Below are positions 1 to 64,000 of a stretch of 64,000 bases of DNA, one piece after another. A program made the position numbers and the translations under genes. Within the stretch, counting starts at the first letter, position 1, and each line of letters starts with the position of its first letter. Source of the DNA: Pseudohalocynthiibacter aestuariivivens (GTDB lineage Bacteria; Pseudomonadota; Alphaproteobacteria; Rhodobacterales; Rhodobacteraceae); contig NZ_JAGFNU010000001.1 of NCBI RefSeq assembly GCF_018457175.1, positions 434,001 through 498,000 of the forward strand, given 5' to 3'. The notes beneath the pieces are model-generated. The model was not told where the DNA came from. It did no database searches and saw only the letters and a list, made by a program, of their open reading frames with translations.

Positions 1-518
1 CTGTTGCCTTGGCTTTGATGATATCAGCAATGTTTTATGTTCCAAAGCTGTTGACTGATCTCGCGCCTAATCCGCGTGCGATTCATGCACAGCAACAGCA
101 GATGTCGCGATTCGCTAAAGACTATTGGCAGGCCCCGGTCGCAGTAAACGATCTGGGCTGGGTTGCATGGCGCAATCCTAACTATGTCCTCGATCTCTGG
201 GGACTAGCCTCTGACGAAGCACGGGAGCTTCGTTTGTCCGAAAATATTGCTCCGGGATGGGCAGGTGCCCTGACAGATCGCCACGGTGTTGAGCTTGCTA
301 TGGTCTACGAAAGTTGGCTGGAGGATGCGGTTGGCGAAGACTGGGTCAAATTGGGCATTCTGCATGCCTTCGTGGGTTTTGCGACGGTTGGTGGCTACGA
401 TATCACCTTCTATGCAACCACCCAGGATGCCGCCGAACGGCTTGTTCCGCTCCTTAAATCGTTCTCTGAAACCTTGCCAGAGCCGGTCCATTTCGAATTT
501 GAGCCTGATGTCGGATGA
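1..518 (+). CDS. C-terminal part of a membrane glycosyltransferase-like protein (5' end outside window)
   Basis: The reading frame is open from the first bases of the window, so the gene begins upstream and only about the last 171 residues are seen. The visible N-terminal stretch is hydrophobic (end of a membrane helix, MISAMFYVPKLL) and is followed by a soluble domain with the phrase VAVNDLGWVAWRN and VLDLWGLAS. That phrase is typical of the C-terminal periplasmic domain of multi-pass GT39/ArnT-like or similar membrane glycosyltransferases, where it reads like 'D-x-G-x-x-G-Y...D-x-x-G-L'. The assignment is by resemblance of this motif only; the catalytic part is not in the window. It converges on the DUF4174 gene with a 31-base gap. 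Confidence 0.6.
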   Translation, partial: VALALMISAMFYVPKLLTDLAPNPRAIHAQQQQMSRFAKDYWQAPVAVNDLGWVAWRNPNYVLDLWGLASDEARELRLSENIAPGWAGALTDRHGVELAMVYESWLEDAVGEDWVKLGILHAFVGFATVGGYDITFYATTQDAAERLVPLLKSFSETLPEPVHFEFEPDVG

Positions 519-549
519 AACAGGGCGCGATATACATAAGCAATGCCCC

Positions 550-1011
550 CTACTGGTTCTCTGATGAACCGGCGGCGCGCCTGTCGCGTATTTCTTGCTG
601 GCGTTCCGGGGTCTTGTCGATCACCCGGGTGAGCTCTCGTACATGCCAGGGAAAGGGTTTGCGCAGCTTAACACCGCCATCCTTGTCGATCAGTACCAAC
701 ATGAAACCACGCGGCCGAAGCGCAGTACGCCATTCGGACATCGCTGCCGGGTCAGTATCGACAATGACAACAATATCGCGGTCAACCAGTTCTGCCAGTT
801 CGGCCTTAAGAAGCGCCAACTGGCGAATGAATCGCGGATCAGCGGACGAATCTGCAAATACGACCACAGGGCGCGCAACCCAGAGATACTGCGCCAAAGT
901 AACTTCTGACGCTTGTGTCGGGCTGAATTCGGTTTCAGGTGGCGGTGGGGTGTCTGCAAATGCACCTGTCGCAACGAGTAACGCAATTAAACTAGCAAGG
1001 ATGAATTTCAT
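550..1011 (-). CDS. DUF4174 domain-containing exported protein
   Basis: A 153-residue protein with a clear signal peptide (MKFILASLIALLVATGAFA, cleavage before DTPPP). The mature part resembles the DUF4174 family: a thioredoxin-like fold predicted from strands such as RPVVVFADSS, DIVVIVDTD and GFMLVLIDKDGGVKL, ending in a KPFPWHVRELTRVIDKTPERQ segment that is characteristic of the family in alphaproteobacteria. No CxxC redox pair is present, so a thiol-redox role is unlikely. The ATG is preceded by AGGAG at good spacing. Function is unknown; the family is usually described as hypothetical and periplasmic. Confidence 0.8.
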   Translation of the reverse strand: MKFILASLIALLVATGAFADTPPPPETEFSPTQASEVTLAQYLWVARPVVVFADSSADPRFIRQLALLKAELAELVDRDIVVIVDTDPAAMSEWRTALRPRGFMLVLIDKDGGVKLRKPFPWHVRELTRVIDKTPERQQEIRDRRAAGSSENQ

Positions 1012-1303
1012 CTGGACTCCTGTCTTACGAGATATAAGCGCAATTTCAGTCGTTTCGAAGGGGCAAGTCGCTCTTTTTCAGGAAAAAAATCATGATGCAC
1101 GTTTGGGCAAGTGTTTCACCGATACCCGCCACAACCTGACGGTGGAGGTTGCAAGGCTATTCTATACACTGAATTGCGTCACCGAGGTGCGCCGACAGTT
1201 TGCAAAAACACCTGATTCAAAAGCGAAAGCAGGAAGGTCAGGAGAGAATTTATCTGTGATGCGAGAAAGCACCCCGCAGCTGCATTGAAAAGAGGAAATT
1301 GTG

Positions 1304-3439
1304 ATGACCAAAAAAAATGAATGGGCTGAGCTTGCCGCGAAAGAGTTGCGCGCAAGATCTGTTGATGACCTGACATGGCATACATTGGAAGGGATCGACG
1401 TTAAGCCGGTCTACACCGAAGAAGACCTCGCAAACGTAGACCACTTGGGAACTATTCCGGGTGCTGTTCCATTTACCCGCGGTGTAAAAGCAACGATGTA
1501 TGCAGGTCGCCCCTGGACCATTCGTCAGTATGCCGGGTTTTCAACAGCCGAAGAGTCCAATGCATTTTACCGCCGTGGCCTCGCGGCAGGTCAACAGGGT
1601 GTTTCGGTCGCTTTTGATCTGGCGACACACCGTGGCTATGACAGTGATCATCCGCGCGTTGTCGGAGATGTCGGTAAAGCAGGTGTCGCGATTGATAGCG
1701 TTGAGGATATGAAAATCCTTTTTGACGGCATACCGCTCGACAAAGTTTCGGTTTCGATGACGATGAACGGGTCCGTGATCCCGATCCTTGCGAGTTTCAT
1801 TGTGACAGGTGAAGAGCAGGGTGTAGACCGCGCACTTTTGTCTGGCACAATTCAGAACGATATCCTGAAAGAATTCATGGTGCGTAATACTTACGTTTAT
1901 CCGCCGGAACCGTCGATGCGGATCATTGCGGATATTATCGAATACACCGCTGCAGAGATGCCGAAATTCAACTCGATCTCGATCTCGGGTTATCACATGC
2001 AGGAGGCGGGCGCGAACCTTGTGCAGGAACTGGCTTATACGCTGGCGGACGGTCGGGAATATGTACGTGCGGCGATAGAGCGGGGCATGGACGTTGACGC
2101 CTTTGCAGGTCGGCTCAGTTTTTTCTTCGCGATTGGAATGAATTTTTTCATGGAGGCGTCAAAGCTACGCGCTGCGCGATTGCTCTGGCATCGTGTGATG
2201 AGCGAGTTCAATCCGAAAAATGAACGCTCGATGATGTTGCGGACCCATTGTCAGACATCGGGTGTCAGTTTGCAGGCACAAGACCCATACAACAACGTTG
2301 TGCGTACGGCTTACGAGGCCATGGCAGCGGCGCTGGGCGGTACACAAAGTCTGCACACGAATGCACTGGACGAGGCGATTGCCCTGCCCACAGATTTTTC
2401 CGCAAGGATTGCCCGCAACACGCAGCTTATTTTGCAAGAAGAAACCGGCATCACCAATGTCGTCGACCCATTGGCTGGCAGCTACTATGTTGAAAGCCTG
2501 ACAGCCGAATTGGTCGATAAAGCCTGGGCCTTGATGGACGAGGTTGAAGAAATGGGCGGCATGACAAAAGCTGTCAATACGGGCATGCCGAAGTTGCGGA
2601 TCGAAGAAAGCGCAGCCCGTCGTCAGGCGATGATCGACCGGGGTGAAGAAGTGATCGTTGGTGTAAACAAGTACCGTCTGGCAGAGGAAGACCCGATAGA
2701 TATTCTGGATATCGACAACAACGCAGTTCGGGAAAGCCAGATTGCCCGCTTGGAACAAATGCGCTTAACACGTGATCAAGCCGCTTGTGATGCCGCATTA
2801 GCAGAACTTACCCGCCGTGCCGCCGAAGGTGGCAATTTGCTTGATGGGGCCATTGACGCGGCGCGCGCCCGCGCCTCTGTAGGAGAAATCAGTATGGCTA
2901 TGGAAAAAATTTTCGGTCGTCACCGGGCCGAAGTTAAGATGCTTTCAGGCGTCTATGGTGCCGCTTACGCAGGGGATGAAGGCTTTGCCGCAATCCAGAA
3001 ATCCGTCGAGGATTTTGCCGAAGAAGAAGGCCGCCGTCCACGAATGTTGGTGGTCAAGATGGGGCAGGACGGTCATGACCGTGGCGCCAAGGTGATAGCC
3101 ACAGCCTTTGCTGATATCGGCTTTGACGTCGATGTCGGCCCGCTGTTTCAAACTCCGGAAGAAGCCGCGCAGGATGCCGTTGACAATGACGTGCATATTG
3201 TTGGCATCAGTTCTCAGGCTGCAGGCCACAAGACGCTCGCCCCAAAACTGGTAGGAGCGCTGAAGGCGGCAGGTGCTGAAGAAATAATCGTTATCTGTGG
3301 CGGCGTCATTCCGCAGCAGGATTATGATTTTCTCTACAAGGCCGGTGTCAAAGCGATTTTCGGACCTGGCACAAATATTCCTGACGCAGCAGAAGATATT
3401 TTGCGTTTGATCCGCGAGGCAAAAGCAGAAGTTGCGTAA
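1304..3439 (+). CDS. scpA: Methylmalonyl-CoA mutase
   Basis: Adenosylcobalamin-dependent mutase converting (R)-methylmalonyl-CoA and succinyl-CoA, used in propionate and branched-chain catabolism or in the ethylmalonyl-CoA pathway. The protein has 711 residues, as usual for the single-chain type. The N-terminal substrate-binding barrel is complete ([24 protein letters not shown]), and the C-terminal B12 domain carries the base-off motif DGHDRG with the cobalt-ligand histidine near residue 591. ATG at 1304 is preferred over GTG at 1301 because GAGGA lies 7 bases upstream of it. A strong terminator follows immediately. The usual neighbours (propionyl-CoA carboxylase, MeaB) are not in view. Confidence 0.97.
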
Positions 3440-3454
3440 ACATGCGAAAGCCAG

Positions 3455-3494
3455 AAGCAAAAGCCCACGCGAATTCACGTGGGCTTTTGCTTTT
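3455..3494 (+). terminator. Rho-independent terminator of scpA
   Basis: Perfect 15-base stem (3455-3469 with 3478-3492) around the loop CGAATTCA, ending in CTTTTGCTTTT. It begins 15 bases after the scpA stop codon and separates it from the VOC gene. Confidence 0.9.
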
Positions 3495-3568
3495 GCGAGC
3501 AGCATAGCCAGTTACGCTTGCAGCGCTTCGCAATCTGGCTAGTCTCACCCAAAAGAACGAGGGTGACT

Positions 3569-4186
3569 ATGCTTATTTTAGACCATCTGGCTGTCGCGGC
3601 TGAGGATCTGGCGACCGGTGTCGCATATGTAGAAAGTGCGCTGGGCGTCAAGATGTCGGCGGGTGGTGAGCATCCGTTGATGGGGACGCACAACCGGTTG
3701 TTAGGTCTGGCTGACGGGCTTTATCTGGAAGTCATCACCATAAACCCTGCTGCACCAGAATCGCCACATCCAAGATGGTTCGATCTTGACAATTTCCGCG
3801 GGACACCGCGGCTAACAAATTGGGTTGTTCGTACAGATAACATTAACACTGCCGTAACACATTCACCCGAAGGTGTCGGCATACCTATGGCGTTGAACCG
3901 CGGTGATTTACGCTGGAAAATGGCGGTTCCTGAGAATGGCAAGCTACCTTTTGGCGGGGCATTCCCTGCATTAATTGAGTGGGAGGGTGATGCTCATCCA
4001 GCCGCTCGATTGCCGCAATCTGGATGTCGCTTGTGCAAGTTTGAGATTTTTCACCCGAAAGCTATTGAACTACGTGCTGTTATGGGCGGGTTGTTTGAAG
4101 ATGACCGCGTTTCAATAGAAGAAGCTTCTAAAATCTCCTTTCGGGCAGAGTTTGAAACTCCAGACGGTGTACGGGTATTGAAATGA
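3569..4186 (+). CDS. VOC-superfamily protein, glyoxalase-like domain
   Basis: A 205-residue protein of the glyoxalase-like (Glyoxalase_3) type: LDHLAVAAEDLATGVAYVE at the N-terminus, then GGEHPLMGTHNRL and LYLEVITINP, which supply the strands and potential metal ligands of a vicinal-oxygen-chelate fold. The substrate is not predictable. ATG 3569 is chosen because the domain begins right there and a GAACGAGGG ribosome site precedes it; the open frame extends upstream but runs through the scpA terminator. Its stop overlaps the next gene by ATGA, so the two are probably translated together. Confidence 0.85.
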   Translation: MLILDHLAVAAEDLATGVAYVESALGVKMSAGGEHPLMGTHNRLLGLADGLYLEVITINPAAPESPHPRWFDLDNFRGTPRLTNWVVRTDNINTAVTHSPEGVGIPMALNRGDLRWKMAVPENGKLPFGGAFPALIEWEGDAHPAARLPQSGCRLCKFEIFHPKAIELRAVMGGLFEDDRVSIEEASKISFRAEFETPDGVRVLK

Positions 4187-4671
4187 TCATTCGGCCTGCA
4201 AAAAAAGCTGATGCTGCTGCCGTCGCGGATATCTGGAACCCAGCGATCCGCGATAGTCTGGCGACATTCAACTGCGTTGAAAAATCATTTCATGAAATTG
4301 AGAGGATGATTGAACAGAAGGATGCTGCTGGTCATGGTTTTTTTGTTGCGGAAGAAAACGAAAGTCAGCTTGGTTTTGCATACTATGGTCAGTTTCGCGG
4401 CGGTATTGGATACGCACATACAATGGAAAATACGATCTACCTTGCACCAGAGACCAAGGGGCGAGGGGTTGGTCGAAAGCTGATGAATGCTCTAGAGAAC
4501 CATGCACAAGGCGCAGGCGCACATTCGATGTTTGCGGGTGTTTGCGCTGAAAATCTGGCGGGTCTCGCCTTTCACGAGGCGGTTGGGTACACAGAAGTTG
4601 CCCGACTAAATGAAGTTGGGCGGAAATTTAACCAATGGCTTGATTTAGTCTTGTTACAAAAACGGATCTAA
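4183..4671 (+). CDS. GNAT-family N-acetyltransferase
   Basis: A 162-residue GNAT protein beginning MIIRPAKKADAAAVADIW and resembling the phosphinothricin/L-amino-acid N-acetyltransferase branch (I-W-N-x-x-I-R-D-S near residue 20, IYLAPETKGRGVGRKLM as the acetyl-CoA pyrophosphate loop, then AGVCAENLAGLAFHEAVGY). It would transfer an acetyl group from acetyl-CoA to a small amine; the acceptor is not known. It overlaps the VOC gene by four bases (ATGA). Confidence 0.88.
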   Translation: MIIRPAKKADAAAVADIWNPAIRDSLATFNCVEKSFHEIERMIEQKDAAGHGFFVAEENESQLGFAYYGQFRGGIGYAHTMENTIYLAPETKGRGVGRKLMNALENHAQGAGAHSMFAGVCAENLAGLAFHEAVGYTEVARLNEVGRKFNQWLDLVLLQKRI

Positions 4672-4713
4672 TCTTTCACTGACAGGTTTCAACTCCCGCT
4701 CTAAGGTGCGTGT

Positions 4714-5394
4714 ATGTCTATTTGGTCTCGTATTGGAGATGCTCTTTCTGCTCTTGCTACAGGTGAAAGCCTGAGCGAAGTCTTTGACCGGCTTCGAACA
4801 CCGCCTGAGAAATCCGTTGGTTTTACGATTGCAGTGATCGCGCTTGGCGCAAAAATGGCGAAGGCGGACGGTCGCGTGACCCGCGATGAGGTCACTGCGT
4901 TTCGTGAAGTGTTCAATATTGCGCCAGAAGACGAAGCAAACGCAGCACGCGTTTTTAACATGGCACGTCAGGACGTTGCAGGATTTGAGGAATATGCTGC
5001 CCGAATTGGCAAGATGTTTGGCACCGACGATCAAACATTGTGTTTTCTTCTGGAAGGCTTGTTTCATATCGCGATGGCGGATGGTGAGTATCATCCCAAG
5101 GAAGACGATTTTCTGCAGCGTGTGTCGGATATTCTGGGGATGAACGAATTGCAGTTTCGCAGTCTGCGCACGCGGTTCGTGCGAGATTCTGACCCGAATC
5201 CCTATGAGGTTTTGGGGGTCACGCCTGAAATGGCTCTGGAGGAAATACGCCGTGTCTGGCGACAGTTGGTGCGGGACACGCATCCCGACCATGTTATCGC
5301 ACGAGGCGTGCCGAAGGAGGCCGTGAAATTGGCAGAAGGCCGTATGGTCGCCATAAATCGCGCCTGGGAAGAAATACAAGAGGTGCACCCCTAA
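4714..5394 (+). CDS. TerB-like / J-domain co-chaperone (DjlA-like, no membrane anchor)
   Basis: A 226-residue protein with two parts. Residues about 30-150 form a TerB/DjlA-type helical domain (FTIAVIALGAKMAKADGRV...; DGEYHPKEDDFL), and residues about 165-226 form a J domain (NPYEVLGVTPEMALEEIRR, then the conserved HPD tripeptide in DTHPDH). A J domain stimulates the ATPase of an Hsp70 (DnaK). Unlike E. coli DjlA there is no N-terminal membrane segment, so it should be cytosolic. The stop codon overlaps the next gene's ATG (TAATG). Confidence 0.88.
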   Translation: MSIWSRIGDALSALATGESLSEVFDRLRTPPEKSVGFTIAVIALGAKMAKADGRVTRDEVTAFREVFNIAPEDEANAARVFNMARQDVAGFEEYAARIGKMFGTDDQTLCFLLEGLFHIAMADGEYHPKEDDFLQRVSDILGMNELQFRSLRTRFVRDSDPNPYEVLGVTPEMALEEIRRVWRQLVRDTHPDHVIARGVPKEAVKLAEGRMVAINRAWEEIQEVHP

Positions 5395-6443
5395 TGCGTA
5401 TTGCGACCTACAACGTCGAATGGTTCAATTCATTGTTCGACAGACGTGGTCGTCTGATGGAAGACCAGAAATGGTCCGGCCGCCACAACGTCACACGACG
5501 CGATCAGCTTGAAGCATTGGCAATTGTTTTTATAGCGATGGATGTAGATGCCGTGATGGTGATCGAGGCGCCGGACAGCAGTAAAAGGCGAGACGGTGAA
5601 GTCGCGCTGGAGACATTCGCGGAACGTTTTGGGTTGCGTACCAATAAGGCGGTGATCGGATTTACCAATGACACGCAGCAGGAAATTGCGCTGCTCTATG
5701 ATCCAAAAAAACTGAACGCGACGCATGACCCACTAGGTGCGCTCACGGGTAGCCCGGCAGGAGGGCCTTCTGCATCGGGAGACGTGACCGGGTCTCCGCG
5801 ATTTGACGGTGAGTTCAAACTTGATTTGGATATTGATGCCGCGCCTGAGAAGGTATCTTTTTCCAAGCCCCCGCTGGAGTTAGCTGTCACAACGTCTGAG
5901 GGCGCGGCGCTCAGAATGATTGGGGTGCATGTCAAATCCAAAGCCCCACATGGCGCAAGAAACCCTGACGAGGTGATGCGCATTTCGATCGCCAACCGCC
6001 GTAAGCAGGCCGCGCAATGTATATGGCTGCGTGAACGGGTGGTTGAACACTTAAAGGCTGGTGAGAACCTGATGGTCCTTGGTGACTTTAACGACGGTCC
6101 TGGTCTGGACGAATACGAGAAACTGTTTGGTCGCTCAGGCGTGGAAATCGTGTTGGGTGAAGAGGGTGAGGATTGTCTCTTTGATCCCCATGCGCGTATG
6201 GTTTTGGGCCAGAGAGTTGGTGCAATGCCATCCACGTCACGGTTCTATCTACAAAACGAGGGGCGGTATCTGTCTGCGTTGCTGGACTATATTATGGTGT
6301 CCCCTGGTTTGCGGGCAAAATCGCCGGTTTGGCGAATCTGGCACCCGTTTGACGATCAGGTTTGTTATCAGACACCCGAACTGCGTGAAGCATTGTTAAC
6401 TGCGTCAGATCATTTTCCGGTCACCATCGATATTGAGCTCTGA
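5394..6443 (+). CDS. Endonuclease/exonuclease/phosphatase family protein
   Basis: A 349-residue member of the DNase I-like EEP superfamily. It starts directly with the first conserved strand MRIATYNVEWFN, has the middle motif VLGDFNDGPG (metal/phosphate site) and ends with SDHFPVTIDIEL (catalytic Asp-His). It could cleave nucleic acid or a phosphoester of a small molecule; no signal peptide is present. It overlaps the J-domain gene by one base (TAATG), indicating one operon. Confidence 0.87.
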   Translation: MRIATYNVEWFNSLFDRRGRLMEDQKWSGRHNVTRRDQLEALAIVFIAMDVDAVMVIEAPDSSKRRDGEVALETFAERFGLRTNKAVIGFTNDTQQEIALLYDPKKLNATHDPLGALTGSPAGGPSASGDVTGSPRFDGEFKLDLDIDAAPEKVSFSKPPLELAVTTSEGAALRMIGVHVKSKAPHGARNPDEVMRISIANRRKQAAQCIWLRERVVEHLKAGENLMVLGDFNDGPGLDEYEKLFGRSGVEIVLGEEGEDCLFDPHARMVLGQRVGAMPSTSRFYLQNEGRYLSALLDYIMVSPGLRAKSPVWRIWHPFDDQVCYQTPELREALLTASDHFPVTIDIEL

Positions 6444-6480
6444 ACTTTAAATTCAGCGAAACTTGGCCTATGTTAAGGAC

Positions 6481-6810
6481 ATGAAACATATTGCAGCCTT
6501 AGCGCTTGTCGCGTCAATTTCTGTAACTCCAGTCTATTCCCAGGACAACGATGTCGAGGAAGGGTTCAGCCTCATGGAGGAGGGTGCGAAGATTTTACTA
6601 CGCAGTCTTTTGCAGGAAATGGAACCGGCGATAAAAGATTTGCACGGGTTCGCTCAGGAAATGGCCCCAGTGATGCGTGAATTGCAGGGGATGATCGGTG
6701 ACTTTGGGCTTTATCATTTGCCAGAGATTTTACCCAACGGTGATATTATCATCCGAAGGAAAACACCTGAGGAAATTGCAGAACCGAAAGGCGATGATGT
6801 TGAAATTTAA
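6481..6810 (+). CDS. Small exported protein, conserved-looking, unknown function
   Basis: A 109-residue protein with a signal peptide (MKHIAALALVASISVTPVYS, cut before QDND) and an acidic, helical mature part: EGFSLMEEGAKILLRSLLQEM, EPAIKDLHGFAQEM, APVMRELQGM, forming repeated amphipathic helices. It ends with a strand-rich tail, LPNGDIIIRRKTPEE. I recall similar proteins in other roseobacters but no function for them. ATG 6481 is chosen for the signal peptide; AAGGA sits unusually close, only one base upstream, and an in-frame TTG at 6463 is the alternative. Confidence 0.7.
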   Translation: MKHIAALALVASISVTPVYSQDNDVEEGFSLMEEGAKILLRSLLQEMEPAIKDLHGFAQEMAPVMRELQGMIGDFGLYHLPEILPNGDIIIRRKTPEEIAEPKGDDVEI

Positions 6811-6853
6811 AGAAAATTTAGGCTTTTGAGCCGCTTCTACCGAGGGCTTCCCC

Positions 6854-8398
6854 TTATCGGCTAACACGAACTTTCGTTTCAGATTCCAACGCCGATGCAA
6901 GAGAGTAAAACCGTGCTTCGGCGACCTCTCCAAATAGCGGTTGGGCTTTTGGTTTCAATATCAATTCTAACAACCGTTTCTTTGGGAAATACCGCAGCTC
7001 ACCCATTTTCGTTGGTGCTTCCACAGAAAACATAGCGCCGAAACGCATGGCTTTCCCCAAGACTTCGGCATCTTTGATTTCCTTTTCATCCAAAAGGCCA
7101 AACAGGGGTTCAAACCGAGAATCTGCGCGACTATTTTTGTATCGGTGCAATAGAGAAAGCCCAAGGAAAACACGCTCGCGATGACGCAAACCGCCAAGAT
7201 TGGCGCGCGTAGCGTTATCAAAACACACTTCCGCCCGATAATCCGGATGCGCCCGCCAAGTCACGTCATGCAAAAGGCAGGCGGCTTTTATCAGACGAAT
7301 TCTGTCTGGCTTTGCAGATTTGAAAAGAGGAAGAATGAAACTGTAAAGCGCTTTGCCAAATCCGGGCATTCGCGCATCTTTTACCTCTGCAAATCGGCAC
7401 GCTTCTATCAATGGATCGCGCCGGCGCAGCCTTTCTGGCATTTGTTCATAAAGCATACCTTCGCGAATTCCGTATGAAGACACGGCAATATCACGGGGTT
7501 TGTAGGTGCGGATCAGTTGTTTCAGCACTAACGAGGCTTCTGGGACAAGCGACATTCGGGCTTCGGAAGTTCCAGTACGAGACCGCAATTCATCAAGATC
7601 ATTTTCCGCGATCCAATTCACAGTTGCCATAACGGATTTCGGCGTCATCCGATATTCGTGTAACACCGTAAGAGGATAACCTCGGCGCGCCATATCCAGC
7701 CGAGCGATCGCGCGCCACGAGCCACCCACAAGAAACAGCCTGCCATGATTTCCTGGCAGTTGTGAATGCAGGTTTTCTATTGTTGTGCGAATATGACTGA
7801 TAAGCCCTTTTTTCCCGCCTTTGATGTCTTTGAGCTTGAGCGGACCAAGCGGCGACGTTAAGCGTTGGCCAACACGACCCTGTGCAACCTCTGCCAGTTC
7901 CATTGATGAGCCACCTATATCGCAGACAATGCCTTGGGCTGTTGGCCAGCCAAGCAAAACACCCTGCGCCGATAAACGCGCTTCTTCCTGGCCATTGATA
8001 ACATATATCCGCAAGCCGGTTTCGCGTTCGACTTCATCGCAAAAATCGCGCCCATCGCTGGCTTCACGTACGGCGGCGGTCGCCACCGCTGTCAGAGGTG
8101 CAAGCGACATTCCCTTGGCCAAAAACTGAAAGCGTTTGATAGCCGCAAGCGCGCGTTTTCGTCCATCGGGGCTCAGCCTGCCGGTTTCAGACAAGCCAGC
8201 GCCCAGTGCGCACATGATCTTTTCATTGAAAAAGTAAGCAGGAGATCGGGCGGCACCGTCAAAAATGACAAGCCGGACAGAGTTTGATCCGATGTCTACA
8301 ACCCCGACTCGAGAAAGTGCACGCGCGGAAGGATCATCAAACAATGGGCGGCCAAAAAAACCCCAGTCTTCATTTCCTGATTCAGCAGTTCCGTCCAT
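6854..8398 (-). CDS. ppx: Exopolyphosphatase / guanosine pentaphosphate phosphatase
   Basis: A 514-residue Ppx/GppA protein. The actin-like ATPase-fold phosphate loop is VDIGSNSVRLVIFDG, followed by CDIGGSSMELAEV (second phosphate motif) and the C-terminal HD-like domain (ACLLHDVTW). It hydrolyses terminal phosphate of polyphosphate and possibly pppGpp. It lies directly downstream of ppk on the same strand, so the pair sets the polyphosphate pool. ATG 8398 is preferred; an in-frame TTG at 8407 is possible. Confidence 0.93.
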   Translation of the reverse strand: MDGTAESGNEDWGFFGRPLFDDPSARALSRVGVVDIGSNSVRLVIFDGAARSPAYFFNEKIMCALGAGLSETGRLSPDGRKRALAAIKRFQFLAKGMSLAPLTAVATAAVREASDGRDFCDEVERETGLRIYVINGQEEARLSAQGVLLGWPTAQGIVCDIGGSSMELAEVAQGRVGQRLTSPLGPLKLKDIKGGKKGLISHIRTTIENLHSQLPGNHGRLFLVGGSWRAIARLDMARRGYPLTVLHEYRMTPKSVMATVNWIAENDLDELRSRTGTSEARMSLVPEASLVLKQLIRTYKPRDIAVSSYGIREGMLYEQMPERLRRRDPLIEACRFAEVKDARMPGFGKALYSFILPLFKSAKPDRIRLIKAACLLHDVTWRAHPDYRAEVCFDNATRANLGGLRHRERVFLGLSLLHRYKNSRADSRFEPLFGLLDEKEIKDAEVLGKAMRFGAMFSVEAPTKMGELRYFPKKRLLELILKPKAQPLFGEVAEARFYSLASALESETKVRVSR

Positions 8399-8449
8399 CA
8401 AATCCAACCGATATTTCTACGGTATTGTGTCGCGCATCCTAGCGCCGGA

Positions 8450-10624
8450 TCAATCATCAGAATGAGTCAGATGTGGTACATCTGACGCCCCGGCAGACCC
8501 GCGTCCTGACAGCGATGGGTTTTCCATGAAAAAGCGGTGGCAGTTGAACGGCCGGTCATCATCTGTGAATTCAGGGCGATTAAAGGTGCCATCGGACGCC
8601 ATAACCCAGCTTTGTGCCTGATCTGCCAGATTTGCAGCCATAATTTGGCTTACGATTTGGGCTTTGACCGTAGGATTTGTGATTTCAACGAGGGTTTCAA
8701 CCCGGCGATGCAGGTTGCGGCCCATCCAATCGGCGGATGAAATGTAAACCCGGGCTTTCTTGCATGGAAGCCCCTGACCATTGCCAAAACAGACGATACG
8801 AGAATGCTCGAGGAATCGCCCAACAATAGATTTAACGCGGATGTTTTCCGACAAACCTTTGATGCCGGGACGAAGTGCGCAAATCCCGCGGATGACAAGG
8901 CTGATCTTCACGCCTGCCTTGCTCGCGTCGTAGAGCGCGTCAATGACGTCAGAGTCGACCACAGAATTCATCTTTGCCCAGATCTCGGCAGGCTTACCAT
9001 CTAGGGCAAAATCCGCCTCGGCCTTTATCATGTCCAGCAATGTGGATTTTAACGTCAGCGGAGAAATTGAAAGGTTTTCTAGCGTTTCAGGTTGTGCATA
9101 CCCCGAAAGATAGTTGAAGACTTTGGTCGCATCGCGCCCGAGGGCGGGATCACAGGTGAAAAGCGATAAGTCAGTATAGATACGCGCCGTAATCGGATGG
9201 TAGTTGCCGGTGCCGTAGTGGGTGTAGGTCACAAGTTGGTCGTCCTCGCGCCGGACAACAGTGCTTATCTTTGCATGTGTTTTGTAGTTCAGAAAACCAT
9301 AAACAACATGCGCGCCCGCCCGTTCCAGATGTCTGGACTGACGAATATTCGCGGCCTCGTCAAAGCGAGCCTTAAGCTCGACAAGAGCGGTAACCGACTT
9401 ACCGTTTTCGGCCGCCTCACAAAGAGCTTCCACAATTGGTGACTTATGCGAGGTGCGATACAGTGTCTGCTTGATCGCCAATACGTTTGGATCACGCGCA
9501 GCTTGCTGTAGGAAACGGATCACCATATCAAATGTTTCGTAAGGATGGTGCAGCAGCATGTCTTTCTGACGAATTGCTGCGAACATATCGCCGTCATGGT
9601 CTTGCACGCGTTCTGGTACCCGTGACGTAAAACTGGGCCACAGCAGATCAGTTCGATGATCCAGAACCAGTTCGCTAAGATCGGCCAACCCGATCATACC
9701 TGTAATTTCAACAACTTCCTGTTCTGTTGCTGGCAACTGTTCCATGATCAGTGAACGGAGCGCTTTGGGTGCTCCTGCCGAAAGCTTCAGCCTTATAACC
9801 TGTCCTCGACGGCGGCGTTTCAATGCGACTTCAAACTCTCGCACCAGGTCTTCTGCTTCATCTTCGACTTCAAGATCGCTGTCGCGCAAAACACGAAATG
9901 CGCAGAAACCCTTGGTCTTGTAGCCCGGGAACAACTGTTCCAGATGCATAAGGAGCAACTCTTCCAAAGGTAAAAAACGTTCTTTTCCGTTAAGCGATGG
10001 CAAAGAAACAAAACGCTGAACTTGGTGCGGAACAGGTAACAAGGCCTGAAGTGGGCGTTTATCGGCTTTACGTTCCAATTGAAGGGCGAGCACGAAGCCA
10101 GTGCTTGGAATAAATGGAAACGGATGTGCCGGATCAATGGCGAGCGGAGAAAGAACCGGAAAGACCTGATTGAGAAAATGCTCTTCGAGATAGGGCTTAT
10201 CCTCTTCCGCGATCGAAGATCGATCCAAAAGCAGGATGTCATTGCTCTCCATCTCACGTTGCAAATCGTCCCACGTGTTTTGCTGACTTGTCATCAGTGA
10301 ACGCGCTTCGGTATTGATAAGATCAAGCTGTTCGGTCGGGGTCAGCCCATCAGCAGCGGGTGTTGTGTTCCCTGCGAGCGCCAGTTCGCGCAGGCCAGCA
10401 ACTCGAACAGTATAAAATTCGTCAAGGTTCGTCGCGGATATCGATAGAAAACGAAGCCGCTCCAGCAAGGGTACACGCGGGTTACATGCTTCTTCAAGCA
10501 CGCGCCAGTTAAACGAAAGCCAACTGAGCTCGCGGTTGAAAAACCGCTTGGGGCCCTCAATGTCGGCCTCTGGTAGTTCTATGGGCGCAGGAAAAGGCGC
10601 CTTCAGGAAATCGGTTTCAATCAT
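8450..10624 (-). CDS. ppk1: Polyphosphate kinase 1
   Basis: A 724-residue PPK1 that makes polyphosphate from ATP. The N domain begins FFNRELSWLSFNWRVLEEA, a signature of the family. The phospholipase D-like catalytic halves are seen in NYKTHAKISTVVRRED, which holds the phosphorylated histidine, and in EHSRIVCFGNG with the second histidine. THYGTGNYHPITARIYTDL is also typical. Full length compared with the family. First gene of ppk-ppx; the gap to ppx is about 50 bases. Confidence 0.97.
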   Translation of the reverse strand: MIETDFLKAPFPAPIELPEADIEGPKRFFNRELSWLSFNWRVLEEACNPRVPLLERLRFLSISATNLDEFYTVRVAGLRELALAGNTTPAADGLTPTEQLDLINTEARSLMTSQQNTWDDLQREMESNDILLLDRSSIAEEDKPYLEEHFLNQVFPVLSPLAIDPAHPFPFIPSTGFVLALQLERKADKRPLQALLPVPHQVQRFVSLPSLNGKERFLPLEELLLMHLEQLFPGYKTKGFCAFRVLRDSDLEVEDEAEDLVREFEVALKRRRRGQVIRLKLSAGAPKALRSLIMEQLPATEQEVVEITGMIGLADLSELVLDHRTDLLWPSFTSRVPERVQDHDGDMFAAIRQKDMLLHHPYETFDMVIRFLQQAARDPNVLAIKQTLYRTSHKSPIVEALCEAAENGKSVTALVELKARFDEAANIRQSRHLERAGAHVVYGFLNYKTHAKISTVVRREDDQLVTYTHYGTGNYHPITARIYTDLSLFTCDPALGRDATKVFNYLSGYAQPETLENLSISPLTLKSTLLDMIKAEADFALDGKPAEIWAKMNSVVDSDVIDALYDASKAGVKISLVIRGICALRPGIKGLSENIRVKSIVGRFLEHSRIVCFGNGQGLPCKKARVYISSADWMGRNLHRRVETLVEITNPTVKAQIVSQIMAANLADQAQSWVMASDGTFNRPEFTDDDRPFNCHRFFMENPSLSGRGSAGASDVPHLTHSDD

Positions 10625-10664
10625 AAGACAGTTTATCTACAAAATTTGTGACTTTCAGATGACT

Positions 10665-11348
10665 TTATGCGCTGTTGCGGGTGTCATTGTCCAGCACGCT
10701 TGCTGCCAGCGCGCGGCTGACGGCACACCCCCTGCTAAGCGCAGCTTTATCAAGAGTGTCTACAATTTCCTTGGCAGTGGAAAAACTGCGGTCCATTCGG
10801 CGTAGCAAATAGGGTAACAAATTTGGCGGTACATCGATTTGCCGGTCGGAAAATAGTTTTATCATAACCGCGCAAAGCAGCGCGTCGTCAGGCTCTTCAA
10901 GGGTTACAACAGGGGTGCCTTGCATGCGGCTTTCAAGATCGGGTAAAGAAAGTGTCCACTTTGCCGGAGCTGTTTGAGCCGTAAGCAACAAACTATGCCC
11001 ATTCGCAAGAACCAGATTATGAAGGTGGAACAAGATTTGTTCGGCATCACTGTTGCCCGCGATCTGGCAAACGTCCTCTACGGCGACGTGATTATTTGCC
11101 GATGTGCTGATGTCAATATCACCGAGTTCGCGGGCGCGAAGGATGTGAGCGCCAGCTTCTTTTGCCCAGACGTGCGAGAGATGTGTCTTGCCAGACCCTT
11201 CCGCCCCGATAAGTGCCATCTTCTGCCCTGGCCAGTTGCGCCAGTTTTCCAAGGTTTCAACAGCAACGGTATTTGCTGCTGACACAAAAAAGTCTTCGCG
11301 TTCCTGCGCTGATTTGGCTGGCAGATCAAAGGTCAATTGAACTGGCAT
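10665..11348 (-). CDS. hda: DnaA-domain ATPase, Hda/DnaA-like regulator
   Basis: A 227-residue protein consisting only of an AAA+ ATPase of the DnaA family: QLTFDLP at the N-terminus (the clamp-binding type motif of Hda proteins), Walker A GAEGSGKTH, Walker B-like VAVEDV, and a lid with LLPYLLRRMDRSFS. The DNA-binding domain IV of DnaA is lacking, as in Hda. Hda with the sliding clamp promotes hydrolysis of DnaA-ATP after initiation; whether it does so here is inferred. It lies next to the perM-like gene, an arrangement I know from alphaproteobacteria. Confidence 0.85.
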   Translation of the reverse strand: MPVQLTFDLPAKSAQEREDFFVSAANTVAVETLENWRNWPGQKMALIGAEGSGKTHLSHVWAKEAGAHILRARELGDIDISTSANNHVAVEDVCQIAGNSDAEQILFHLHNLVLANGHSLLLTAQTAPAKWTLSLPDLESRMQGTPVVTLEEPDDALLCAVMIKLFSDRQIDVPPNLLPYLLRRMDRSFSTAKEIVDTLDKAALSRGCAVSRALAASVLDNDTRNSA

Positions 11349-11351
11349 AGG

Positions 11352-12419
11352 TTAGGTTTCGTCTGAATCGCTAAGGCCGCGATACAAACGGCTGCCGTGA
11401 TAGCGCGTAACGGCAAAGCGGGTCACAACGCCAATTGAGGCAGCAACCGGAACCGCGACGAGCATCCCGACAAAGCCGAACAGCGTACCGAAAGCAGACA
11501 ATGCAAAAATCAGCCAAACCGGGTGCAGGCCAACACTTGACCCGACAAGCTTTGGTGTCAGTACATTCCCTTCAATTACTTGACCAAAGGCAAATATTCC
11601 TCCCACAGCCGCAAGCGACCACCAGTCACCCCAAAACTGAAAAACGCCAAGCCCGAGTGCAAGAGCACCGCCAACCAAAGCACCGACATAAGGGATGAAG
11701 GTCAGCAGACCGGCAATAAATCCGGCGACAAGCCCGTATTGCAGACCAACGAACATAAGCGCACCGGCATAAAAGGTCCCTAAAATCAGGCAGACCGTAC
11801 CTTGACCACGAATGAAAGACGCAAGTGTTTGGTCTATTTCAGATGCTAGCTGGCGAATAACAGGTGCGTGATCGCGGGGTAAAAGAGAGTCAATCCTGGT
11901 GACCATGCGATCCCAGTCCAGCAGCAGGTAGAAGGCGACAACCGGAACGATAATAAGCAGTACAACAACGTTGATCAGGCTGAGAGCGGAACTAATGATC
12001 CCGTTCAAAAACGCGCCACCGCGCGCCTGTATGGTCTCGCCAAGTCCAACAAGGGATCGGCGTAATGTTGAATCCGCGTCCATCAGGGACGGGACCTTTT
12101 CGGTGAGGAACTCTTGCAAATCTGTAAACAATCTGGGTGCCGTGTTGACCAATGCGATTGCCTGTTGAACAAGCGTTGGAATGATCAACAGGGCCATCAG
12201 AATAAAGACCAACAGTGCACAGACCGTTATGATTGTTGTTGCAAGTACACGCGAACATCCCGCTGCTTCGAGACGATCAGCGACCGGATCCAGAAAATAG
12301 GCAATTGCCCCGCCCAGAACGAAAGGCAAAATAACGTTTCCTAGGTACCATAGTAAGATCAGGAATACCGCTGCTGATATGCCCCAGTATTTTAATTGTT
12401 GTTGTACGGGCAGGCCCAT
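11352..12419 (-). CDS. AI-2E family transporter (PerM-like membrane protein)
   Basis: A 355-residue polytopic membrane protein of the AI-2E exporter/PerM/UPF0118 family. It starts with two membrane segments (YWGISAAVFLILLWYLGNVILPFVLGGAIAYF in short form), has the typical long periplasmic stretch after them, and the conserved FIPYVGALVGG and LTPKLVGSSVGLHPVWLIF segments near the C-terminus. Substrate unknown; the family name comes from one member. The gene precedes the Hda-like gene by three bases and is probably cotranscribed with it. Confidence 0.9.
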   Translation of the reverse strand: MGLPVQQQLKYWGISAAVFLILLWYLGNVILPFVLGGAIAYFLDPVADRLEAAGCSRVLATTIITVCALLVFILMALLIIPTLVQQAIALVNTAPRLFTDLQEFLTEKVPSLMDADSTLRRSLVGLGETIQARGGAFLNGIISSALSLINVVVLLIIVPVVAFYLLLDWDRMVTRIDSLLPRDHAPVIRQLASEIDQTLASFIRGQGTVCLILGTFYAGALMFVGLQYGLVAGFIAGLLTFIPYVGALVGGALALGLGVFQFWGDWWSLAAVGGIFAFGQVIEGNVLTPKLVGSSVGLHPVWLIFALSAFGTLFGFVGMLVAVPVAASIGVVTRFAVTRYHGSRLYRGLSDSDET

Positions 12420-12568
12420 AGTTCACCTCATAAGACACACCTTGTCTTCGCCCAAGACGCTTAGTGATGCAAGTGTGTCGACGGTTCGTATCTAAGTGAT
12501 GTCAAGTTGCTGGCGTAGCTTCGGTGCATTTTCACAGCTTCCTTCGTGCGCAGATGCACTGAAAAGAC

Positions 12569-12593
12569 GCAATGTTCACGTATCTGTGCATTG
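12569..12593 (+). promoter_or_regulatory. Conserved upstream element of the tandem exported-peptide genes (copy 1)
   Basis: Imperfect inverted repeat GCAATG...GTGCATTG lying 87 bases before the ATG of copy 1. A closely matching element occurs before copy 3 at almost the same distance, and its right half before copy 2. It may be an operator, a promoter part or an RNA hairpin. Confidence 0.5.
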
Positions 12594-12679
12594 TTTTCGG
12601 CGCATTGCCGCCCCAAATCCATCGCACGGGAAACAAAACCTCCCAATCAAAATTTAAAATTAACCTAAAGGAACACGCT

Positions 12680-12919
12680 ATGAAACGCATTGTCCTGACA
12701 AGTGCTTTCGTTCTTTCGCTTGCAGCCCCCACGTTTGCTGAGGACGCAGCAGAGTTTAACCTTTTGATCGTTGCTGCATCAAAGGGCACACAGGAGCAAT
12801 CCTATAATTTTGCTGGCACTTCTGTTTCTGCCTCAGATGGGATCACGGCCCAAAGCCTCTATTTCGAGAGCCTGCAGGGATACAAACCTGCGGATTTTTT
12901 CAAACAGCATGTCGAATAA
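12680..12919 (+). CDS. Small exported protein, tandem family copy 1 (diverged C-terminus)
   Basis: A 79-residue protein with a 20-residue signal peptide (MKRIVLTSAFVLSLAAPTFA) followed by EDAAEFNLLI, the hallmark of this four-gene family. No cysteines. After the shared N-terminal third the sequence departs from the other copies: where they end in SNVF-x-EP-x-GR, this one reads SLYFESLQGYKPADFF and continues about eleven residues further. ATG 12680 has AAAGGAAC upstream, the same leader (GGAACACnnTATGAAACG) as the others. Function unknown; I recognise no domain. Confidence 0.8.
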   Translation: MKRIVLTSAFVLSLAAPTFAEDAAEFNLLIVAASKGTQEQSYNFAGTSVSASDGITAQSLYFESLQGYKPADFFKQHVE

Positions 12920-13032
12920 GAAAGGTAGCCTGAATGCATAAATCTTTCTTAGCGCGGTGGCTCAAAACTCAAACTTTAGCGCGCACAGCGAGATGTGCAT
13001 AAACGCACGTAAATGTAAAAAATATCACAAAA

Positions 13033-13042
13033 CTGTGCATTG
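13033..13042 (+). promoter_or_regulatory. Right half of conserved upstream element (copy 2)
   Basis: CTGTGCATTG, 85 bases before the ATG of copy 2, identical to the right arm of the element before copy 1. Its left arm is degenerate here. Confidence 0.4.
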
Positions 13043-13126
13043 AAGTTGGGAGCCGCTACCACCAATTCCAGATCATGGGACGCAACTGACCCAGACAAAT
13101 ACGAAATTCAACTTAAGGAACACACC

Positions 13127-13333
13127 ATGAAACGTATCACATTGAGCACCGCTCTTGTCCTCTCCTTTGCAGCGCCGGCTTTGGCAGAAGATGCAGCTGA
13201 GTTTAACCTTCTGATCGCATCTGCTGAAAAAACTGAAAAAGTCGTTCAGACGAACCACGCAGCAATGTCAGTCTCCAGCTCAGGCAACGTGAATGCACAC
13301 AGTAATGTCTTTCACGAGCCTGTTGGTCGGTAA
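13127..13333 (+). CDS. Small exported protein, tandem family copy 2
   Basis: A 68-residue protein: signal peptide MKRITLSTALVLSFAAPALA, then EDAAEFNLLIASAEK and a Ser/Asn-rich, cysteine-free mature chain of 48 residues ending SNVFHEPVGR. Together with copies 1, 3 and 4 it forms a head-to-tail paralogous family. AAGGA is well placed before ATG 13127. A terminator-like hairpin follows, and a separate upstream element precedes it, so copy 2 can be its own transcription unit. Function unknown. Confidence 0.85.
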   Translation: MKRITLSTALVLSFAAPALAEDAAEFNLLIASAEKTEKVVQTNHAAMSVSSSGNVNAHSNVFHEPVGR

Positions 13334-13366
13334 CTTACCTTTTAATTATTGGTAAATTTACGAGCG

Positions 13367-13393
13367 AAGGGTCCCCGGATTGAGGGCCCTTTT
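13367..13393 (+). terminator. Probable terminator after copy 2
   Basis: Eight-pair stem AAGGGTCC / GGGCCCTT (one T-G pair) with a nine-base loop, followed by TTCTCTCC. The U-tract is short, so termination may be partial. Confidence 0.6.
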
Positions 13394-13461
13394 CTCTCCT
13401 CCAAAGTAAGTGATGGGGAATGGCGCTCACAATTTTGTGTGCGGAAAAACACCGATGCCAC

Positions 13462-13486
13462 GCAATGCTCACGCACCTGTGCGTTG
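13462..13486 (+). promoter_or_regulatory. Conserved upstream element of the tandem exported-peptide genes (copy 3)
   Basis: GCAATGCTCACG...GTGCGTTG, the same 25-base architecture as before copy 1, 85 bases before the ATG of copy 3. Sequence around it (ATCCCATC, CACGGGA) is also shared with copy 1, showing that the duplicated unit includes the leader. Confidence 0.5.
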
Positions 13487-13570
13487 TAGTGAGAACGCTT
13501 TAATCCCATCTGAATTCCACGGGACGTCAAAGTCCTAACCAAATACCAACCCAACTCTAAGGAGTACGTT

Positions 13571-13777
13571 ATGAAACGCATCGCTCTTACAACCGCTCTA
13601 GCCCTTTCATTTGTAGTACCAGCCGTTGCCGAGGACGCAGCTCAGTTCAATATTTTGCTGCAATCATCGCAAAAAACAGCTGCTTCTGCATCAACGAAAG
13701 TGACAACTATGTCAGTTTCAAGCACAAGCGGCTCAAACGCGCGCAGTAATGTCCATCACGAGCCTGTCGGACGTTAA
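13571..13777 (+). CDS. Small exported protein, tandem family copy 3
   Basis: A 68-residue protein with signal peptide MKRIALTTALALSFVVPAVA, then EDAAQFNILLQSSQK and a Ser/Thr-rich tail ending SNVHHEPVGR. Cysteine-free, 48-residue mature chain. AAGGAG precedes ATG 13571. Copy 4 starts only 42 bases after its stop and has no upstream element of its own, so copies 3 and 4 are probably cotranscribed. Function unknown. Confidence 0.85.
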   Translation: MKRIALTTALALSFVVPAVAEDAAQFNILLQSSQKTAASASTKVTTMSVSSTSGSNARSNVHHEPVGR

Positions 13778-13819
13778 TATTCTCGGAAAATGCCGGGTAA
13801 ATTCAATAAGGAGCACACT

Positions 13820-14035
13820 ATGAAACGTATCGCTCTCTCGACTGCTCTCGTCTTCTCGCTAGCCGCCCCCGTTTTGGCAGAGGATGCAGCAGAGTTTAAC
13901 CTGCTTATTGCAGCGGCAAAGCAGAGCCGCATTGAAGCAATCAACGCATCGGCCGATTGGGCTGGTGTTACGGTTTCAAGCACAAACAGCTCTGCTGATC
14001 GCAGCAATGTGTTTGGCGAACCAACCGGGCGCTAA
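13820..14035 (+). CDS. Small exported protein, tandem family copy 4
   Basis: A 71-residue protein with signal peptide MKRIALSTALVFSLAAPVLA, then EDAAEFNLLIAAAKQSR and a mature chain of 51 residues ending SNVFGEPTGR. It keeps both family signatures (EDAAEFNLL and SNVF-x-EP-x-GR). AATAAGGAG precedes ATG 13820. A strong bidirectional terminator closes the cluster. Function unknown; no match to a domain I know. Confidence 0.85.
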   Translation: MKRIALSTALVFSLAAPVLAEDAAEFNLLIAAAKQSRIEAINASADWAGVTVSSTNSSADRSNVFGEPTGR

Positions 14036-14065
14036 ACTATTTAATTTAAAGTTACACTACAAAAT

Positions 14066-14096
14066 AAAAGGCCCCCGAAACCGGGGGCCTTTTTTT
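14066..14096 (+). terminator. Strong bidirectional terminator
   Basis: AAAAGGCCCCCG / CGGGGGCCTTTT stem with loop AAAC, then a run of Ts. The A-run on the left side gives a T-run on the other strand, so it can serve both the exported-peptide cluster and the convergent BMP gene. Confidence 0.93.
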
Positions 14097-14110
14097 CGAT
14101 GGTATCAGGA

Positions 14111-15184
14111 TCAGTTCGGTACGTCGCCTTCAATACCTTCAACGTAAAAATTCATTCCTGCGAGCGTTCCGTCATCGGCAACTTCGCCATCTGCAAGCCA
14201 GACAGAGCCGTCCTGTTTGTTTAACGGTCCGGTGAAGGGGTGGTAGTCGCCCGCTGCGATAGAGTCAGCCAACGCCTGCGCCTCTGCCTGTATGTCCGCT
14301 GGGATCCGATCAGAGAATGCGCCGATTTTTACCATACCAGGGGCAATTCCGTCCCATGTGCTAACGGACTCCCATGTGCCATCAATTTGCGCCTGAACTC
14401 GCGCGATGTAGTAGGGTTCCCAGTTGTCGATGATAGAGGAAAGTCGTGCTGTCGGCCCAAACTGGAGCATGTCAGATGCCTGACCAAAGGCCATGATGCC
14501 TCGTTCTTCAGCAATCGTCATCGCGGCCGGTGAATCGGTATGTTGCATGATCACGTCAACACCCTGTTCAATAAGCGCGGTGGCCGCATCAGCCTCTTTC
14601 GACGGATCAAACCATGTGTAAACCCAGACTATTTTGAACTCTACATCCGGGTTCACCTTCTTTGCGTGAATATAGGCAGAGTTTATGCCGCGGATAACTT
14701 CAGGAATTGGGAATGAAGCAATATAGCCAACTTTGTTGGATTCTGTCATCCGGCCCGCGATTGTTCCGATAACAGCGCGGCCTTCGTAGAACCGGGCTGA
14801 ATAGGTCGAAACGTTATCTGCATTTTTGTAACCGGTCGCGTGTTCAAAGTGCACATTCGGAAATTTTGCAGCAACGTTAATTGTTGGATCCATATATCCA
14901 AATGATGTCGTGAAGATCAGATCATGACCGGACAAGGCCATCTGGGTAAGTACCCGTTCAGCATCCGCACCTTCGGGCACACTTTCGACAAAAGTTGTTT
15001 CGACAGCATCGCCAAAGTGTTCTTCGACGGCAAGCCGCCCCTGATCATGTTCGTACGACCAACCAAAGTCGCCGACAGGGCCAACATAAACAAAGCCAAC
15101 TTTCGCAGGCTCGGCAGCGGCGGTAGTTGCAGCCAGACCAAGCGCCACAGCGGCACAGGTAAGTATCGATTTAAGAGGTTTCAT
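14111..15184 (-). CDS. BMP-family ABC transporter substrate-binding protein (nucleoside/purine type)
   Basis: A 357-residue periplasmic protein with a signal peptide (ALGLAATTAAA, cut before EPAKVGF) and the BMP/Med fold: VGFVYVGPVGDFGWSYEHDQG, the DLIFTTSFGYMDP and GYIASFPIPEVIRGINSA segments. BMP proteins bind nucleosides or purine bases. It is the last gene of an operon that contains both permeases, the ATPase and xanthine dehydrogenase, so a purine such as xanthine, hypoxanthine or guanine is the likely ligand (inference from context). Its ATG lies inside the end of the channel gene (14-base overlap). Confidence 0.9.
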   Translation of the reverse strand: MKPLKSILTCAAVALGLAATTAAAEPAKVGFVYVGPVGDFGWSYEHDQGRLAVEEHFGDAVETTFVESVPEGADAERVLTQMALSGHDLIFTTSFGYMDPTINVAAKFPNVHFEHATGYKNADNVSTYSARFYEGRAVIGTIAGRMTESNKVGYIASFPIPEVIRGINSAYIHAKKVNPDVEFKIVWVYTWFDPSKEADAATALIEQGVDVIMQHTDSPAAMTIAEERGIMAFGQASDMLQFGPTARLSSIIDNWEPYYIARVQAQIDGTWESVSTWDGIAPGMVKIGAFSDRIPADIQAEAQALADSIAAGDYHPFTGPLNKQDGSVWLADGEVADDGTLAGMNFYVEGIEGDVPN

Positions 15185-15938
15185 TCGGGTCTTCCTTTTT
15201 GGTTATTTCAGTATTACGTTTGTTTTTTCGTGGTTTCACGGTGTTTTGAGTTTCTAAAAGTGCCGCTGTGATGATGGCTGAGGGAACGGCAACAATTCCC
15301 AGCCCGATAAACAGGACGAAACTTGTAAATATACGGCCGCCGGTCGTGATCGGAAAAAGATCACCGTAACCCACAGTCGTAAAAGAGGCGACGGCCCACC
15401 ATAGGCTTTGCGGTATTGACGAAAACGCATCGGGCTGAGCATCGTGTTCAAACAAGTAGATACCAACCGCACTAACATAAAGCATGAGGGCTGATAGAAC
15501 GCCAAAGACGATCAGTTCTCCTTTCACCAGCGTTAAAGCACGACCAAGACGATCTAATGCAACTGATGTGCGAAACAGTTTCAACAACCTTACAAGCCGG
15601 ATTAACCGTATCGTGCGAACAACCTGCCATTGGGGTTGCAACAGCGCGATCGCAGGCAGGCAGGACATCAGATCGATGATACCCCAGAAACTAAACGCAT
15701 ATTTGACCGGATGCTTCGAGCAGGTCAGACGCAAGACATATTCAGCAACGAAGACCAACAAGATGAAGACTTCAAAGTCATAGAGAAGCCTTGTGAAAAT
15801 CGGTGGTAGACCATTCACGGTTTCCAGCGCGATCGCGATAGCAGAAAGCACAATCAGCGAATGTAGCGCCAGAGCGACGTTGTTTCCCCAGCGCTCGTGC
15901 GTTCCGTCGAGCAGTTCTACTATTGCGTGGCGCCTCAC
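15171..15938 (-). CDS. Voltage-gated-type potassium channel
   Basis: A 255-residue ion channel of the six-helix Kv/KvAP type: S1-S3 hydrophobic segments, an S4 with regularly spaced arginines (RTIRLIRLVRLLKLFR), and a pore loop with the K+ selectivity filter TVGYGD followed by the last helix. It starts at GTG with AAAGGACG upstream. Its place is odd: it sits between the permeases and the binding protein of the purine transporter, overlapping the latter by 14 bases. A role in the transport operon is not obvious. Confidence 0.9.
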   Translation of the reverse strand: MRRHAIVELLDGTHERWGNNVALALHSLIVLSAIAIALETVNGLPPIFTRLLYDFEVFILLVFVAEYVLRLTCSKHPVKYAFSFWGIIDLMSCLPAIALLQPQWQVVRTIRLIRLVRLLKLFRTSVALDRLGRALTLVKGELIVFGVLSALMLYVSAVGIYLFEHDAQPDAFSSIPQSLWWAVASFTTVGYGDLFPITTGGRIFTSFVLFIGLGIVAVPSAIITAALLETQNTVKPRKNKRNTEITKKEDPNETS

Positions 15939-15959
15939 CCTGCGTCCTTTTTTAATTCC

Positions 15960-16892
15960 TCAGCTGGTCGCATGAAACACTTTGCCGAGCGACGCTGGCG
16001 CAGACAACGCTGCACGCGATTTATCGGCTGACATTATGACCAGCACGATTATGGTTATCAGATAAGGCGCCATGGACAAGTATTCGACAGGAATATCTGC
16101 ACCTGCGACCTGCAAGTTTAGCTGCAAACCTGTCACGCCGCCGAAAAGGTAGGCACCCAGCAGTACGCGCCATGGTTTCCAACTGCCGAAAACCACAATC
16201 GCAAGAGCGATCCAGCCTGCACCTGCGGTCATGCCTTCGGTCCATTGCGGTACACGGATCAGGCTAAGATATGCCCCGCCAAGGCCAGCACAGGCCCCGC
16301 CAAACATGATTGCAAGAAGGCGGATGCGGACCACTTTGTAACCCAGCGCGTGTGCAGCTTCGTGGTTTTCACCAACGGCGCGCACGACCAGGCCGATGCG
16401 GCTATACTTCAATGCAGCCCATACGAGGGCAACCAGACCGATTGAGACGTAGACCATCAGGTCATGGTTAAACAAAATCGGACCAAGAACAGGAATGTCA
16501 GAGATCAGTGGCATATCCAGCTTGAACGTCGAAGGCGGTTTGATCCCCGCGTAGCTTTGCCCAAGAAGCGCTGACAGGCCCAACCCGAACAAGGTTAGCG
16601 CTAGTCCGGTTGCAACCTGGTTGGCTAACAAAATTTGCGTCAACACACCAAATATCAGTGATAGCAAGGCACCCCCGATAGCGGCCGCAATGAAACCAAA
16701 AAACGGGCTACCTGTTTCAACGGCAACAGCAAAACCACAGATCGCGCCTGTGATCATCATTCCTTCCACACCAAGGTTCAATACGCCGGATTTTTCGGCA
16801 ACCAGTTCGCCCGTAGCGGCAAGCAGGATCGGTGTCGCCGCTACCATCAATGTAGCGATCAGAACGACGGGATTAATTGTTGAAAGATCCAT
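15960..16892 (-). CDS. ABC transporter permease (YufQ/NupQ-like, BPL_2 branched-chain/ribose type)
   Basis: A 310-residue inner-membrane permease with about 8-10 hydrophobic segments. The conserved GELVAEKSGVLNLGVEGMM and GYKVVRIRLLAIMFGGACAG loops are those of the second permease of BMP-type nucleoside/purine ABC importers. It pairs with the neighbouring permease (one-base overlap, TAATG) and with the double ATPase. It lies 21 bases before the channel gene in the direction of transcription. Confidence 0.92.
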   Translation of the reverse strand: MDLSTINPVVLIATLMVAATPILLAATGELVAEKSGVLNLGVEGMMITGAICGFAVAVETGSPFFGFIAAAIGGALLSLIFGVLTQILLANQVATGLALTLFGLGLSALLGQSYAGIKPPSTFKLDMPLISDIPVLGPILFNHDLMVYVSIGLVALVWAALKYSRIGLVVRAVGENHEAAHALGYKVVRIRLLAIMFGGACAGLGGAYLSLIRVPQWTEGMTAGAGWIALAIVVFGSWKPWRVLLGAYLFGGVTGLQLNLQVAGADIPVEYLSMAPYLITIIVLVIMSADKSRAALSAPASLGKVFHATS

Positions 16893-17974
16893 TACGCGGT
16901 CTCCGCTGTGCCAATGCGAACGCGGAAGTTCGACAGAACATCGCTCGCGAGAATGAAGAAAAGAAGCATGCCCTGAAACGCCTTGATAGACGCCGCAGGC
17001 AGGCCAAGGTTTGATTGGGCGATATCGCCACCAACAGACGTCAGCGCAAGAAGCATGCCGGCAAACAATATGCCAACCGGGTGCAATCGGCCCAAGAAAG
17101 CCACAATGATTGCAGTAAAGCCGAGGCCCTGATTGAAATCGACACTGATCTGGCCCATCGGGCCTGCGACCTCAAACATCCCTGCGACACCTGCAAGCGC
17201 ACCTGAAAGTCCCATACAAAATATGATCAGAAGGTTTGGGCGTACCCCTGCGAAGCGGGCCGCGCGTGGCGCCTGACCCGTTAGCCGGATCTGGTACCCA
17301 ATGATGTGACGGTTCAGCAAAACATATGCGGCAATCACAGCAAGCAGCGCTGCGATCACGCCCCAGTGGATGCCCGTGCCAGCAATAATTTCTGCGTTTG
17401 ATGCTGCTTCATACTGCTGAAGGTTGCGTGACCCCGGAAAGCCGTGACCTTCCGGATTTTTCAGCAAACCAAAAGAGACAGAGGACAGGATGTGTTCGGC
17501 CACATAGACCAACATCAGTGAAACAAGAATTTCGTTGGTGCCAAAGCGGGTCTTCAACAATGCTGGGATTAGCGCCCACAGCATGCCGCCAAAAGCACCG
17601 GCAATGACCATTAGCGGGAAGATAAACCAGTAATCGGCTGGATAAAACGCAAGCCCGGCACCGGCTCCGAAAATTGCACCTAGAATAAACTGCCCTTCAG
17701 CTCCGATGTTCCAGACTCCTGCCCGAAAACCTAAAGACAAGCCTATGCCAATCAGGATCAGTGGTGCGGCCTTAATTAGTATCTGTGGGCGATAGTACCA
17801 CGCAAATTCACTGAACAGCGGGTCCCAGAAAATTGTCCGGATCGCCTCGATCGGGGCTTTGCCCAGCAGCGCAAACAAAAGACCACCTGCGATCATCGTC
17901 GCGACAACGGCAATGATGGGGGTAAGCAGCGTCCAAAACTGCGAAGGTTGTGGGCGTTTCTCAAGCCTAAACAT
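16892..17974 (-). CDS. ABC transporter permease (YufP/NupP-like)
   Basis: A 360-residue inner-membrane permease, first of the pair. It shows GLSLGFRAGVWNIGAEGQF, the family hallmark near the N-terminal third, and LIRLTGQAPRAARFAGV-like coupling loop (residues IGYQIRLTGQAPRAARFAGV). ATG 17974 is chosen because GGAGG sits six bases upstream; a TTG at 17980 is possible. It overlaps the ATPase gene by eight bases. Confidence 0.92.
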   Translation of the reverse strand: MFRLEKRPQPSQFWTLLTPIIAVVATMIAGGLLFALLGKAPIEAIRTIFWDPLFSEFAWYYRPQILIKAAPLILIGIGLSLGFRAGVWNIGAEGQFILGAIFGAGAGLAFYPADYWFIFPLMVIAGAFGGMLWALIPALLKTRFGTNEILVSLMLVYVAEHILSSVSFGLLKNPEGHGFPGSRNLQQYEAASNAEIIAGTGIHWGVIAALLAVIAAYVLLNRHIIGYQIRLTGQAPRAARFAGVRPNLLIIFCMGLSGALAGVAGMFEVAGPMGQISVDFNQGLGFTAIIVAFLGRLHPVGILFAGMLLALTSVGGDIAQSNLGLPAASIKAFQGMLLFFILASDVLSNFRVRIGTAETA

Positions 17975-19493
17975 GGGCAACCTCCATACCGTGTGCGCCG
18001 CCCATCATCAGGCCGATCTCGTTAATTGTCAGTCCGAGCGCAGGACGCGGCTCTGTCAGGCGGCCTTCGTTCAATGCAGCAAAGCTGTCTGATATTTCCA
18101 TAAGTTCATCCAAATCCTGACTGATCACGATAACTGCAGCGCCTTCGGCCGTCAGGTCGAGCAGCGACTGGCGGATCGCAGCTGCGGCAGAAGCGTCAAC
18201 ACCCCAGGTCGGTTGGTTCACAACCAACACGTCCGGGCGTTGCAGGACCTCGCGACCAACCACAAATTTCTGCAAATTCCCACCAGACAAAGATCTGGCC
18301 GCATTGCCTGCTCCGGGTGTGCGTACATCAAATTCCTCAATTACCTTTTCCGCGAATGCGCGGATCGCGGGCCATTTCAGGAATCCGTGGTTTGTCAGTT
18401 TTTCGCGAATTGCACCTGTCAGCAGCGCGTTTTCTGTAAGGCTCATGTCAGGCGCTGCTGCGTGGCCAAGCCGTTCTTCGGGCGCTGCAAGTATTGCAAG
18501 GTGTCTGCGTTCATTTGGACCCAGCGCGCCAACTGGTGTTCCGTTGACTAAAACGGCACCTGCATCCGCGCGAACCTCGCCTGACAGGGCGGCGAGTAGT
18601 TCATCCTGCCCATTCCCGGCAACGCCGCAGATGCCCAGCACTTCACCAGCACGGACTGTGAAACTCACATTTTTCAGGGACGTACCAAAGGCGTTGGGGG
18701 ACTCAGCGGACAGGTTTTTGACTTCCAGCACTACATCACCAACGTCGCGCGGTGCACGCACCGGGACGTGAAGAATCTGGCCAACCATCATTTCTGCAAG
18801 CTCAGTCGCTGTTTTCTCACGTGGGTTACACGTGCCAACAACTTTCCCAAGCCGCAAAACGGTTGCGCTGTCACACAGGTTACGGATTTCTTCAAGCTTA
18901 TGAGAAATATAAAGAATTGCAGTTCCTTCTGCAGAGAGTTTGCGCAGGGTTTCGAACAGGATTTCTACTTCTTGAGGGGTCAGGACGCTGGTTGGCTCGT
19001 CCATGATCAAAAGTTTCGGGTCCTGTAAAAGACAACGAATGATTTCCACCCGCTGACGTTCACCCGCCGAAAGGTTTCCCACGATAGCAGCCGGATCAAG
19101 CGGCAAACCATAAGTCTCACTTACGTCGCGAATACGGGCAGCCAACTGGCTTTGTGGAGGTGGATTCTCCATTCCAAGAGCAATGTTTTCGGCAACATTA
19201 AGTGCATCAAACAACGAAAAATGTTGGAACACCATCGCAACCCCGTCTGCGCGGGCTGCGCGTGGCTCGGATGGCTCATATGGTGCACCGCGAAGTGTCA
19301 TGCTGCCAGAATCCGGGCGCACAAGACCGTAAATCATTTTTACGAGCGTTGATTTTCCGGCACCATTCTCGCCAAGCAAGGCGTGCACTTCGCCTTCGGC
19401 AATTGTGAAGGAAACATCGCTGTTGGCGACGACGCCGGGATAGGCTTTGGTCAGCCCGTCAACCGTCAACAATATGGGGGCGGTTTGGGTCAC
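17967..19493 (-). CDS. ABC transporter ATP-binding protein, two ABC domains (YufO/NupO-like)
   Basis: A 508-residue protein with two nucleotide-binding domains. The first is complete: Walker A GENGAGKST, signature LSAGERQ, Walker B LLIMDEPTS. The second is degenerate as usual in this family: GVAGNGQDEL in place of Walker A, signature LSGGNLQ, and NQPTWG where the catalytic DE should be. It energises the purine/nucleoside importer. Start is GTG 19493, which overlaps the xdhC stop as GTGA. Confidence 0.95.
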   Translation of the reverse strand: MTQTAPILLTVDGLTKAYPGVVANSDVSFTIAEGEVHALLGENGAGKSTLVKMIYGLVRPDSGSMTLRGAPYEPSEPRAARADGVAMVFQHFSLFDALNVAENIALGMENPPPQSQLAARIRDVSETYGLPLDPAAIVGNLSAGERQRVEIIRCLLQDPKLLIMDEPTSVLTPQEVEILFETLRKLSAEGTAILYISHKLEEIRNLCDSATVLRLGKVVGTCNPREKTATELAEMMVGQILHVPVRAPRDVGDVVLEVKNLSAESPNAFGTSLKNVSFTVRAGEVLGICGVAGNGQDELLAALSGEVRADAGAVLVNGTPVGALGPNERRHLAILAAPEERLGHAAAPDMSLTENALLTGAIREKLTNHGFLKWPAIRAFAEKVIEEFDVRTPGAGNAARSLSGGNLQKFVVGREVLQRPDVLVVNQPTWGVDASAAAAIRQSLLDLTAEGAAVIVISQDLDELMEISDSFAALNEGRLTEPRPALGLTINEIGLMMGGAHGMEVAHV

Positions 19494-20434
19494 GATGCGA
19501 TCTCCTTGGGTGTGTCGAGTTGCGTGCGCATTTGCAAAAAGGTTTGTGCAACACTGATGGCAATGGCTTGTGGTTCTTTGCCAAGCGCGGGATCACCAAT
19601 CGGGCAGGTGATGCGGTTGATCTGTGTCTTGGTATGACCCAGTGAAGCAAGGCGCTTTTTAAAGCGCGCCCATTTGGTGGCGGAACCGATGAGACCAAGG
19701 CTTGCGAAGGGACGAGACAGAAGGCTATGGCAAAGCTCCAAATCCAGAGCATGGCTATATGTCATGACCAAATGATGCGCATCCGGGGGTGCGTAGGAAC
19801 TTAGCGAAGCGGGATTGGCGGCGATAACCGGCACCACACCATCAGGCAAAGATTCAGGAAATTTTTCAGGACATGTGTCTATCAGCGTAACAGTGTATGG
19901 CGATAGCGGTGCCAGAACCGACGCAAGCGCACGGCCAACGTGGCCGGCCCCGTAAATCCAGACAGGTATGGGACGTGGTGAAATGGTTTCTGCAACCCAA
20001 CCATCCGTGTACATCGGGGCGTCTGCGGCTTCACTAGCCGAGCGAAGCAACGTCGCGGGTACAACCGAAGCCGCGTCTGGTTTGACCGGGCGCATGAAGA
20101 CACCTTCAACACCACCGCGATCGGGCAGGTCTTCAGATGCAAATCTTTCCAGAAGAAGCGTCACCGACCCGCCGCAGCATTGACCGAGCGCTGGGCCCAG
20201 CGGTTTTGTCTGCACCAGCGTGATCGATTGGTCGCCCAACATTCTGCGCGCTTCCGATGTTGCGTCATATTCCAACGCGCCACCGCCTATGGTGCCAGAC
20301 TGGCCCGTTTCCCAGACCAGCATTGCTGCCCCGGCTTCACGAGGGGCGGAGCCACGTGTGCTGAGCACAACAACACGGATAACAGGCCCATGTTCAGCAA
20401 GCGTTGCTGAGAGTTTGGCGCGATCTATGCTCAT
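19490..20434 (-). CDS. xdhC: Xanthine dehydrogenase accessory protein XdhC
   Basis: A 314-residue protein that, in Rhodobacter, binds molybdenum cofactor and helps its sulfuration and insertion into XdhB. The N-terminal domain carries VVLSTRGSAPREAGAAML and the conserved cysteine region GQCCGGSV; the C-terminal Rossmann domain has IYGAGHVGRALA. It overlaps xdhB and the transporter ATPase by four bases each. Confidence 0.95.
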   Translation of the reverse strand: MSIDRAKLSATLAEHGPVIRVVVLSTRGSAPREAGAAMLVWETGQSGTIGGGALEYDATSEARRMLGDQSITLVQTKPLGPALGQCCGGSVTLLLERFASEDLPDRGGVEGVFMRPVKPDAASVVPATLLRSASEAADAPMYTDGWVAETISPRPIPVWIYGAGHVGRALASVLAPLSPYTVTLIDTCPEKFPESLPDGVVPVIAANPASLSSYAPPDAHHLVMTYSHALDLELCHSLLSRPFASLGLIGSATKWARFKKRLASLGHTKTQINRITCPIGDPALGKEPQAIAISVAQTFLQMRTQLDTPKEIAS

Positions 20435-22776
20435 GCCGCACCTCGTTGTCTTGCAACTGCTGCCAGCACATGTTCTGCTGTTGCGGGTGCATCAAGTGAC
20501 ACATATTCAGAGCCGTCACCGCAGGCAGCGATTGCATCCGAAAGCGCCATAAGAACAGAAATTCCATGCATAAAAGGAGGCTCGCCAACAGCTTTTGACC
20601 GATAGATCGTATCTTCCCGGTTCGGTGTATCAAACAGCGAAACGTTAAACACGTCCGGACGGTCCGAACAGGCAGGAATCTTATAAGTCGAAGGCGCGTG
20701 TGTCCGAAGCTGGCCCTTGTCATCCCAGACCAATTCTTCGGTTGTGAGCCAGCCTGCACCCTGCACAAAGCCGCCTTCAACCTGCCCAATATCCAGCGCC
20801 GGGTTAAGCGAAGCGCCGGCATCATGCAGAATGTCAGTGCGTAAAATGCGGTTTTCCCCGGTCAAGGTGTCAATCACTACCTCGGAAACAGCGGCGCCGT
20901 AAGCAAAATAAAAGAATGGCCGCCCACGACCGGCAATCCTGTCCCACTTAATTTCAGGTGTCTTATAAAACCCTGTTGCAGACAGGCTGACGCGGTTTTC
21001 ATAGGCAAGTTTCGCAACCTCTTCAAAGCTGTAGCTTTCGCTGCCAACCAATACTTTGTCATCTGCGAAGACAACATCAGAGGCAGATGCCTGATGACGC
21101 TCTGCTAAAAACTCAGCCATTCTTTCCCGGATCGTGTCACACGCGGCCTTTACAGCCATTCCGTTCAGATCAGATCCGGAAGACGCTGCCGTCGCCGAGG
21201 TATTCGGAACTTTCGCGGTATCGGTTGCCGTGATCTTGATCTTTTCAAGGCTGACACCAAACCGGCTGGCCGCGACCTGTGCCACCTTCTGAAACAAACC
21301 CTGGCCCATTTCAGTGCCACCATGGTTCATATGGACCGAGCCATCCTGATAGACATGCACCAATGCACCTGCCTGATTAAGATGGGTCAACGTGAAGCTG
21401 ATGCCAAATTTGACCGGGGTGAGTGCTATACCCTTTTTCAGTACCGGATTCGCAGCATTCCACTTCACAATTGCTGCACGCCGCTTTTGGTATTCGGATG
21501 TTTCGGCCAGTTTTTTCGCCAAGGCGTTGATAACACAATCTTCAATCGGTTGATGATAGGGCGTTGTTTGTTTTTCTGCTGTTTTCTCCATTCCGGAAGT
21601 ATCCCCGCCGGAGGCTCCGGTGCTTGCACCATGCGCATCGCTGTAAAAGTTGACGGAGCGTACGGCAAAGGGATCGGCTTTCAGATGTGCTGCTATGTGG
21701 TCCATCACACGCTCTATACCAAGAACGCCCTGCGGCCCGCCAAATCCACGATAGGCCGTGGCGGATTGCATGTTGGTACGTAAACGGTGGCTTTCGATCC
21801 GCGCATTTGGCAGATGATAGGCATTGTCGGCATGAAGCATTGCCCGGTCAGCGACAGGTAAGGATAAATCCAACGCCCAACCACAACGCGTCATCTGATT
21901 AAAGGTGATGCCCTCAATCTGGCCGTTGTCATCAAAACCAACTTTATATGTGATGCGAAAATCATGGCGTTTCCCGGTGATGACCATGTCATCATCCCGG
22001 TCATAACGCATTTTGCACGGGCGGTTTGTAAGTCGCGCGGCAACCGCACAGCCGACGGCCAGCGCATTACCCTGACTTTCCTTGCCACCAAAGCCGCCGC
22101 CCATGCGCCGGATTTCTACCCGCACAGAATGCATCGGCTGGCCAATCGCCTCGGCCACTTTGTGCTGAATTTCAGTTGGGTGCTGCGTTGAGGAATGCAC
22201 CAGCATGTCCCCGCCTTCGAGCGGCAGCGCGAGGGCGGCTTGCCCCTCAAGGTAAAAATGCTCTTGTCCGCCCATTTCGAGCGTACCTTCAATCACATGA
22301 GGTGCTTTTGCCAGCGCGGCCTCTGCGTCCCCTTTGCTATAGATGCGCGGCCCGTCCTCAAAACGGCTGTTCGCGGCAAGCGCTTCTTCGATTGAAAAAA
22401 TCGCAGGTTTTTCGATGTACTTGATTTTGCCGAGCTTCGCAGCCTTGCGCGCGGCAAGGTGACTATTCGCAACGACCATGAATATCGGTTGGCCGACATA
22501 GTGCACCGGTCCGTCGGACAACAATGGCTCGTCATGGACAGATGGCGACACGTCATTTGCGGCTGGTAAATCCTCGGCTGTCAGAACGGCAACAACGCCG
22601 TTTGCAGCGCGAACCGCCGCAAGATCGATTGCTGTAAATTCGCCATGCGCAATTTCGCTCAGGCCAAATGCCAGATGCAGGCAGTTCGCAGGTGTCGGAA
22701 TGTCATCTACATAGCGGGCCTGACCAGTGACATGCAGGCGTGCTGCGTCATGAGGGAGGGATGTTGCAACACTCAT
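20431..22776 (-). CDS. xdhB: Xanthine dehydrogenase molybdopterin-binding subunit
   Basis: A 781-residue large subunit of xanthine dehydrogenase, oxidising hypoxanthine and xanthine to urate. It starts with [15 protein letters not shown], has the molybdopterin motif [13 protein letters not shown], the arginine-containing substrate region [11 protein letters not shown], and near the end [11 protein letters not shown] holding the catalytic glutamate. AYRGFGG rather than AYRCSFR distinguishes it clearly from CO dehydrogenase. ATGA overlaps on both sides. Confidence 0.97.
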
Positions 22777-24152
22777 GCGCGGACCTCCAGAACATTTGTC
22801 GCAGTGCCTTCGGTCTCGGCAAAAAAGCGATCCAGAAGGTTTTGCGCAGATTGAAGCCGATACGTCGCAGAAGCGCGCATATCACTTAATGGAGTGAAAT
22901 CTTTGGTGAAGGCCGGGCGGGCCGCTGCAATTGTTTCTGCTGTCCAAGGCTGGCCAATAAGTGCGGCTTCAACATGCGAGGCGCGCTTTGGTATTCCGGC
23001 CATACCACCAAAGGCGATCCGGACGGCCGTAACCTGATCGTGTTCGATCATAATGTTAAAACATCCGCAGACCGCAGAAATATCCTGATCAAAGCGTTTT
23101 GAGATTTTGTAACACCGAAGATGATCGGGCTGGCGTGGAATGCTGATTGCTTCAACAAACTCTCCGGGTTCGCGGTCTTGTTTGCCATAGTCTATAAAGA
23201 AGTCCTCAAGCGACAGGCTGCGCCGCCTGTCTCCCTTGCGCAGATAAAGCGTGGCACCAAGCGCGATCAAGGCGGGTGGGCCGTCCCCAATTGGGGAACC
23301 GTTGGCAATATTACCCCCTATAGTTGCCGCATTACGCACCTGAGTGGAGCCATAGCGGCGGATCATCTCGGCAAATGACGGGTGGTGTTCCGACATTAGT
23401 GTACCAAGATCGGTGATGGTAACCCCGGCGCCTATGTGAATGTCTTCGTCGGAAACTGAAGTATCTTTCAGATCTTGAACACCATTCAAAAAAGCAACCG
23501 GGCCAAGATCGCGCAATTGCTTGGTAACCCAAAGCCCGACGTCCGTTGCGCCACCAATCAGAGTTGCGTCTGGATGTGCCTCATACCACTGGGCCAACTC
23601 GTCTGCAGTGCGTGGCAATGCCAGAGTGTCGCTTTCGATCGGCTCGGCAATCGGCGTGTCTGGAGCGCCAGAAAGCCAAACCGGTACGGGTTCGCTCGCG
23701 GCTGTTTTTGCAGCCTGAACAATCGGCGCATACCCGGTGCAGCGGCAGAGGTTGCCAGCAAGCTGATCATCATAGTCGGTAGCGCCATTCAAATGTGCTG
23801 TGGCCATCGACATCACAAAACCTGGCGTGCAGAACCCGCATTGGGACCCGTGATGGTCTACCATGGCCTGTTGCACAGGGTGTAGTTCACCATCCGGTCC
23901 ACTCAGGCCCTCAACCGTACGAACAGATTTGCCGTTCAACTGCGGCAGAAACAGGATACAGGCGTTCATTGCCCGCACACCAGTTTCGTCGCTGACCATG
24001 ACAGTGCAGGCCCCGCAATCGCCTTCGTTGCAGCCTTCCTTTGTTCCAGTCATGCCTTTATCTTCGCGTAACCAGTCAAGAAGTGTGCGTGTCGGCGACG
24101 CGTTGGTCAGACAGACAGAATCCCCATTCAAGAGAAACGCAATCTGGCTCAT
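22773..24152 (-). CDS. xdhA: Xanthine dehydrogenase small subunit (2Fe-2S and FAD domains)
   Basis: A 459-residue subunit with two [2Fe-2S] clusters and FAD. The first cluster uses C41, C46 and C49 in [12 protein letters not shown] plus a later cysteine; the second uses CGFCTPG and CRCTGY. The FAD domain shows [14 protein letters not shown] and [14 protein letters not shown]. Electrons pass from the molybdenum subunit to NAD. It is the first gene of the eight-gene purine operon. Confidence 0.97.
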
Positions 24153-24471
24153 GAGTTTTCCAATGTCGCTTTCTGTTTGGAGGGATGTTACCCTCTTTGC
24201 GCTGGCCCGATGCGACGTAAAGCCAGTGGCGCCTTCCCTATTGTGCTTTCAGGAAAGCTGCAAAATCGTCTTGTGGCAAGAAATGAATCGCTGCTGAGGC
24301 GAAAAAGAGTTTCAAGATTTTCAATCTAATCGATAGATTTTGTGATTTTACTGGAAAATATATGTGCAAACAAAGTTTAAAGTTTTCAAAATGGCCGCTT
24401 GGCAATAGGCTATCTTAACTATTGGTTTATGGACCTAAAACAAGCATCGGCAGGCAAACAGGAGACCCGTC
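24153..24471. other. Intergenic region between xdhA and a divergent exported-protein gene
   Basis: About 320 bases without a gene, AT-rich from 24300 on. It must hold the promoter of the purine operon (minus) and of the exported protein (plus). The only structured sequence I see is the inverted repeat listed at 24323-24339. Confidence 0.6.
24323..24339. promoter_or_regulatory. Inverted repeat upstream of xdhA, candidate operator
   Basis: AATCTA-N5-TAGATT, about 170 bases upstream of the xdhA start. The length and spacing would suit a dimeric regulator, but no regulator gene is adjacent. Confidence 0.35.
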
Positions 24472-24909
24472 ATGGCACGTATTTTTTTCTTAGCACTTTT
24501 TTCAGCAAGTCTTTTAAACGTCTCTGCGGCGTCTGCGCAGAGCATTAAATTTGGCGATGACAATGGTGATTACGCTCTTGATTCCGAATGTGATGACCCA
24601 CGGTTTGTTGGCTGGGGCGTGGCAACATCCACGAGCGAAGAGAATATAATGCATGACGCATCAGATTGTCAGAAGCTGTTTAATCTGGGCCAGATCCGGC
24701 TAAACCGCACGAAAGAGCAATCAAATGTTTCCGAATGTGCGATGATCAATTTTGGCGACAACAGCTCAGAATGGGCGCGGGACAATGAATGCGATGACCC
24801 CCGGTTCACGGGTGGCCGCGCAGACGACATTCTGAATTTCGAAGATATCGGTGCTGACGCTGACGACTGTCAGTTGCTTTGTCGGAATGGAACAATCTGG
24901 CTTCGTTGA
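24472..24909 (+). CDS. Exported protein with two ECDDPRF repeats
   Basis: A 145-residue protein with a signal peptide (LLNVSAASAQ, cut before SIKFG). The mature chain is two copies of a unit of about 60 residues: FGDDNGDYALDSECDDPRFVG ... (first 20 residues FGDDNGDYALDSECDDPRFV) and FGDNSSEWARDNECDDPRFT. Each repeat is followed by an acidic linker and a D-A-D-D-C or D-A-S-D-C segment, so cysteines come in pairs that could be disulfide-bonded. I recall the F-G-D-D...ECDDPRF unit as an accessory repeat in alphaproteobacterial exported proteins, but no function is known. Divergent from xdhA. Confidence 0.8.
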   Translation: MARIFFLALFSASLLNVSAASAQSIKFGDDNGDYALDSECDDPRFVGWGVATSTSEENIMHDASDCQKLFNLGQIRLNRTKEQSNVSECAMINFGDNSSEWARDNECDDPRFTGGRADDILNFEDIGADADDCQLLCRNGTIWLR

Positions 24910-24962
24910 AGCGGGTTTGGCTCGGCGTTAGTAGGGTGCGAAAGCTGTAGTTCAGGACGTGA

Positions 24963-25361
24963 TTAACCTCTGGTGTAATCTGGCCCGATACACGTTGGTA
25001 GATTATCAGCAAGTTTCAACCAAGGAAGCTTTTCCTCGTAGGCAACGTGGAGCGTTGGTTCAAATTTCTCTGGTTCGTCCATTGCGGCTACATAGAGGTG
25101 CATGACACCCGACATTTTTTCTGATCGAAACGAAAGCGGCGTGCCGCAGTTTTCGCAGAAGGTTCTTTCGACACCCGGAGATGATTTATAGACTTTGGGT
25201 GCTTCGCTGGTCCATCGCCATTGAGTGTCTAGCACGCCAATATAGGTTGTCATTGGCGCAGAGCACTGCCTTCGGCAACTTTCACAATGGCAGTTGACGC
25301 AAGTTTGGACAGGTGGGTCGACTTCGAACCTGGTGGCTCCACACAAACAACGACCGCACAT
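24963..25361 (-). CDS. GFA-family (glutathione-dependent formaldehyde-activating-like) zinc protein
   Basis: A 132-residue protein of the GFA/CENP-V-like fold. It begins MCGRCLCGATRFEV and has the zinc-binding CVNCHCESCRRQ and FCENCGTPLSF motifs. Many such proteins are annotated as S-(hydroxymethyl)glutathione synthase-like, but the true role is usually unknown. ATG 25361 is chosen because AGGAG precedes it and the domain starts there; the open frame extends 30 codons upstream without family sequence. Confidence 0.88.
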   Translation of the reverse strand: MCGRCLCGATRFEVDPPVQTCVNCHCESCRRQCSAPMTTYIGVLDTQWRWTSEAPKVYKSSPGVERTFCENCGTPLSFRSEKMSGVMHLYVAAMDEPEKFEPTLHVAYEEKLPWLKLADNLPTCIGPDYTRG

Positions 25362-25579
25362 CTTTGATCTCCTCATAAATATTGCAAGTTTCAAGGCGCG
25401 AATGGCTCGGGTCGCATTCAAATGCGTATCGATAATGGACACTGGCGACACTTTTGGGGAAAGGGTTTTACACCAACTCCCGCAGAGCGGACTTTACCAT
25501 ATTGCTGTCTCTCTTTATTTCGTTGCAGCACGCAGTTTATCTGGTTTCCCTGAAAAGCATCGGTCGCTAAGCTGACGCC

Positions 25580-28500
25580 ATGACTGCTGATCCCCGATTC
25601 ATTCACCTGCGCGTCCATACGGAATACTCTCTTCTAGAGGGTGCCGTTCCCGTCAAAAAACTGCCCGGCCTTTGCGCAAAACATGAAATGCCAGCGGTTG
25701 CGATCACTGACACCAACAACATGTTCGCCGCATTGGAGTTTTCTGTCACCGCGTCAGAGGCGGGGGTGCAACCCATCATTGGCTGTCAAGTCGATCTGAG
25801 TTTTGATAAGGCTGCCCCCGGCGAACGGCCACGGCCACCGGCTGCTGTTGTATTGCTTGCGAAAAACGAAGCTGGCTATGAAAACCTGATGAAGCTTTCT
25901 TCGTGCCTTTACGTCGATGCCGGGGAGGAGCTCCCACAAGTCACTTTGGAAGAGCTTGAGGCGCATTCAGGTGGTTTGATTTGCTTGACGGGTGGGCCTG
26001 AAGGCCCGGTTGGGATGTTTTTGCAAAACGGTCAAGGTCCAAAAGCCCAAGCGCTTATGGATCAACTGAAAGCAGCTTTTGCAGACCGTTTATATGTTGA
26101 ACTGCAGCGTCATCCGGGCGAGGGCGGGCAGTGCACTGAAGCAGAGCGTGCAACCGAACGCGGACTGGTGGAAATGGCCTATGCAATGGACCTGCCACTT
26201 GTTGCAACGAATGATGTCTATTTCCCAAACACTGAAATGTACGAGGCGCATGATGCGCTGATCTGCATCGCTGATGGAGCATATGTAGATCAGCAAGAAC
26301 CGCGCCGCCGATTGACACCGCAACACTATTTCAAATCCCCGCAGGAAATGGCAACACTGTTTGCCGATCTGCCGGAAGCTTTGGAAAACACGGTAGAGAT
26401 CGCCAAGCGTTGTGCGTTTCAGGCGTACCGGCGTGACCCCATCCTACCAAAGTTTGCGGATGACGAAGTGGAAGAGCTTCGCCGTCAGGCAAATGCAGGA
26501 CTGAAAGAGCGTTTGGCCGTCATTCCGCACGCAGCGTCTGTTGAAGAGTATCAGGCGCGGTTGGATTTTGAGCTTGATATCATCGTCGGAATGGGGTTCC
26601 CTGGTTACTTTCTGATTGTTGCGGACTTTATTCATTGGGCTAAAGATCATGGTATTCCTGTTGGCCCCGGTCGGGGGTCTGGCGCTGGTTCGCTTGTGGC
26701 CTATGCGCTGACGATCACCGACCTTGACCCGCTACGCTATTCGCTTCTGTTTGAGCGATTCCTGAACCCAGAACGCGTTTCGATGCCGGATTTTGACATC
26801 GATTTCTGTATGGATCGCCGGGAAGAGGTTATCCGCTATGTGCAGGAAAAATATGGCCGTGACAAAGTCGGGCAGATCATAACTTTCGGTGCTTTACTGA
26901 GTAAGGCCGCTGTGCGCGATATTGGCCGTGTCTTACAGATGCCATACGGGCAGGTGGATCGAATCTCCAAAATGATCCCGGTCGAAGGTGTTAAGCCTGT
27001 CTCAATCCACAAAGCACTTGAGGATGAACCGCGCCTTCGTGAAGAGGCGCGCAATGAGGAAGTGGTCAAGCGATTGCTCGACTACGGAATGCAGGTCGAA
27101 GGGTTGTTGCGGAATGCGTCGACCCACGCGGCCGGTGTTGTGATTGGCGACAGACCGCTTGAGGCATTGGTGCCGCTTTATCAAGACCCGCGCTCTGATA
27201 TGCCCGCGACCCAGTTCAACATGAAATGGGTAGAGCAGGCCGGACTGGTCAAGTTCGACTTCCTGGGATTGAAGACGCTGACGGTGATCCAGAATGCGCT
27301 TGATCTGTTAAAACTGCGCGGTGTCGAGATTGATATTGGCACAATCCCTCTGGATGATGAGGCGACGTACAAGCTCTATGCCGCCGCGAAAACGGTTGCA
27401 GTATTCCAGGTGGAATCCAGCGGCATGATGGATGCGCTGAAACGGATGAAGCCGACCTGTATCGAAGATATCGTCGCCCTAGTCGCGCTGTATCGTCCTG
27501 GTCCGATGGAAAATATTCCAACCTATTGCGAGGTGAAGAACGGCCTGAAAGAGCTCGAGTCAATTCATCCGCTGATCGACCATATCCTTGAGGAAACCCA
27601 AGGTATCATCGTCTATCAGGAACAGGTGATGCAGATTGCGCAGGTCATGGGGGGCTATACGCTTGGTGGCGCTGACCTCTTGCGTCGCGCGATGGGGAAG
27701 AAGATCAAGGAAGCGATGGACGCGGAGCGTCCCAAATTTGAAGCCGGCGCCAAAGCCAATGGCGTTGATAAGAAAAAGGCGAGCGAAGTTTTCGATCTTC
27801 TCGAAAAGTTTGCGAACTACGGTTTCAACAAATCACACGCTGCCGCATATGCGGTGGTTAGCTACCAGACTGCGTGGCTCAAGACGAACTACCCGGTAGA
27901 GTTTATGGCCGGGGTCATGAACTGCGATATTCATTTGACAGACAAGCTCGCGGTTTATGCCGAGGAGGTACGAAAACCACTGGATCGTGACGGTTTGGGG
28001 ATCGAAATTGTTCCGCCTTGCGTCAACCGTTCTGAGGCGATGTTCAGCGTGTCAGAAGGTTGTGTCGTTTATGCGCTGGGCGCTCTTAAGAATGTTGGTG
28101 CAGATGCAATGGGTCTGGTTGTTGAAGGGCGTGGTGACAATCCCTTCGTGACGCTGTTCGATATGGCGCGCCGCGTTAATCTGAAGCGTGTCGGCAAAAG
28201 ACCGATGGAGATGCTGGCGCGTGCAGGTGCTTTTGATGAGCTCGACAAGAACCGCAGACGTGTCTTTGACAGCCTTGATGCGTTGGTAAACTACTCAGCC
28301 GCGATTCACGAACAGCGCGCGTCTAGTCAGGTTTCGCTGTTTGGTGAAGCTGGCGATGATTTGCCGGAGCCACGCTTGTCACCTGTTGAAGACTGGCTTC
28401 CAGCCGAGCGTCTGGGCGAAGAGTTCAAGGCAATCGGGTTCTATCTGTCAGGCCATCCGCTTGATGACTATGCACTGGCACTTAAGCGCAAAAAGGTGAT

Positions 28501-29032
28501 GACCCTTGCCGAGCTTGAGGAAAAGGCCAAGGCTGGCGCAATGATTGCTAAGTTGGCGGGTACGATCGCCGGGCGGCAGGAGCGGAAATCTGCACGTGGG
28601 AACAGGTTTGCCTTTGCGCAGCTTTCTGACACGACGGGTGGCTACGAAGTTACCATTTTTTCAGACGTTCTTGAAAAGGCGCGTGATTATCTTGAGGTTG
28701 GTGCAAATGTTGTTGTGACTGTCGAGGCGAAGATGGAAAGCGATCAGCTGAAGCTGTTGGCGCGTGGGGTCCAGCCGATAGACAATGTCGTATCCGATGT
28801 CGGCTCTATGGGGCTGAAGGTCTATGTTGACGGGGCCGAGGCGATACCCGCCGTTGCATCTGTACTGAGCCGGGCCGAAGCACGATCAAGAGGGCCAGTA
28901 ACCCTTTGCTTGCTCGATCCAACGTTGCCTGGCGAAGTCGAGATTTCGCTGGAACAGGATTTTCCAGTTAACATGCAAATAAAAAGCGCAGTCAAAAGCC
29001 TGACCGGCGTTGTGATGGTCGAAGAAATCTAA
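25580..29032 (+). CDS. dnaE: DNA polymerase III subunit alpha
   Basis: The 1150-residue replicative polymerase. The N-terminal PHP domain starts FIHLRVHTEYSLLEGA. The palm has GPGRGSGAGSLVAYAL and the catalytic aspartates in MPDFDIDFCMDRR (about residues 404-408). The helix-hairpin-helix and OB-fold parts follow (AGTIAGRQERKS). Length agrees with other alphaproteobacterial DnaE1. DnaE1, not the error-prone ImuC/DnaE2 type, is inferred from length and the full C-terminal region. Single-gene unit on the plus strand. Confidence 0.97.
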   Translation: MTADPRFIHLRVHTEYSLLEGAVPVKKLPGLCAKHEMPAVAITDTNNMFAALEFSVTASEAGVQPIIGCQVDLSFDKAAPGERPRPPAAVVLLAKNEAGYENLMKLSSCLYVDAGEELPQVTLEELEAHSGGLICLTGGPEGPVGMFLQNGQGPKAQALMDQLKAAFADRLYVELQRHPGEGGQCTEAERATERGLVEMAYAMDLPLVATNDVYFPNTEMYEAHDALICIADGAYVDQQEPRRRLTPQHYFKSPQEMATLFADLPEALENTVEIAKRCAFQAYRRDPILPKFADDEVEELRRQANAGLKERLAVIPHAASVEEYQARLDFELDIIVGMGFPGYFLIVADFIHWAKDHGIPVGPGRGSGAGSLVAYALTITDLDPLRYSLLFERFLNPERVSMPDFDIDFCMDRREEVIRYVQEKYGRDKVGQIITFGALLSKAAVRDIGRVLQMPYGQVDRISKMIPVEGVKPVSIHKALEDEPRLREEARNEEVVKRLLDYGMQVEGLLRNASTHAAGVVIGDRPLEALVPLYQDPRSDMPATQFNMKWVEQAGLVKFDFLGLKTLTVIQNALDLLKLRGVEIDIGTIPLDDEATYKLYAAAKTVAVFQVESSGMMDALKRMKPTCIEDIVALVALYRPGPMENIPTYCEVKNGLKELESIHPLIDHILEETQGIIVYQEQVMQIAQVMGGYTLGGADLLRRAMGKKIKEAMDAERPKFEAGAKANGVDKKKASEVFDLLEKFANYGFNKSHAAAYAVVSYQTAWLKTNYPVEFMAGVMNCDIHLTDKLAVYAEEVRKPLDRDGLGIEIVPPCVNRSEAMFSVSEGCVVYALGALKNVGADAMGLVVEGRGDNPFVTLFDMARRVNLKRVGKRPMEMLARAGAFDELDKNRRRVFDSLDALVNYSAAIHEQRASSQVSLFGEAGDDLPEPRLSPVEDWLPAERLGEEFKAIGFYLSGHPLDDYALALKRKKVMTLAELEEKAKAGAMIAKLAGTIAGRQERKSARGNRFAFAQLSDTTGGYEVTIFSDVLEKARDYLEVGANVVVTVEAKMESDQLKLLARGVQPIDNVVSDVGSMGLKVYVDGAEAIPAVASVLSRAEARSRGPVTLCLLDPTLPGEVEISLEQDFPVNMQIKSAVKSLTGVVMVEEI

Positions 29033-29093
29033 TCTCTGGATGCGACCAAAACTATCAAATTGCTGCCCTCTACTTCTGGACAACGGATTGAGT

Positions 29094-29300
29094 TTACCAG
29101 TGCGGCGGTTTCTGATCCGCCAACATGGCCTGTCCACCATGCTCCAGTTCGCGTTCCGCTGAACGTTCCATCAGCATTCTGACTCTGTTTGTGAGCAATG
29201 AAATCTCATTTTCCTGCCGGGCAACGACATCAGATAAATCCTCGACCGTGCGGGTCAGGTGGGCAATCTGTTCTTCAAGTATGGTCAGGGTGTTGGACAT
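29094..29300 (-). CDS. slyX: SlyX family protein
   Basis: A 68-residue coiled-coil protein: LEEQIAHLTRTVEDLSDVV, ARQENEISLLTNRVRMLM, ending in the family's proline-aromatic tail KPPHW. SlyX is widespread and small; its role is not understood. ATG 29300. It converges on dnaE with 61 bases between. Confidence 0.85.
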   Translation of the reverse strand: MSNTLTILEEQIAHLTRTVEDLSDVVARQENEISLLTNRVRMLMERSAERELEHGGQAMLADQKPPHW

Positions 29301-29354
29301 AGGGTCTCATACCGTGCGCAATAGGGGCTGAGCAAGCCGGATTACGCCGCGCTG

Positions 29355-30128
29355 TCATGTAGCGCTAGGCAGGTCGCCTTTGGTTTTAGCGTCGTTGATC
29401 AGTGTTTCAAAGTCGGCCTCAAGCGACATCGCAAGTTCATGAAAACTGTCGATCACGAAGTAAACAGGTTGTAGAATGTCTATGCGATAAGGCGTGCGCA
29501 GGACTTCTTTCATGTCAAAGGGTCGAAGGGTCGCTGCGCCATTTGTCGCATGGTCTGCTTCTGAGGGTGACGATGCAATACCAGCACCGTAGGCGCGCGG
29601 TCCGTCCGGCGTGTCAATCATACCAAACTCAACCGTAAACCAGAACAGTCGGAACATATGCCAAGAATAGTCTTTCCCAAGCGACAGCGCGCGCTTTCCG
29701 AACCCTTCGATGAAATCACAATAAGCAGCGTCGGTCAGCAACGGGCAATGGCCAAAGACCTCGTGAAAAAGATCAGGCTCTTCAATATAGTCGATATCCT
29801 CGCGGCGGCGCAGGAACGTGGCAATTGGGAACTTGCGTTGAGACAGAAGTGTGAAGAACCGTGTTGGCGGAATGATCGCCGGTACACCTTCGACACCCGC
29901 CCCGGTAAGCTGTGATAGCTGGGCATCAATGTCTGCGACTTGCGGCACTCGGTGTTTCGTGAGCCCCAGCTTTTCAATGCCCTGAAAATAGGCTGGCGTG
30001 ATACGGTTCTTCAGAAATTCGATCTGACGCTCGAACAATTCCCCCCAAACGGCAATTTCTTCATCTGTATAATGATAGCGACCGTTCTGATCCGGCATAT
30101 TGGATGAATATGGGCGTTTTTCAGGCAT
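29355..30128 (-). CDS. phhA: Phenylalanine 4-monooxygenase
   Basis: A 257-residue iron- and pterin-dependent hydroxylase converting phenylalanine to tyrosine. The iron ligands are visible: H122 and H127 in DLFHEVFGHCPL and E167 in FTVEFGM. Pterin-site residues are in PPTRFFTLLSQRKFP. AAGGAACTTCT precedes ATG 30128. The divergently transcribed Lrp/AsnC gene is its probable regulator. No pterin dehydratase (phhB) gene is adjacent. Confidence 0.96.
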   Translation of the reverse strand: MPEKRPYSSNMPDQNGRYHYTDEEIAVWGELFERQIEFLKNRITPAYFQGIEKLGLTKHRVPQVADIDAQLSQLTGAGVEGVPAIIPPTRFFTLLSQRKFPIATFLRRREDIDYIEEPDLFHEVFGHCPLLTDAAYCDFIEGFGKRALSLGKDYSWHMFRLFWFTVEFGMIDTPDGPRAYGAGIASSPSEADHATNGAATLRPFDMKEVLRTPYRIDILQPVYFVIDSFHELAMSLEADFETLINDAKTKGDLPSAT

Positions 30129-30172
30129 AGAAGTTCCTTTTTCACAGCATAGTTTCTATGGAATGGGGCTTA

Positions 30173-30192
30173 TTTCCAAAGACCTCTGGAAA
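30173..30192. promoter_or_regulatory. Inverted repeat in phhA/lrp intergenic region, candidate operator
   Basis: TTTCCA-N8-TGGAAA midway between the two divergent starts, with a third TTTCCA about 40 bases on. Suits binding of the divergently encoded Lrp/AsnC protein (inference). Confidence 0.5.
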
Positions 30193-30233
30193 ACACTCGA
30201 ATTTGAGTGAAATTTCCAGTAATATGCGAAATT

Positions 30234-30692
30234 ATGAAATTTAATGATAATGAAAAAGCGATATTGCGAGAAATTCAGCGCGATTCATCTGCCTCTTTGG
30301 CAGAAATTGCAGAACGCACAAACATGGCGCAAAGTACAGTTTGGCGAAAACTGCAGGAGTTTGATGCAGCGGATATCGTGCGCAAGCGGGTGGCTTTGCT
30401 GAATCCGGCCGCGGTTGATGCCAAGTTGTGCGTTTTCGCAAGTGTTTCTCTCGCAGATCATTCCGCAGAAGCTGTTGAAGGGTTTGCGGCGATGGTTCGG
30501 CTCCACCCCGAAATTCTGGAATGTCATGCGCTGTCAGGTACATCCGACTACATCCTGAAAATAAGAGTCGCCGATGTCGAGGCCTATGAGGAATTCATGA
30601 CCCACAACTTGCTGCGCAATCCACATGTACAGTCGGTAGTATCGAGCTTTTCCTTGAAGGAAATGAAATCTACAACCGAGCTACCTGTTTAA
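30234..30692 (+). CDS. Lrp/AsnC family transcriptional regulator
   Basis: A 152-residue regulator: N-terminal winged helix (NDNEKAILREIQRDSSASLA, then NMAQSTVWRKLQEF as recognition helix) and the C-terminal RAM ligand domain (VFASVSLADHS; ILECHALSGTSDYILKIRV). It lies divergent to phhA, so amino-acid-responsive control of phenylalanine hydroxylation and of itself is likely. ATG 30234 starts the domain cleanly; a GTG at 30207 is in frame. Neither has a strong ribosome site. Confidence 0.92.
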   Translation: MKFNDNEKAILREIQRDSSASLAEIAERTNMAQSTVWRKLQEFDAADIVRKRVALLNPAAVDAKLCVFASVSLADHSAEAVEGFAAMVRLHPEILECHALSGTSDYILKIRVADVEAYEEFMTHNLLRNPHVQSVVSSFSLKEMKSTTELPV

Positions 30693-30720
30693 AAACTCCA
30701 TCTACTTGCAGTGCTCGATT

Positions 30721-31386
30721 TCATAAAGCGATCTCCAAAAGTTCTGTCAGGCTGCCGATCACAGTAAAGGCACCGGAATTTTTGAGTTTTTCCGCGTGGC
30801 CGTTCATGCAATGCGACCCTCCATCAAAACCGATACAGGCCATTCCGGCAGCGCGTGCGGCGGTAACACCTGCGACGCTATCTTCGATCACAAGACAATT
30901 ACTGGGTGCAGACTTCATCTCACGGGCAGCAAATTCAAAGATATCGGGGTGTGGCTTGCCGCGTGCGACAAGATTGGCGGAATAGATATGCGGATAGGTA
31001 AGCTCATAAAGTGCTGTTTCTATCAAACCCAGAGCCAGTTTTGTCGGCGAAGAACTTGACGCGATACATTTTGTTGTCTTCAGCGAACTCAGCACCTCAC
31101 GCGCACCTGTTATTGCATGCAGTTCTGTTCGGTACTTTTGGAAAACCAGTTTCTTGATATCTTCGTCAAACCTTTCCGGTAGCGGGCGACCAAGCTTGGC
31201 CTCTACTTCGGCATATAGCGACGCATCCGGGACGCCTGTATAAAGCTGGATGACCTCTTCGGTGGTGATTGGGTATCCGGCTTTTGTCAAAGCTTCGGCG
31301 TTTGCAGAAGAAGAAATGATTTCACTGTCAATCAAGACGCCGTCGCAGTCAAAAACCACCAGTTCGAAGTTTTGTTGAATTGTCAT
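30721..31386 (-). CDS. HAD-family phosphatase (beta-phosphoglucomutase/phosphonatase-like)
   Basis: A 221-residue haloacid-dehalogenase-type hydrolase with all motifs: [10 protein letters not shown] (nucleophile and acid aspartates), SSSSP (motif II), K in GKPHPDIF (motif III) and [17 protein letters not shown] (motif IV). The helical cap is of the C1 type. It dephosphorylates a sugar- or phosphoglycolate-like substrate that cannot be named. Divergent from hisS. Confidence 0.9.
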
Positions 31387-31493
31387 CAGGCCGTTATAAT
31401 TGTTGTTTCAGTATATACAATGCGGGCATTGCTTGCCCCTGCGGTCCCCCTCGGTTAAACCGCGCGCAAGATGACCCAAAGAGACAAAGACCC

Positions 31494-33002
31494 ATGGCCA
31501 AGCAAAAGAAACAACCCAGACCCAAGGCCGAAACGCCAAAGGGTTTCCGTGACTATTTTGGTGCGGAAGTCAGCGAGCGCCGCGAGATGCTGGATGCGAT
31601 CGCCGGGGTTTATCATGCCTATGGTTTTGATGCGCTTGAAACGTCGGCTGTTGAAACGGTCGAGGCGTTGGGAAAGTTCCTGCCGGATGTGGACCGGCCG
31701 AACGACGGCGTGTTCGCCTGGCAAGAGAACGACGACAAGGATGCAGGCGATTGGCTTGCGCTGCGTTACGATCTAACGGCCCCGCTCGCGCGGGTCTATG
31801 CGCAGTTCAGAAACGATTTGCCAACGCCTTATCGACGCTATGCAATGGGGCCGGTCTGGCGTAATGAAAAACCCGGGCCAGGGCGGTTTCGTCAATTCTA
31901 TCAGTGTGATGCGGATACTGTTGGTGCGCCGAATGTGGCGGCTGATGCTGAGATATGCTCGATGCTGTCCGATACGCTTGAAACCGTTGGTATTCCGCGT
32001 GGTGATTACATTGTGCGGGTCAACAATCGCAAAGTTCTGAATGGTGTGATGGAAGTCGCCGGGGTTCTGGATCCGTCCGACCCGGATAAATTTATCCACG
32101 AACGTGGCGTCGTGCTGCGTGCGATAGACAAGCTCGACCGACTGGGACCGGACGGAGTACGCGCGCTGCTTGGCGAAGGCCGCAAAGACGAAAGCGGCGA
32201 TTTTACCAAAGGGGCCGGGCTGTCAGCAGAGCAGGGCGAGATTGTCATGGGCTTCATGGCAGCCAAACGCGAAAGCGGAGCAGCAACCGTTGAGCGGCTG
32301 CACGAACTTGTCACAGGGTCTGTTGTGGGTGTGGATGGCGTGAATGAGCTTGAGACGATTGCAGAGTTGATGGCGGCGCAGGGTTATGGTTCAGACCGGG
32401 TTGAAATTGACCCCTCTGTTGTTCGTGGGCTTGGGTACTACACCGGGCCTGTGTTTGAGGCTGAACTCACATTCGAGATCAAGGATGAGAAGGGCCGCCC
32501 ACGCCAGTTTGGCTCTGTTGCAGGTGGTGGTCGCTATGATGATCTGGTGAAGCGCTTTACCGGGCAGGCGGTACCGGCGACGGGCATTTCTATTGGTGTG
32601 GATCGGCTACTGGCTGCGCTGCACGCAAAGGGCCGGTTAAGTTCTGCGGTGCACGGCCCCGTGGTTGTGACGGTGATGGATAAGGACCGGATGGCTGACT
32701 ATCAGGCGATGGTGTCCGAACTGCGCAATGCAGGCATCCGCGCCGAAGTCTATTTGGGGAACCCAAAGAATTTTGGCAATCAGCTTAAGTATGCGGACAA
32801 ACGCGCGTCGCCTGTTGCCGTCATTCAGGGGGGCGACGAACAGGAACGTGGTGTTGTCCAGATCAAGGATTTGATCCTGGGTGCAAAAATCGCCGAAAGC
32901 GCGAGCCACGAGGAATGGAAATCGCAACCAGCACAGACAGAGGTGGCGCGCGGTGCTTTGGTCGCTGAAGTGAGACGGATTTTAGCTGGGGCAGGAGCCT
33001 GA
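31494..33002 (+). CDS. hisS: Histidine-tRNA ligase
   Basis: A 502-residue class II synthetase that charges tRNA-His. Class II motif 1 region follows [23 protein letters not shown] and [19 protein letters not shown] are motif 2; [13 protein letters not shown] and [12 protein letters not shown] are the histidine-binding and motif 3 parts; the anticodon domain is at the end. ATG 31494 is used because the protein starts there by family comparison, although the frame is open further upstream. First gene of hisS-hisZ-hisG. Confidence 0.96.
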
Positions 33003-33003
33003 A

Positions 33004-34110
33004 ATGGCCTCTAAGGCGGACCTTCGCGCAGAAGCGCAGCGTCTTATGGCGTTTTTTGAAGCGGCGGGCGCGACACCGGTAGAAGCAGATATTTTGCAGC
33101 CGGCTGACACATTGCTGGACCTCTATGGCGAAGACATTCGTGCGCGGGCCTATGTTACCTCGGACCCGTTACGGGGTGAACAAATGCTGCGCCCGGATTT
33201 TACGGTGCCAGTTGTTCAGATGCACATGGCCGAAGGCGCGGAACCTGCACGCTACACCTACGCTGGTGAGGTGTTTCGCCGTCAGGAAGAAGATACAGAA
33301 CGCTCGAACGAGTATTTTCAAGTCGGTTATGAGGTTTTTGATCGCGAGAACCCGGCTGCTGCAGACGCCGAAGTCTTTGCCATGTTTGACTCGGTTCTTT
33401 CCCCGCTGAACCTGCGTGCAGCGACCGGGGATATTGGGATACTCATGGCTGCGGTACGTGGGCTTTTGACCACCGAGCGGCGAAAGGAGGCCTTGCTTCG
33501 TCACATTTGGCGGCCAAGGCGGTTTCGCGCCTTGCTCGACCGGTTCGGTGGACGCTCCAAATTACCAGCAGCCAGGATCAAGATACTGAAAAGGCTTGAG
33601 GATAATTCCATCGAACAACTGATCGAGGATGACGGCCCACTTATTGGTCTGCGAAGCAGTGTGGAGATCGCAGAGCGTTTGAACACACTAAAGGACGACG
33701 CAACTGTTGAGCCGATTGGTGCTGGAGAGGTTGAAGTGCTCGACCACATACTCAGCCTGCGTGAAACCGCTCCGAATGCTCTCGAAAACTTGCGTGATAT
33801 TGCAGTGGATATGCCGTCAATATCAGATGCTGTCAGAAAGATGGATCAGCGTCTTGAGGCAATGGCGGTGCGCGGGATAAACGTTGAGACGCTTGATTTC
33901 GAGGCCAGCCACGGGCGCACCACGCTGGAATATTATGATGGGTTTGTATTTAGTTTTTCAGCAGTTGGCCGGCCGGATTTACCGCCAATCGCGATGGGTG
34001 GGCGTTACGATGCGCTCACAAAGGTACTGGGTAAGGGGCGATCTATCCCGGCAGTTGGCGGTGTTATTCGACCCGAGTTGGTTTTGGGACTGGAAGGGAC
34101 GCAGGAATGA
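33004..34110 (+). CDS. hisZ: ATP phosphoribosyltransferase regulatory subunit
   Basis: A 368-residue HisRS-like protein without the anticodon domain. It has LRPDFTVPVVQMH and YTYAGEVFRRQEEDTERSNE, motif 2-like but lacking aminoacylation residues, and GGRYDALTKVLG. HisZ partners short HisG and makes it sensitive to histidine. It starts one base after hisS and overlaps hisG by four. Confidence 0.95.
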   Translation: MASKADLRAEAQRLMAFFEAAGATPVEADILQPADTLLDLYGEDIRARAYVTSDPLRGEQMLRPDFTVPVVQMHMAEGAEPARYTYAGEVFRRQEEDTERSNEYFQVGYEVFDRENPAAADAEVFAMFDSVLSPLNLRAATGDIGILMAAVRGLLTTERRKEALLRHIWRPRRFRALLDRFGGRSKLPAARIKILKRLEDNSIEQLIEDDGPLIGLRSSVEIAERLNTLKDDATVEPIGAGEVEVLDHILSLRETAPNALENLRDIAVDMPSISDAVRKMDQRLEAMAVRGINVETLDFEASHGRTTLEYYDGFVFSFSAVGRPDLPPIAMGGRYDALTKVLGKGRSIPAVGGVIRPELVLGLEGTQE

Positions 34111-34802
34111 GCGTGAAACTTGGCATCCCTTCCAAAGGCCGGCTGATGGAGAAAACCTTTGATTGGTTCGGTGCGCGTGGTGTTTCGTTGCGTCGCACCG
34201 GCAGTGACCGGGAGTATGCGGCCGCTGTGGACGGCGCGGATGGGGTTGAACTGGTTTTGCTGAGCGCAGGTGAAATCCCGCGCGAACTGGCAGCCGGGCG
34301 CATCCATCTTGGGGTAACGGGAACAGACCTTATCCGTGAAAAGCTTGCAGCATGGGACACGCGAGTAACTGAATTAACACAAATGGGTTTTGGGAACGCG
34401 AACCTTGTGATTGCAGTTCCCAAGTGTTGGGTTGATGTTCAAACACTTGAAGATCTGGATGCGGCGGCGGCGGCCTTTCGACGCGTACATCGGTTTCGGC
34501 TGAGGGTTGCAACAAAGTACCATCGCCTGGTGCGCGAATTCCTTCGGGACAACGGCGTGGCGGACTATCAGCTTGTAGACAGTCAGGGCGCGACGGAAGG
34601 GACCGTGAAGAATGAAACCGCAGAAGCGATTGCAGATATCACCTCAACAGGTGACACCATGCGGGCAAATCATTTGAAAATACTGGACGATGGTTTGATT
34701 CTGAAATCACAGGCTACCTTGTTTCGCGCACGTAACGTCGAGGTGGGCGCGCAGGACAAAGACAGCCTTGAAGTGCTTCTTGAGAAACTAAGAGTCGGCT
34801 GA
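34107..34802 (+). CDS. hisG: ATP phosphoribosyltransferase, short catalytic form
   Basis: A 231-residue HisG of the short type, catalysing the first step of histidine synthesis (ATP plus PRPP). Motifs: LGIPSKGRLMEKT at the start, HLGVTGTDLIRE and the PRPP loop ITSTGDTMRANHLK. The short form lacks the C-terminal histidine-binding domain, which explains the obligatory hisZ next door. ATGA overlap with hisZ. Confidence 0.96.
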   Translation: MSVKLGIPSKGRLMEKTFDWFGARGVSLRRTGSDREYAAAVDGADGVELVLLSAGEIPRELAAGRIHLGVTGTDLIREKLAAWDTRVTELTQMGFGNANLVIAVPKCWVDVQTLEDLDAAAAAFRRVHRFRLRVATKYHRLVREFLRDNGVADYQLVDSQGATEGTVKNETAEAIADITSTGDTMRANHLKILDDGLILKSQATLFRARNVEVGAQDKDSLEVLLEKLRVG

Positions 34803-34829
34803 AACCCAAAAGACAGCGCGAACAAAAGC

Positions 34830-34858
34830 GCCCTCGCGAGAGAGCGAGGGCATAGTTT
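34830..34858 (+). terminator. Probable terminator after hisG
   Basis: GCCCTCGC / GCGAGGGC stem with loop GAGAGA, followed by a weak ATAGTTTCG tract. Located 28 bases after the hisG stop. Confidence 0.6.
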
Positions 34859-34952
34859 CGCCTGTGGGGGGTGGCGAAGTTCCGCTACAGCTTTTTGTTT
34901 TTCAGATCTGCGTTGTTTGACGAGCGGAAACTGACAGAGTTTTTAAGGCTGA

Positions 34953-35123
34953 TCAGAATAAGAGACCCACAAGGAAGCCACTAACGAAGAAGAAGCTGAA
35001 AAGAAGCAGCGTCACCACCACAACACCTTGCGGCAGACCATTCGTTTGATCAGAGGATTGATCTTGTGATGATTGTTGGAACGAACTGGAACCTGCCGTT
35101 GAAGGATTATGACTGTCGAGCAT
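34953..35123 (-). CDS. Small membrane protein (56 residues), unknown
   Basis: A 56-residue frame read from the ATG at 35123 to TGA at 34953. The N-terminal half is polar and rich in Ser, Gln and Asp (SSSFQQSSQDQSSDQTNG); the second half is one membrane helix (VVVVTLLLFSFFFVSGFLVG) ending LLF. GGGAG lies seven bases upstream of the ATG, and the start overlaps the last 17 bases of the Hint gene, so it is probably translationally coupled to it. I recognise no family. Confidence 0.65.
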   Translation of the reverse strand: MLDSHNPSTAGSSSFQQSSQDQSSDQTNGLPQGVVVVTLLLFSFFFVSGFLVGLLF

Positions 35124-36138
35124 GAGCTAACTCCCTAAATATATTCGCTTTTTTCGCTTTTGGGCTGTAGTAGCCGATTGGGCGTTTTCTGCGCCGTAGC
35201 GCCCGCACTTCAAAGCCTTTAAGTACCGGCTTTACGGGCAAGTAGGCCTTGCGATTTTCCGGATCACCCAATTCAGGGCAGGCTTCTAGAATTTCTTCCC
35301 AGGTCTTTTCGTCGAACCCATTCAGCGCGACTTCACCAGGCAACAGGCTTTCACAGGGCAGCCCGTTTGCCACCAGAACCACGTGCTCTGAGCAGAGGAT
35401 GTGATAGTACCGGATGCGGCGAACGCTGCGATCAATGTTGACGCCATTATTTGCTTCGGTCAGCAATACCGCTGGGGCGAGGGCAGCATCGTGTCCTGTC
35501 ATCATGGATACGTCCAACCCATCAAGCATAACCCGGTGCTGCTGCGACAGGTATAATGTGTCGTAAGGTTTACCTTTGCCCAGTGCATCAGCCTCAATCC
35601 GAACTGGCAGCCGTTTCTCGAACACGTCGGACAGACCCATAGGAATTGTCACTTCAAACGATCCGATCCACTTGATTTGGTGAATTTTCCGCTGAGGTGT
35701 GATGACCCAGTCGCCCGCTGAAAGAGACTCAATCGGAACATCAGCAAAGGGTGTGCGAATTTTAGTGCCCTCGGCGAAGCAGATGGGTACCGGGTCAGTA
35801 CTCGATAAGTTCAGTGTATATTGCGTCCCATCAGTAATAACGGGTGGGCCGTCAGGGAAGAACATGAAGGTTAAACCACCGGCCTCGAACATGATAACAG
35901 GTATGCTCTCTGTCCCCGTCGGGCCGTCAAACTTGAACGTACCGTGACCAAGAAAGTCGATTGGGGCACCTCTGAAGGTGGAAACTCCGTCATCGTCGTT
36001 GCCGAGTATTCCGTCGTTGTCTTCTAGAATTCCGTTTTGTGCGCCTCCAATATCCGACTCTACCTTTCCCGAAGTAACAGAGGGTGGCGTCCCGAGAGGG
36101 CCGTTAAACTGGAAAACAGTAAGTAAATGTTCAGACAT
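35107..36138 (-). CDS. Hint-domain-containing protein
   Basis: A 343-residue protein of the roseobacter Hint (Hedgehog/intein, Hint_2) type. Residues 1-115 form a beta-rich N-terminal part with an Asp/Asn/Gly stretch (DNDGILGNDDDG). The Hint domain starts at C120: CFAEGTKIRTPFADVPIESL, then WVITPQRKIHQIKWIG and LYLSQQHRVML. C120 corresponds to the intein nucleophile, so autoprocessing at that cysteine is possible. The tail is basic (LRRRKRPIGYYSPKAKK). It has no signal peptide; proteins of this style are often exported by type I systems, but that is inference here. Confidence 0.85.
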   Translation of the reverse strand: MSEHLLTVFQFNGPLGTPPSVTSGKVESDIGGAQNGILEDNDGILGNDDDGVSTFRGAPIDFLGHGTFKFDGPTGTESIPVIMFEAGGLTFMFFPDGPPVITDGTQYTLNLSSTDPVPICFAEGTKIRTPFADVPIESLSAGDWVITPQRKIHQIKWIGSFEVTIPMGLSDVFEKRLPVRIEADALGKGKPYDTLYLSQQHRVMLDGLDVSMMTGHDAALAPAVLLTEANNGVNIDRSVRRIRYYHILCSEHVVLVANGLPCESLLPGEVALNGFDEKTWEEILEACPELGDPENRKAYLPVKPVLKGFEVRALRRRKRPIGYYSPKAKKANIFRELAHARQS

Positions 36139-36840
36139 GGCATTTTCTTTCTAAGACATACAGGTGACATCCCGGCACATTTCTCTTTCGCCGGTCTGTT
36201 GAGCACCCAAAGGTATGTTCACGCCTCGAAACCCTGTAAATTCACGTACTTGTGAGGAATCTTAACTGGACCTAAAGAGTGGCATTTAAAGGTTAATTTG
36301 ATCCGATCTTCCATTGTGCACTATTGTGTACAAATTCGTTCGCTACCTAACTTTTGCCTTCTGCTGTAGACCGTGCCTGGGCCGTGCGACTGAGCATAAT
36401 GGTGGAAAATAAAAGGAAGTAATTTAACGAACGAACGGTAAAATATAATTTAATAAACGATCAAATAAAAACTTCGGACGATTGCACAAAGTTTTGGATT
36501 TCAATTCGTCAGATTGTGATATTTGATGCGTTGATTGAATGCACATGAACCGGGGAATAAGCCGGGGGTACCGCTCAGGACCGCCTCAAAACTGGACTTA
36601 AATTTCCGGCGAATTCGGCGGAAACTATTATCCAGTTGGGTTTGCACAGTAACCAAACAACTCTCATTTACCTGCAACAAATGACCACAAGTTTACGAAT
36701 TGTCGGGCCGCTAGAAACAATTGTGTTTAGACCGTGCTTGGAAAGAATCGGTAAGGTTGCCGAAAAACTTGGCATTGTGACGCGAAGATGCGCCTTATAA
36801 GCCTTATCGATAGTGTTTAAACAGATCCTTGGCTATCGAT
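36139..36840. other. AT-rich region without a recognisable gene
   Basis: About 700 bases between the start of the Hint gene and the end of the DUF1489 gene. No open frame of plausible composition or with a ribosome site was found on either strand. It is markedly AT-rich around 36400-36490, unlike the neighbours. It should contain the Hint gene promoter near its left end. No transposon ends or direct repeats were seen. Confidence 0.6.
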
Positions 36841-37272
36841 CTAACGTACACCAATATCGGCAAGGGCGGCTGAAAGCGCATGAGGAAGACTGTCTTCTTT
36901 CTCGCGGGATAGTTTCAGATCCCGGGGGCTGTCGTTCGGGTCAAGATAGCGCCAGCCCTGAAAGGGTCGCCGTGGTGCGGGTTCTGTCCGGAATAGTTTT
37001 GGGTCCATTACGATTGCGCAGCGTCTTATACCATCTTTTCCAATGGCTTCGTCCAGTCGCAAGACACGTTGGCGCGCCTGAATGACACCTTTGATAACCC
37101 AGTAAAGGGACCCGCCATTCAAAAGCTCTGCTTCGCGCCTTGGCCACATGCGGGTAATATGCTGGCTTGGGGTATCTTCGCCCTCAACACGGCGACTGGC
37201 ACGGTACGCTTCGAGCTGTTCAAAAGAGTCGATGCCGACGCAAAGCTTTACCAGATTTATGGTATTTTTCAT
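36841..37272 (-). CDS. DUF1489 family protein
   Basis: A 143-residue protein of the alphaproteobacterial DUF1489 family: NLVKLCVGIDSFEQLEAY at the start, ITRMWPRREAELLNGGSLYWVIKGVI in the middle, and the conserved CAIVMDPKLFRTEPAPRRPF followed by GWRYL. Function unknown; cytosolic. ATG 37272 is chosen because the family begins with M-x-x-T-I-N-L; the frame is open 41 codons further but that part is not family-like. Its ribosome site is weak. Confidence 0.85.
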   Translation of the reverse strand: MKNTINLVKLCVGIDSFEQLEAYRASRRVEGEDTPSQHITRMWPRREAELLNGGSLYWVIKGVIQARQRVLRLDEAIGKDGIRRCAIVMDPKLFRTEPAPRRPFQGWRYLDPNDSPRDLKLSREKEDSLPHALSAALADIGVR

Positions 37273-37445
37273 CAACAACCCCAACATGTAGCAAGAATTA
37301 CCTGCCGACTCTTGCATCATAACGCAAATTCGGAGCGGATTACAATTGACCGAAAAGGCTGCTGTACGTACCATTTCCGTAGAATCAAGACGCAAACAGG
37401 ACTCCTTGATGAGTCGAAATCTAAATCTTGGCTCGGTGAAATGTA

Positions 37446-37559
37446 GCGAAGTAGCTCAAAAGGACAGAGCGCTCTGCTTTCGAGTATTATAACTGGTGCC
37501 GGCAAGCACTATAATAGTACGGTAGAGAGGATGTGGGTTCAAGTCCCGCCTTCGCATCA
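37446..37559 (+). tRNA. tRNA-like gene with hairpin insertion in the anticodon loop; identity undetermined
   Basis: Acceptor GCGAAG (37446-37451) pairs with CUUCGC (37550-37555), then A and UCA in place of CCA. U-A follow, then a D arm GCUC / GAGC with loop AAAAGGACA containing the G18-G19 pair. The anticodon stem CUCUG (37472-37476) pairs with UAGAG (37523-37527), then a five-base variable loop AGGAU, and a T arm GUGGG-UUCAAGU-CCCGC. The anticodon loop is 46 bases instead of 7. It contains CUUUCGA, which would give anticodon UUC, then an extra 39 bases with a hairpin (UAUUAUA..GUGC / GCAC..UAUAAUA). The acceptor has only six pairs (or seven with an A-A mismatch). Either a decayed tRNA or an unusual functional RNA; it sits upstream of nrdJ. 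Confidence 0.5.
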
Positions 37560-37736
37560 AATTCAACGTTTTCTCTTTTTGAACAATGCGTGAGTTTCAT
37601 TGGAGAACAGAAAATTGTAGCTATATCTAGTGTAGTCATTTTTATGACCCGCGATTTATGGTTTGATAGCAATTGACCGAAATAGTCTGGCAGCCTATCG
37701 TGTATCTCCTTTCGTTCTGCCACCAAGGACCTGCCG

Positions 37737-40001
37737 ATGAGCCGTTTTTCCGCCCCGATCGCTGAACAAATCTGGGATATGAAGTACCGTCTGAAATCTT
37801 CTGATGGTACCCCGGTTGATGCAACGGTCGAGGATACCTGGAGGCGGATCGCGCGTTCCCTGGCCAAGGTTGAAAAAGACCCGGCAGTCTGGGAAGAAAA
37901 ATTTTACACTGCGCTTGAAGGTTTTAAGTATCTGCCAGCCGGAAGAATTACAGCTGGGGCAGGTACCGATAGGTCCGTGACACTGTTCAACTGCTTTGTC
38001 ATGGGAACGATCCCGGACAGCATGGGTGGTATTTTCGATATGTTGCGCGAGGCCGCGCTGACCATGCAGCAAGGCGGCGGGATCGGGTATGATTTCAGCA
38101 CGATCAGGCCGAAAGGTGCGGATGTGCTGGGTGTTGCGGCTGATGCATCTGGCCCCTTGTCGTTTATGGACGTGTGGGACGCGATGTGTCGCACAATCAT
38201 GAGCGCTGGCAGTCGCCGTGGCGCGATGATGGCAACGATGCGCTGTGACCACCCTGATATCGAAGACTTCATCACGGCAAAGCGTGACCCCGCGCGTTTG
38301 CGGATGTTCAATGTATCAGTTCTTGTTACCGATTCCTTCATGGAAGCGGTGAAGGCTAACAAAAGCTGGGACCTTACCTTTAACGGAAAGATTTATCACA
38401 CCGTCGAGGCGCGCGATCTTTGGAACAAGATCATGCAGTCGACGTATGATCAGGCTGAACCGGGGGTGATTTTCATCGACCGGATCAATGCGATGAACAA
38501 CCTTTCCTATTGCGAGACAATTGCTGCGACCAATCCCTGCGGTGAACAGCCGTTGCCGCCATATGGCGCTTGCTTACTTGGGTCTGTAAATCTGGCACGT
38601 CTTGTGTACGCTCCTTTTGCCAAAAAGGCGTCTTTGGATCAGGAAGCGTTAAGTGAACTCGTCGCGACAGCCGTGCGGATGATGGATAATGTCGTAGACG
38701 CCAGTCGTTTTCCCTTGCCTCAGCAGGCACAGGAAGCGCAGACAAAACGTCGTATTGGCCTTGGTGTAACTGGTCTGGCGGATGCTTTGCTGATGGTCGG
38801 TTTGCGCTATGGCTCGGAAGAGGCAGCGGAGCAGACCGAGCGCTGGATGAAGGCAATTGCACGTGCCGCTTATCTGGCCTCGGTGGAGTTAGCGAAGGAG
38901 AAAGGGGCTTTCCCGCTTTTTGATGCAGAAAAATTCCTAGCCACCGGCCACATGATGGAGATGGACGAAGACGTGCGCGCCGCGATCCGCGAACATGGCA
39001 TTCGAAATGCGTTGCTCACCTCTATTGCGCCGACAGGCACGATCAGCCTTTATGCGGGCAATGTGAGCTCGGGGATCGAACCGGTCTTCGCTTATGCTTA
39101 CACACGTAAGGTGCTGCAGAAAGACGGAAGCCGGACAGAGGAAGAAGTCGTTGACTATGCCGTGCAGCTTTGGCGCGAAAAATTTGGCGACAAAGAGTTG
39201 CCGGATTACTTTGTAAATGCGCAAACGCTTGCCCCGATGGATCATGTGCGTATGCAGGCCGCAGCACAAAAATGGATCGATTCAAGTATTTCGAAAACAA
39301 TCAATTGCCCCGAAGATATCAGTTTTGACGCCTTCAAAGACGTTTACATGGCGGCCTGGGATAGCGGCTGCAAAGGATGCACAACCTATCGTCCCAACGA
39401 TGTGACTGGTTCCGTCCTAAGCGTCAGCGAAAGTTCTGAAAATGTTCCCGAGGCCGAGACTGGCGCAGAAGTTGTTTACATCAGCGAGCCGCTTGACCGC
39501 CCGCAAGCACTGGAAGGCAATACGTACAAGCTGAAATGGCCCGATAGTGAACACGCGATATACATCACGGTAAACGACGTCATGATCAATGGACACCGTC
39601 GGCCTTTTGAAGTTTTCATCAACTCCAAGAACATGGAGCATTTCGCCTGGACTGTCGCCCTGACGCGGATGATATCTGCAGTCTTCCGGCGTGGTGGGGA
39701 TGTCAGTTTTGTTGTGGAAGAGCTGAAAGCGGTGTTTGACCCGCGTGGTGGTGCGTGGATGTCTGGCAAATACGTGCCGTCAATTCTTGCCGCAATCGGT
39801 GGTGTGATCGAACATCATTTGATCACGATAGGTTTTATCGAAGGCGAAGGCATGGGGCTGAAATCTGATCCGCAGTCACAAGTTGTGCAAATCGGCGGTG
39901 CACCGCGTGGCAAAGCCTGTCCGAGCTGTGGGCAATATGACATGCGGATGATCGAAGGTTGTATGACTTGCGGAAGCTGTGGGCATTCTAAATGCGGCTG
40001 A
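37737..40001 (+). CDS. nrdJ: Adenosylcobalamin-dependent ribonucleotide reductase, class II
   Basis: A 754-residue class II reductase making deoxyribonucleotides with B12 and independently of oxygen. It has the N-terminal PAGRITAGAGT, SLFNCFV-type first redox cysteine (TLFNCFVMG), the NPCGEQPLPPYGAC motif with the thiyl-radical cysteine, and PTGTISLYAGNVSSGIEP. The C-terminus carries extra cysteine pairs (CPSCGQYDMR, CMTCGSCGHSKCG) that would shuttle electrons or bind zinc. AAGGACCTGCCG precedes ATG 37737. No cobalamin riboswitch is seen upstream. Confidence 0.96.
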   Translation: MSRFSAPIAEQIWDMKYRLKSSDGTPVDATVEDTWRRIARSLAKVEKDPAVWEEKFYTALEGFKYLPAGRITAGAGTDRSVTLFNCFVMGTIPDSMGGIFDMLREAALTMQQGGGIGYDFSTIRPKGADVLGVAADASGPLSFMDVWDAMCRTIMSAGSRRGAMMATMRCDHPDIEDFITAKRDPARLRMFNVSVLVTDSFMEAVKANKSWDLTFNGKIYHTVEARDLWNKIMQSTYDQAEPGVIFIDRINAMNNLSYCETIAATNPCGEQPLPPYGACLLGSVNLARLVYAPFAKKASLDQEALSELVATAVRMMDNVVDASRFPLPQQAQEAQTKRRIGLGVTGLADALLMVGLRYGSEEAAEQTERWMKAIARAAYLASVELAKEKGAFPLFDAEKFLATGHMMEMDEDVRAAIREHGIRNALLTSIAPTGTISLYAGNVSSGIEPVFAYAYTRKVLQKDGSRTEEEVVDYAVQLWREKFGDKELPDYFVNAQTLAPMDHVRMQAAAQKWIDSSISKTINCPEDISFDAFKDVYMAAWDSGCKGCTTYRPNDVTGSVLSVSESSENVPEAETGAEVVYISEPLDRPQALEGNTYKLKWPDSEHAIYITVNDVMINGHRRPFEVFINSKNMEHFAWTVALTRMISAVFRRGGDVSFVVEELKAVFDPRGGAWMSGKYVPSILAAIGGVIEHHLITIGFIEGEGMGLKSDPQSQVVQIGGAPRGKACPSCGQYDMRMIEGCMTCGSCGHSKCG

Positions 40002-40025
40002 GTACAGGTCGGATAGTATCTGTTT

Positions 40026-40637
40026 TCAGTTTTCCGGTCGCTCGAAGGCTTCGCGTGCGGTTTCAACTTTTTCTCTGATAATGCAATCTTCAACATGATC
40101 ATTGATCAGCCCCATCGCTTGCATAAAAGCATAGACCGTGGTTGGGCCGACAAATTTCCAGCCCAGTTTTTTAAGGTCTTTTGACAGGGCAATTGAGTCC
40201 ATAGAGGTTGAAGCTGTCTGCGGTTTTCCAAGTTTGGTTGCGTCAGGTTCGTAGCGCCACAAAAAAGCAGCGAGCGAACCTTCTTGGTGAACAAGTTCCT
40301 GCGCCTTTGCTGCGTTATTAATGACTGCTTCGATCTTGCCGCGATGGCGAACAATGCCTTTGTCTGCCAGCAGGCGATCGATGTCGTGTTGTGTGAAACG
40401 CGCTATTTTGTCGAAATCAAAATCATGAAACGCCGCGCGAAAGCTTTCACGTTTCGCCAGGATGGTGCGCCAGCTTAGTCCAGATTGGAAGCTCTCCAGG
40501 CACAATTTTTCGAACAGACGGTGGTCATCTTTAACCGGATAGCCCCATTCATTATCGTGATATGCAAGAAACTCTGGTGCAGCACCACACCAACGGCACC
40601 TTGATAGATTGTCCGGCCCGAGAATTGTGTCGCTCAT
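40026..40637 (-). CDS. tag: DNA-3-methyladenine glycosylase I
   Basis: A 203-residue base-excision repair enzyme of the Tag family, removing 3-methyladenine. The zinc-binding N-terminus CRWCGAAPEFLAYHDNEWGYP is complete, SGLSWRTILAKRESFRAAF is the helical core, and KFVGPTTVYAFMQAMGLINDH the conserved end. Last gene of tetR-yciI-tag; the gap to yciI is 33 bases. Confidence 0.95.
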   Translation of the reverse strand: MSDTILGPDNLSRCRWCGAAPEFLAYHDNEWGYPVKDDHRLFEKLCLESFQSGLSWRTILAKRESFRAAFHDFDFDKIARFTQHDIDRLLADKGIVRHRGKIEAVINNAAKAQELVHQEGSLAAFLWRYEPDATKLGKPQTASTSMDSIALSKDLKKLGWKFVGPTTVYAFMQAMGLINDHVEDCIIREKVETAREAFERPEN

Positions 40638-40670
40638 TTGTTTCGTGTCTTTCTGCCAAAAGGCGTGGTT

Positions 40671-40958
40671 CTAACCGCGTAGAAACGCCAGTTGCTTGCT
40701 CGTTCTCGAAGGTGTGATTTCAAGTATTTCGGCGGTAACAATATTTTCTGCGACAAACGGATCTTCCTGCACCCTGCGTTCAAGATCGGGAAGCGAGGTA
40801 TTGTGCGCTAGAATCCCCCCACCTAAATTAGGTTGAAGACTGCCGACCAGTGAAAAAACGCCATCATCAAACCCGCGCTTGACCCATTCGTTGTGTCCCT
40901 GCATGAATTGGCCCGCGCGGCTTTTATAGTCCGAAAATTTTAGCAGTATGACAAACAT
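40671..40958 (-). CDS. YciI family protein
   Basis: A 95-residue ferredoxin-like-fold protein: MFVILLKFSDYKSRAGQFMQ, HNEWVKRGFDDGVFSLVGSL and DPFVAENIVTAEILEI, the pattern of YciI/YCII proteins with the conserved histidine of HNEW and the D-P-F motif. Enzymatic function is not established for most members. It lies between tetR and tag, 16 bases from tetR, and is probably part of that operon. Confidence 0.88.
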   Translation of the reverse strand: MFVILLKFSDYKSRAGQFMQGHNEWVKRGFDDGVFSLVGSLQPNLGGGILAHNTSLPDLERRVQEDPFVAENIVTAEILEITPSRTSKQLAFLRG

Positions 40959-40974
40959 CAGTTTTCTCCTCGAA

Positions 40975-41571
40975 TCAGTGGATGGAACGCCGGGCTGCCG
41001 TAGTTTCTACGGCCTGAGATTTGACCCAGTCGCACATCAGTTGAGCTTCTATTTTGATGAATTCGCCATCGCGAAATGCTGTTGCCAGCGTCGCGACGCC
41101 TTGACTGCGAGCGAGAAGATGCATGGCGAGATCATCAGCGTCAGTCTCGCGCCCAAGTAGCGTGAATTGTCGGCATAACCACGTTCTAAACAGAGTGAAA
41201 AGTTTGTTTGCGTCATTCTGCGACGCATGGTTTAGCTTTGATAACTCAGTGCTCAGCGTACCTATCGGGCAGCCGAACTTTATAATTTTCTCCTGATTCT
41301 TGATCAGGATATGAATAAAGCTATAAATCCGATCCAGAGGGGTTTCACCCTCAACCTCCCACTGTTTTAACATCACTTGTCTGTCCGCCAGGCGCACATT
41401 GATCACGGCGTCCAGAATTTCATCCTTGGATTTGAAGTGGTAGTAAAAATTCCCACGCGAAATCTGGACGACACCAGCGATATCCGCGAACGAGGTATGT
41501 TCGAAACCTTGCTGATAGAATAGTTGATCAGCAGCTTTGACAATGTGATCGCGTGTCGTTTTTTCGCGCAT
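40975..41571 (-). CDS. TetR/AcrR family transcriptional regulator
   Basis: A 198-residue regulator with a typical TetR helix-turn-helix: TRDHIVKAADQLFYQQGFEH, TSFADIAGVVQISRGNFYYHF, then KSKDEILDAVI. The C-terminal ligand domain has FGCPIGTLSTELSK, a sequence common in the YxaF/LmrA-like branch. ATG 41571 is favoured by GTGGGGAT upstream; a TTG 36 bases earlier is in frame. A perfect operator palindrome lies 66 bases upstream, so it is presumably autoregulated along with yciI and tag. Confidence 0.92.
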   Translation of the reverse strand: MREKTTRDHIVKAADQLFYQQGFEHTSFADIAGVVQISRGNFYYHFKSKDEILDAVINVRLADRQVMLKQWEVEGETPLDRIYSFIHILIKNQEKIIKFGCPIGTLSTELSKLNHASQNDANKLFTLFRTWLCRQFTLLGRETDADDLAMHLLARSQGVATLATAFRDGEFIKIEAQLMCDWVKSQAVETTAARRSIH

Positions 41572-41637
41572 CGAATGATCCCCACATTCGTTTTCGATAT
41601 CAATCAATTTGCATCTTTAAGTCGATCGTAATTTGTA

Positions 41638-41657
41638 ATTAGGACAATCGTCCTAAT
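41638..41657. promoter_or_regulatory. TetR operator palindrome
   Basis: Perfect inverted repeat ATTAGGAC-AATC-GTCCTAAT, 20 bases, 66 bases upstream of the tetR ATG. The size and form are typical of TetR-family operators. Confidence 0.8.
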
Positions 41658-41842
41658 CCGTCAACAAGCAAAAATAGAAATTTGCACGCCGGGTGTCAGA
41701 AGCCGTCTCATGGCTCTCCGAATTAAGCGTGAAACTTTCTTGGGACGTTTAAAACGGCCAAATGTCTGAACAGGTTGCAGCAGGCTCTTGAATTTCGATG
41801 AATTGAAGTTCACCTTTGTAATGGGTGAGAACTAAAAAATTC

Positions 41843-43009
41843 ATGCACAACAAATCAGAACGGGAGGCTGTTTTGTTAGAGTATTCGCATGATTTCCGAC
41901 TTGTTGCTGCGTCTTTAGCGGTGTCTCTGATGGCGAGCTTTACGGGGCTTGCATTGACCCGTGGTATATCGCTTCTTTCCGAAACCCATCGCAAACAAAG
42001 GATTGCAATGGCCTCAGTCGCACTGGGGGGTGGGATATGGTCGATGCATTTTGTAGCGATGCTTGGCCTGCAGATGCCAATACTATTTTACTATGACGCA
42101 CTGCTCACCCTGATTTCCGCACTTGTTGCGATCCTGATGGTTGGGGTTGCATTGCTGGTAATGCATTATTGGCCACGCACCTCTGCAAGTGTGTGCATCG
42201 CCGGCACGATTGTTGGACTTGGCATCCCGGCAATGCATTACATCGGCATGTTAGGAATTCAGTTGTGCAAAGCTGTTTATACACCAGTTGGAGTTGTTCT
42301 TGCGGTCGCTGCTTCCGTGATTCTGGGAATAGGTTCCTTCTCGATCGCTTATGGCGAGCGGACGCATCGAAATATCATTCTGAGCACGATTACGTTTGGA
42401 GTTGCTGTCTTCACGGTTCATTTTCTGGCGATGGCGGGGACGAATTTCCTGCCGACACTGCAAAGCAGTAATGTCGCCGCTGGAATTGATAATTCGATTT
42501 TAGCAATGATTGTTACGCTGATTTCTTTCGTTATCTGTGGTGCATTTCTTTTGTCTGGAGTGACCTTTTGGCCAAACGAAAAGTTCCTGCCCGAAAGTGG
42601 CTATCCGGAACCAAAAGAACCGATGCTGGCTTCTGATGGCAGCTTTCAAGCAAACGGCTCAGACGCAGCGCCAACGACGTTTGCAATACCGTATGAAAAA
42701 GACAGCCGTATCCTATTTGCAGAAACATCGTCGGTTGCTGCAATACGGGCGGAAGGTCACTACACGATCGTTTATGTCGGGTTGAACAAGCTTTTTTGCC
42801 CTTGGTCAATTTCCGACGCAGCAAAGCGACTGGCAGGCAGTGCTTTTGTTCAATGTCACAGAAGTTACCTTATCAATCCGAGCCATGTCACAGGTTTCGA
42901 GCGGAAGAAAGATAACGGTGTTTGCTTCTTCGAAAACAACCCTCCGCTCGGTAAAGTGCCCGTCAGCCGGTCGCGCCTAAGTAACGTACGCAGTGCCTTG
43001 GGGTTATGA
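41843..43009 (+). CDS. coxC: MHYT-LytTR membrane regulator, CoxC-like
   Basis: A 388-residue protein with an N-terminal MHYT sensory membrane domain and a C-terminal LytTR DNA-binding domain. Three MHYT-type motifs are visible (MHFVAMLG, MHYIGMLG, VHFLAMAG) among seven or so hydrophobic segments; MHYT domains are thought to bind copper and sense O2, CO or NO. The LytTR part has VAAIRAEGHYTIVYVG, FVQCHRSYLINPSHVTGFER and PVSRSRLSNV. The same architecture is found in CoxC and CoxH of the Oligotropha cox cluster, and the gene lies directly before coxMSL. CO-responsive activation of the cluster is inferred. ATG 41843 is chosen; GTG 41825 is possible. Confidence 0.88.
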   Translation: MHNKSEREAVLLEYSHDFRLVAASLAVSLMASFTGLALTRGISLLSETHRKQRIAMASVALGGGIWSMHFVAMLGLQMPILFYYDALLTLISALVAILMVGVALLVMHYWPRTSASVCIAGTIVGLGIPAMHYIGMLGIQLCKAVYTPVGVVLAVAASVILGIGSFSIAYGERTHRNIILSTITFGVAVFTVHFLAMAGTNFLPTLQSSNVAAGIDNSILAMIVTLISFVICGAFLLSGVTFWPNEKFLPESGYPEPKEPMLASDGSFQANGSDAAPTTFAIPYEKDSRILFAETSSVAAIRAEGHYTIVYVGLNKLFCPWSISDAAKRLAGSAFVQCHRSYLINPSHVTGFERKKDNGVCFFENNPPLGKVPVSRSRLSNVRSALGL

Positions 43010-43037
43010 GCCACCTGCTGTTCGTGCTGGTAATTCG

Positions 43038-43099
43038 CATTTCGTGAAACGAATTGCGCGGTTCGTTCGGGACATTATCTACTAAAGTAAACATTTCGT
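43038..43099 (+). promoter_or_regulatory. Repeated TTCGT elements upstream of coxM
   Basis: CATTTCGT occurs at 43038-43045 and 43092-43099, with TTCGT-GAA-ACGAA palindromic at 43041 and GTTCGTTCGG at 43061. These may be binding sites for the LytTR-type regulator encoded just upstream. Confidence 0.35.
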
Positions 43100-43143
43100 T
43101 AATTCTTTTCCCAAGTAAGGTCGCCACAATTTGGGAGGAACGA

Positions 43144-43998
43144 ATGATACCTGCAATGTTTGAGTATCACAGACCGGCAGATGTAAAATCTGCGGTCAGT
43201 TTACTGCAGGAACACGGTGATGAGGCACGTGTTCTGGCTGGCGGTCACAGCCTTATTCCGATGATGAAACTGCGCATGGCAGCCGTAGAGCACCTCGTCG
43301 ACATTCAAGACATAGAAGAGCTGAGAGAGAGCAAAGTGTCAGGCGATACCGTCCACATCGGTGCGATGGTCACTCAGCATGAATTGATCAACAATGCCTC
43401 ACTTGCAAAAGCCGCGCCCCTAATCCGCGAAGCATCCCTTCAGATTGCTGATCCGCAGGTCCGCTACGTTGGAACGATCGGCGGCAATGTTGCTAATGGT
43501 GACCCTGCGAATGATATGCCCGGGTTGATGCAATGCCTTGATGCAACATACGCCCTCTCTGGGCCATCGGGAGAACGTACCGTCAAGGCAAGGGAATTCT
43601 ATGAATCAGCGTTCATGACGGCGTGCGAAGATGATGAAATTCTGACGTCCATTGCTTTTCCGGCTACCACTGCAGGGTTCGCTTACGAAAAGCAAAAACG
43701 TAAAATAGGCGACTATGCGACTGCGGCAGCAGCAGTGCTGATCACAATGGGTGGCAAAACATGCACCGCTGCATCGATCGCGATGACCAACCTTTCAGAT
43801 ACACCTGTCTGGTCCGAAGCAGCTGGCGCTGCTCTTGTGGGAACGAACTGCGGTGATGCAGATATCGCGGCTGCGGTGGCTGCAGCCCTCAATGACACTG
43901 ATCCGACAGAAGATAGCCGCGGCCCGGTTGAATTCAAACGTCACGTTGCGGGCGTAATTGTCAGACGGGCGATTGAACGCGCCCTGTCACGCGCCTGA
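43144..43998 (+). CDS. coxM: Carbon monoxide dehydrogenase medium (FAD) subunit
   Basis: A 284-residue flavoprotein subunit of aerobic Mo-Cu CO dehydrogenase. The FAD motifs are [15 protein letters not shown] and [17 protein letters not shown]. It takes electrons from CoxS and passes them to quinone via CoxG or a membrane partner. GGGAGGAACGA precedes ATG 43144. Order M-S-L is that of form I CO dehydrogenases, not of the S-L-M form II enzymes. Confidence 0.95.
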
Positions 43999-44009
43999 GG
44001 AGGAAAGAA

Positions 44010-44501
44010 ATGAGCAAGATGCATTTAAAACTCAAGGTCAACGGCGAAGAAAAAGAGCTACTGGCTGAACCGCGTGAACTGTTAATTCATGTCCTGCGCG
44101 AGAGACTCGATATAACGGGTCCGCATATTGGATGTGAGACCTCGCATTGCGGGGCCTGCACTCTGGAGATGAATGGTAAATCAGTAAAGTCCTGCACGGT
44201 TTTTGCCGCCCAGGCGAACGGTGCAGAAATCACGACAATCGAGGGCTTGGCAGAGCCTGGCACCATGAACGTTTTGCAAAATGCCTTTCGTGAACATCAC
44301 GGGTTGCAATGCGGTTTTTGTACGCCTGGCATGATCACCCGCGCGCACCGTCTGCTGCAGGAAATTCCAAATCCTACGGAAGAGGAAGTGCGACATGGCA
44401 TGGCCGGAAATCTATGCCGGTGCACCGGGTACCAGAATATCGTGAAATCAATTCTGGCAGCCGCATCGGAAATGAACGCCGCGAAGGAGGCCGCAGAATG
44501 A
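44010..44501 (+). CDS. coxS: Carbon monoxide dehydrogenase small (2Fe-2S) subunit
   Basis: A 163-residue iron-sulfur subunit. The plant-ferredoxin-type cluster uses C42, C47, C50 and C62 ([10 protein letters not shown] ... SC); the second cluster uses C101, C104, C136 and C138 (CGFCTPG, CRCTGY). It transfers electrons from CoxL to CoxM. It begins 11 bases after coxM and overlaps coxL by ATGA. Confidence 0.96.
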
Positions 44502-46918
44502 ATGATCTGACCCCAACCAGCGAAGAACGCTCTGCAAAACTCAAAGGCCTTGGCCATTCGCGCAAACGCGTGGAAGATGCCCGGTTTACTCAGGGAAAAG
44601 GAAACTACGTCGATGACATCAAACTTCCCGGGATGTTGTTTGGTGACTTTGTTCGCTCGCCCTACGCGCATGCGCGGGTCAAGTCGATCAACGTTGAGGC
44701 GGCGCTTGCGTTGCCGGGCGTTATTGCCGTGCTCACAGCGAAAGACCTGGAGCCGCTGAACCTGCACTGGATGCCGACCCTTGCAGGCGACAAACAGATG
44801 GTGCTTGCAGATGGAAAAGTACTGTTCCAGGGGCAGGAAGTTGCCTTTGTGATTGCGGAAGACCGTTATATCAATGCTGATGCCATTGACTTGGTAGAGG
44901 TTGAGTACGAAGAACTTCCCGTTATCACGGACCCCTTCAAGGCGATGGAGCCTGACGCGGTTGTCCTGCGTGAAGATCTGGCAGGTCAGACGACAGGCGC
45001 ACATGGCGAGCGGCGCCACCACAACCATATTTTCCTTTGGGAATCCGGCGACAAAGAAGCCACTGAAGACGTGATCAACAGCGCCGATGTTGTCGCTGAA
45101 GAGATGGTTTATTACCACCGCACGCATCCTTGTCCGCTTGAAACCTGCGGGTCGGTCGCGTCGATGGATAAGGTGAACGGTAAACTTACGGTCTGGGGTA
45201 CCTTTCAGGCGCCGCATGTTGTGCGCACGGTCGCCTCCCTTTTGTCGGGGATCGAGGAACATAATATTCGTATCGTTTCGCCCGATATCGGTGGCGGTTT
45301 TGGGAACAAGGTCGGCGTCTATCCTGGATATGTTTGCTCAATCGTTGCGTCCATTGTGACAGGCAAACCTGTAAAATGGGTTGAAGATCGGATGGACAAT
45401 CTGATGGCCACGGCTTTTGCCCGTGATTATTGGATGAAAGGCAAAATCAGCGCGACAAAAGACGGCAAAATCACCGGTCTGCAATGCCATGTCACGGCGG
45501 ACCACGGTGCATTTGATGCTTGCGCTGATCCAACCAAGTTCCCAGCAGGTTTTATGAATATCTGCACGGGCTCCTACGATATTCCGGTCGCGTATCTTGG
45601 TGTTGACGGGGTCTACACCAACAAAGCGCCCGGCGGTGTCGCTTACCGATGCTCTTTCCGTGTGACCGAGGCAGCCTATTTCATCGAAAGGATGATCGAG
45701 GTTCTGGCCATTGAACTGGGAATGGATGCAGCAGAATTGCGCGCCAAAAACTTTATCCGCAAGGATCAGTTTCCATATCAGTCTGCCTTGGGATGGGAAT
45801 ATGATTCAGGTGACTACCACACTGCCTGGACCAAAGCGCTGAACGCTGTGGGTTACAAAGATTTGCGTAAAGAGCAGTCAGAACGGGTTGCAGCCTTTAA
45901 CCGCGGTGAAACGCGTAGCCTGCTCGGGATCGGCCTTTGCCATTTCACTGAAATTGTAGGGGCCGGGCCGGTCAAGAATTGCGATATTCTTGGCATGGGT
46001 ATGTTTGACAGTTGTGAAATACGAATTCACCCAACAGGCTCTGCTATTGCGCGGCTTGGCACGATCAGTCAGGGCCAAGGCCACGCAACGACTTTTGCCC
46101 AAATTTTGGCGAGCGAGATTGGCCTTCCCGCCGATAGTATCACGATTGAGGAAGGGGATACGGATACCGCGCCTTACGGGTTAGGTACGTATGGATCCCG
46201 CTCAACACCGGTTGCTGGTGCGGCGGCTGCAATGGCCGGGCGAAAGATACGCGCGAAGGCACAGATGATAGCGGCTTACCTGCTCGAAGTGCACGATAAC
46301 GACGTTGAATGGGATATCGATAGATTTGCTGTGAAAGGTGCGCCTGAGAAATTCAAAACCATGGCTGAAATTGCCTATGCGTCCTACAATCAGGCAGTAC
46401 CGGGCGTTGAGCCGGGGTTAGAGGCGGTCAGCTATTATGACCCGCCAAACATGACTTATCCATTCGGGGCTTATGTTTGCGTCATGGAGATTGACGTAGA
46501 TACAGGTGTTCACGAAATTCGGCAGTTCTACGCGTTGGATGATTGTGGAACACGGATCAACCCGATGATCATCGAAGGTCAGGTTCACGGTGGACTGACG
46601 GAGGCCCTTGCCATCGCAATGGGACAAGAAATTGCCTATGATGAGATCGGCAATGTCAAAACCGGAACCTTGATGGATTTCTTTATTCCAACCGCATGGG
46701 AAACGCCCCATTACACCACCGACTTTACCGAAACCCCAAGCCCGCATCACCCGATTGGCGCGAAAGGGGTAGGGGAAAGTCCGAATGTTGGTGGCGTTCC
46801 TGCATTTTCCAATGCGGTGCATGATGCCTTCAGGGCATTTGGTCTTCGACATGCACATATGCCGCATGATCAGTGGCGTATCTGGAAGATCGCCAATGAT
46901 CTTGGAATGCACGGTTAG
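44498..46918 (+). CDS. coxL: Carbon monoxide dehydrogenase large (Mo-Cu) subunit, form I
   Basis: The 806-residue catalytic subunit, oxidising CO to CO2 at a Mo-S-Cu centre. The diagnostic form I loop AYRCSFR is at residues 382-388 with the copper-bound C385. [14 protein letters not shown] is a molybdopterin-cytosine-dinucleotide motif, and [10 protein letters not shown] holds the glutamate (E760) next to molybdenum. Length matches the 809-residue Oligotropha CoxL. ATG 44498 overlaps the coxS stop; the frame is open further upstream within coxS but that part is not CoxL-like. Confidence 0.97.
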
Positions 46919-46927
46919 AAAGGGACA

Positions 46928-46960
46928 GGCGGGGCGGCCTTTGACCGCCCTGCCATATTT
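46928..46960 (+). terminator. Hairpin between coxL and coxD, possible attenuator
   Basis: Ten-pair GC-rich stem GGCGGGGCGG / CCGCCCTGCC (one G-T pair) with loop CCTTTGA, followed by ATATTTT and immediately the coxD start. It could lower readthrough from coxMSL into the maturation genes or stabilise the upstream mRNA. Confidence 0.6.
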
Positions 46961-46962
46961 TC

Positions 46963-47841
46963 ATGTCAGACTGGAAATCACTCGCATCTCAGTTAGCCGA
47001 ACAGGGGTACATTGCGTCTCCTGATCTGGCGATGGCTTTGCATATTTCGCTAAAGCTCGGGCGTCCCTTGCTTTTGGAAGGGGCCGCAGGTGTTGGAAAA
47101 ACCGAAATTGCCCGAACACTGGCCAACGCATTGGATACAAGACTTATCAGGTTGCAGTGTTATGAAGGGCTGGATGCGGCACACGCGATATATGAATGGA
47201 ACTATCAACGTCAACTTCTTGCAATCCGCGCTTCTGCGGAGGATGGGAAAACCGGACCCGATGTTGAAAAGCGTATTTTTTCCGAGGAGTTCCTACTTGA
47301 ACGCCCGCTTCTTCAGGCAATTCGTCAGGACACGTCACCAGTTTTGCTGATTGATGAAATTGACAGGGCGGATCAGGAATTCGAGGCGTATTTGCTGGAG
47401 GTTCTGTCAGATTTTCAAATCACCGTGCCAGAACTTGGAACACTTACCGCGACAAGCCGACCCTATGTTGTTTTGACGTCGAACGGCACACGCGATCTGT
47501 CCGATGCGTTGCGCAGGCGTTGCATATACTCATATGTCGAATATCCGGACCGCGCGACTGAACTTGCTATTCTGGCGGCGCGTTGCCCGGATATTGATGA
47601 ACGGCTTGCAGCGCAGATTGTCGGGTTTGTTCAATCCTTGCGACGGGAAGAGTTGGAAAAGGTACCGGGCGTCGCCGAAATGCTGGATTTTGCCGCAGCT
47701 TTGACCGGGCTCGGCATCAATGATCTGAATGATGATCCTGAAATTCTGCGTGCAAGCCTCGTAACACTTTTGAAAACACAGGCTGATCGCGCAAACGTTC
47801 CGCTGGAAGTTGCGCAGCGCCTTGCAGGAAAAGCCGCATGA
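46963..47841 (+). CDS. coxD: CoxD, MoxR-type AAA+ ATPase for CO dehydrogenase maturation
   Basis: A 292-residue MoxR-family ATPase: Walker A EGAAGVGKTE, Walker B VLLIDEIDRAD, sensor 1 VVLTSNGTRDLSDALRRRC. In Oligotropha, CoxD is a membrane-associated AAA+ protein required to build the CuSMo centre. Overlaps coxE by ATGA. A MoxR/VWA pair (CoxD/CoxE) is a common chaperone arrangement. Confidence 0.93.
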   Translation: MSDWKSLASQLAEQGYIASPDLAMALHISLKLGRPLLLEGAAGVGKTEIARTLANALDTRLIRLQCYEGLDAAHAIYEWNYQRQLLAIRASAEDGKTGPDVEKRIFSEEFLLERPLLQAIRQDTSPVLLIDEIDRADQEFEAYLLEVLSDFQITVPELGTLTATSRPYVVLTSNGTRDLSDALRRRCIYSYVEYPDRATELAILAARCPDIDERLAAQIVGFVQSLRREELEKVPGVAEMLDFAAALTGLGINDLNDDPEILRASLVTLLKTQADRANVPLEVAQRLAGKAA

Positions 47842-49025
47842 CAAAGATTACGCGCTTTTCAGGCCGTGACCCAGGCGCATCTGCCCGTGTTTCCGGCTTT
47901 GTCGGCCATCTTCGAGACCACGGTTTTCCGCTTGGCGTTCGTGAAACAGAAGCGGCACTGGAGTCACTTGGTCATGTGGCAGCAGCAGACCCTTTCGAAG
48001 TCTGCCTTGCTCTGAAGGCTGTATGTTCAGGCAATCACGAAGATTTTGACAAGTTCGATATCTTGTTTGACAGCTACTGGCGCAATCAGGGGCGTGTTCG
48101 AAACAAAATTGTGAAAACGAACAAAAGCGCTGCACCGAAGTATTCACGAACTTCGCAGGAAGATTCAACGCAACAGACAAATGCAGCAGGAAATATTTCA
48201 AGCCCTGATACAGGCGGCGGATTAGGTGAAGTCGCGTCCGAGGGCGAAGGCCGCCTTGTCGCAAGCGGTGTCCAAAACCTCATGAAGAAAGACCTTCGCG
48301 AGCTTCTGTCGCCGCAGGATATTGCAGCCGCCGAAGTTGTTGCCCGCCGCTTGGCAGATGCGATCCGGGACCGAAGGTCGCGCCGCAGACACGCGGCAAT
48401 AAAAGGCGATCAGATTGATTTTCGGAAAGTTGTAAGAAAAAGCTTGTCGACCGGCGGAGAACCGATCCGGCTGCCCCGCCGTCGCCGCCCGGAACGGCCG
48501 GTGCACCTTGTCGCGCTTTGCGATGTTTCAGGCTCTATGACCGTTTATGCGCGTTTATTTTTGGCATTTCTGTCTGGATTGATCCGTGCTGATGCAACGG
48601 CTGATGCCTATCTTTTTCACACCCGCCTTGTGCGCATCACCCAAGCCCTGAGGGATGATGATCCGCTGCGTTCGCTTAACAGGCTGACCCTTCTTGCCGA
48701 TGGGTTTGGAGGGGGGTCAAAGATTGGGGCCACGTTTGACCAATTTGGCAAAACCTACGCCCGCCGTTTTGTGAGCGGGCGCAGCGTGGTTCTGATATTG
48801 TCAGATGGGTATGATACTGACGCGCCGGAATTGCTGGGTTCGGCATTGAAGGTGATTAAGAAACGGGGATGCAAAATCATCTGGCTCAATCCGCTCAAGG
48901 GCTGGAAGGGGTATGAACCTGTTGCGCGCGGAATGGCGGCGGCATTGCCATATCTTGATATGTTTGCCGCCGCCAATACGCTGGAAAGTCTTGCGGCACT
49001 TGAACCGGAACTGGCGGGGATTTGA
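47838..49025 (+). CDS. coxE: CoxE, von Willebrand factor A domain protein
   Basis: A 395-residue protein. The N-terminal part is the CoxE-type domain (SGFVGHLRDHGFPLGVRETE), then a low-complexity Ser/Thr/Gly linker (about residues 95-140), a basic segment with RRSRRRHAAIKG, and a C-terminal VWA domain with the metal-ion site DVSGSMTVYARLF. It works with CoxD in copper and sulfur insertion into CoxL in Oligotropha. It lies between coxD (ATGA overlap) and coxF. Confidence 0.93.
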   Translation: MTKITRFSGRDPGASARVSGFVGHLRDHGFPLGVRETEAALESLGHVAAADPFEVCLALKAVCSGNHEDFDKFDILFDSYWRNQGRVRNKIVKTNKSAAPKYSRTSQEDSTQQTNAAGNISSPDTGGGLGEVASEGEGRLVASGVQNLMKKDLRELLSPQDIAAAEVVARRLADAIRDRRSRRRHAAIKGDQIDFRKVVRKSLSTGGEPIRLPRRRRPERPVHLVALCDVSGSMTVYARLFLAFLSGLIRADATADAYLFHTRLVRITQALRDDDPLRSLNRLTLLADGFGGGSKIGATFDQFGKTYARRFVSGRSVVLILSDGYDTDAPELLGSALKVIKKRGCKIIWLNPLKGWKGYEPVARGMAAALPYLDMFAAANTLESLAALEPELAGI

Positions 49026-49035
49026 GGTGGGCAGA

Positions 49036-49860
49036 ATGAACGATACATTCATTGAAGATCACATATCGAAATTGCGCGCATCAGGTGCCCCTTTCGCTAT
49101 CGCCACCGTCGTGCGCACCGTCAACGCGACTTCTGCTAAACCCGGAGACAAGGCAATCGTTTTGGAGGACGGCGCAATTACTGAAGGCTGGATTGGCGGC
49201 GGATGTGTGCGATCCGCAGTCAAGAAAGCGTCACTGATCGCGATGAAGGAAGGTGCTGCACAATTTATTTCGCTTAAGCCAGAGGGACTTCTGAAAGCGG
49301 AAGGGGTGGCACCAGGCGACGAACGAGATGGTATCCGCTTTGCCCGCAATGGATGCCCCAGCAAAGGATCGATGGATATTTTTATTGAACCGGTTATCCC
49401 GCAAGCTGAGCTGGTAATTTGTGGCCGAAGCCCGGTCGCCTTGTCGCTTGCGGACCTTGCAGGCGGGTTTAATTTTTCTCGAACGCTTTGCGCACCTGAA
49501 TTGCGGGCTGCGGACGCGCCTGTTGTTGAAAATCTTCAAGGTTCTTATGAATTTACCGCGAGCTCCGGCGGTGCTCAGTTTGTTGTTGTTGCAACGCAGG
49601 GTCAGGGGGATGAGCCGGCCATGCGTGCGGCACTGTCATCCGGAGCATCCTACATTGCTTTCGTCGGGAGCCGCCAAAAATTTGAAACGATACGTCAGCG
49701 GTTGATCGATGCTGGCATTTCCCAAGAATTGCTGGATAATGTTAAATCGCCTGCCGGTCTTGATATCGGGGCAATAACGCCTGACGAGATTGCGCTGTCT
49801 ATTCTTTCCGAGGTTGTCGCGCACCGAAGATCACATCAGCGCATACGCGCCAAATCATAG
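49036..49860 (+). CDS. coxF: CoxF, XdhC-family protein for CO dehydrogenase
   Basis: A 274-residue XdhC-like protein: FAIATVVRTVNATSAKPGDK, WIGGGCVRSAVKKA with the conserved cysteine, NGCPSKGSMDIFIEPV, and a C-terminal Rossmann-like domain. XdhC relatives deliver or modify molybdenum cofactor. It is distinct in sequence from the xdhC at 19-20 kb. ATG 49036 is chosen since family similarity begins there. Ten bases separate it from coxE. Confidence 0.9.
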   Translation: MNDTFIEDHISKLRASGAPFAIATVVRTVNATSAKPGDKAIVLEDGAITEGWIGGGCVRSAVKKASLIAMKEGAAQFISLKPEGLLKAEGVAPGDERDGIRFARNGCPSKGSMDIFIEPVIPQAELVICGRSPVALSLADLAGGFNFSRTLCAPELRAADAPVVENLQGSYEFTASSGGAQFVVVATQGQGDEPAMRAALSSGASYIAFVGSRQKFETIRQRLIDAGISQELLDNVKSPAGLDIGAITPDEIALSILSEVVAHRRSHQRIRAKS

Positions 49861-49926
49861 GGTTGATGCGTTATCTTTCCCGACTAAAAAATTTGAATTC
49901 CGCCTGTTCGAAGAGGAAAACTGAAT

Positions 49927-50379
49927 ATGGAACTTAACGACGAAATCACAATTCCCGCCCCGATGGAAAAAGTATACGCATCACTGAATGATCCGGAAAT
50001 CCTGCAAGAATGCATCCCGGGATGTGAAGAGCTCATCAAACACTCTGATACGGAGCTTGAAGCCAAAGTCGTTCTTAAAGTCGGCCCAGTAAAAGCGCGG
50101 TTTAATGGAAATGTTACGCTAGATACCGAAGGTGCGCCCAATCGGTTCTCACTTGTCGGGGCAGGCAATGGTGGGGTCGCCGGGTTTGCAAAGGGCGGCG
50201 CTGATGTGGAGTTGGTTGATCAGGGAGATTCAACCCTCCTTAAGTATACTGCCAAGGCAGAAGTGGGCGGGAAAATTGCGCAGCTAGGCAGTCGGTTGAT
50301 GACCAGCACCGCCAAGAAACTCTCAGCAATGTTTTTCGCTAAATTTGCCGAGATCGTCGGAGAAACAGAAACCACCTGA
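49927..50379 (+). CDS. coxG: CoxG, SRPBCC-family CO dehydrogenase subunit G
   Basis: A 150-residue START/SRPBCC-fold protein: ITIPAPMEKVYASLNDPEIL, QECIPGCEELIKHSD, VKVGPVKARF-like (KVGPVKARFNGNVTL) and GGKIAQLGSRLM. CoxG anchors CO dehydrogenase to the membrane and is reported to handle quinone. It has no predicted membrane helix here. AGAGGAAAA precedes ATG 49927. Last gene of the cox cluster in this window. Confidence 0.92.
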   Translation: MELNDEITIPAPMEKVYASLNDPEILQECIPGCEELIKHSDTELEAKVVLKVGPVKARFNGNVTLDTEGAPNRFSLVGAGNGGVAGFAKGGADVELVDQGDSTLLKYTAKAEVGGKIAQLGSRLMTSTAKKLSAMFFAKFAEIVGETETT

Positions 50380-50454
50380 CACGGGTAAAATGCAATCAGC
50401 CCGAGCTAGTTTACACGATTTCGAAGGGCTGAGCGCTCCGTCGATGTGCCCACG

Positions 50455-51420
50455 CTACGCTTTTTTGTGACTGAAAGCCTTGGCAAAGCGCCAGTTGAGA
50501 TAATCGCCACAGGTTATTGGCGGATTTTCAGGTGCGCATTCGGGCCCAAAAACATCGCGCGCGTCGATCATGGTTTCGGGATTTGGATCATATGCCAGAA
50601 CAAGAGACAGCCGTTCCCTTCCTGATCTATTCACAACGCGATGTGGCGTTGATTTATAGGCCCCATTGGTCCAGCGACTTAACAGGTCAGCGACATTGAT
50701 AATCAGGGTGTTTTCAATCGGGGGTGCGGCAATCCATTCGCCGTTTATATCCTGCACCTGAAGGCCGCCAACATCGTCCTGACACAAGACAGTCAAAACG
50801 CCAAAATCTGTATGCGCGCCGACGCCAAACTGATCTTTGCCTGCGGCTTCAGGCTGCGCTGGATAATAAACCATTGAAGCACGGCTTAAGGGGGCGTCAT
50901 TTGTTTGCAGGAAAAAGTCGCGCTCCAGACCAAGGCCCAATGCAAAGCCCTGCATCAGGCAATGTGCAACTAAATGCGCAGCCTCAAAGTACTCCATTGC
51001 AATGTTTTCCATGTTTGGCGAAAAGGTAGGCCATTGGTTTTCGCCGCGCAGCTCGTGGTCATCAGGCATATTGCCGGTCTTGTCCTGATACCCCCAGACG
51101 AAGCTTTCCTTTAGATCGGGCTTTGCGTCATCTTCCATCTTTGCGCCACCAACAGCGATCCAGCCGCGGTGGCTTTTGGAAACACGCACAGCTTCCTTAT
51201 TTTTGGGCGAGGCGCGAAAAAACTCGAACGCAGCAGTACGTGTTTTCGTGATCAGTTCATTGGGGATGCCGTGACCTTTGATATAGATAAACCCAAGTCC
51301 GGTGTTGGCAACATGTAACTGACGAGCCACTGTTTCAGCATCGGTCCCGTCGCGAAGTGACGTGATGTCGATGACTGGAATAACGTCGCTGCTGACCTGC
51401 TTTGCGTCTGCGTAGCTCAT
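50455..51420 (-). CDS. Isopenicillin N synthase-like Fe(II)/2-oxoglutarate-type oxygenase
   Basis: A 321-residue non-haem iron oxygenase of the IPNS/2OG family. The iron triad is H203, D205 (AHTDFGVLT) and H260 (STPHRVV), and the R270-x-S272 pair (RERLSLV) would bind 2-oxoglutarate or substrate. The N-terminal VIPVIDITSLRDG and GFIYIKGHGIP segments are those of the family. The substrate is unknown; it is the last gene of an operon that starts with an amino-acid-type ABC transporter, so it may hydroxylate or cleave the imported compound. Confidence 0.92.
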   Translation of the reverse strand: MSYADAKQVSSDVIPVIDITSLRDGTDAETVARQLHVANTGLGFIYIKGHGIPNELITKTRTAAFEFFRASPKNKEAVRVSKSHRGWIAVGGAKMEDDAKPDLKESFVWGYQDKTGNMPDDHELRGENQWPTFSPNMENIAMEYFEAAHLVAHCLMQGFALGLGLERDFFLQTNDAPLSRASMVYYPAQPEAAGKDQFGVGAHTDFGVLTVLCQDDVGGLQVQDINGEWIAAPPIENTLIINVADLLSRWTNGAYKSTPHRVVNRSGRERLSLVLAYDPNPETMIDARDVFGPECAPENPPITCGDYLNWRFAKAFSHKKA

Positions 51421-51455
51421 TGGACTCTCCTCTATCGAGATCCGTTTTCTTCGGA

Positions 51456-52040
51456 TTAAGTTTCGTCCTTTACATAATAGCCAACGGTGTCGCCTTCAGT
51501 AGTCACCCCAAGCCCGTTCAAAAGTCGGTTCACGTAGTTGAAATAGCAGATAATCTGGTTCGCTTCGAGGACTTCACCATCGTCAACGCCGGCTGTTTTT
51601 AGGGCGTCTACATCCGCCTTTTCAATATTGCCGGGTTTGATGGTAAGCTTTTCAGCGTAGTGCAGCAGTGCAAGCTCTGCTCCTTCAAACGCATCTTCCG
51701 GCCGATTTGCTTTCAAAGCCGTTTCTATTGTATCAGAACGCGCATCGTCCCCTATCAGGTGTTGCGCATTAGACCAGTGATTGGCGTAGGAATAGGGACA
51801 TTCGTTCAGCTTGGAGACATAAGAGCTTATCACCTCCTGAAACCACATCGGGATTGTGTTACTCTCGTCATGCAGGCACGCGCGATAAAGCTTAACATGT
51901 CCGGTCATGGTGCTTGGCCGTAAAGAGTGGACACGCATTACGTTGTCTACCGTTCCATGTGGTGTACGCGCAAAATCAAGCGCTTCCTTCAAGGCTGGGT
52001 TCGCCTCTTCATCGGAAATCATTTCAATCCATGCTGACAT
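51456..52040 (-). CDS. AhpD/carboxymuconolactone decarboxylase-family protein
   Basis: A 194-residue helical protein of the peroxidase-related AhpD-like kind. The core is EVISSYVSKLNECPYSYANHWSNA-type (key residues E-x11-CPYS-x-x-x-H), where family members with redox activity have CxxC. Here the second cysteine is serine, so a classical AhpD disulfide cycle is not possible, while the E-C-H constellation remains. It is 35 bases before the oxygenase gene and 11 after the permease gene. Confidence 0.85.
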   Translation of the reverse strand: MSAWIEMISDEEANPALKEALDFARTPHGTVDNVMRVHSLRPSTMTGHVKLYRACLHDESNTIPMWFQEVISSYVSKLNECPYSYANHWSNAQHLIGDDARSDTIETALKANRPEDAFEGAELALLHYAEKLTIKPGNIEKADVDALKTAGVDDGEVLEANQIICYFNYVNRLLNGLGVTTEGDTVGYYVKDET

Positions 52041-52051
52041 GCGGCTCCCCC

Positions 52052-52789
52052 TTAGATTTCACTTGCTTGCATTCTACGCTCAAGCCACCGTACCCCCGCC
52101 GAGACGATCAGAATTAGCACAAGGTATTCAAGGACAAGGATGGTGTAGATTTCAAGCGGTCGGTACTCAGACACGACAAGCTCGTTTGCTTTTCGTGTCA
52201 GTTCTTGCAATCCAATGATCGAAACAAGCGATGACATTTTCAACATGTAAACCAATTGGTTCCCAAGCGCGGGCAGGATACGCCGGATCGCTTGCGGCAG
52301 GATTACGAAACGCATTGTATCCGTGTAATTCAGTGAAACGGATTGCGATGCTTCATACTGTCCCTTGTCTATTGACTGGATGCCTGCGCGAAAGATTTCA
52401 GCCTGAAACGCACTGTCAGAGAGCGCGAGCGCCAGAACACCCGCCCAAAAGACATTAAGCGTTATGCCCATTAGCTGGGGCAGGCCATAGTAAACCCATA
52501 GGATCAGAACGAGGATAGGAACGGCGCGCACAACTTCAACATAGACCCTGTTGATTGATTTCAGACTGCGTTTCTCGGACAGACCGGGCAGCGCGATTAT
52601 CAGGCCGACCACGATCGAAATGGAAATCGCCGTCATCGACATCAGGATTGTGTTGTAGGCGCCGCCGATCATGAAGCTCAGGTTGTTCCAGCCGCCGGTG
52701 GTTGTTGGGTTGACGACATACCACCCCCAATTTCCAGAGCAGCCAGAAAGCATAAGAAGCAGGGTCGGAAATAGAAATATGCGTTTCAT
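52052..52789 (-). CDS. Amino-acid-type ABC transporter permease with lipobox-like N-terminus
   Basis: A 245-residue HisM/GlnP-type permease. The start is unusual: MKRIFLFPTLLLMLSGCSG reads as a lipoprotein signal with lipobox LSGC, followed by NWGWYVV, and only then the permease body (LSFMIGGAYNTILMS; EVVRAVPILVLILWVYYGLP; LPQAIRRILPALGNQLVYMLK as the EAA-like loop). I have seen the GC-x-x-x-WGWYVV start in related permeases. A single permease implies a homodimer. Nine bases after the ATPase gene. Confidence 0.92.
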   Translation of the reverse strand: MKRIFLFPTLLLMLSGCSGNWGWYVVNPTTTGGWNNLSFMIGGAYNTILMSMTAISISIVVGLIIALPGLSEKRSLKSINRVYVEVVRAVPILVLILWVYYGLPQLMGITLNVFWAGVLALALSDSAFQAEIFRAGIQSIDKGQYEASQSVSLNYTDTMRFVILPQAIRRILPALGNQLVYMLKMSSLVSIIGLQELTRKANELVVSEYRPLEIYTILVLEYLVLILIVSAGVRWLERRMQASEI

Positions 52790-52798
52790 AGTCTTCCC

Positions 52799-53551
52799 CT
52801 AATGCCTCAGAATTTTTTCGAGGAAGTCCTGACACCGCTTGCTTTTCGGTGTGGTGAAAAAGCTTTCGGTATCTGACGCTTCGACAATTTCACCGTGATC
52901 CATGAAAACCATTTTATCAGCAACCTTGCGGGCAAACCCCATTTCATGTGTGACACAAATCATTGTCATGCCGCTTTCCGCAAGTTCGACCATTACGTCA
53001 AGCACTTCGTTTATCATTTCCGGATCAAGCGCTGATGTCGGCTCGTCAAACAACAAAATTCGGGGCTCCATACAAAGGCTGCGTGCGATTGCGACCCTTT
53101 GTTGCTGGCCTCCAGAAAGCTGGCGTGGATATTTATCTGCCTGGTCCGGGATGCGCACTCGTTCCAGATAGTCCATCGCCCTTTCAGTTGCCTCCTTATC
53201 CGAAATCTTGAGGGCCCTTTTGGGCCCCAAAGTCAGGTTTTCGAGAACCGTCAAATGTGGAAACAGATTGAATTGCTGAAACACCATTCCGACGGTCGTT
53301 CGCACCTTGGTAAGGCTTTCACGGCTGTCAGACAATTCAGTTCCATCAACCGTAATCTGACCGGCTTCATGTTTCTCAAGGCGGTTAATACATCTGATTA
53401 AAGTGGATTTTCCAGACCCTGATGGCCCGCAGACGACAACACGTTCTCCAAGATCAACATCCAGTGAAACGTCTTTGAGTGCCTGAAAAGGACCAAAAAA
53501 TTTGCTGGCCCGCCGTATTTTGATTATTGGGTTTTGCGTGGTTGGTTGCAT
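52799..53551 (-). CDS. Amino-acid-type ABC transporter ATP-binding protein
   Basis: A 250-residue ATPase of the polar amino acid family (GlnQ/HisP): Walker A GPSGSGKST, Q-loop VFQQFNLFPH, signature LSGGQQQR, Walker B ILLFDEPTSALDPE and the switch VTHEMGFA. It is the first gene of the minus-strand operon and faces the binding-protein gene across a short divergent promoter region. Confidence 0.96.
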   Translation of the reverse strand: MQPTTQNPIIKIRRASKFFGPFQALKDVSLDVDLGERVVVCGPSGSGKSTLIRCINRLEKHEAGQITVDGTELSDSRESLTKVRTTVGMVFQQFNLFPHLTVLENLTLGPKRALKISDKEATERAMDYLERVRIPDQADKYPRQLSGGQQQRVAIARSLCMEPRILLFDEPTSALDPEMINEVLDVMVELAESGMTMICVTHEMGFARKVADKMVFMDHGEIVEASDTESFFTTPKSKRCQDFLEKILRH

Positions 53552-53568
53552 ATTTTTCCCCTGCGGCG

Positions 53569-53617
53569 TTTACTGAGTAAAGCAGGTAGTTAACTGTGGT
53601 GCAATTTACTTAGTTTA
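53569..53617. promoter_or_regulatory. Two related palindromes in divergent promoter region
   Basis: TTTACT-G-AGTAAA (53569-53581) is a perfect 13-base palindrome. TTTACT-T-AGTTTA (53605-53617) is a degenerate copy with its centre 36 bases away. They lie between the ABC ATPase gene and the binding-protein gene and look like paired operators of an unlinked regulator. Confidence 0.6.
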
Positions 53618-53675
53618 TGTACGCCGCCAGAAATTGGACCAACCTGCACTAGTTAAAGCGAACAGGGAGATTTCC

Positions 53676-54452
53676 ATGAAATTGCTAAAAGCTGCCTTTA
53701 CAGCCTTTATCGTCGTCGTTTGCGCCGCCAGCGCGCAGGCACAATCTGCATTGAATGAAATTTTGTCTGAGGGTGTGCTTAAGGTGGGCACAACCGGAGA
53801 TTGGAATCCGATGACAATGCGTGACCCGGCAACCAATTCCTACCGTGGTTACGATATTGATGTGATGACCCAGCTGGCTGCTGATTTAGGTGTCGAGATT
53901 GAATTTGTACCGACAGACTGGAAAACACTTGTCAGCGGTGTGACCTCTGGCCAGTACCACATGACAGGCTCTGCCTCAGTCTCGCCCGCGCGCGCAAAAG
54001 CGGCGGGATACTCCCATAGCTATTTCTCGCTTGCGACCGTGCCACTTACGCTTCGCACGAACGAGGGGCGTTTCAATGACTGGGGAGATCTTGATCAGCC
54101 TGACGTGACTGTCGCAGCAACGCTTGGCACAACACAGGAAACCCAGGTGAAAGAGTTTTTCCCGAATGCGCAACATCGCATTGTCGAAGCCCCCGCGCGT
54201 GATTTTCAGGAAGTGCTTTCCGGTCGTGCAGATGCGCATATCACGTCTAACGTCGAGGCGAACAAGCTGGTTGCGCAGTACGAACAGATGATGATCGTGC
54301 CAGTTTCTGCGCCACGCGCACCAACGCCAATCGCCATGCTTTTACCGCAGGATGATCAGGTCTGGATCAACTATGTAAACACATGGATTGGTCTGAAGCA
54401 GGAACAGGGGTTCTTCGAAGAACTGGGCCGCAAATGGCAGTTGCTGAATTGA
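53676..54452 (+). CDS. Periplasmic substrate-binding protein, family 3 (or cyclohexadienyl dehydratase-like)
   Basis: A 258-residue exported protein (signal peptide ending ASAQA, mature start QSALNEIL) with the type II periplasmic-binding fold: LKVGTTGDWNPMTMRDP, YRGYDIDVMTQLAADLG, FVPTDWKTLVSGVTSGQYHM. These also resemble the PheC cyclohexadienyl dehydratase group, which evolved from such binding proteins. Because it is divergent to an amino-acid-type permease and ATPase with no other binding protein nearby, a transport role is more likely. GGGAGATTTCC precedes ATG 53676. Confidence 0.85.
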   Translation: MKLLKAAFTAFIVVVCAASAQAQSALNEILSEGVLKVGTTGDWNPMTMRDPATNSYRGYDIDVMTQLAADLGVEIEFVPTDWKTLVSGVTSGQYHMTGSASVSPARAKAAGYSHSYFSLATVPLTLRTNEGRFNDWGDLDQPDVTVAATLGTTQETQVKEFFPNAQHRIVEAPARDFQEVLSGRADAHITSNVEANKLVAQYEQMMIVPVSAPRAPTPIAMLLPQDDQVWINYVNTWIGLKQEQGFFEELGRKWQLLN

Positions 54453-54457
54453 TCAAA

Positions 54458-54483
54458 GGGCAGGGGGCGAAAGCCCCCTTTTC
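54458..54483 (+). terminator. Terminator after the binding-protein gene
   Basis: AGGGGGC-GAAA-GCCCCCT stem-loop followed by TTTT. The GST gene starts four bases after it, so expression of GST and creatininase probably depends on readthrough or a nested promoter. Confidence 0.8.
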
Positions 54484-54486
54484 GCG

Positions 54487-55131
54487 ATGCTAACAATCTA
54501 TGCAATCCCGGTTAGCCTTTACTGCGCTAAGCTGCGAATTTTGCTCCGACACAAATCCCTTGAATGGGAAGAATTGTCACCGCCGGGTGGCTATGGTTCG
54601 GACGAATATAAAAAAATCGTTCCATCCGGGAATTTACCTGCATTGATCGACAAAGACCTTTTGCTGGCTGATTCAGAGGCGATCGCTGAATACCTGAACG
54701 AGAAATACCCTGAGCCAGCGATGTTGCCTGATGATCTTACAGGCCGCGCCAAGATTCGAGAAAGAGCGCGGTTTCATGACACGCGCCTTGAACCTGCATT
54801 GCGCCAGCTTTTTTCGCTGATCCCCAAAGCGGCACGTGACGACGCGCGTCTTCGTGCCGGTGGTGAAGTTTTATCACGCCATCTGAAAACACTCGCTCGG
54901 TTGTTGGAGACGGCCCCACTGTCACGTGATGCACTATGGCTGGGCGATATCGGATTTGCAATTTCGGTTGAATGGATTGCCGCATTGGAACAGGCGATCG
55001 GGTTGCCTGTTAATTGGCCAGATGCAATTCGCACCTATCGTGAAGACCTTCGGCGTCACGCGGCCGTTGATGCCGAGCTTTCGGAGTATTTACCACGGTT
55101 GCTGGGCTATTTGGCAAAGGCGACTGAATGA
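54487..55131 (+). CDS. Glutathione S-transferase family protein
   Basis: A 214-residue GST. The thioredoxin-like N-terminal domain has IPVSLYCAKLRILLRHKSLEW with a Ser-x-x-Cys pair near residue 10, then VPSGNLPALIDKD (cis-proline) and ADSEAIAEYLNEKYPEP (glutathione gamma-glutamyl site). The all-helical C domain is complete. The substrate is unknown; placement suggests a role in the same pathway as the oxygenase and creatininase-family hydrolase. ATGA overlap with the latter. Confidence 0.9.
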   Translation: MLTIYAIPVSLYCAKLRILLRHKSLEWEELSPPGGYGSDEYKKIVPSGNLPALIDKDLLLADSEAIAEYLNEKYPEPAMLPDDLTGRAKIRERARFHDTRLEPALRQLFSLIPKAARDDARLRAGGEVLSRHLKTLARLLETAPLSRDALWLGDIGFAISVEWIAALEQAIGLPVNWPDAIRTYREDLRRHAAVDAELSEYLPRLLGYLAKATE

Positions 55132-55865
55132 AACTTGATCTCATGACGTGGCAAGAGGTTGACGCACATCTGGCACGCGCGCCCGCCATTATTCTGCCGA
55201 CGGGTTCAATTGAACAGCACGGACCAATGGGATTGATCGGTACAGATGCTATTTGTGCAGAGGATATTGCGCAGGCCGCAGCGGAACTGACAAATACAAT
55301 TGTTGCACCAACACTTTGTTATGGGCCCGCCCCATTCAACATGGACTTTCCGGGTACTATGTCGCTCTCATTTGCAACCTATCAGGCCGTTGTAAGAGAG
55401 CTGTTCGAAGGTTTGATTTCGCAAGGCTTCAAGCGGATCTACGTTCTGAATGGTCATGGAGCAAACCTTGAGCCGCTACGAATTGAAGCCGCTCGTTTGG
55501 ATGAAAAAAAGGTTAGGGCGCGCAGTTGGTGGGACTTTGAACCGGTGAACAACCTGCGCCGTGAGTGGTATGGTGACTGGGAAGGCATGCACGCGACCCC
55601 GTCAGAAATATCAATCACACAGGTTAATCATCGTGCGGTTCTACCCGGACAAGCACAGAACCCACCTGTGAAACTCTCTTCTGAATTTATTCAAACACAT
55701 GCCGGTGATAAACATGGCCCTGCCGCAGAACACCGTGTGGCCTTTCCCGATGGCCGAGTTGGGTCCCACTCGGCTTTGGCGTCTAGAGAGCAAGGAGAGA
55801 TTTTGCTGAAGACCGCCGCAGCCTGCGTCGCAAAGGATTTTGCGTCTTTCACAGTAGATATTTAA
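55128..55865 (+). CDS. Creatininase family amidohydrolase
   Basis: A 245-residue metal-dependent amidohydrolase: LPTGSIEQHGPMGLIGTD (metal ligands E, H, D), the GTMSLSFATY segment, NGHGANLEPL and the late EISITQVNH. Family members hydrolyse creatinine, methylated or cyclic amides, or formamides. Which amide is split here is not determinable. It ends three bases into the convergent patatin gene. Confidence 0.92.
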   Translation: MKLDLMTWQEVDAHLARAPAIILPTGSIEQHGPMGLIGTDAICAEDIAQAAAELTNTIVAPTLCYGPAPFNMDFPGTMSLSFATYQAVVRELFEGLISQGFKRIYVLNGHGANLEPLRIEAARLDEKKVRARSWWDFEPVNNLRREWYGDWEGMHATPSEISITQVNHRAVLPGQAQNPPVKLSSEFIQTHAGDKHGPAAEHRVAFPDGRVGSHSALASREQGEILLKTAAACVAKDFASFTVDI

Positions 55866-56905
55866 CCCTGATGCTGCGCCCCGATACCCTGAAACATGGC
55901 GCGCAAGTCGACTGTTGATTTTTCCCCAATGTGGGCGTGGTTTTCTTTGAGCCAGTCGGCGGCGGTCTGACGACCAAGATCCCTGAGATGTGTCAAAAAT
56001 TTCCACTCAACATTCATTTTTGACGATGCGCCAAGCGGCATAAGCTCTTTCTGGTTTTCGATGATATGCACCCTTGTGTCGCGATATTCATCCGGGGACA
56101 AACTTCCTTCACGTATCAAACGTGAAACGAAATCGATCGAACGCAGTTCTTTCAGAAGGCTTCCGTTAAAGCTGATTTCATTGACCCGGTTCAAAATGTC
56201 CTGCGCGCTTTTAGGCGCTCCTTTTCTTTCTATAGGATTGATCTGGACGACCACGATATCTGCGCAATCAGATTCAGTGTGGAACGGAAACAAAGACGGG
56301 TTCCCCATATAGCCACCATCCCAGTAGGGTACGCCATCAATTTCGACGGCTTGATAGATGAGTGGAAGACAAGCAGACGCCATGACCATGTCAGCGGTCA
56401 ATTCCTTGCGATTGAAAACCTGAACACGGCCTGTTTCGACATTCGTTGCGGAGATAAAAATTTTCATTTTGTCACAGGATCGGACACGGTCAAAATCGAC
56501 GGTTTCTTCCAGCACCTGCTTCAGCGGATTGATGTTCATTGGATTTAGCTGATAAGGCGAGTAAACCCGGGAAAGAGCCTCGAAAAAATGGTATCCGGGC
56601 GATCTTTCCAAACTCCAGTTTCCCATGAAAACGTCTATGGGATGTCTTTGTACCGGGCTGGCACGTCCGTTTTCGCTCATCTTGTGCCAAAAGCAGTGCA
56701 TGGCTTCGCGTGCGCCTTCTTTACCACTACGCATGATACCATCAGCGCAGATAACCGCATTCATAGCTCCGGCTGATGTGCCAGAGATTGCGGCAATATC
56801 GATCCGCCCATCCTCGAATATTTTGTCAAGGACACCCCAAGTGAACGCGCCATGGGCACCGCCGCCCTGAAGGGCAAAATTCGCGCGTTTTTGTTCAGTG
56901 CTCAT
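55862..56905 (-). CDS. Patatin-like phospholipase
   Basis: A 347-residue patatin-domain lipid hydrolase: oxyanion-hole glycines GGGAHGAF (residues 14-21), nucleophile S44 in GTSAG, and the dyad aspartate D196 in WDGGYMG. No signal peptide, so it acts in the cytosol. Proteins of this kind are frequent in alphaproteobacteria with unknown physiological substrate; patatins also act as membrane-attacking effectors in some antiphage systems. It lies 192 bases downstream of the TIR-WD40 gene on the same strand. Confidence 0.93.
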   Translation of the reverse strand: MSTEQKRANFALQGGGAHGAFTWGVLDKIFEDGRIDIAAISGTSAGAMNAVICADGIMRSGKEGAREAMHCFWHKMSENGRASPVQRHPIDVFMGNWSLERSPGYHFFEALSRVYSPYQLNPMNINPLKQVLEETVDFDRVRSCDKMKIFISATNVETGRVQVFNRKELTADMVMASACLPLIYQAVEIDGVPYWDGGYMGNPSLFPFHTESDCADIVVVQINPIERKGAPKSAQDILNRVNEISFNGSLLKELRSIDFVSRLIREGSLSPDEYRDTRVHIIENQKELMPLGASSKMNVEWKFLTHLRDLGRQTAADWLKENHAHIGEKSTVDLRAMFQGIGAQHQG

Positions 56906-57097
56906 CGCGTTTCCTTAAAATACTAGGCTTTGGAGAGGCCTGTCTGGCAGCGATAAACATATACTGCCATCTTTAGGTTTCACCACCAACTAACGAGGAT
57001 TTGTGCTTGATGAAATGAATATGAAGGGAATATGAAATGCCGCTGAATGTGGTTACACTTGCGAACTGGAAAATCAGGCAATTGACCTTTGTAAGAT

Positions 57098-59404
57098 CTA
57101 TTCGTGATAAACTGGCATCTGGGGTGAGTAGTCTGAACAATCATCGATCTGCAGCGTGGTAACTTCATCCGTGTTTCGTACCGGGGGCACGATTGTGCGA
57201 TATCCATCTTTAAAGGGCAAAACCAAACAGGCAGTTTGCATCAGATTTCCCCCCGGCAGATTTACGTTCCAGACTCGTATGTCATCCGTTTCTCGCCACG
57301 TGACGACATGTTGGCCCTCGTCGGTGAAATCCGCCGAAAGGCTCGTATCAATTGGTTTCCCGGGATGGCGAAGCATAAACAGCAAAAGACTGGACTGCGT
57401 GTCCCATATCCGGACACTGCCATCATCTGCAGCCGTTACGAGAAAACGATCATCAGGTGAAAACGCAACGCTTGATACAATTCCACTGTGGTACAGAGTC
57501 CGATTAGAAATTGGACGCCCGGAGCTGGTGCTTTCAAGCGCGACAACGTTGTCTTCGGGGACAGTTGCCGTAATTTCACGATTGTGAGACATGAGCGATC
57601 GTTCATAAGGCACCGCAGATGCCAGGGATGCCTCGATCAAACTGTCATGTGCCGAGGTTTGGCCAAGACGCCGATGTAGTCCAAGTGCTACCTCGTATAC
57701 ATGCGCGGCTGCTTCGGAACTTGTAACGATCCGGTTGCCATCAGGTGAAAACGCTGCCTGCGTAAAGCGGCTAGAGGAATTGCGAATCTCAAGCATTTCG
57801 TTACCGTTTTCCGCCGATGACATAAGAACAGTTTTGCCGGTGGAGACGGTTACGATGCGTGTGCTGTCAGGCGAAAACGCGATGCTGCCAATTTCGGTAC
57901 CTTTCGGATAGATCGGCTGTGGCTCTAGCAGTGCAAGACCAGTCTCAAACTTCCATACCCCGACCATATTGTTGGCGGCGGCTACGATGGAGTGACCATC
58001 TGGCGAAATATCAGCTCGCGTAATCTGACCGACATGTTGGATTGGGTCACGTTTTTCGGTACCACTTGGAAAGTCAAAAATGCGCACTCTTTCACCCGTG
58101 ACGACCAGCAGTGAGCCCTTATCGCCCCCAAAGAAAACATCAACGATGGCAGCATCCATCTGAAGTGCAGGCCGCGTTTCCTTGCCCGTGTCCGGATTCC
58201 AGAAGCGAAGCGCCCTGTCGACGGCGGCTGTCACAATTGTTTTCCCATCAGGAGTAAAGGTAACAGCGGAGACGTCTACATTGTTCTCGATCTTCGTGCC
58301 GGTTCGGACGCGTGAACTGATATCCCAAACGATGACGTTTTTTCCAGATGCAACAGCGATACGTTGCTCGTCTGGCGAAAAATTAAATGTGGTCGCAGGC
58401 CCAGGTGTATTCAGGGATTTACCAAAGGAGGCCCCGGTAACAGCGTCATATAACTGAACGGTCTGCCGGTTCATTGCAGTCACAATGTATTGCTGATCGG
58501 GCGTGAACGCCGCATGTAAAACCGGGCCTTTTTGCGAAGTGATGTGGACACGAAGGCGTTGGTTCGCAATCGCTGTGCTGACGGCATTTAAAGCATCCAT
58601 AGGGCCGCTTTCCTGGGTGCTTGCCGCTGGTGGCCAAACGCCTAGCGCCATTCTTATGGCCTCTTCCGGATTGCGTGTGGCAAGATCACGGGCTTGTCGC
58701 GCAATGCGTTGCTGTTCTTTCGCGAATTCTAAACTAGCGCGCTGTTTTTGAAGGACTGCTATAAAACCGGCCGCAATGACAATTGAGACTACTGCGATCA
58801 GGTTAAGGCCCATGTTGCGACGTGCCTTTCGCCTGCTTACGGCGATAAATCGCTTCAGTTCAGGTGTGGGATCAGGTGTATTGTTGGGCTGTCTGTTTAA
58901 CCAGTCGATAGCATTACGCAGGTCTTTGCCGCGCAGTTCAGTGCCTATCTTGTTGACCCACCGGTTCGCCAGTTCACCAAATCGCGTGTGGGCGCGTATC
59001 CATTCGATATCCGCGTCAAAGGCGAACTTTGCTTTTTCCAGTTGCGGCTCAAAGACGACGTTTCCATAGAGGGGAATGTAGTTAATATGGGCAATTGTCG
59101 GGGGTAAATCTGCGCCGACATCTTCCAAAGCGACAGGGACCACGCGTTTGTTGAGTTGGTTGGCAAACTCAAGTTCCCACTTGCAGGTATCTGACAAAAG
59201 CGATGCCTGACTAAGAATGCACAGCACGACGTCCGCGCTTCGGATCATTTCTGCCAGACGCGGGCGCCATTCCTCAAGCGAGAGGATATCTTCGCTATCA
59301 ATGAATACCTGAAACCCGTCTGCTTTAAGCGCGTTGTAGATATTGTTCGCAACGGCATCGTCCTGACGCGAATAGGAAATGAAAATTCTGGCTTTGTTGT
59401 TCAT
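57098..59404 (-). CDS. TIR-transmembrane-WD40 protein
   Basis: A 768-residue protein in three parts. Residues 1-130: TIR domain, RIFISYSRQDDAVANNIYNA, with FIDSEDILSLEEW and the catalytic-type C74-x-x-E77 in DTCKWELEFA, so NAD cleavage is possible. Residues about 199-218: a single membrane helix (NLIAVVSIVIAAGFIAVL), followed by a helical linker with QQRIARQARDLA. Residues about 285-760: eight to ten WD40-like beta-propeller repeats (VSAVTFTPDGKTIVTAA, VSSVAFSPDDRFLVTAA, VRIWDTQ). The TIR would be cytosolic and, from the positive-inside rule, the propeller outside (or the reverse). Architecture is that of a receptor-like signal protein; immunity is one reading. Confidence 0.9.
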   Translation of the reverse strand: MNNKARIFISYSRQDDAVANNIYNALKADGFQVFIDSEDILSLEEWRPRLAEMIRSADVVLCILSQASLLSDTCKWELEFANQLNKRVVPVALEDVGADLPPTIAHINYIPLYGNVVFEPQLEKAKFAFDADIEWIRAHTRFGELANRWVNKIGTELRGKDLRNAIDWLNRQPNNTPDPTPELKRFIAVSRRKARRNMGLNLIAVVSIVIAAGFIAVLQKQRASLEFAKEQQRIARQARDLATRNPEEAIRMALGVWPPAASTQESGPMDALNAVSTAIANQRLRVHITSQKGPVLHAAFTPDQQYIVTAMNRQTVQLYDAVTGASFGKSLNTPGPATTFNFSPDEQRIAVASGKNVIVWDISSRVRTGTKIENNVDVSAVTFTPDGKTIVTAAVDRALRFWNPDTGKETRPALQMDAAIVDVFFGGDKGSLLVVTGERVRIFDFPSGTEKRDPIQHVGQITRADISPDGHSIVAAANNMVGVWKFETGLALLEPQPIYPKGTEIGSIAFSPDSTRIVTVSTGKTVLMSSAENGNEMLEIRNSSSRFTQAAFSPDGNRIVTSSEAAAHVYEVALGLHRRLGQTSAHDSLIEASLASAVPYERSLMSHNREITATVPEDNVVALESTSSGRPISNRTLYHSGIVSSVAFSPDDRFLVTAADDGSVRIWDTQSSLLLFMLRHPGKPIDTSLSADFTDEGQHVVTWRETDDIRVWNVNLPGGNLMQTACLVLPFKDGYRTIVPPVRNTDEVTTLQIDDCSDYSPQMPVYHE

Positions 59405-59629
59405 TTACCTGAAGATGTCCGTTTCTGATCCAGAATCTTAGGTGAAATGCCGGCTTCTGCAAAGGAATGATTCTAGCAAAATTACGAATGAAAATTCGTT
59501 GATTTGATCTGCACCTGAGTTTCCGGATCAAAAATTAAAAAAAATAAAGCAATAAAATCAATTAGCTTAGTTCATTTTTGACAAGAGCTGAGTAAAAAAT
59601 TAAAGAAAGTGTGTTGACTACACTAAGTG
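59405..59629. other. AT-rich spacer upstream of exported-protein gene
   Basis: About 225 bases without a gene, with A/T runs around 59520-59610. It holds the promoter of the TIR gene (minus) and, at 59614-59642, the core promoter of the next gene. Confidence 0.5.
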
Positions 59630-59648
59630 TTAGTGTCAAATTAACACC
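59614..59648 (+). promoter_or_regulatory. Promoter with overlapping TTAGTGT-N7-ACACC inverted repeat
   Basis: TTGACT at 59614-59619 and CAAATT 17 bases further can serve as -35 and -10. The inverted repeat GTGT-CAAATTA-ACAC (59633-59647), preceded by TTA, lies over the -10. The same motif precedes the Nudix regulator gene. Confidence 0.5.
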
Positions 59649-59699
59649 ATCAAAAAGATACAAACACACAAACCAAACAAAGAACGAAGGGAATAGAAA

Positions 59700-60194
59700 A
59701 TGAAACTCAAAACACTCGTACTCGCAGTCGCAACTCCTCTGGCACTCTCAACAATCGGATCAGCAAGTTCTGCCTCTGCGGCCTGCCCAGATTGGCGTGA
59801 TGAAGCCCGGACCGAAATCCACAGCAATGCCCAGCAACTTTATACGCGTCACAGCTATTCAGTTCTTGCTGGTGGGGACGTCCAGGTTGACTACTGCCGC
59901 GTAAGCGATCAGACCCCAGAACCAGCAACCGGTTTTGTAGCGGACCGCCCGGATTTCGAAGTGTACTACGATGGCTCCAGTGACTATGCCCTCGAAATTT
60001 CGGTCACCGGAGAATGTGACACAACACTTCTGGTGAACACAGCGAACGAAAACTGGTTCTTCGATGACGACGCTGCCGGAAACGGCAACCCCCGCATCTA
60101 CCTGACCTCACCGTCCGAAGGGTGGTATGACATCTGGGTTGGCACATTTAACAACAGCATGTGTGACGCAGAACTGCACCTTGAAACTTACTAA
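59700..60194 (+). CDS. Exported protein of unknown function, possible PPC-like beta domain
   Basis: A 164-residue protein with a signal peptide (LALSTIGSASSASA, cut before ACPDW). The mature chain has a short N-terminal region (ACPDWRDEARTEIHSNAQQL) and a beta-rich C-terminal half with VYYDGSSDYALEISVTGEC, LLVNTANENWFFDDDAAGNG and GWYDIWVGTFNN, resembling the PPC/bacterial pre-peptidase type fold. Four cysteines could form two disulfides. I do not recognise a function. An efficient terminator follows, and its promoter carries the same inverted repeat as the NrtR-like gene. Confidence 0.75.
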   Translation: MKLKTLVLAVATPLALSTIGSASSASAACPDWRDEARTEIHSNAQQLYTRHSYSVLAGGDVQVDYCRVSDQTPEPATGFVADRPDFEVYYDGSSDYALEISVTGECDTTLLVNTANENWFFDDDAAGNGNPRIYLTSPSEGWYDIWVGTFNNSMCDAELHLETY

Positions 60195-60195
60195 G

Positions 60196-60223
60196 AAAAA
60201 GAGGCCTTGAAGGCCTCTTTTTT
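60196..60223 (+). terminator. Rho-independent terminator
   Basis: AAAAAGAGGCC-TTGAA-GGCCTCTTTTTT, stem with T-run, directly after the exported-protein gene. Confidence 0.93.
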
Positions 60224-60316
60224 CATTGAATTTGGCCGTTCCTTCGATAAGGGCGGCCAAATTTCTGATGGAAACCCATAATGCCGACTAAGGTGATCAA
60301 TTGATATTGCTCACAG

Positions 60317-60336
60317 TTAGTGTTCATTATACACGT
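60317..60336. promoter_or_regulatory. TTAGTGT-N7-ACAC inverted repeat, candidate NrtR operator
   Basis: TTAGTGT-TCATTAT-ACACGT, 30 bases before the Nudix regulator ATG. Same half-sites and spacing as at 59630-59648. Confidence 0.55.
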
Positions 60337-60364
60337 ATCATGGTTTTCGAAATAAAGGTCCAGT

Positions 60365-61021
60365 ATGAGTTATACATATGATTACCCGCATCCCGCCGTC
60401 ACGGCAGATATTGTGATATTTTCAATCCGTGACGAGGAATTGCATGTTCTTCTTATTCAACGGAAACTTAACCCGTTTAAGGGGGCCTGGGCGTTGCCTG
60501 GTGGGTTTATTCAGATGGATGAAGATCTGGAAACCGGGGCCGCACGAGAGTTGGCAGAAGAAACGGGCCTGACAGGTATTCATCTGGAACAACTAGGTGC
60601 CTTTGGCCGACCTGATCGTGACCCGCGGGAAAGGGTGATCACGATCGCTTTTCTCGCTTTGGTTCCGTCTGACAAACTTGTGCTGAGCGCTGCAACGGAT
60701 GCAAGCGATGCGCAGTGGCACAATCTGTCAGACCTGCCAAAGCTCGCTTTCGATCACGAGAACATTCTGAACGCGGGCCGGGAGCGTCTTGCAAACATGG
60801 TTTCAAGCGATATCGCGCAATCTGCACGGGTAGTTTTTAAATTTTTGCCGGGAAAATTCACGCTTGCCCAAGCGCAGAGTGTTTTTGAAATCATCAAAGG
60901 AGAAGCATTGGATAAGCGAAATTTCAGAAAATGGATCATGGCAAATTGGGCGCTTACGGATCTGGAGGAAAAAACACAAGGTGGGCGCCATCGACCGGCC
61001 GCTTTGTACTCTCTGACCTAG
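60365..61021 (+). CDS. Nudix-domain transcriptional regulator, NrtR-like
   Basis: A 218-residue protein with an N-terminal Nudix domain and a C-terminal winged-helix part. The Nudix box is intact: G47..E53, R61-E62-L63, E65-E66-x-G68 (GGFIQMDEDLETG, AARELAEETGL). The C-terminal region has FTLAQAQSVFEIIKGEALDK and RNFRKWI, the NrtR DNA-binding pattern. NrtR proteins sense ADP-ribose and usually repress NAD-metabolism genes. An intact Nudix box would even allow hydrolysis. Targets here are not clear, but a shared inverted repeat points to itself and the exported-protein gene. Confidence 0.85.
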   Translation: MSYTYDYPHPAVTADIVIFSIRDEELHVLLIQRKLNPFKGAWALPGGFIQMDEDLETGAARELAEETGLTGIHLEQLGAFGRPDRDPRERVITIAFLALVPSDKLVLSAATDASDAQWHNLSDLPKLAFDHENILNAGRERLANMVSSDIAQSARVVFKFLPGKFTLAQAQSVFEIIKGEALDKRNFRKWIMANWALTDLEEKTQGGRHRPAALYSLT

Positions 61022-61188
61022 AGGGCGAAGTATCTAAGAGACTCGCAAGTGGGCGCATTAACTGGTTTTGAGGGTCGAAAAGGTCAAAAGCAACTGATCG
61101 CCCTTTCAGACGTTGGGGCTCATATGCTACCAACAAGTGACGCTCACGCGACGACCCAGTGCGTCAAGATAGAACCTGAGGATCAGAC

Positions 61189-62169
61189 ATGACCCGCAAG
61201 ATTAATCCGTTTTTTCAGCCTGTTTCAGCGATGGATTTACCACGGTACGCAGGTGTTCCCACCTTTATGCGTCTGCCTTATCTGACCTCCGATGACCCAA
61301 ACTACGCAGCTGTCGAATTGGGCCTCGTCGGTGTGCCGTGGGATGGTGGGACGACCAACCGACCCGGTGCAAGACACGGCCCGCGAAGCCTGCGTGACTA
61401 TTCCACAATGATCCGTGCAGGCAATCCCGTGAGTGGGATAAACCCTTTTTCATCGGTCAATTGTGCAGATCTTGGTGACGTGCCACCAAACCCAATAGAT
61501 TTGCACGACAGCATGGAACGCATTTCCACTTTCTACGCTGGCTTAAAGCAAAACAAGATTACGCCGATGACGGCGGGTGGGGATCATCTGATCGCTCTGC
61601 CGATACTGCGCGGGCTTGCAAGCGATGCGCCTGTTGGGTTGATCCAGTTTGACTCTCATACCGACCTTTTTGACAGCTACTTTGGTGGCAATAAATATAC
61701 CCACGGAACACCTTTTCGCCGCGCGATCGAGGAAGGTTTGGTTGATCCAAAGCGCATGGTTCAAATCGGTATTCGCGGTACTGCGTACAATATCGAAGAT
61801 GTTGAATGGGGTCTGGATCAAGGTATCCGGATTATTCGAATTGAAGAGTTTTTTGATAGGGGCGCGGCAGATGTCATGGCGGAAGTGCGAGGTATCGTTG
61901 GCACCGAGCCAGCCTATTGCACCTTCGATATTGATTTCATTGACCCGACGTTCGCGCCCGGCACAGGAACACCAGAGATTGGTGGCCCCAATAGTTTTCA
62001 GGCGCAGCAGGTTGTTCGTGCGCTTGAAGGTGTGAACCTGATTGGGGCAGATTTGGTGGAAGTATCGCCACCATTTGATCCCACAGGCGGTACAGCCTGG
62101 CTAGGAGTTTCGATCATGTTTGAGCTCATGTGTGTTTTGTCCGCTGCAATTCGGGAAAACCAGGCGTAG
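61189..62169 (+). CDS. speB: Agmatinase-family ureohydrolase
   Basis: A 326-residue manganese-type ureohydrolase (arginase/agmatinase fold). Metal ligands: H133 in GGDHLI, D155, H157 and D159 in DSHTD, D247 and D249 in FDIDFIDP. GTGTPEIGG and VEVSPPFDPTGGTAWLG are typical of the agmatinase/guanidinobutyrase branch. The common DAHTD reads DSHTD here. The guanidino substrate (agmatine, 4-guanidinobutyrate or guanidine) cannot be decided. TGAGGATC precedes ATG 61189. Confidence 0.88.
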   Translation: MTRKINPFFQPVSAMDLPRYAGVPTFMRLPYLTSDDPNYAAVELGLVGVPWDGGTTNRPGARHGPRSLRDYSTMIRAGNPVSGINPFSSVNCADLGDVPPNPIDLHDSMERISTFYAGLKQNKITPMTAGGDHLIALPILRGLASDAPVGLIQFDSHTDLFDSYFGGNKYTHGTPFRRAIEEGLVDPKRMVQIGIRGTAYNIEDVEWGLDQGIRIIRIEEFFDRGAADVMAEVRGIVGTEPAYCTFDIDFIDPTFAPGTGTPEIGGPNSFQAQQVVRALEGVNLIGADLVEVSPPFDPTGGTAWLGVSIMFELMCVLSAAIRENQA

Positions 62170-62232
62170 CTATGACCGACAATCAAGTTTAGTTTTGTTT
62201 CGCCTTCGGGCGAACGTCTAGCAGTCAACATG

Positions 62233-62592
62233 CTAGGATTTCGTCGCAGATCGTGAATTGCGGATTGTTACACCTAGAAAAGCTGTGACATACCCTAGTA
62301 TGGCTCCTAGCGTATCTGCCAGAAAATCCTGGTATTCACCTTGCCGGCCCACCATCGGCTGGATGATCTCGATTAGAAGCCCGTAAACAATCGCGGCTGG
62401 AAGTACCCAGATCGCATTTCGCAAGTGAAAGTAGCAAAGCGGTATGACCAACGCCCAAAACGCCACCAAATGATGGAGTTTGTCTGAACTTATTTCCGGT
62501 CTCTTGGGTGGTTCAATCAAAGGGGTCAGCGTCCCGATGGTGATCAACACAAAAATTGCGATCGATATGATCCAGGCCAACCGAGAAGACAT
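62233..62592 (-). CDS. VanZ-like family membrane protein
   Basis: A 119-residue protein with three or four membrane segments: IISIAIFVLITIGTLTPL at the N-terminus, then SSDKLHHLVAFWALVIPLCY with the conserved D-K-x-x-H, VYGLLIEIIQPMVGRQGEYQDFLADTLGAILGY with E-x-x-Q and D-x-x-A-D. VanZ relatives affect teicoplanin resistance in enterococci, but in proteobacteria the role is unknown. Convergent with the agmatinase gene. Confidence 0.87.
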   Translation of the reverse strand: MSSRLAWIISIAIFVLITIGTLTPLIEPPKRPEISSDKLHHLVAFWALVIPLCYFHLRNAIWVLPAAIVYGLLIEIIQPMVGRQGEYQDFLADTLGAILGYVTAFLGVTIRNSRSATKS

Positions 62593-62699
62593 AAAAAGTA
62601 ACCTTGTTTCCTAATCTTCTACACATCTCAGCGTTTAGTTACCATTGTCTAAGTTGCAAAGCCATGTACTCTGGAAGTGTTAATAATTCAGGGCCAGTT

Positions 62700-62957
62700 A
62701 TGCGTGGTTCTCTCATAATCTTACTTTTCCTCACGGCCTGTAGTCCTTCGGTGTCTCCGTTTGGCGCAATTGAGCGTAAGACAATTGAGTATCAGCAAGG
62801 TGAGGCGCTCATGAAGGATTGTTACCAGCGTCAACAGCGTTGCACTGAATGGCTGGCGTTCAAGGCTGACTGGGAGGCAAGATTGAAAAATGTCACAACG
62901 TTTGAACGCAGCTTGGCAGCGCATAAGGCACGTGTTGCAGCGGGTGGATCTGTGTAA
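62700..62957 (+). CDS. Small lipoprotein, unknown
   Basis: An 85-residue protein with a lipoprotein signal (MRGSLIILLFLTAC, lipobox LTAC with C14) followed by a short charged helical chain (ERKTIEYQQGEALMKDCYQR, LAFKADWEARLK, SLAAHKARVAAGG). Two further cysteines lie close together (DCYQRQQRC). No family recognised. ATG 62700 is chosen for the signal; two in-frame ATGs upstream are less likely. Confidence 0.6.
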   Translation: MRGSLIILLFLTACSPSVSPFGAIERKTIEYQQGEALMKDCYQRQQRCTEWLAFKADWEARLKNVTTFERSLAAHKARVAAGGSV

Positions 62958-62986
62958 CCGTCGAAAATCATGGCCTCTAAAGGAAA

Positions 62987-63008
62987 ACCGCCGCGCTTTG
63001 GCGGCGGT
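62987..63008 (-). terminator. Hairpin, probable terminator for the minus strand
   Basis: ACCGCCGC-GCTTTG-GCGGCGGT, eight-pair stem. On the minus strand it is followed by TTTTCCTTT, on the plus strand by CCTTCG, so it fits the GntR gene better, although it lies 150 bases beyond its stop. Confidence 0.5.
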
Positions 63009-63157
63009 CCTTCGAAGCATCTCATTTACGCTCGGTTAAGAAGATATGCTTGGAATTGAAGCGAATTAGACTAGCTTCGACGTAATATTTATACCACAAA
63101 ATTTAGTGAGTCGCAGCATCAGAGTTTTCATCTGGTATCGGCGTGCAATTGATGCGC

Positions 63158-63841
63158 TCAAAACAGGTGCTTTCTTATTCGCTCAAATCCATATCCGATG
63201 TGTATTCTCTGAATATATCCGACTGCCTCTAAATCGTTCGCCGCAAGTGCGGCGTTGATTTCTGTAAGCTCATCAACCAGCGCCCGTGCCACGTCTGGTC
63301 CAACGATGTCACCAACACGGTACCACGTGCTGGCAGCCTGATAGTATGTTTGGAGCCAAAAAGACCGCAATACGATGTTTCCGATCAGGCTTGCGATGAG
63401 AATGTTCAGCTGGTGATTGAGAATGATATAGGACCGTAGATTGAATTCTTCGACCAATGCGTTCGCCTGTCTTAGCAAATCTGTCGCTTGCGATTTGTAA
63501 GCCTCCTCGATTTTAGTCGGTGTGGTTCTGCCTATTAGGGTCGCAAGATGAAGGCGCATTTCATAAACTTGCATTACTTCATCATCTGACAGCGAAACAA
63601 CAACAGTGCCAACGCCGTTGCGCGTTTCGACGAGGCCCAGATGGTTGATGCGGCTTATAGCGTCCCGTACCGGGGTTCGGCTGACGCCAAATTCCTTTGC
63701 CAGATCTGCTTCTTTCAATTGGTCGCCCGGACGATAGTCCAAAAAGCAGATGCGAAGCAGAATTCCACTCTGAATATCTTCAACAGTCGATTTGTTGCTG
63801 TTGCTTTCTGGCAGAGTATTTGACGCATCACTAAGGGGCAC
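63158..63841 (-). CDS. GntR family transcriptional regulator, FCD type
   Basis: A 227-residue regulator: winged helix (QLKEADLAKEFGVSRTPVRD, AISRINHLGLVETRNGVGTV) and an all-helical FadR C-terminal domain (VYEMRLHLATLIGRTT; ILNHQLNILIASLIGN; EINAALAANDLEAVGYIQRI). The first helical His is partly replaced: N/H pattern of metal-binding FCD proteins is only partly kept. Start GTG 63841 with AAGGAGAGG upstream. Its target is probably the gene beginning beyond the right edge, since an inverted repeat lies between. Confidence 0.92.
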   Translation of the reverse strand: MPLSDASNTLPESNSNKSTVEDIQSGILLRICFLDYRPGDQLKEADLAKEFGVSRTPVRDAISRINHLGLVETRNGVGTVVVSLSDDEVMQVYEMRLHLATLIGRTTPTKIEEAYKSQATDLLRQANALVEEFNLRSYIILNHQLNILIASLIGNIVLRSFWLQTYYQAASTWYRVGDIVGPDVARALVDELTEINAALAANDLEAVGYIQRIHIGYGFERIRKHLF

Positions 63842-63942
63842 GAACCTCTCCTTGTTCCGAATTCAATGCAGTTGTTCCAGCGCTTCTAACGAAGTGAAGT
63901 TCATGAATGATAAGTTGTTCAAAACCGGGTTCGCTTTGCATA

Positions 63943-63961
63943 CCTATATACAGCATAGGTT
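63943..63961. promoter_or_regulatory. Inverted repeat near window end, candidate GntR operator
   Basis: ACCTAT-N7-ATAGGT, 100 bases upstream of the GntR start. A TTGACA-like sequence (63994-63999) near the edge could start a divergent promoter. Confidence 0.4.
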
Positions 63962-64000
63962 TAAATTTGACTTGTAGACTGATAAATTAGTTATTGACAC

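Follow-up and report, generated by a model that had tools for sequence, protein, structure and literature searches.

A tRNA-like RNA with a hairpin in its anticodon loop, upstream of nrdJ in a member of the Rhodobacteraceae, and its covarying relatives behind HTH_36 genes

The window analysed here (the whole stretch of 64,000 nt from Pseudohalocynthiibacter aestuariivivens) carries a tRNA-like RNA upstream of nrdJ, in the order promoter copy, RNA, NrdR-like boxes, second promoter, nrdJ (Table 1). The two promoter regions resemble each other: 37338-37355 and 37665-37682 give a local alignment score of 31 against 20.5 ± 3.0 (1 of 200 shuffles). A TTGACC element similar to the nrdJ promoter was seen by eye in the nrdJ leaders of many relatives. 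The better of the two NrdR-like boxes scores 12 of 16 against the NrdR consensus, a score that is reached at three positions in the whole window.

Table 1. Features of the window (window coordinates) and plasmid loci carrying the RNA
Feature	Location	Strand	Basis or remark
Promoter-like TTGACC-N17-TACCAT	37346..37374	+	Upstream of RNA, within diverged nrdJ-promoter copy
tRNA-like RNA	37445..37560	+	tRNA positions 1-76 plus 39-nt insert, 116 nt; Rfam RF00005
Anticodon stem 5' strand, positions 27-31, CUCUG	37472..37476	+	Partner strand 37523-37527
Positions 32-38, CUUUCGA	37477..37483	+	C32-U33 paired with insert end; 5-nt bulge UUCGA remains
39-nt insert, between positions 38 and 39	37484..37522	+	MFE fold; 7-bp helix covaries across family
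Anticodon stem 3' strand, positions 39-43, UAGAG	37523..37527	+	Register dissection
T arm GUGGG-UUCAAGU-CCCGC	37533..37549	+	Rfam match and register dissection
Discriminator U73 and CAA	37557..37560	+	Family: C73 14/19, CCA 9/19 copies counted
Two NrdR-box-like 16-mers	37618..37664	.	37618 12/16, 37649 10/16
nrdJ promoter-like TTGACC-N17-TATCGT	37673..37701	+	By sequence
nrdJ, adenosylcobalamin-dependent ribonucleotide reductase	37737..40001	+	NCBIfam TIGR02504, 603.8 bits, cut-off 399.95
L248	S. meliloti pRm1132f		Plasmid, RNA behind HTH gene
L252	Methylosinus		Plasmid, RNA behind HTH gene
L266	Methylocaldum		Plasmid, RNA behind HTH gene
L267	Bradyrhizobium		Plasmid, RNA behind HTH gene
L271	Spongiibacter		Plasmid, RNA behind HTH gene
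L272	Caulobacter		Plasmid, RNA behind HTH gene
L273	Paraburkholderia		Plasmid, RNA behind HTH gene
L276	Xanthobacter		Plasmid, RNA behind HTH gene

The cloverleaf, with its conserved D and T elements, is present in the window RNA. The Infernal comparison with the tRNA model that the initial annotation had proposed (Rfam cmscan) gave a match to RF00005 at 37445-37557 well above the cut-off (41.4 bits, cut-off 29, E 7.3e-7) and, together with the sequence itself, bears out the earlier description of tRNA parts in their proper order with a hairpin inserted among them. The RNA lies where it had been placed, but its register was out by one: standard tRNA numbering puts nt 1 at 37445 rather than 37446. 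The acceptor (AGCGAAG/CUUCGCA) forms six of its seven pairs, as had been counted before, with A1.A72 mismatched, and is followed by U8 A9 and the D arm (GCUC-AAAAGGACA-GAGC); the variable loop is AGGAU. CCA is indeed missing, but the UCA that had been read in its place was likewise one base out of register and is actually U73 followed by CAA. The anticodon loop measures 46 nt and consists of CUUUCGA plus an insert of exactly 39 nt, both lengths being those given before. The insert runs as a 7-bp helix (GUAUUAU/AUAGUAC), an internal loop, a 6-bp apical stem with a 6-nt loop (CGGCAA) and a final GG, and this GG pairs with C32-U33 (C32-G, U33-G), making the anticodon stem two pairs longer; the 11-pair insert stem proposed earlier is therefore replaced by stems of seven and six pairs on either side of the internal loop, together with the two-pair extension. 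No free 7-nt anticodon loop is left, positions 32-33 being paired and followed by bulge and helix, and the 5-nt bulge faces 0 nt, which is not the arrangement of two 3-nt bulges around a 4-bp helix. The minimum free energy is −38.8 kcal/mol (z −2.72; 1 of 200 shuffles equally good).

Plain ARAGORN called neither a tRNA nor a tmRNA in the window, and with introns allowed it called a tRNA-Arg(TCG) with a 17-nt intron whose place varies with the option used. The host genome (3.90 Mb in 44 contigs) gave 40 RF00005 matches, 39 of them above the cut-off and the window RNA the weakest of these 39; no further copy of the window RNA was found in that genome. Ordinary host tRNAs called by ARAGORN cover both would-be anticodon readings, namely Glu(UUC) and Arg (ACG, CCG, UCU and CCU), and the host does not seem to need the window RNA for decoding. 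CCA is encoded in all 35 distinct host tRNAs extracted, and their position 73 is A in 24, G in seven, U in four and C in none. As a few host tRNAs begin with C, A or U, and 19 of the 35 have U at −1, the first base and U(−1) are weak evidence as features of the family described below.

A BLASTN search with 114 nt against 394 genomes of the same bacterial family returned the self-match only, divergence being too high for plain sequence search, and an inserted-tRNA pattern run over 289 genomes of the class found the window alone. Intron-tolerant ARAGORN made four intron calls in the regions upstream of nrdJ at the best 80 of 590 loci. Two of them, L040 (Aliiroseovarius sp. F20344) and L090 (a Brevirhabdus MAG), are tRNA-like genes that sit right in front of nrdJ and have an arm instead of an anticodon loop. 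The other two were dropped, L065 lying on the other strand and L088 ending more than 1 kb upstream of nrdJ; neither has a match to model R1, a covariance model built from the window RNA alone. The fold of L090 is that of the window RNA despite the different helix (AUAGAUU/AGUCUAU versus GUAUUAU/AUAGUAC), and R1 scores L040 at 69.5 bits and L090 at 60.8 bits. Three more R1 matches were set aside, L053 as an ordinary 73-nt tRNA and L110 and L101 as weak (E 7.7 and 9.1). A filtered R1 search of the 394 genomes gave matches in 21 genomes at E 1e-6; five of these are long (101-112 nt), comprising the window, L154 (genome G201), L155 (G234), L156 (G243, the same locus as L090) and L157 (G061), and the other 16, at 71-73 nt, have the size of an ordinary tRNA. 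In L155, L156 and L157 the RNA is immediately upstream of nrdJ; in L154 it is 6 nt behind a helix–turn–helix (HTH) gene and not near nrdJ. An additional 30 nrdJ loci (including L123, which is the window) gave no other case by ARAGORN.

The link of the RNA to nrdJ looked incidental at the outset, yet it recurs in five lineages. Between nt 76 and the start of nrdJ there are 18 nt in L155 and L156, 25 nt in L157, 42 nt in L040 and 176 nt in the window. Comparison by eye places the RNA of L040, L155 and L156 downstream of the promoter and ahead of the nrdJ ORF, a stretch that in related loci is only a short leader. A rapid tree of 104 NrdJ N-terminal regions shows the carrier loci scattered. Among close relatives the RNA is sporadic, being present in one of five species in the genus of G234 (the remaining matches are 73-nt tRNAs), in one of two in the genus of G243 and at one of six Aliiroseovarius nrdJ loci (L034, L037, L040, L042, L050 and L100). 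A tree of the RNA cores gave support too low, the cores being short, to bear on a single origin of the nrdJ-linked copies. A duplicated nrdJ start before the RNA was considered for all five lineages and set aside: the window repeat alone stands out (1 of 200 shuffles) and the other four do not. In-register CCA is missing in L040, L156 and L157, which fits decay as well as it fits a change of use. No HTH relative was found by tblastn beside the nrdJ-linked copies, nor any relative of four HTH proteins in the window. In L155 a 37-codon ORF ends about 9 nt before the RNA and begins near the nrdJ start of its sister locus L284.

The main home of the RNA is behind HTH_36 genes, which the initial annotation had not anticipated. 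At L154 the HTH gene is frameshifted (tblastn with the L261 HTH protein, E 1e-40) and the surroundings hold recombinase fragments; a second odd tRNA lies beside the RNA there (L154:1343-1425, minus strand), with a long variable arm but an Ile(GAU) anticodon. A second model, R2 (the window RNA scores 92.8 bits with it but is one of its six training rows), was run over 385 genomes of the class without regard to gene context and gave matches in seven genomes: two of 72-73 nt, the size of ordinary tRNAs, the window, and L260, L261, L262 and L263. As this search scored 10 candidates per genome where there were up to several hundred, it underestimates prevalence; the genome searches being filtered, absence of the RNA from a genome is weak evidence. 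In L261 and L262 the RNA is behind an HTH gene (the L262 protein matches DnaD_N only below the Pfam cut-off), in L260 an HTH remnant (25 aa, E 8e-4) ends about 166 nt before it and in L263 it follows a DGQHR/DndB-like gene. On a viral contig (L218/L242) it begins 7 nt past the stop codon of an HTH_36 gene (Pfam) and scores 76.3 bits with R2, the top of 67 viral contigs; a nearby gene appears by eye to encode a serine recombinase. A tighter pattern that demanded the bulge matched no contig in one form and a single contig in the other (L286), where the RNA lies about 11 nt behind an HTH gene. Of the ten copies found without gene context, five are behind an HTH gene, one behind a remnant, three at nrdJ and one behind the DGQHR/DndB-like gene.

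When the HTH proteins were used as bait in plasmid searches, 165, 275 and 338 records matched and 28 loci were fetched (8 + 9 + 11). Eight of the 28 have the RNA directly behind the HTH gene (Table 1) and in the other 20 no such RNA was found, so that the HTH protein does not need the RNA. The family thus comes to 20 copies, the window and 19 others: four before nrdJ (all in Rhodobacteraceae), 13 behind an HTH_36/DnaD-like gene and no more than 12 nt from its stop codon, one with an HTH remnant and one with the DGQHR/DndB-like gene. The HTH-linked copies are on plasmids in eight of 13 cases and come from alpha-, beta- and gammaproteobacteria; the partner protein is a winged helix by Pfam. In the 12 loci measured (11 HTH loci and L263) nt 1 lies −2 to 12 nt after the stop codon. 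At seven of the eight plasmid loci (not L271) one number is missing from the locus tags just after the HTH gene; an RNA or pseudogene annotated there would fit, the plasmid table itself listing no RNA genes. In L248, L266 and L271 a terminator-like hairpin follows the RNA (by eye) and the next annotated gene is on the opposite strand. Replication of pRm1132f is by a rolling-circle mechanism according to PMC10194956, and neither ‘tRNA’ nor ‘helix-turn-helix’ has a match in that text.

The slot that the RNA occupies behind the HTH gene is filled differently in related elements, by a MazF-like toxin gene, a DUF3800 gene or structured RNAs of other kinds. PemK/MazF-family toxin genes, for instance, lie directly behind HTH_36 genes at L268:1710-2159 and L269:1706-2122, the cargo in the slot thus being varied. 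Two alphaproteobacterial plasmids have a conserved-looking hairpin RNA (GGCGCUUCGG.CAGAAGCAU...) behind their HTH_36 genes (L246 after 2309, L251 after 1209), for which Rfam gave no match. A second conserved element (GCCCCGG...GCAGAGGCG...GGGCU) lies between the HTH_36 gene and the next ORF in L255, L256, L257, L259 (after 1251) and L274 (after 1698), and had no Rfam match in the four loci scanned (L255, L256, L257 and L259).

The stems of the family covary. In an alignment of six sequences 95.5% of cells are paired (38-55% in slid controls) and 15 of 35 pairs have changed on both sides; in one of twenty rows (19 members plus an ordinary tRNA that had scored above the threshold) the figures are 96.0% and 25 of 30 pairs. 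None of 500 shuffles equalled either alignment, although both were fitted to a model and their pair counts lean towards it. In the insert helix all seven pairs have changed on both sides over the twenty rows, with 86.6% of cells paired, and RNAalifold recovered this helix from the same alignment. The window RNA is therefore more than a product of chance, and covarying relatives do exist near nrdJ, where the initial annotation had suggested looking, and elsewhere; the first of its two conditions for a one-off degenerate tRNA, a lack of related sequences with covarying stems, accordingly falls away. The notion of a tRNA pseudogene that took up a palindromic element finds no support as the origin, since the 20 copies share the insert site and 16 have a related bulge, whereas that of a remodelled tRNA-like RNA with a non-decoding role gains support from the covarying relatives and from the ordinary host tRNAs for both readings.

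Members of the family retain the acceptor, the D and T arms, U8, G18G19 and the T loop, and CCA is encoded in nine of 19. Position 73 is C in 14 of the 19 copies, U in four, G in one and A in none. The extra sequence between positions 38 and 39 is 26-54 nt long. Its clearest form is CCCUG-CUUUC[U/G]A-CAUA...UAUGGG-CAGGG, and the exact succession of stem, 5-nt bulge and helix is found in nine of 19 copies by single-arm MFE (L153, L155, L156, L252, L263, L266, L271, L272 and L276) and also in L286; the remaining anticodon arms fold as a related or a different long hairpin (MFE). Counting by eye, with a shift of one or two bases in register for arms whose stem had been cut at another place, gives UUC[U/G]A after position 33 in 10 of the 20 copies and a fit to NNC[U/G]A in 16; one of the 20, L286, came from a search pattern that demands this sequence. 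L242 departs at the final base of the bulge, and the bulge sequence is not matched by L040, L267 or L273. Of these hallmarks the window RNA has the bulge (UUCGA) and the 7-bp helix, and lacks C73, CCA and the HTH_36 neighbour. Rfam 15 gave ‘tRNA’ alone, at 41-52 bits, for the five members scanned (window, L154, L242, L248 and L252), and no description of such an RNA was recognised among the matches listed in a full-text literature search whose scope took in few subscription papers. The family is apparently not yet described.

The reading we favour, to which we would give about half of our belief, is that the window RNA is a chromosomal copy of a family of tRNA mimics of mobile elements and would be non-decoding, uncharged and trans-acting. 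RNase P and the 3' tRNA-processing machinery would release the RNA from its transcript. It would be neither charged nor used in decoding and would work in trans as a stable mimic of tRNA: a tRNA-binding protein would recognise the body, and the bulge and hairpin would supply specificity. The family is found mostly on plasmids and other mobile elements, directly behind the HTH_36/DnaD-like winged-helix gene, and the nrdJ promoter or leader would be a sporadic capture site; at nrdJ the RNA would borrow the nrdJ promoter, the window RNA having its own diverged copy. Several features point this way. The intact tRNA body and the CCA of nine copies suggest that family RNAs are processed by RNase P and at the 3' end. 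In the light of what determines tRNA identity, most members are unlikely to be charged, because C73 is found in 14 of 19 copies and in none of 35 host tRNAs; the window RNA has U73, so that for it the argument is weaker and does not apply directly. As nrdJ keeps its own promoter and NrdR-like boxes behind the window RNA, a trans role or a relic is likelier there than cis control of nrdJ, and with its U73, missing CCA and mismatched first acceptor pair the window copy may be a relic. A stable trans-acting mimic would be the simplest function. An extended version, which we hold tentatively and think on balance doubtful, joins RNA and protein in a two-part mobile-element module, a DnaD/HTH_36 protein and an uncharged tRNA mimic, with independent captures at nrdJ promoters; the mimic would then be the RNA partner or effector of the HTH protein, for instance by acting as a decoy in the protection or control of a tRNA-dependent process.

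Comparison with known RNAs helps to place such a mimic. With tRNA (RF00005) the family shares the cloverleaf, U8, G18G19, the T loop, a 7-bp acceptor and, in nine of 19 copies, CCA; it differs in having no readable 7-nt anticodon loop, mostly C73, an insert between 38 and 39 and, for most copies, a position within a few nucleotides of a protein gene. tmRNA and the bacterial Y RNA YrlA are non-decoding RNAs with a borrowed tRNA body, and the family would resemble them in this respect, but it has full D and anticodon stems, and no tmRNA was called in the window. The thrS operator is a tRNA-like element in an mRNA leader. The family likewise has a tRNA shape beside a gene, with possible control in cis, but its cloverleaf is complete and lies mostly behind the partner gene, and the partner genes do not encode aminoacyl-tRNA synthetases. 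If the mimic reading is true, a tRNA mimic without an anticodon would be a rare class of bacterial RNA, present in three proteobacterial classes, the members of which may so far have been recorded piecemeal as ‘tRNA’, and some ‘tRNAs’ annotated near plasmid HTH genes would not decode. Given the bulge and the linkage to one protein family, the partner should be findable by pull-down, and repeated capture at nrdJ would tie a mobile-element RNA to a gene of DNA-precursor supply.

Among the other explanations cis processing comes first, a decayed window copy next and an intron reading after these. That the RNA is a cis processing element, its tRNA shape being a cleavage signal that sets the stability of the neighbouring mRNA, we consider rather unlikely. 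The cuts, by RNase P on the 5' side and by 3' tRNA processing, would fall just past the stop codon of the HTH gene or just short of the ribosome-binding site of nrdJ, and may be tuned by the hairpin arm. Such a role agrees with the tight spacing (−2 to 12 nt past stop codons; 18-42 nt before nrdJ in four lineages) and with the position of the RNA between nrdJ promoter and ORF in L040, L155 and L156 (by eye). However, a second promoter and NrdR-like boxes separate the window RNA from nrdJ, the hairpin and opposite-strand gene that follow the RNA in L248, L266 and L271 leave no downstream target, and a shared bulge in the anticodon region would be needless for a mere cut signal.

It is also possible, though in our judgement unlikely, that the family is real and the window copy itself without function, the decaying remains of a mobile element that once arrived at the nrdJ promoter. 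A1.A72, U73 and CAA for CCA in this copy, the sporadic presence of the RNA among sister species and the promoter repeat, as a trace of past duplication or insertion, are all consistent with this, but every other stem of the window RNA is intact despite deep divergence from its relatives, and a promoter-like copy precedes it.

Quite improbable is an intron-bearing tRNA, in which the hairpin would be a short intron at 38/39 and the spliced arm would read CCCUG-CUUUC[U/G]A-CAGGG, with anticodon UUC in the best copies. Intron-bearing tRNA genes resemble the family in that extra anticodon-loop sequence pairs with the loop; the insert always enters at one point, 13 of 19 copies have U33 and, with the insert omitted, five of five anticodon-stem pairs form in 16 of 19 (in the register favouring pairing). 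Against this, position 37 is U in nine of 19 copies and the would-be anticodon varies, the acceptors are diverse and N73 is mostly C, which gives no single identity, and the host already has tRNA-Glu(UUC). The usual site of archaeal and eukaryotic tRNA introns is 37/38 and not the 38/39 of the family, whose one-sided 5-nt bulge also differs from the bulge–helix–bulge of those introns. Group I introns are much longer than the window insert, and the Rfam models of them found no match within 36500-38500 at E up to 10. A one-off degenerate tRNA with a chance palindrome, as the lone BLASTN self-match in 394 genomes and the lone exact pattern match in 289 could have been taken to mean, is barely credible and is refuted by the covarying relatives that the covariance model finds in the same 394 genomes.

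Some further candidates were set aside. Antisense pairing of loop and insert with the leader of the partner gene was tried at 15 loci and gave no convincing case, the best having z −1.46 (L248; 18 of 200 shuffles, the control being simple base shuffles). The RNA with its surroundings (321 nt) had short matches in a phage collection at E 0.09 or worse among the best 20 of 82 records, and several of the matches listed were to tRNA genes. A first pattern scan of viral contigs gave the 67 contigs mentioned above, mostly with tandem tRNAs, inserts elsewhere or a hairpin-bearing tRNA-Arg(UCU); R2 matched these contigs 120 times at E 1e-4, often at ordinary tRNAs, and L218 alone was accepted. L179, next after it at 65.6 bits, has neither the bulge nor an HTH relative. 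This phage tRNA-like RNA (L179:4913-5002, minus strand) has an anticodon arm with a long hairpin, follows an ORF (5013-5354, minus strand) at about 10 nt and is possibly a distant relative of the family. The tRNA-Arg(UCU)-like phage genes (L184:1997-2095 and L192:5742-5840, minus strand; L214:4900-4999 and L235:353-463, plus strand) have hairpins of about 26-37 nt, apparently after position 36 (CUUCU...AA, by eye), a similar idea to that of the window RNA with a different insert site. Other phage tRNA-like genes have an insert of about 40 nt between the D and anticodon arms (L183, L189, L209 and L233, whose RNAs are identical); such an insert is also present in L202, L219, L227, L230, L238, L180 and L224, and most of the genes in the two lists share an ACAGCAA-like motif (by eye).
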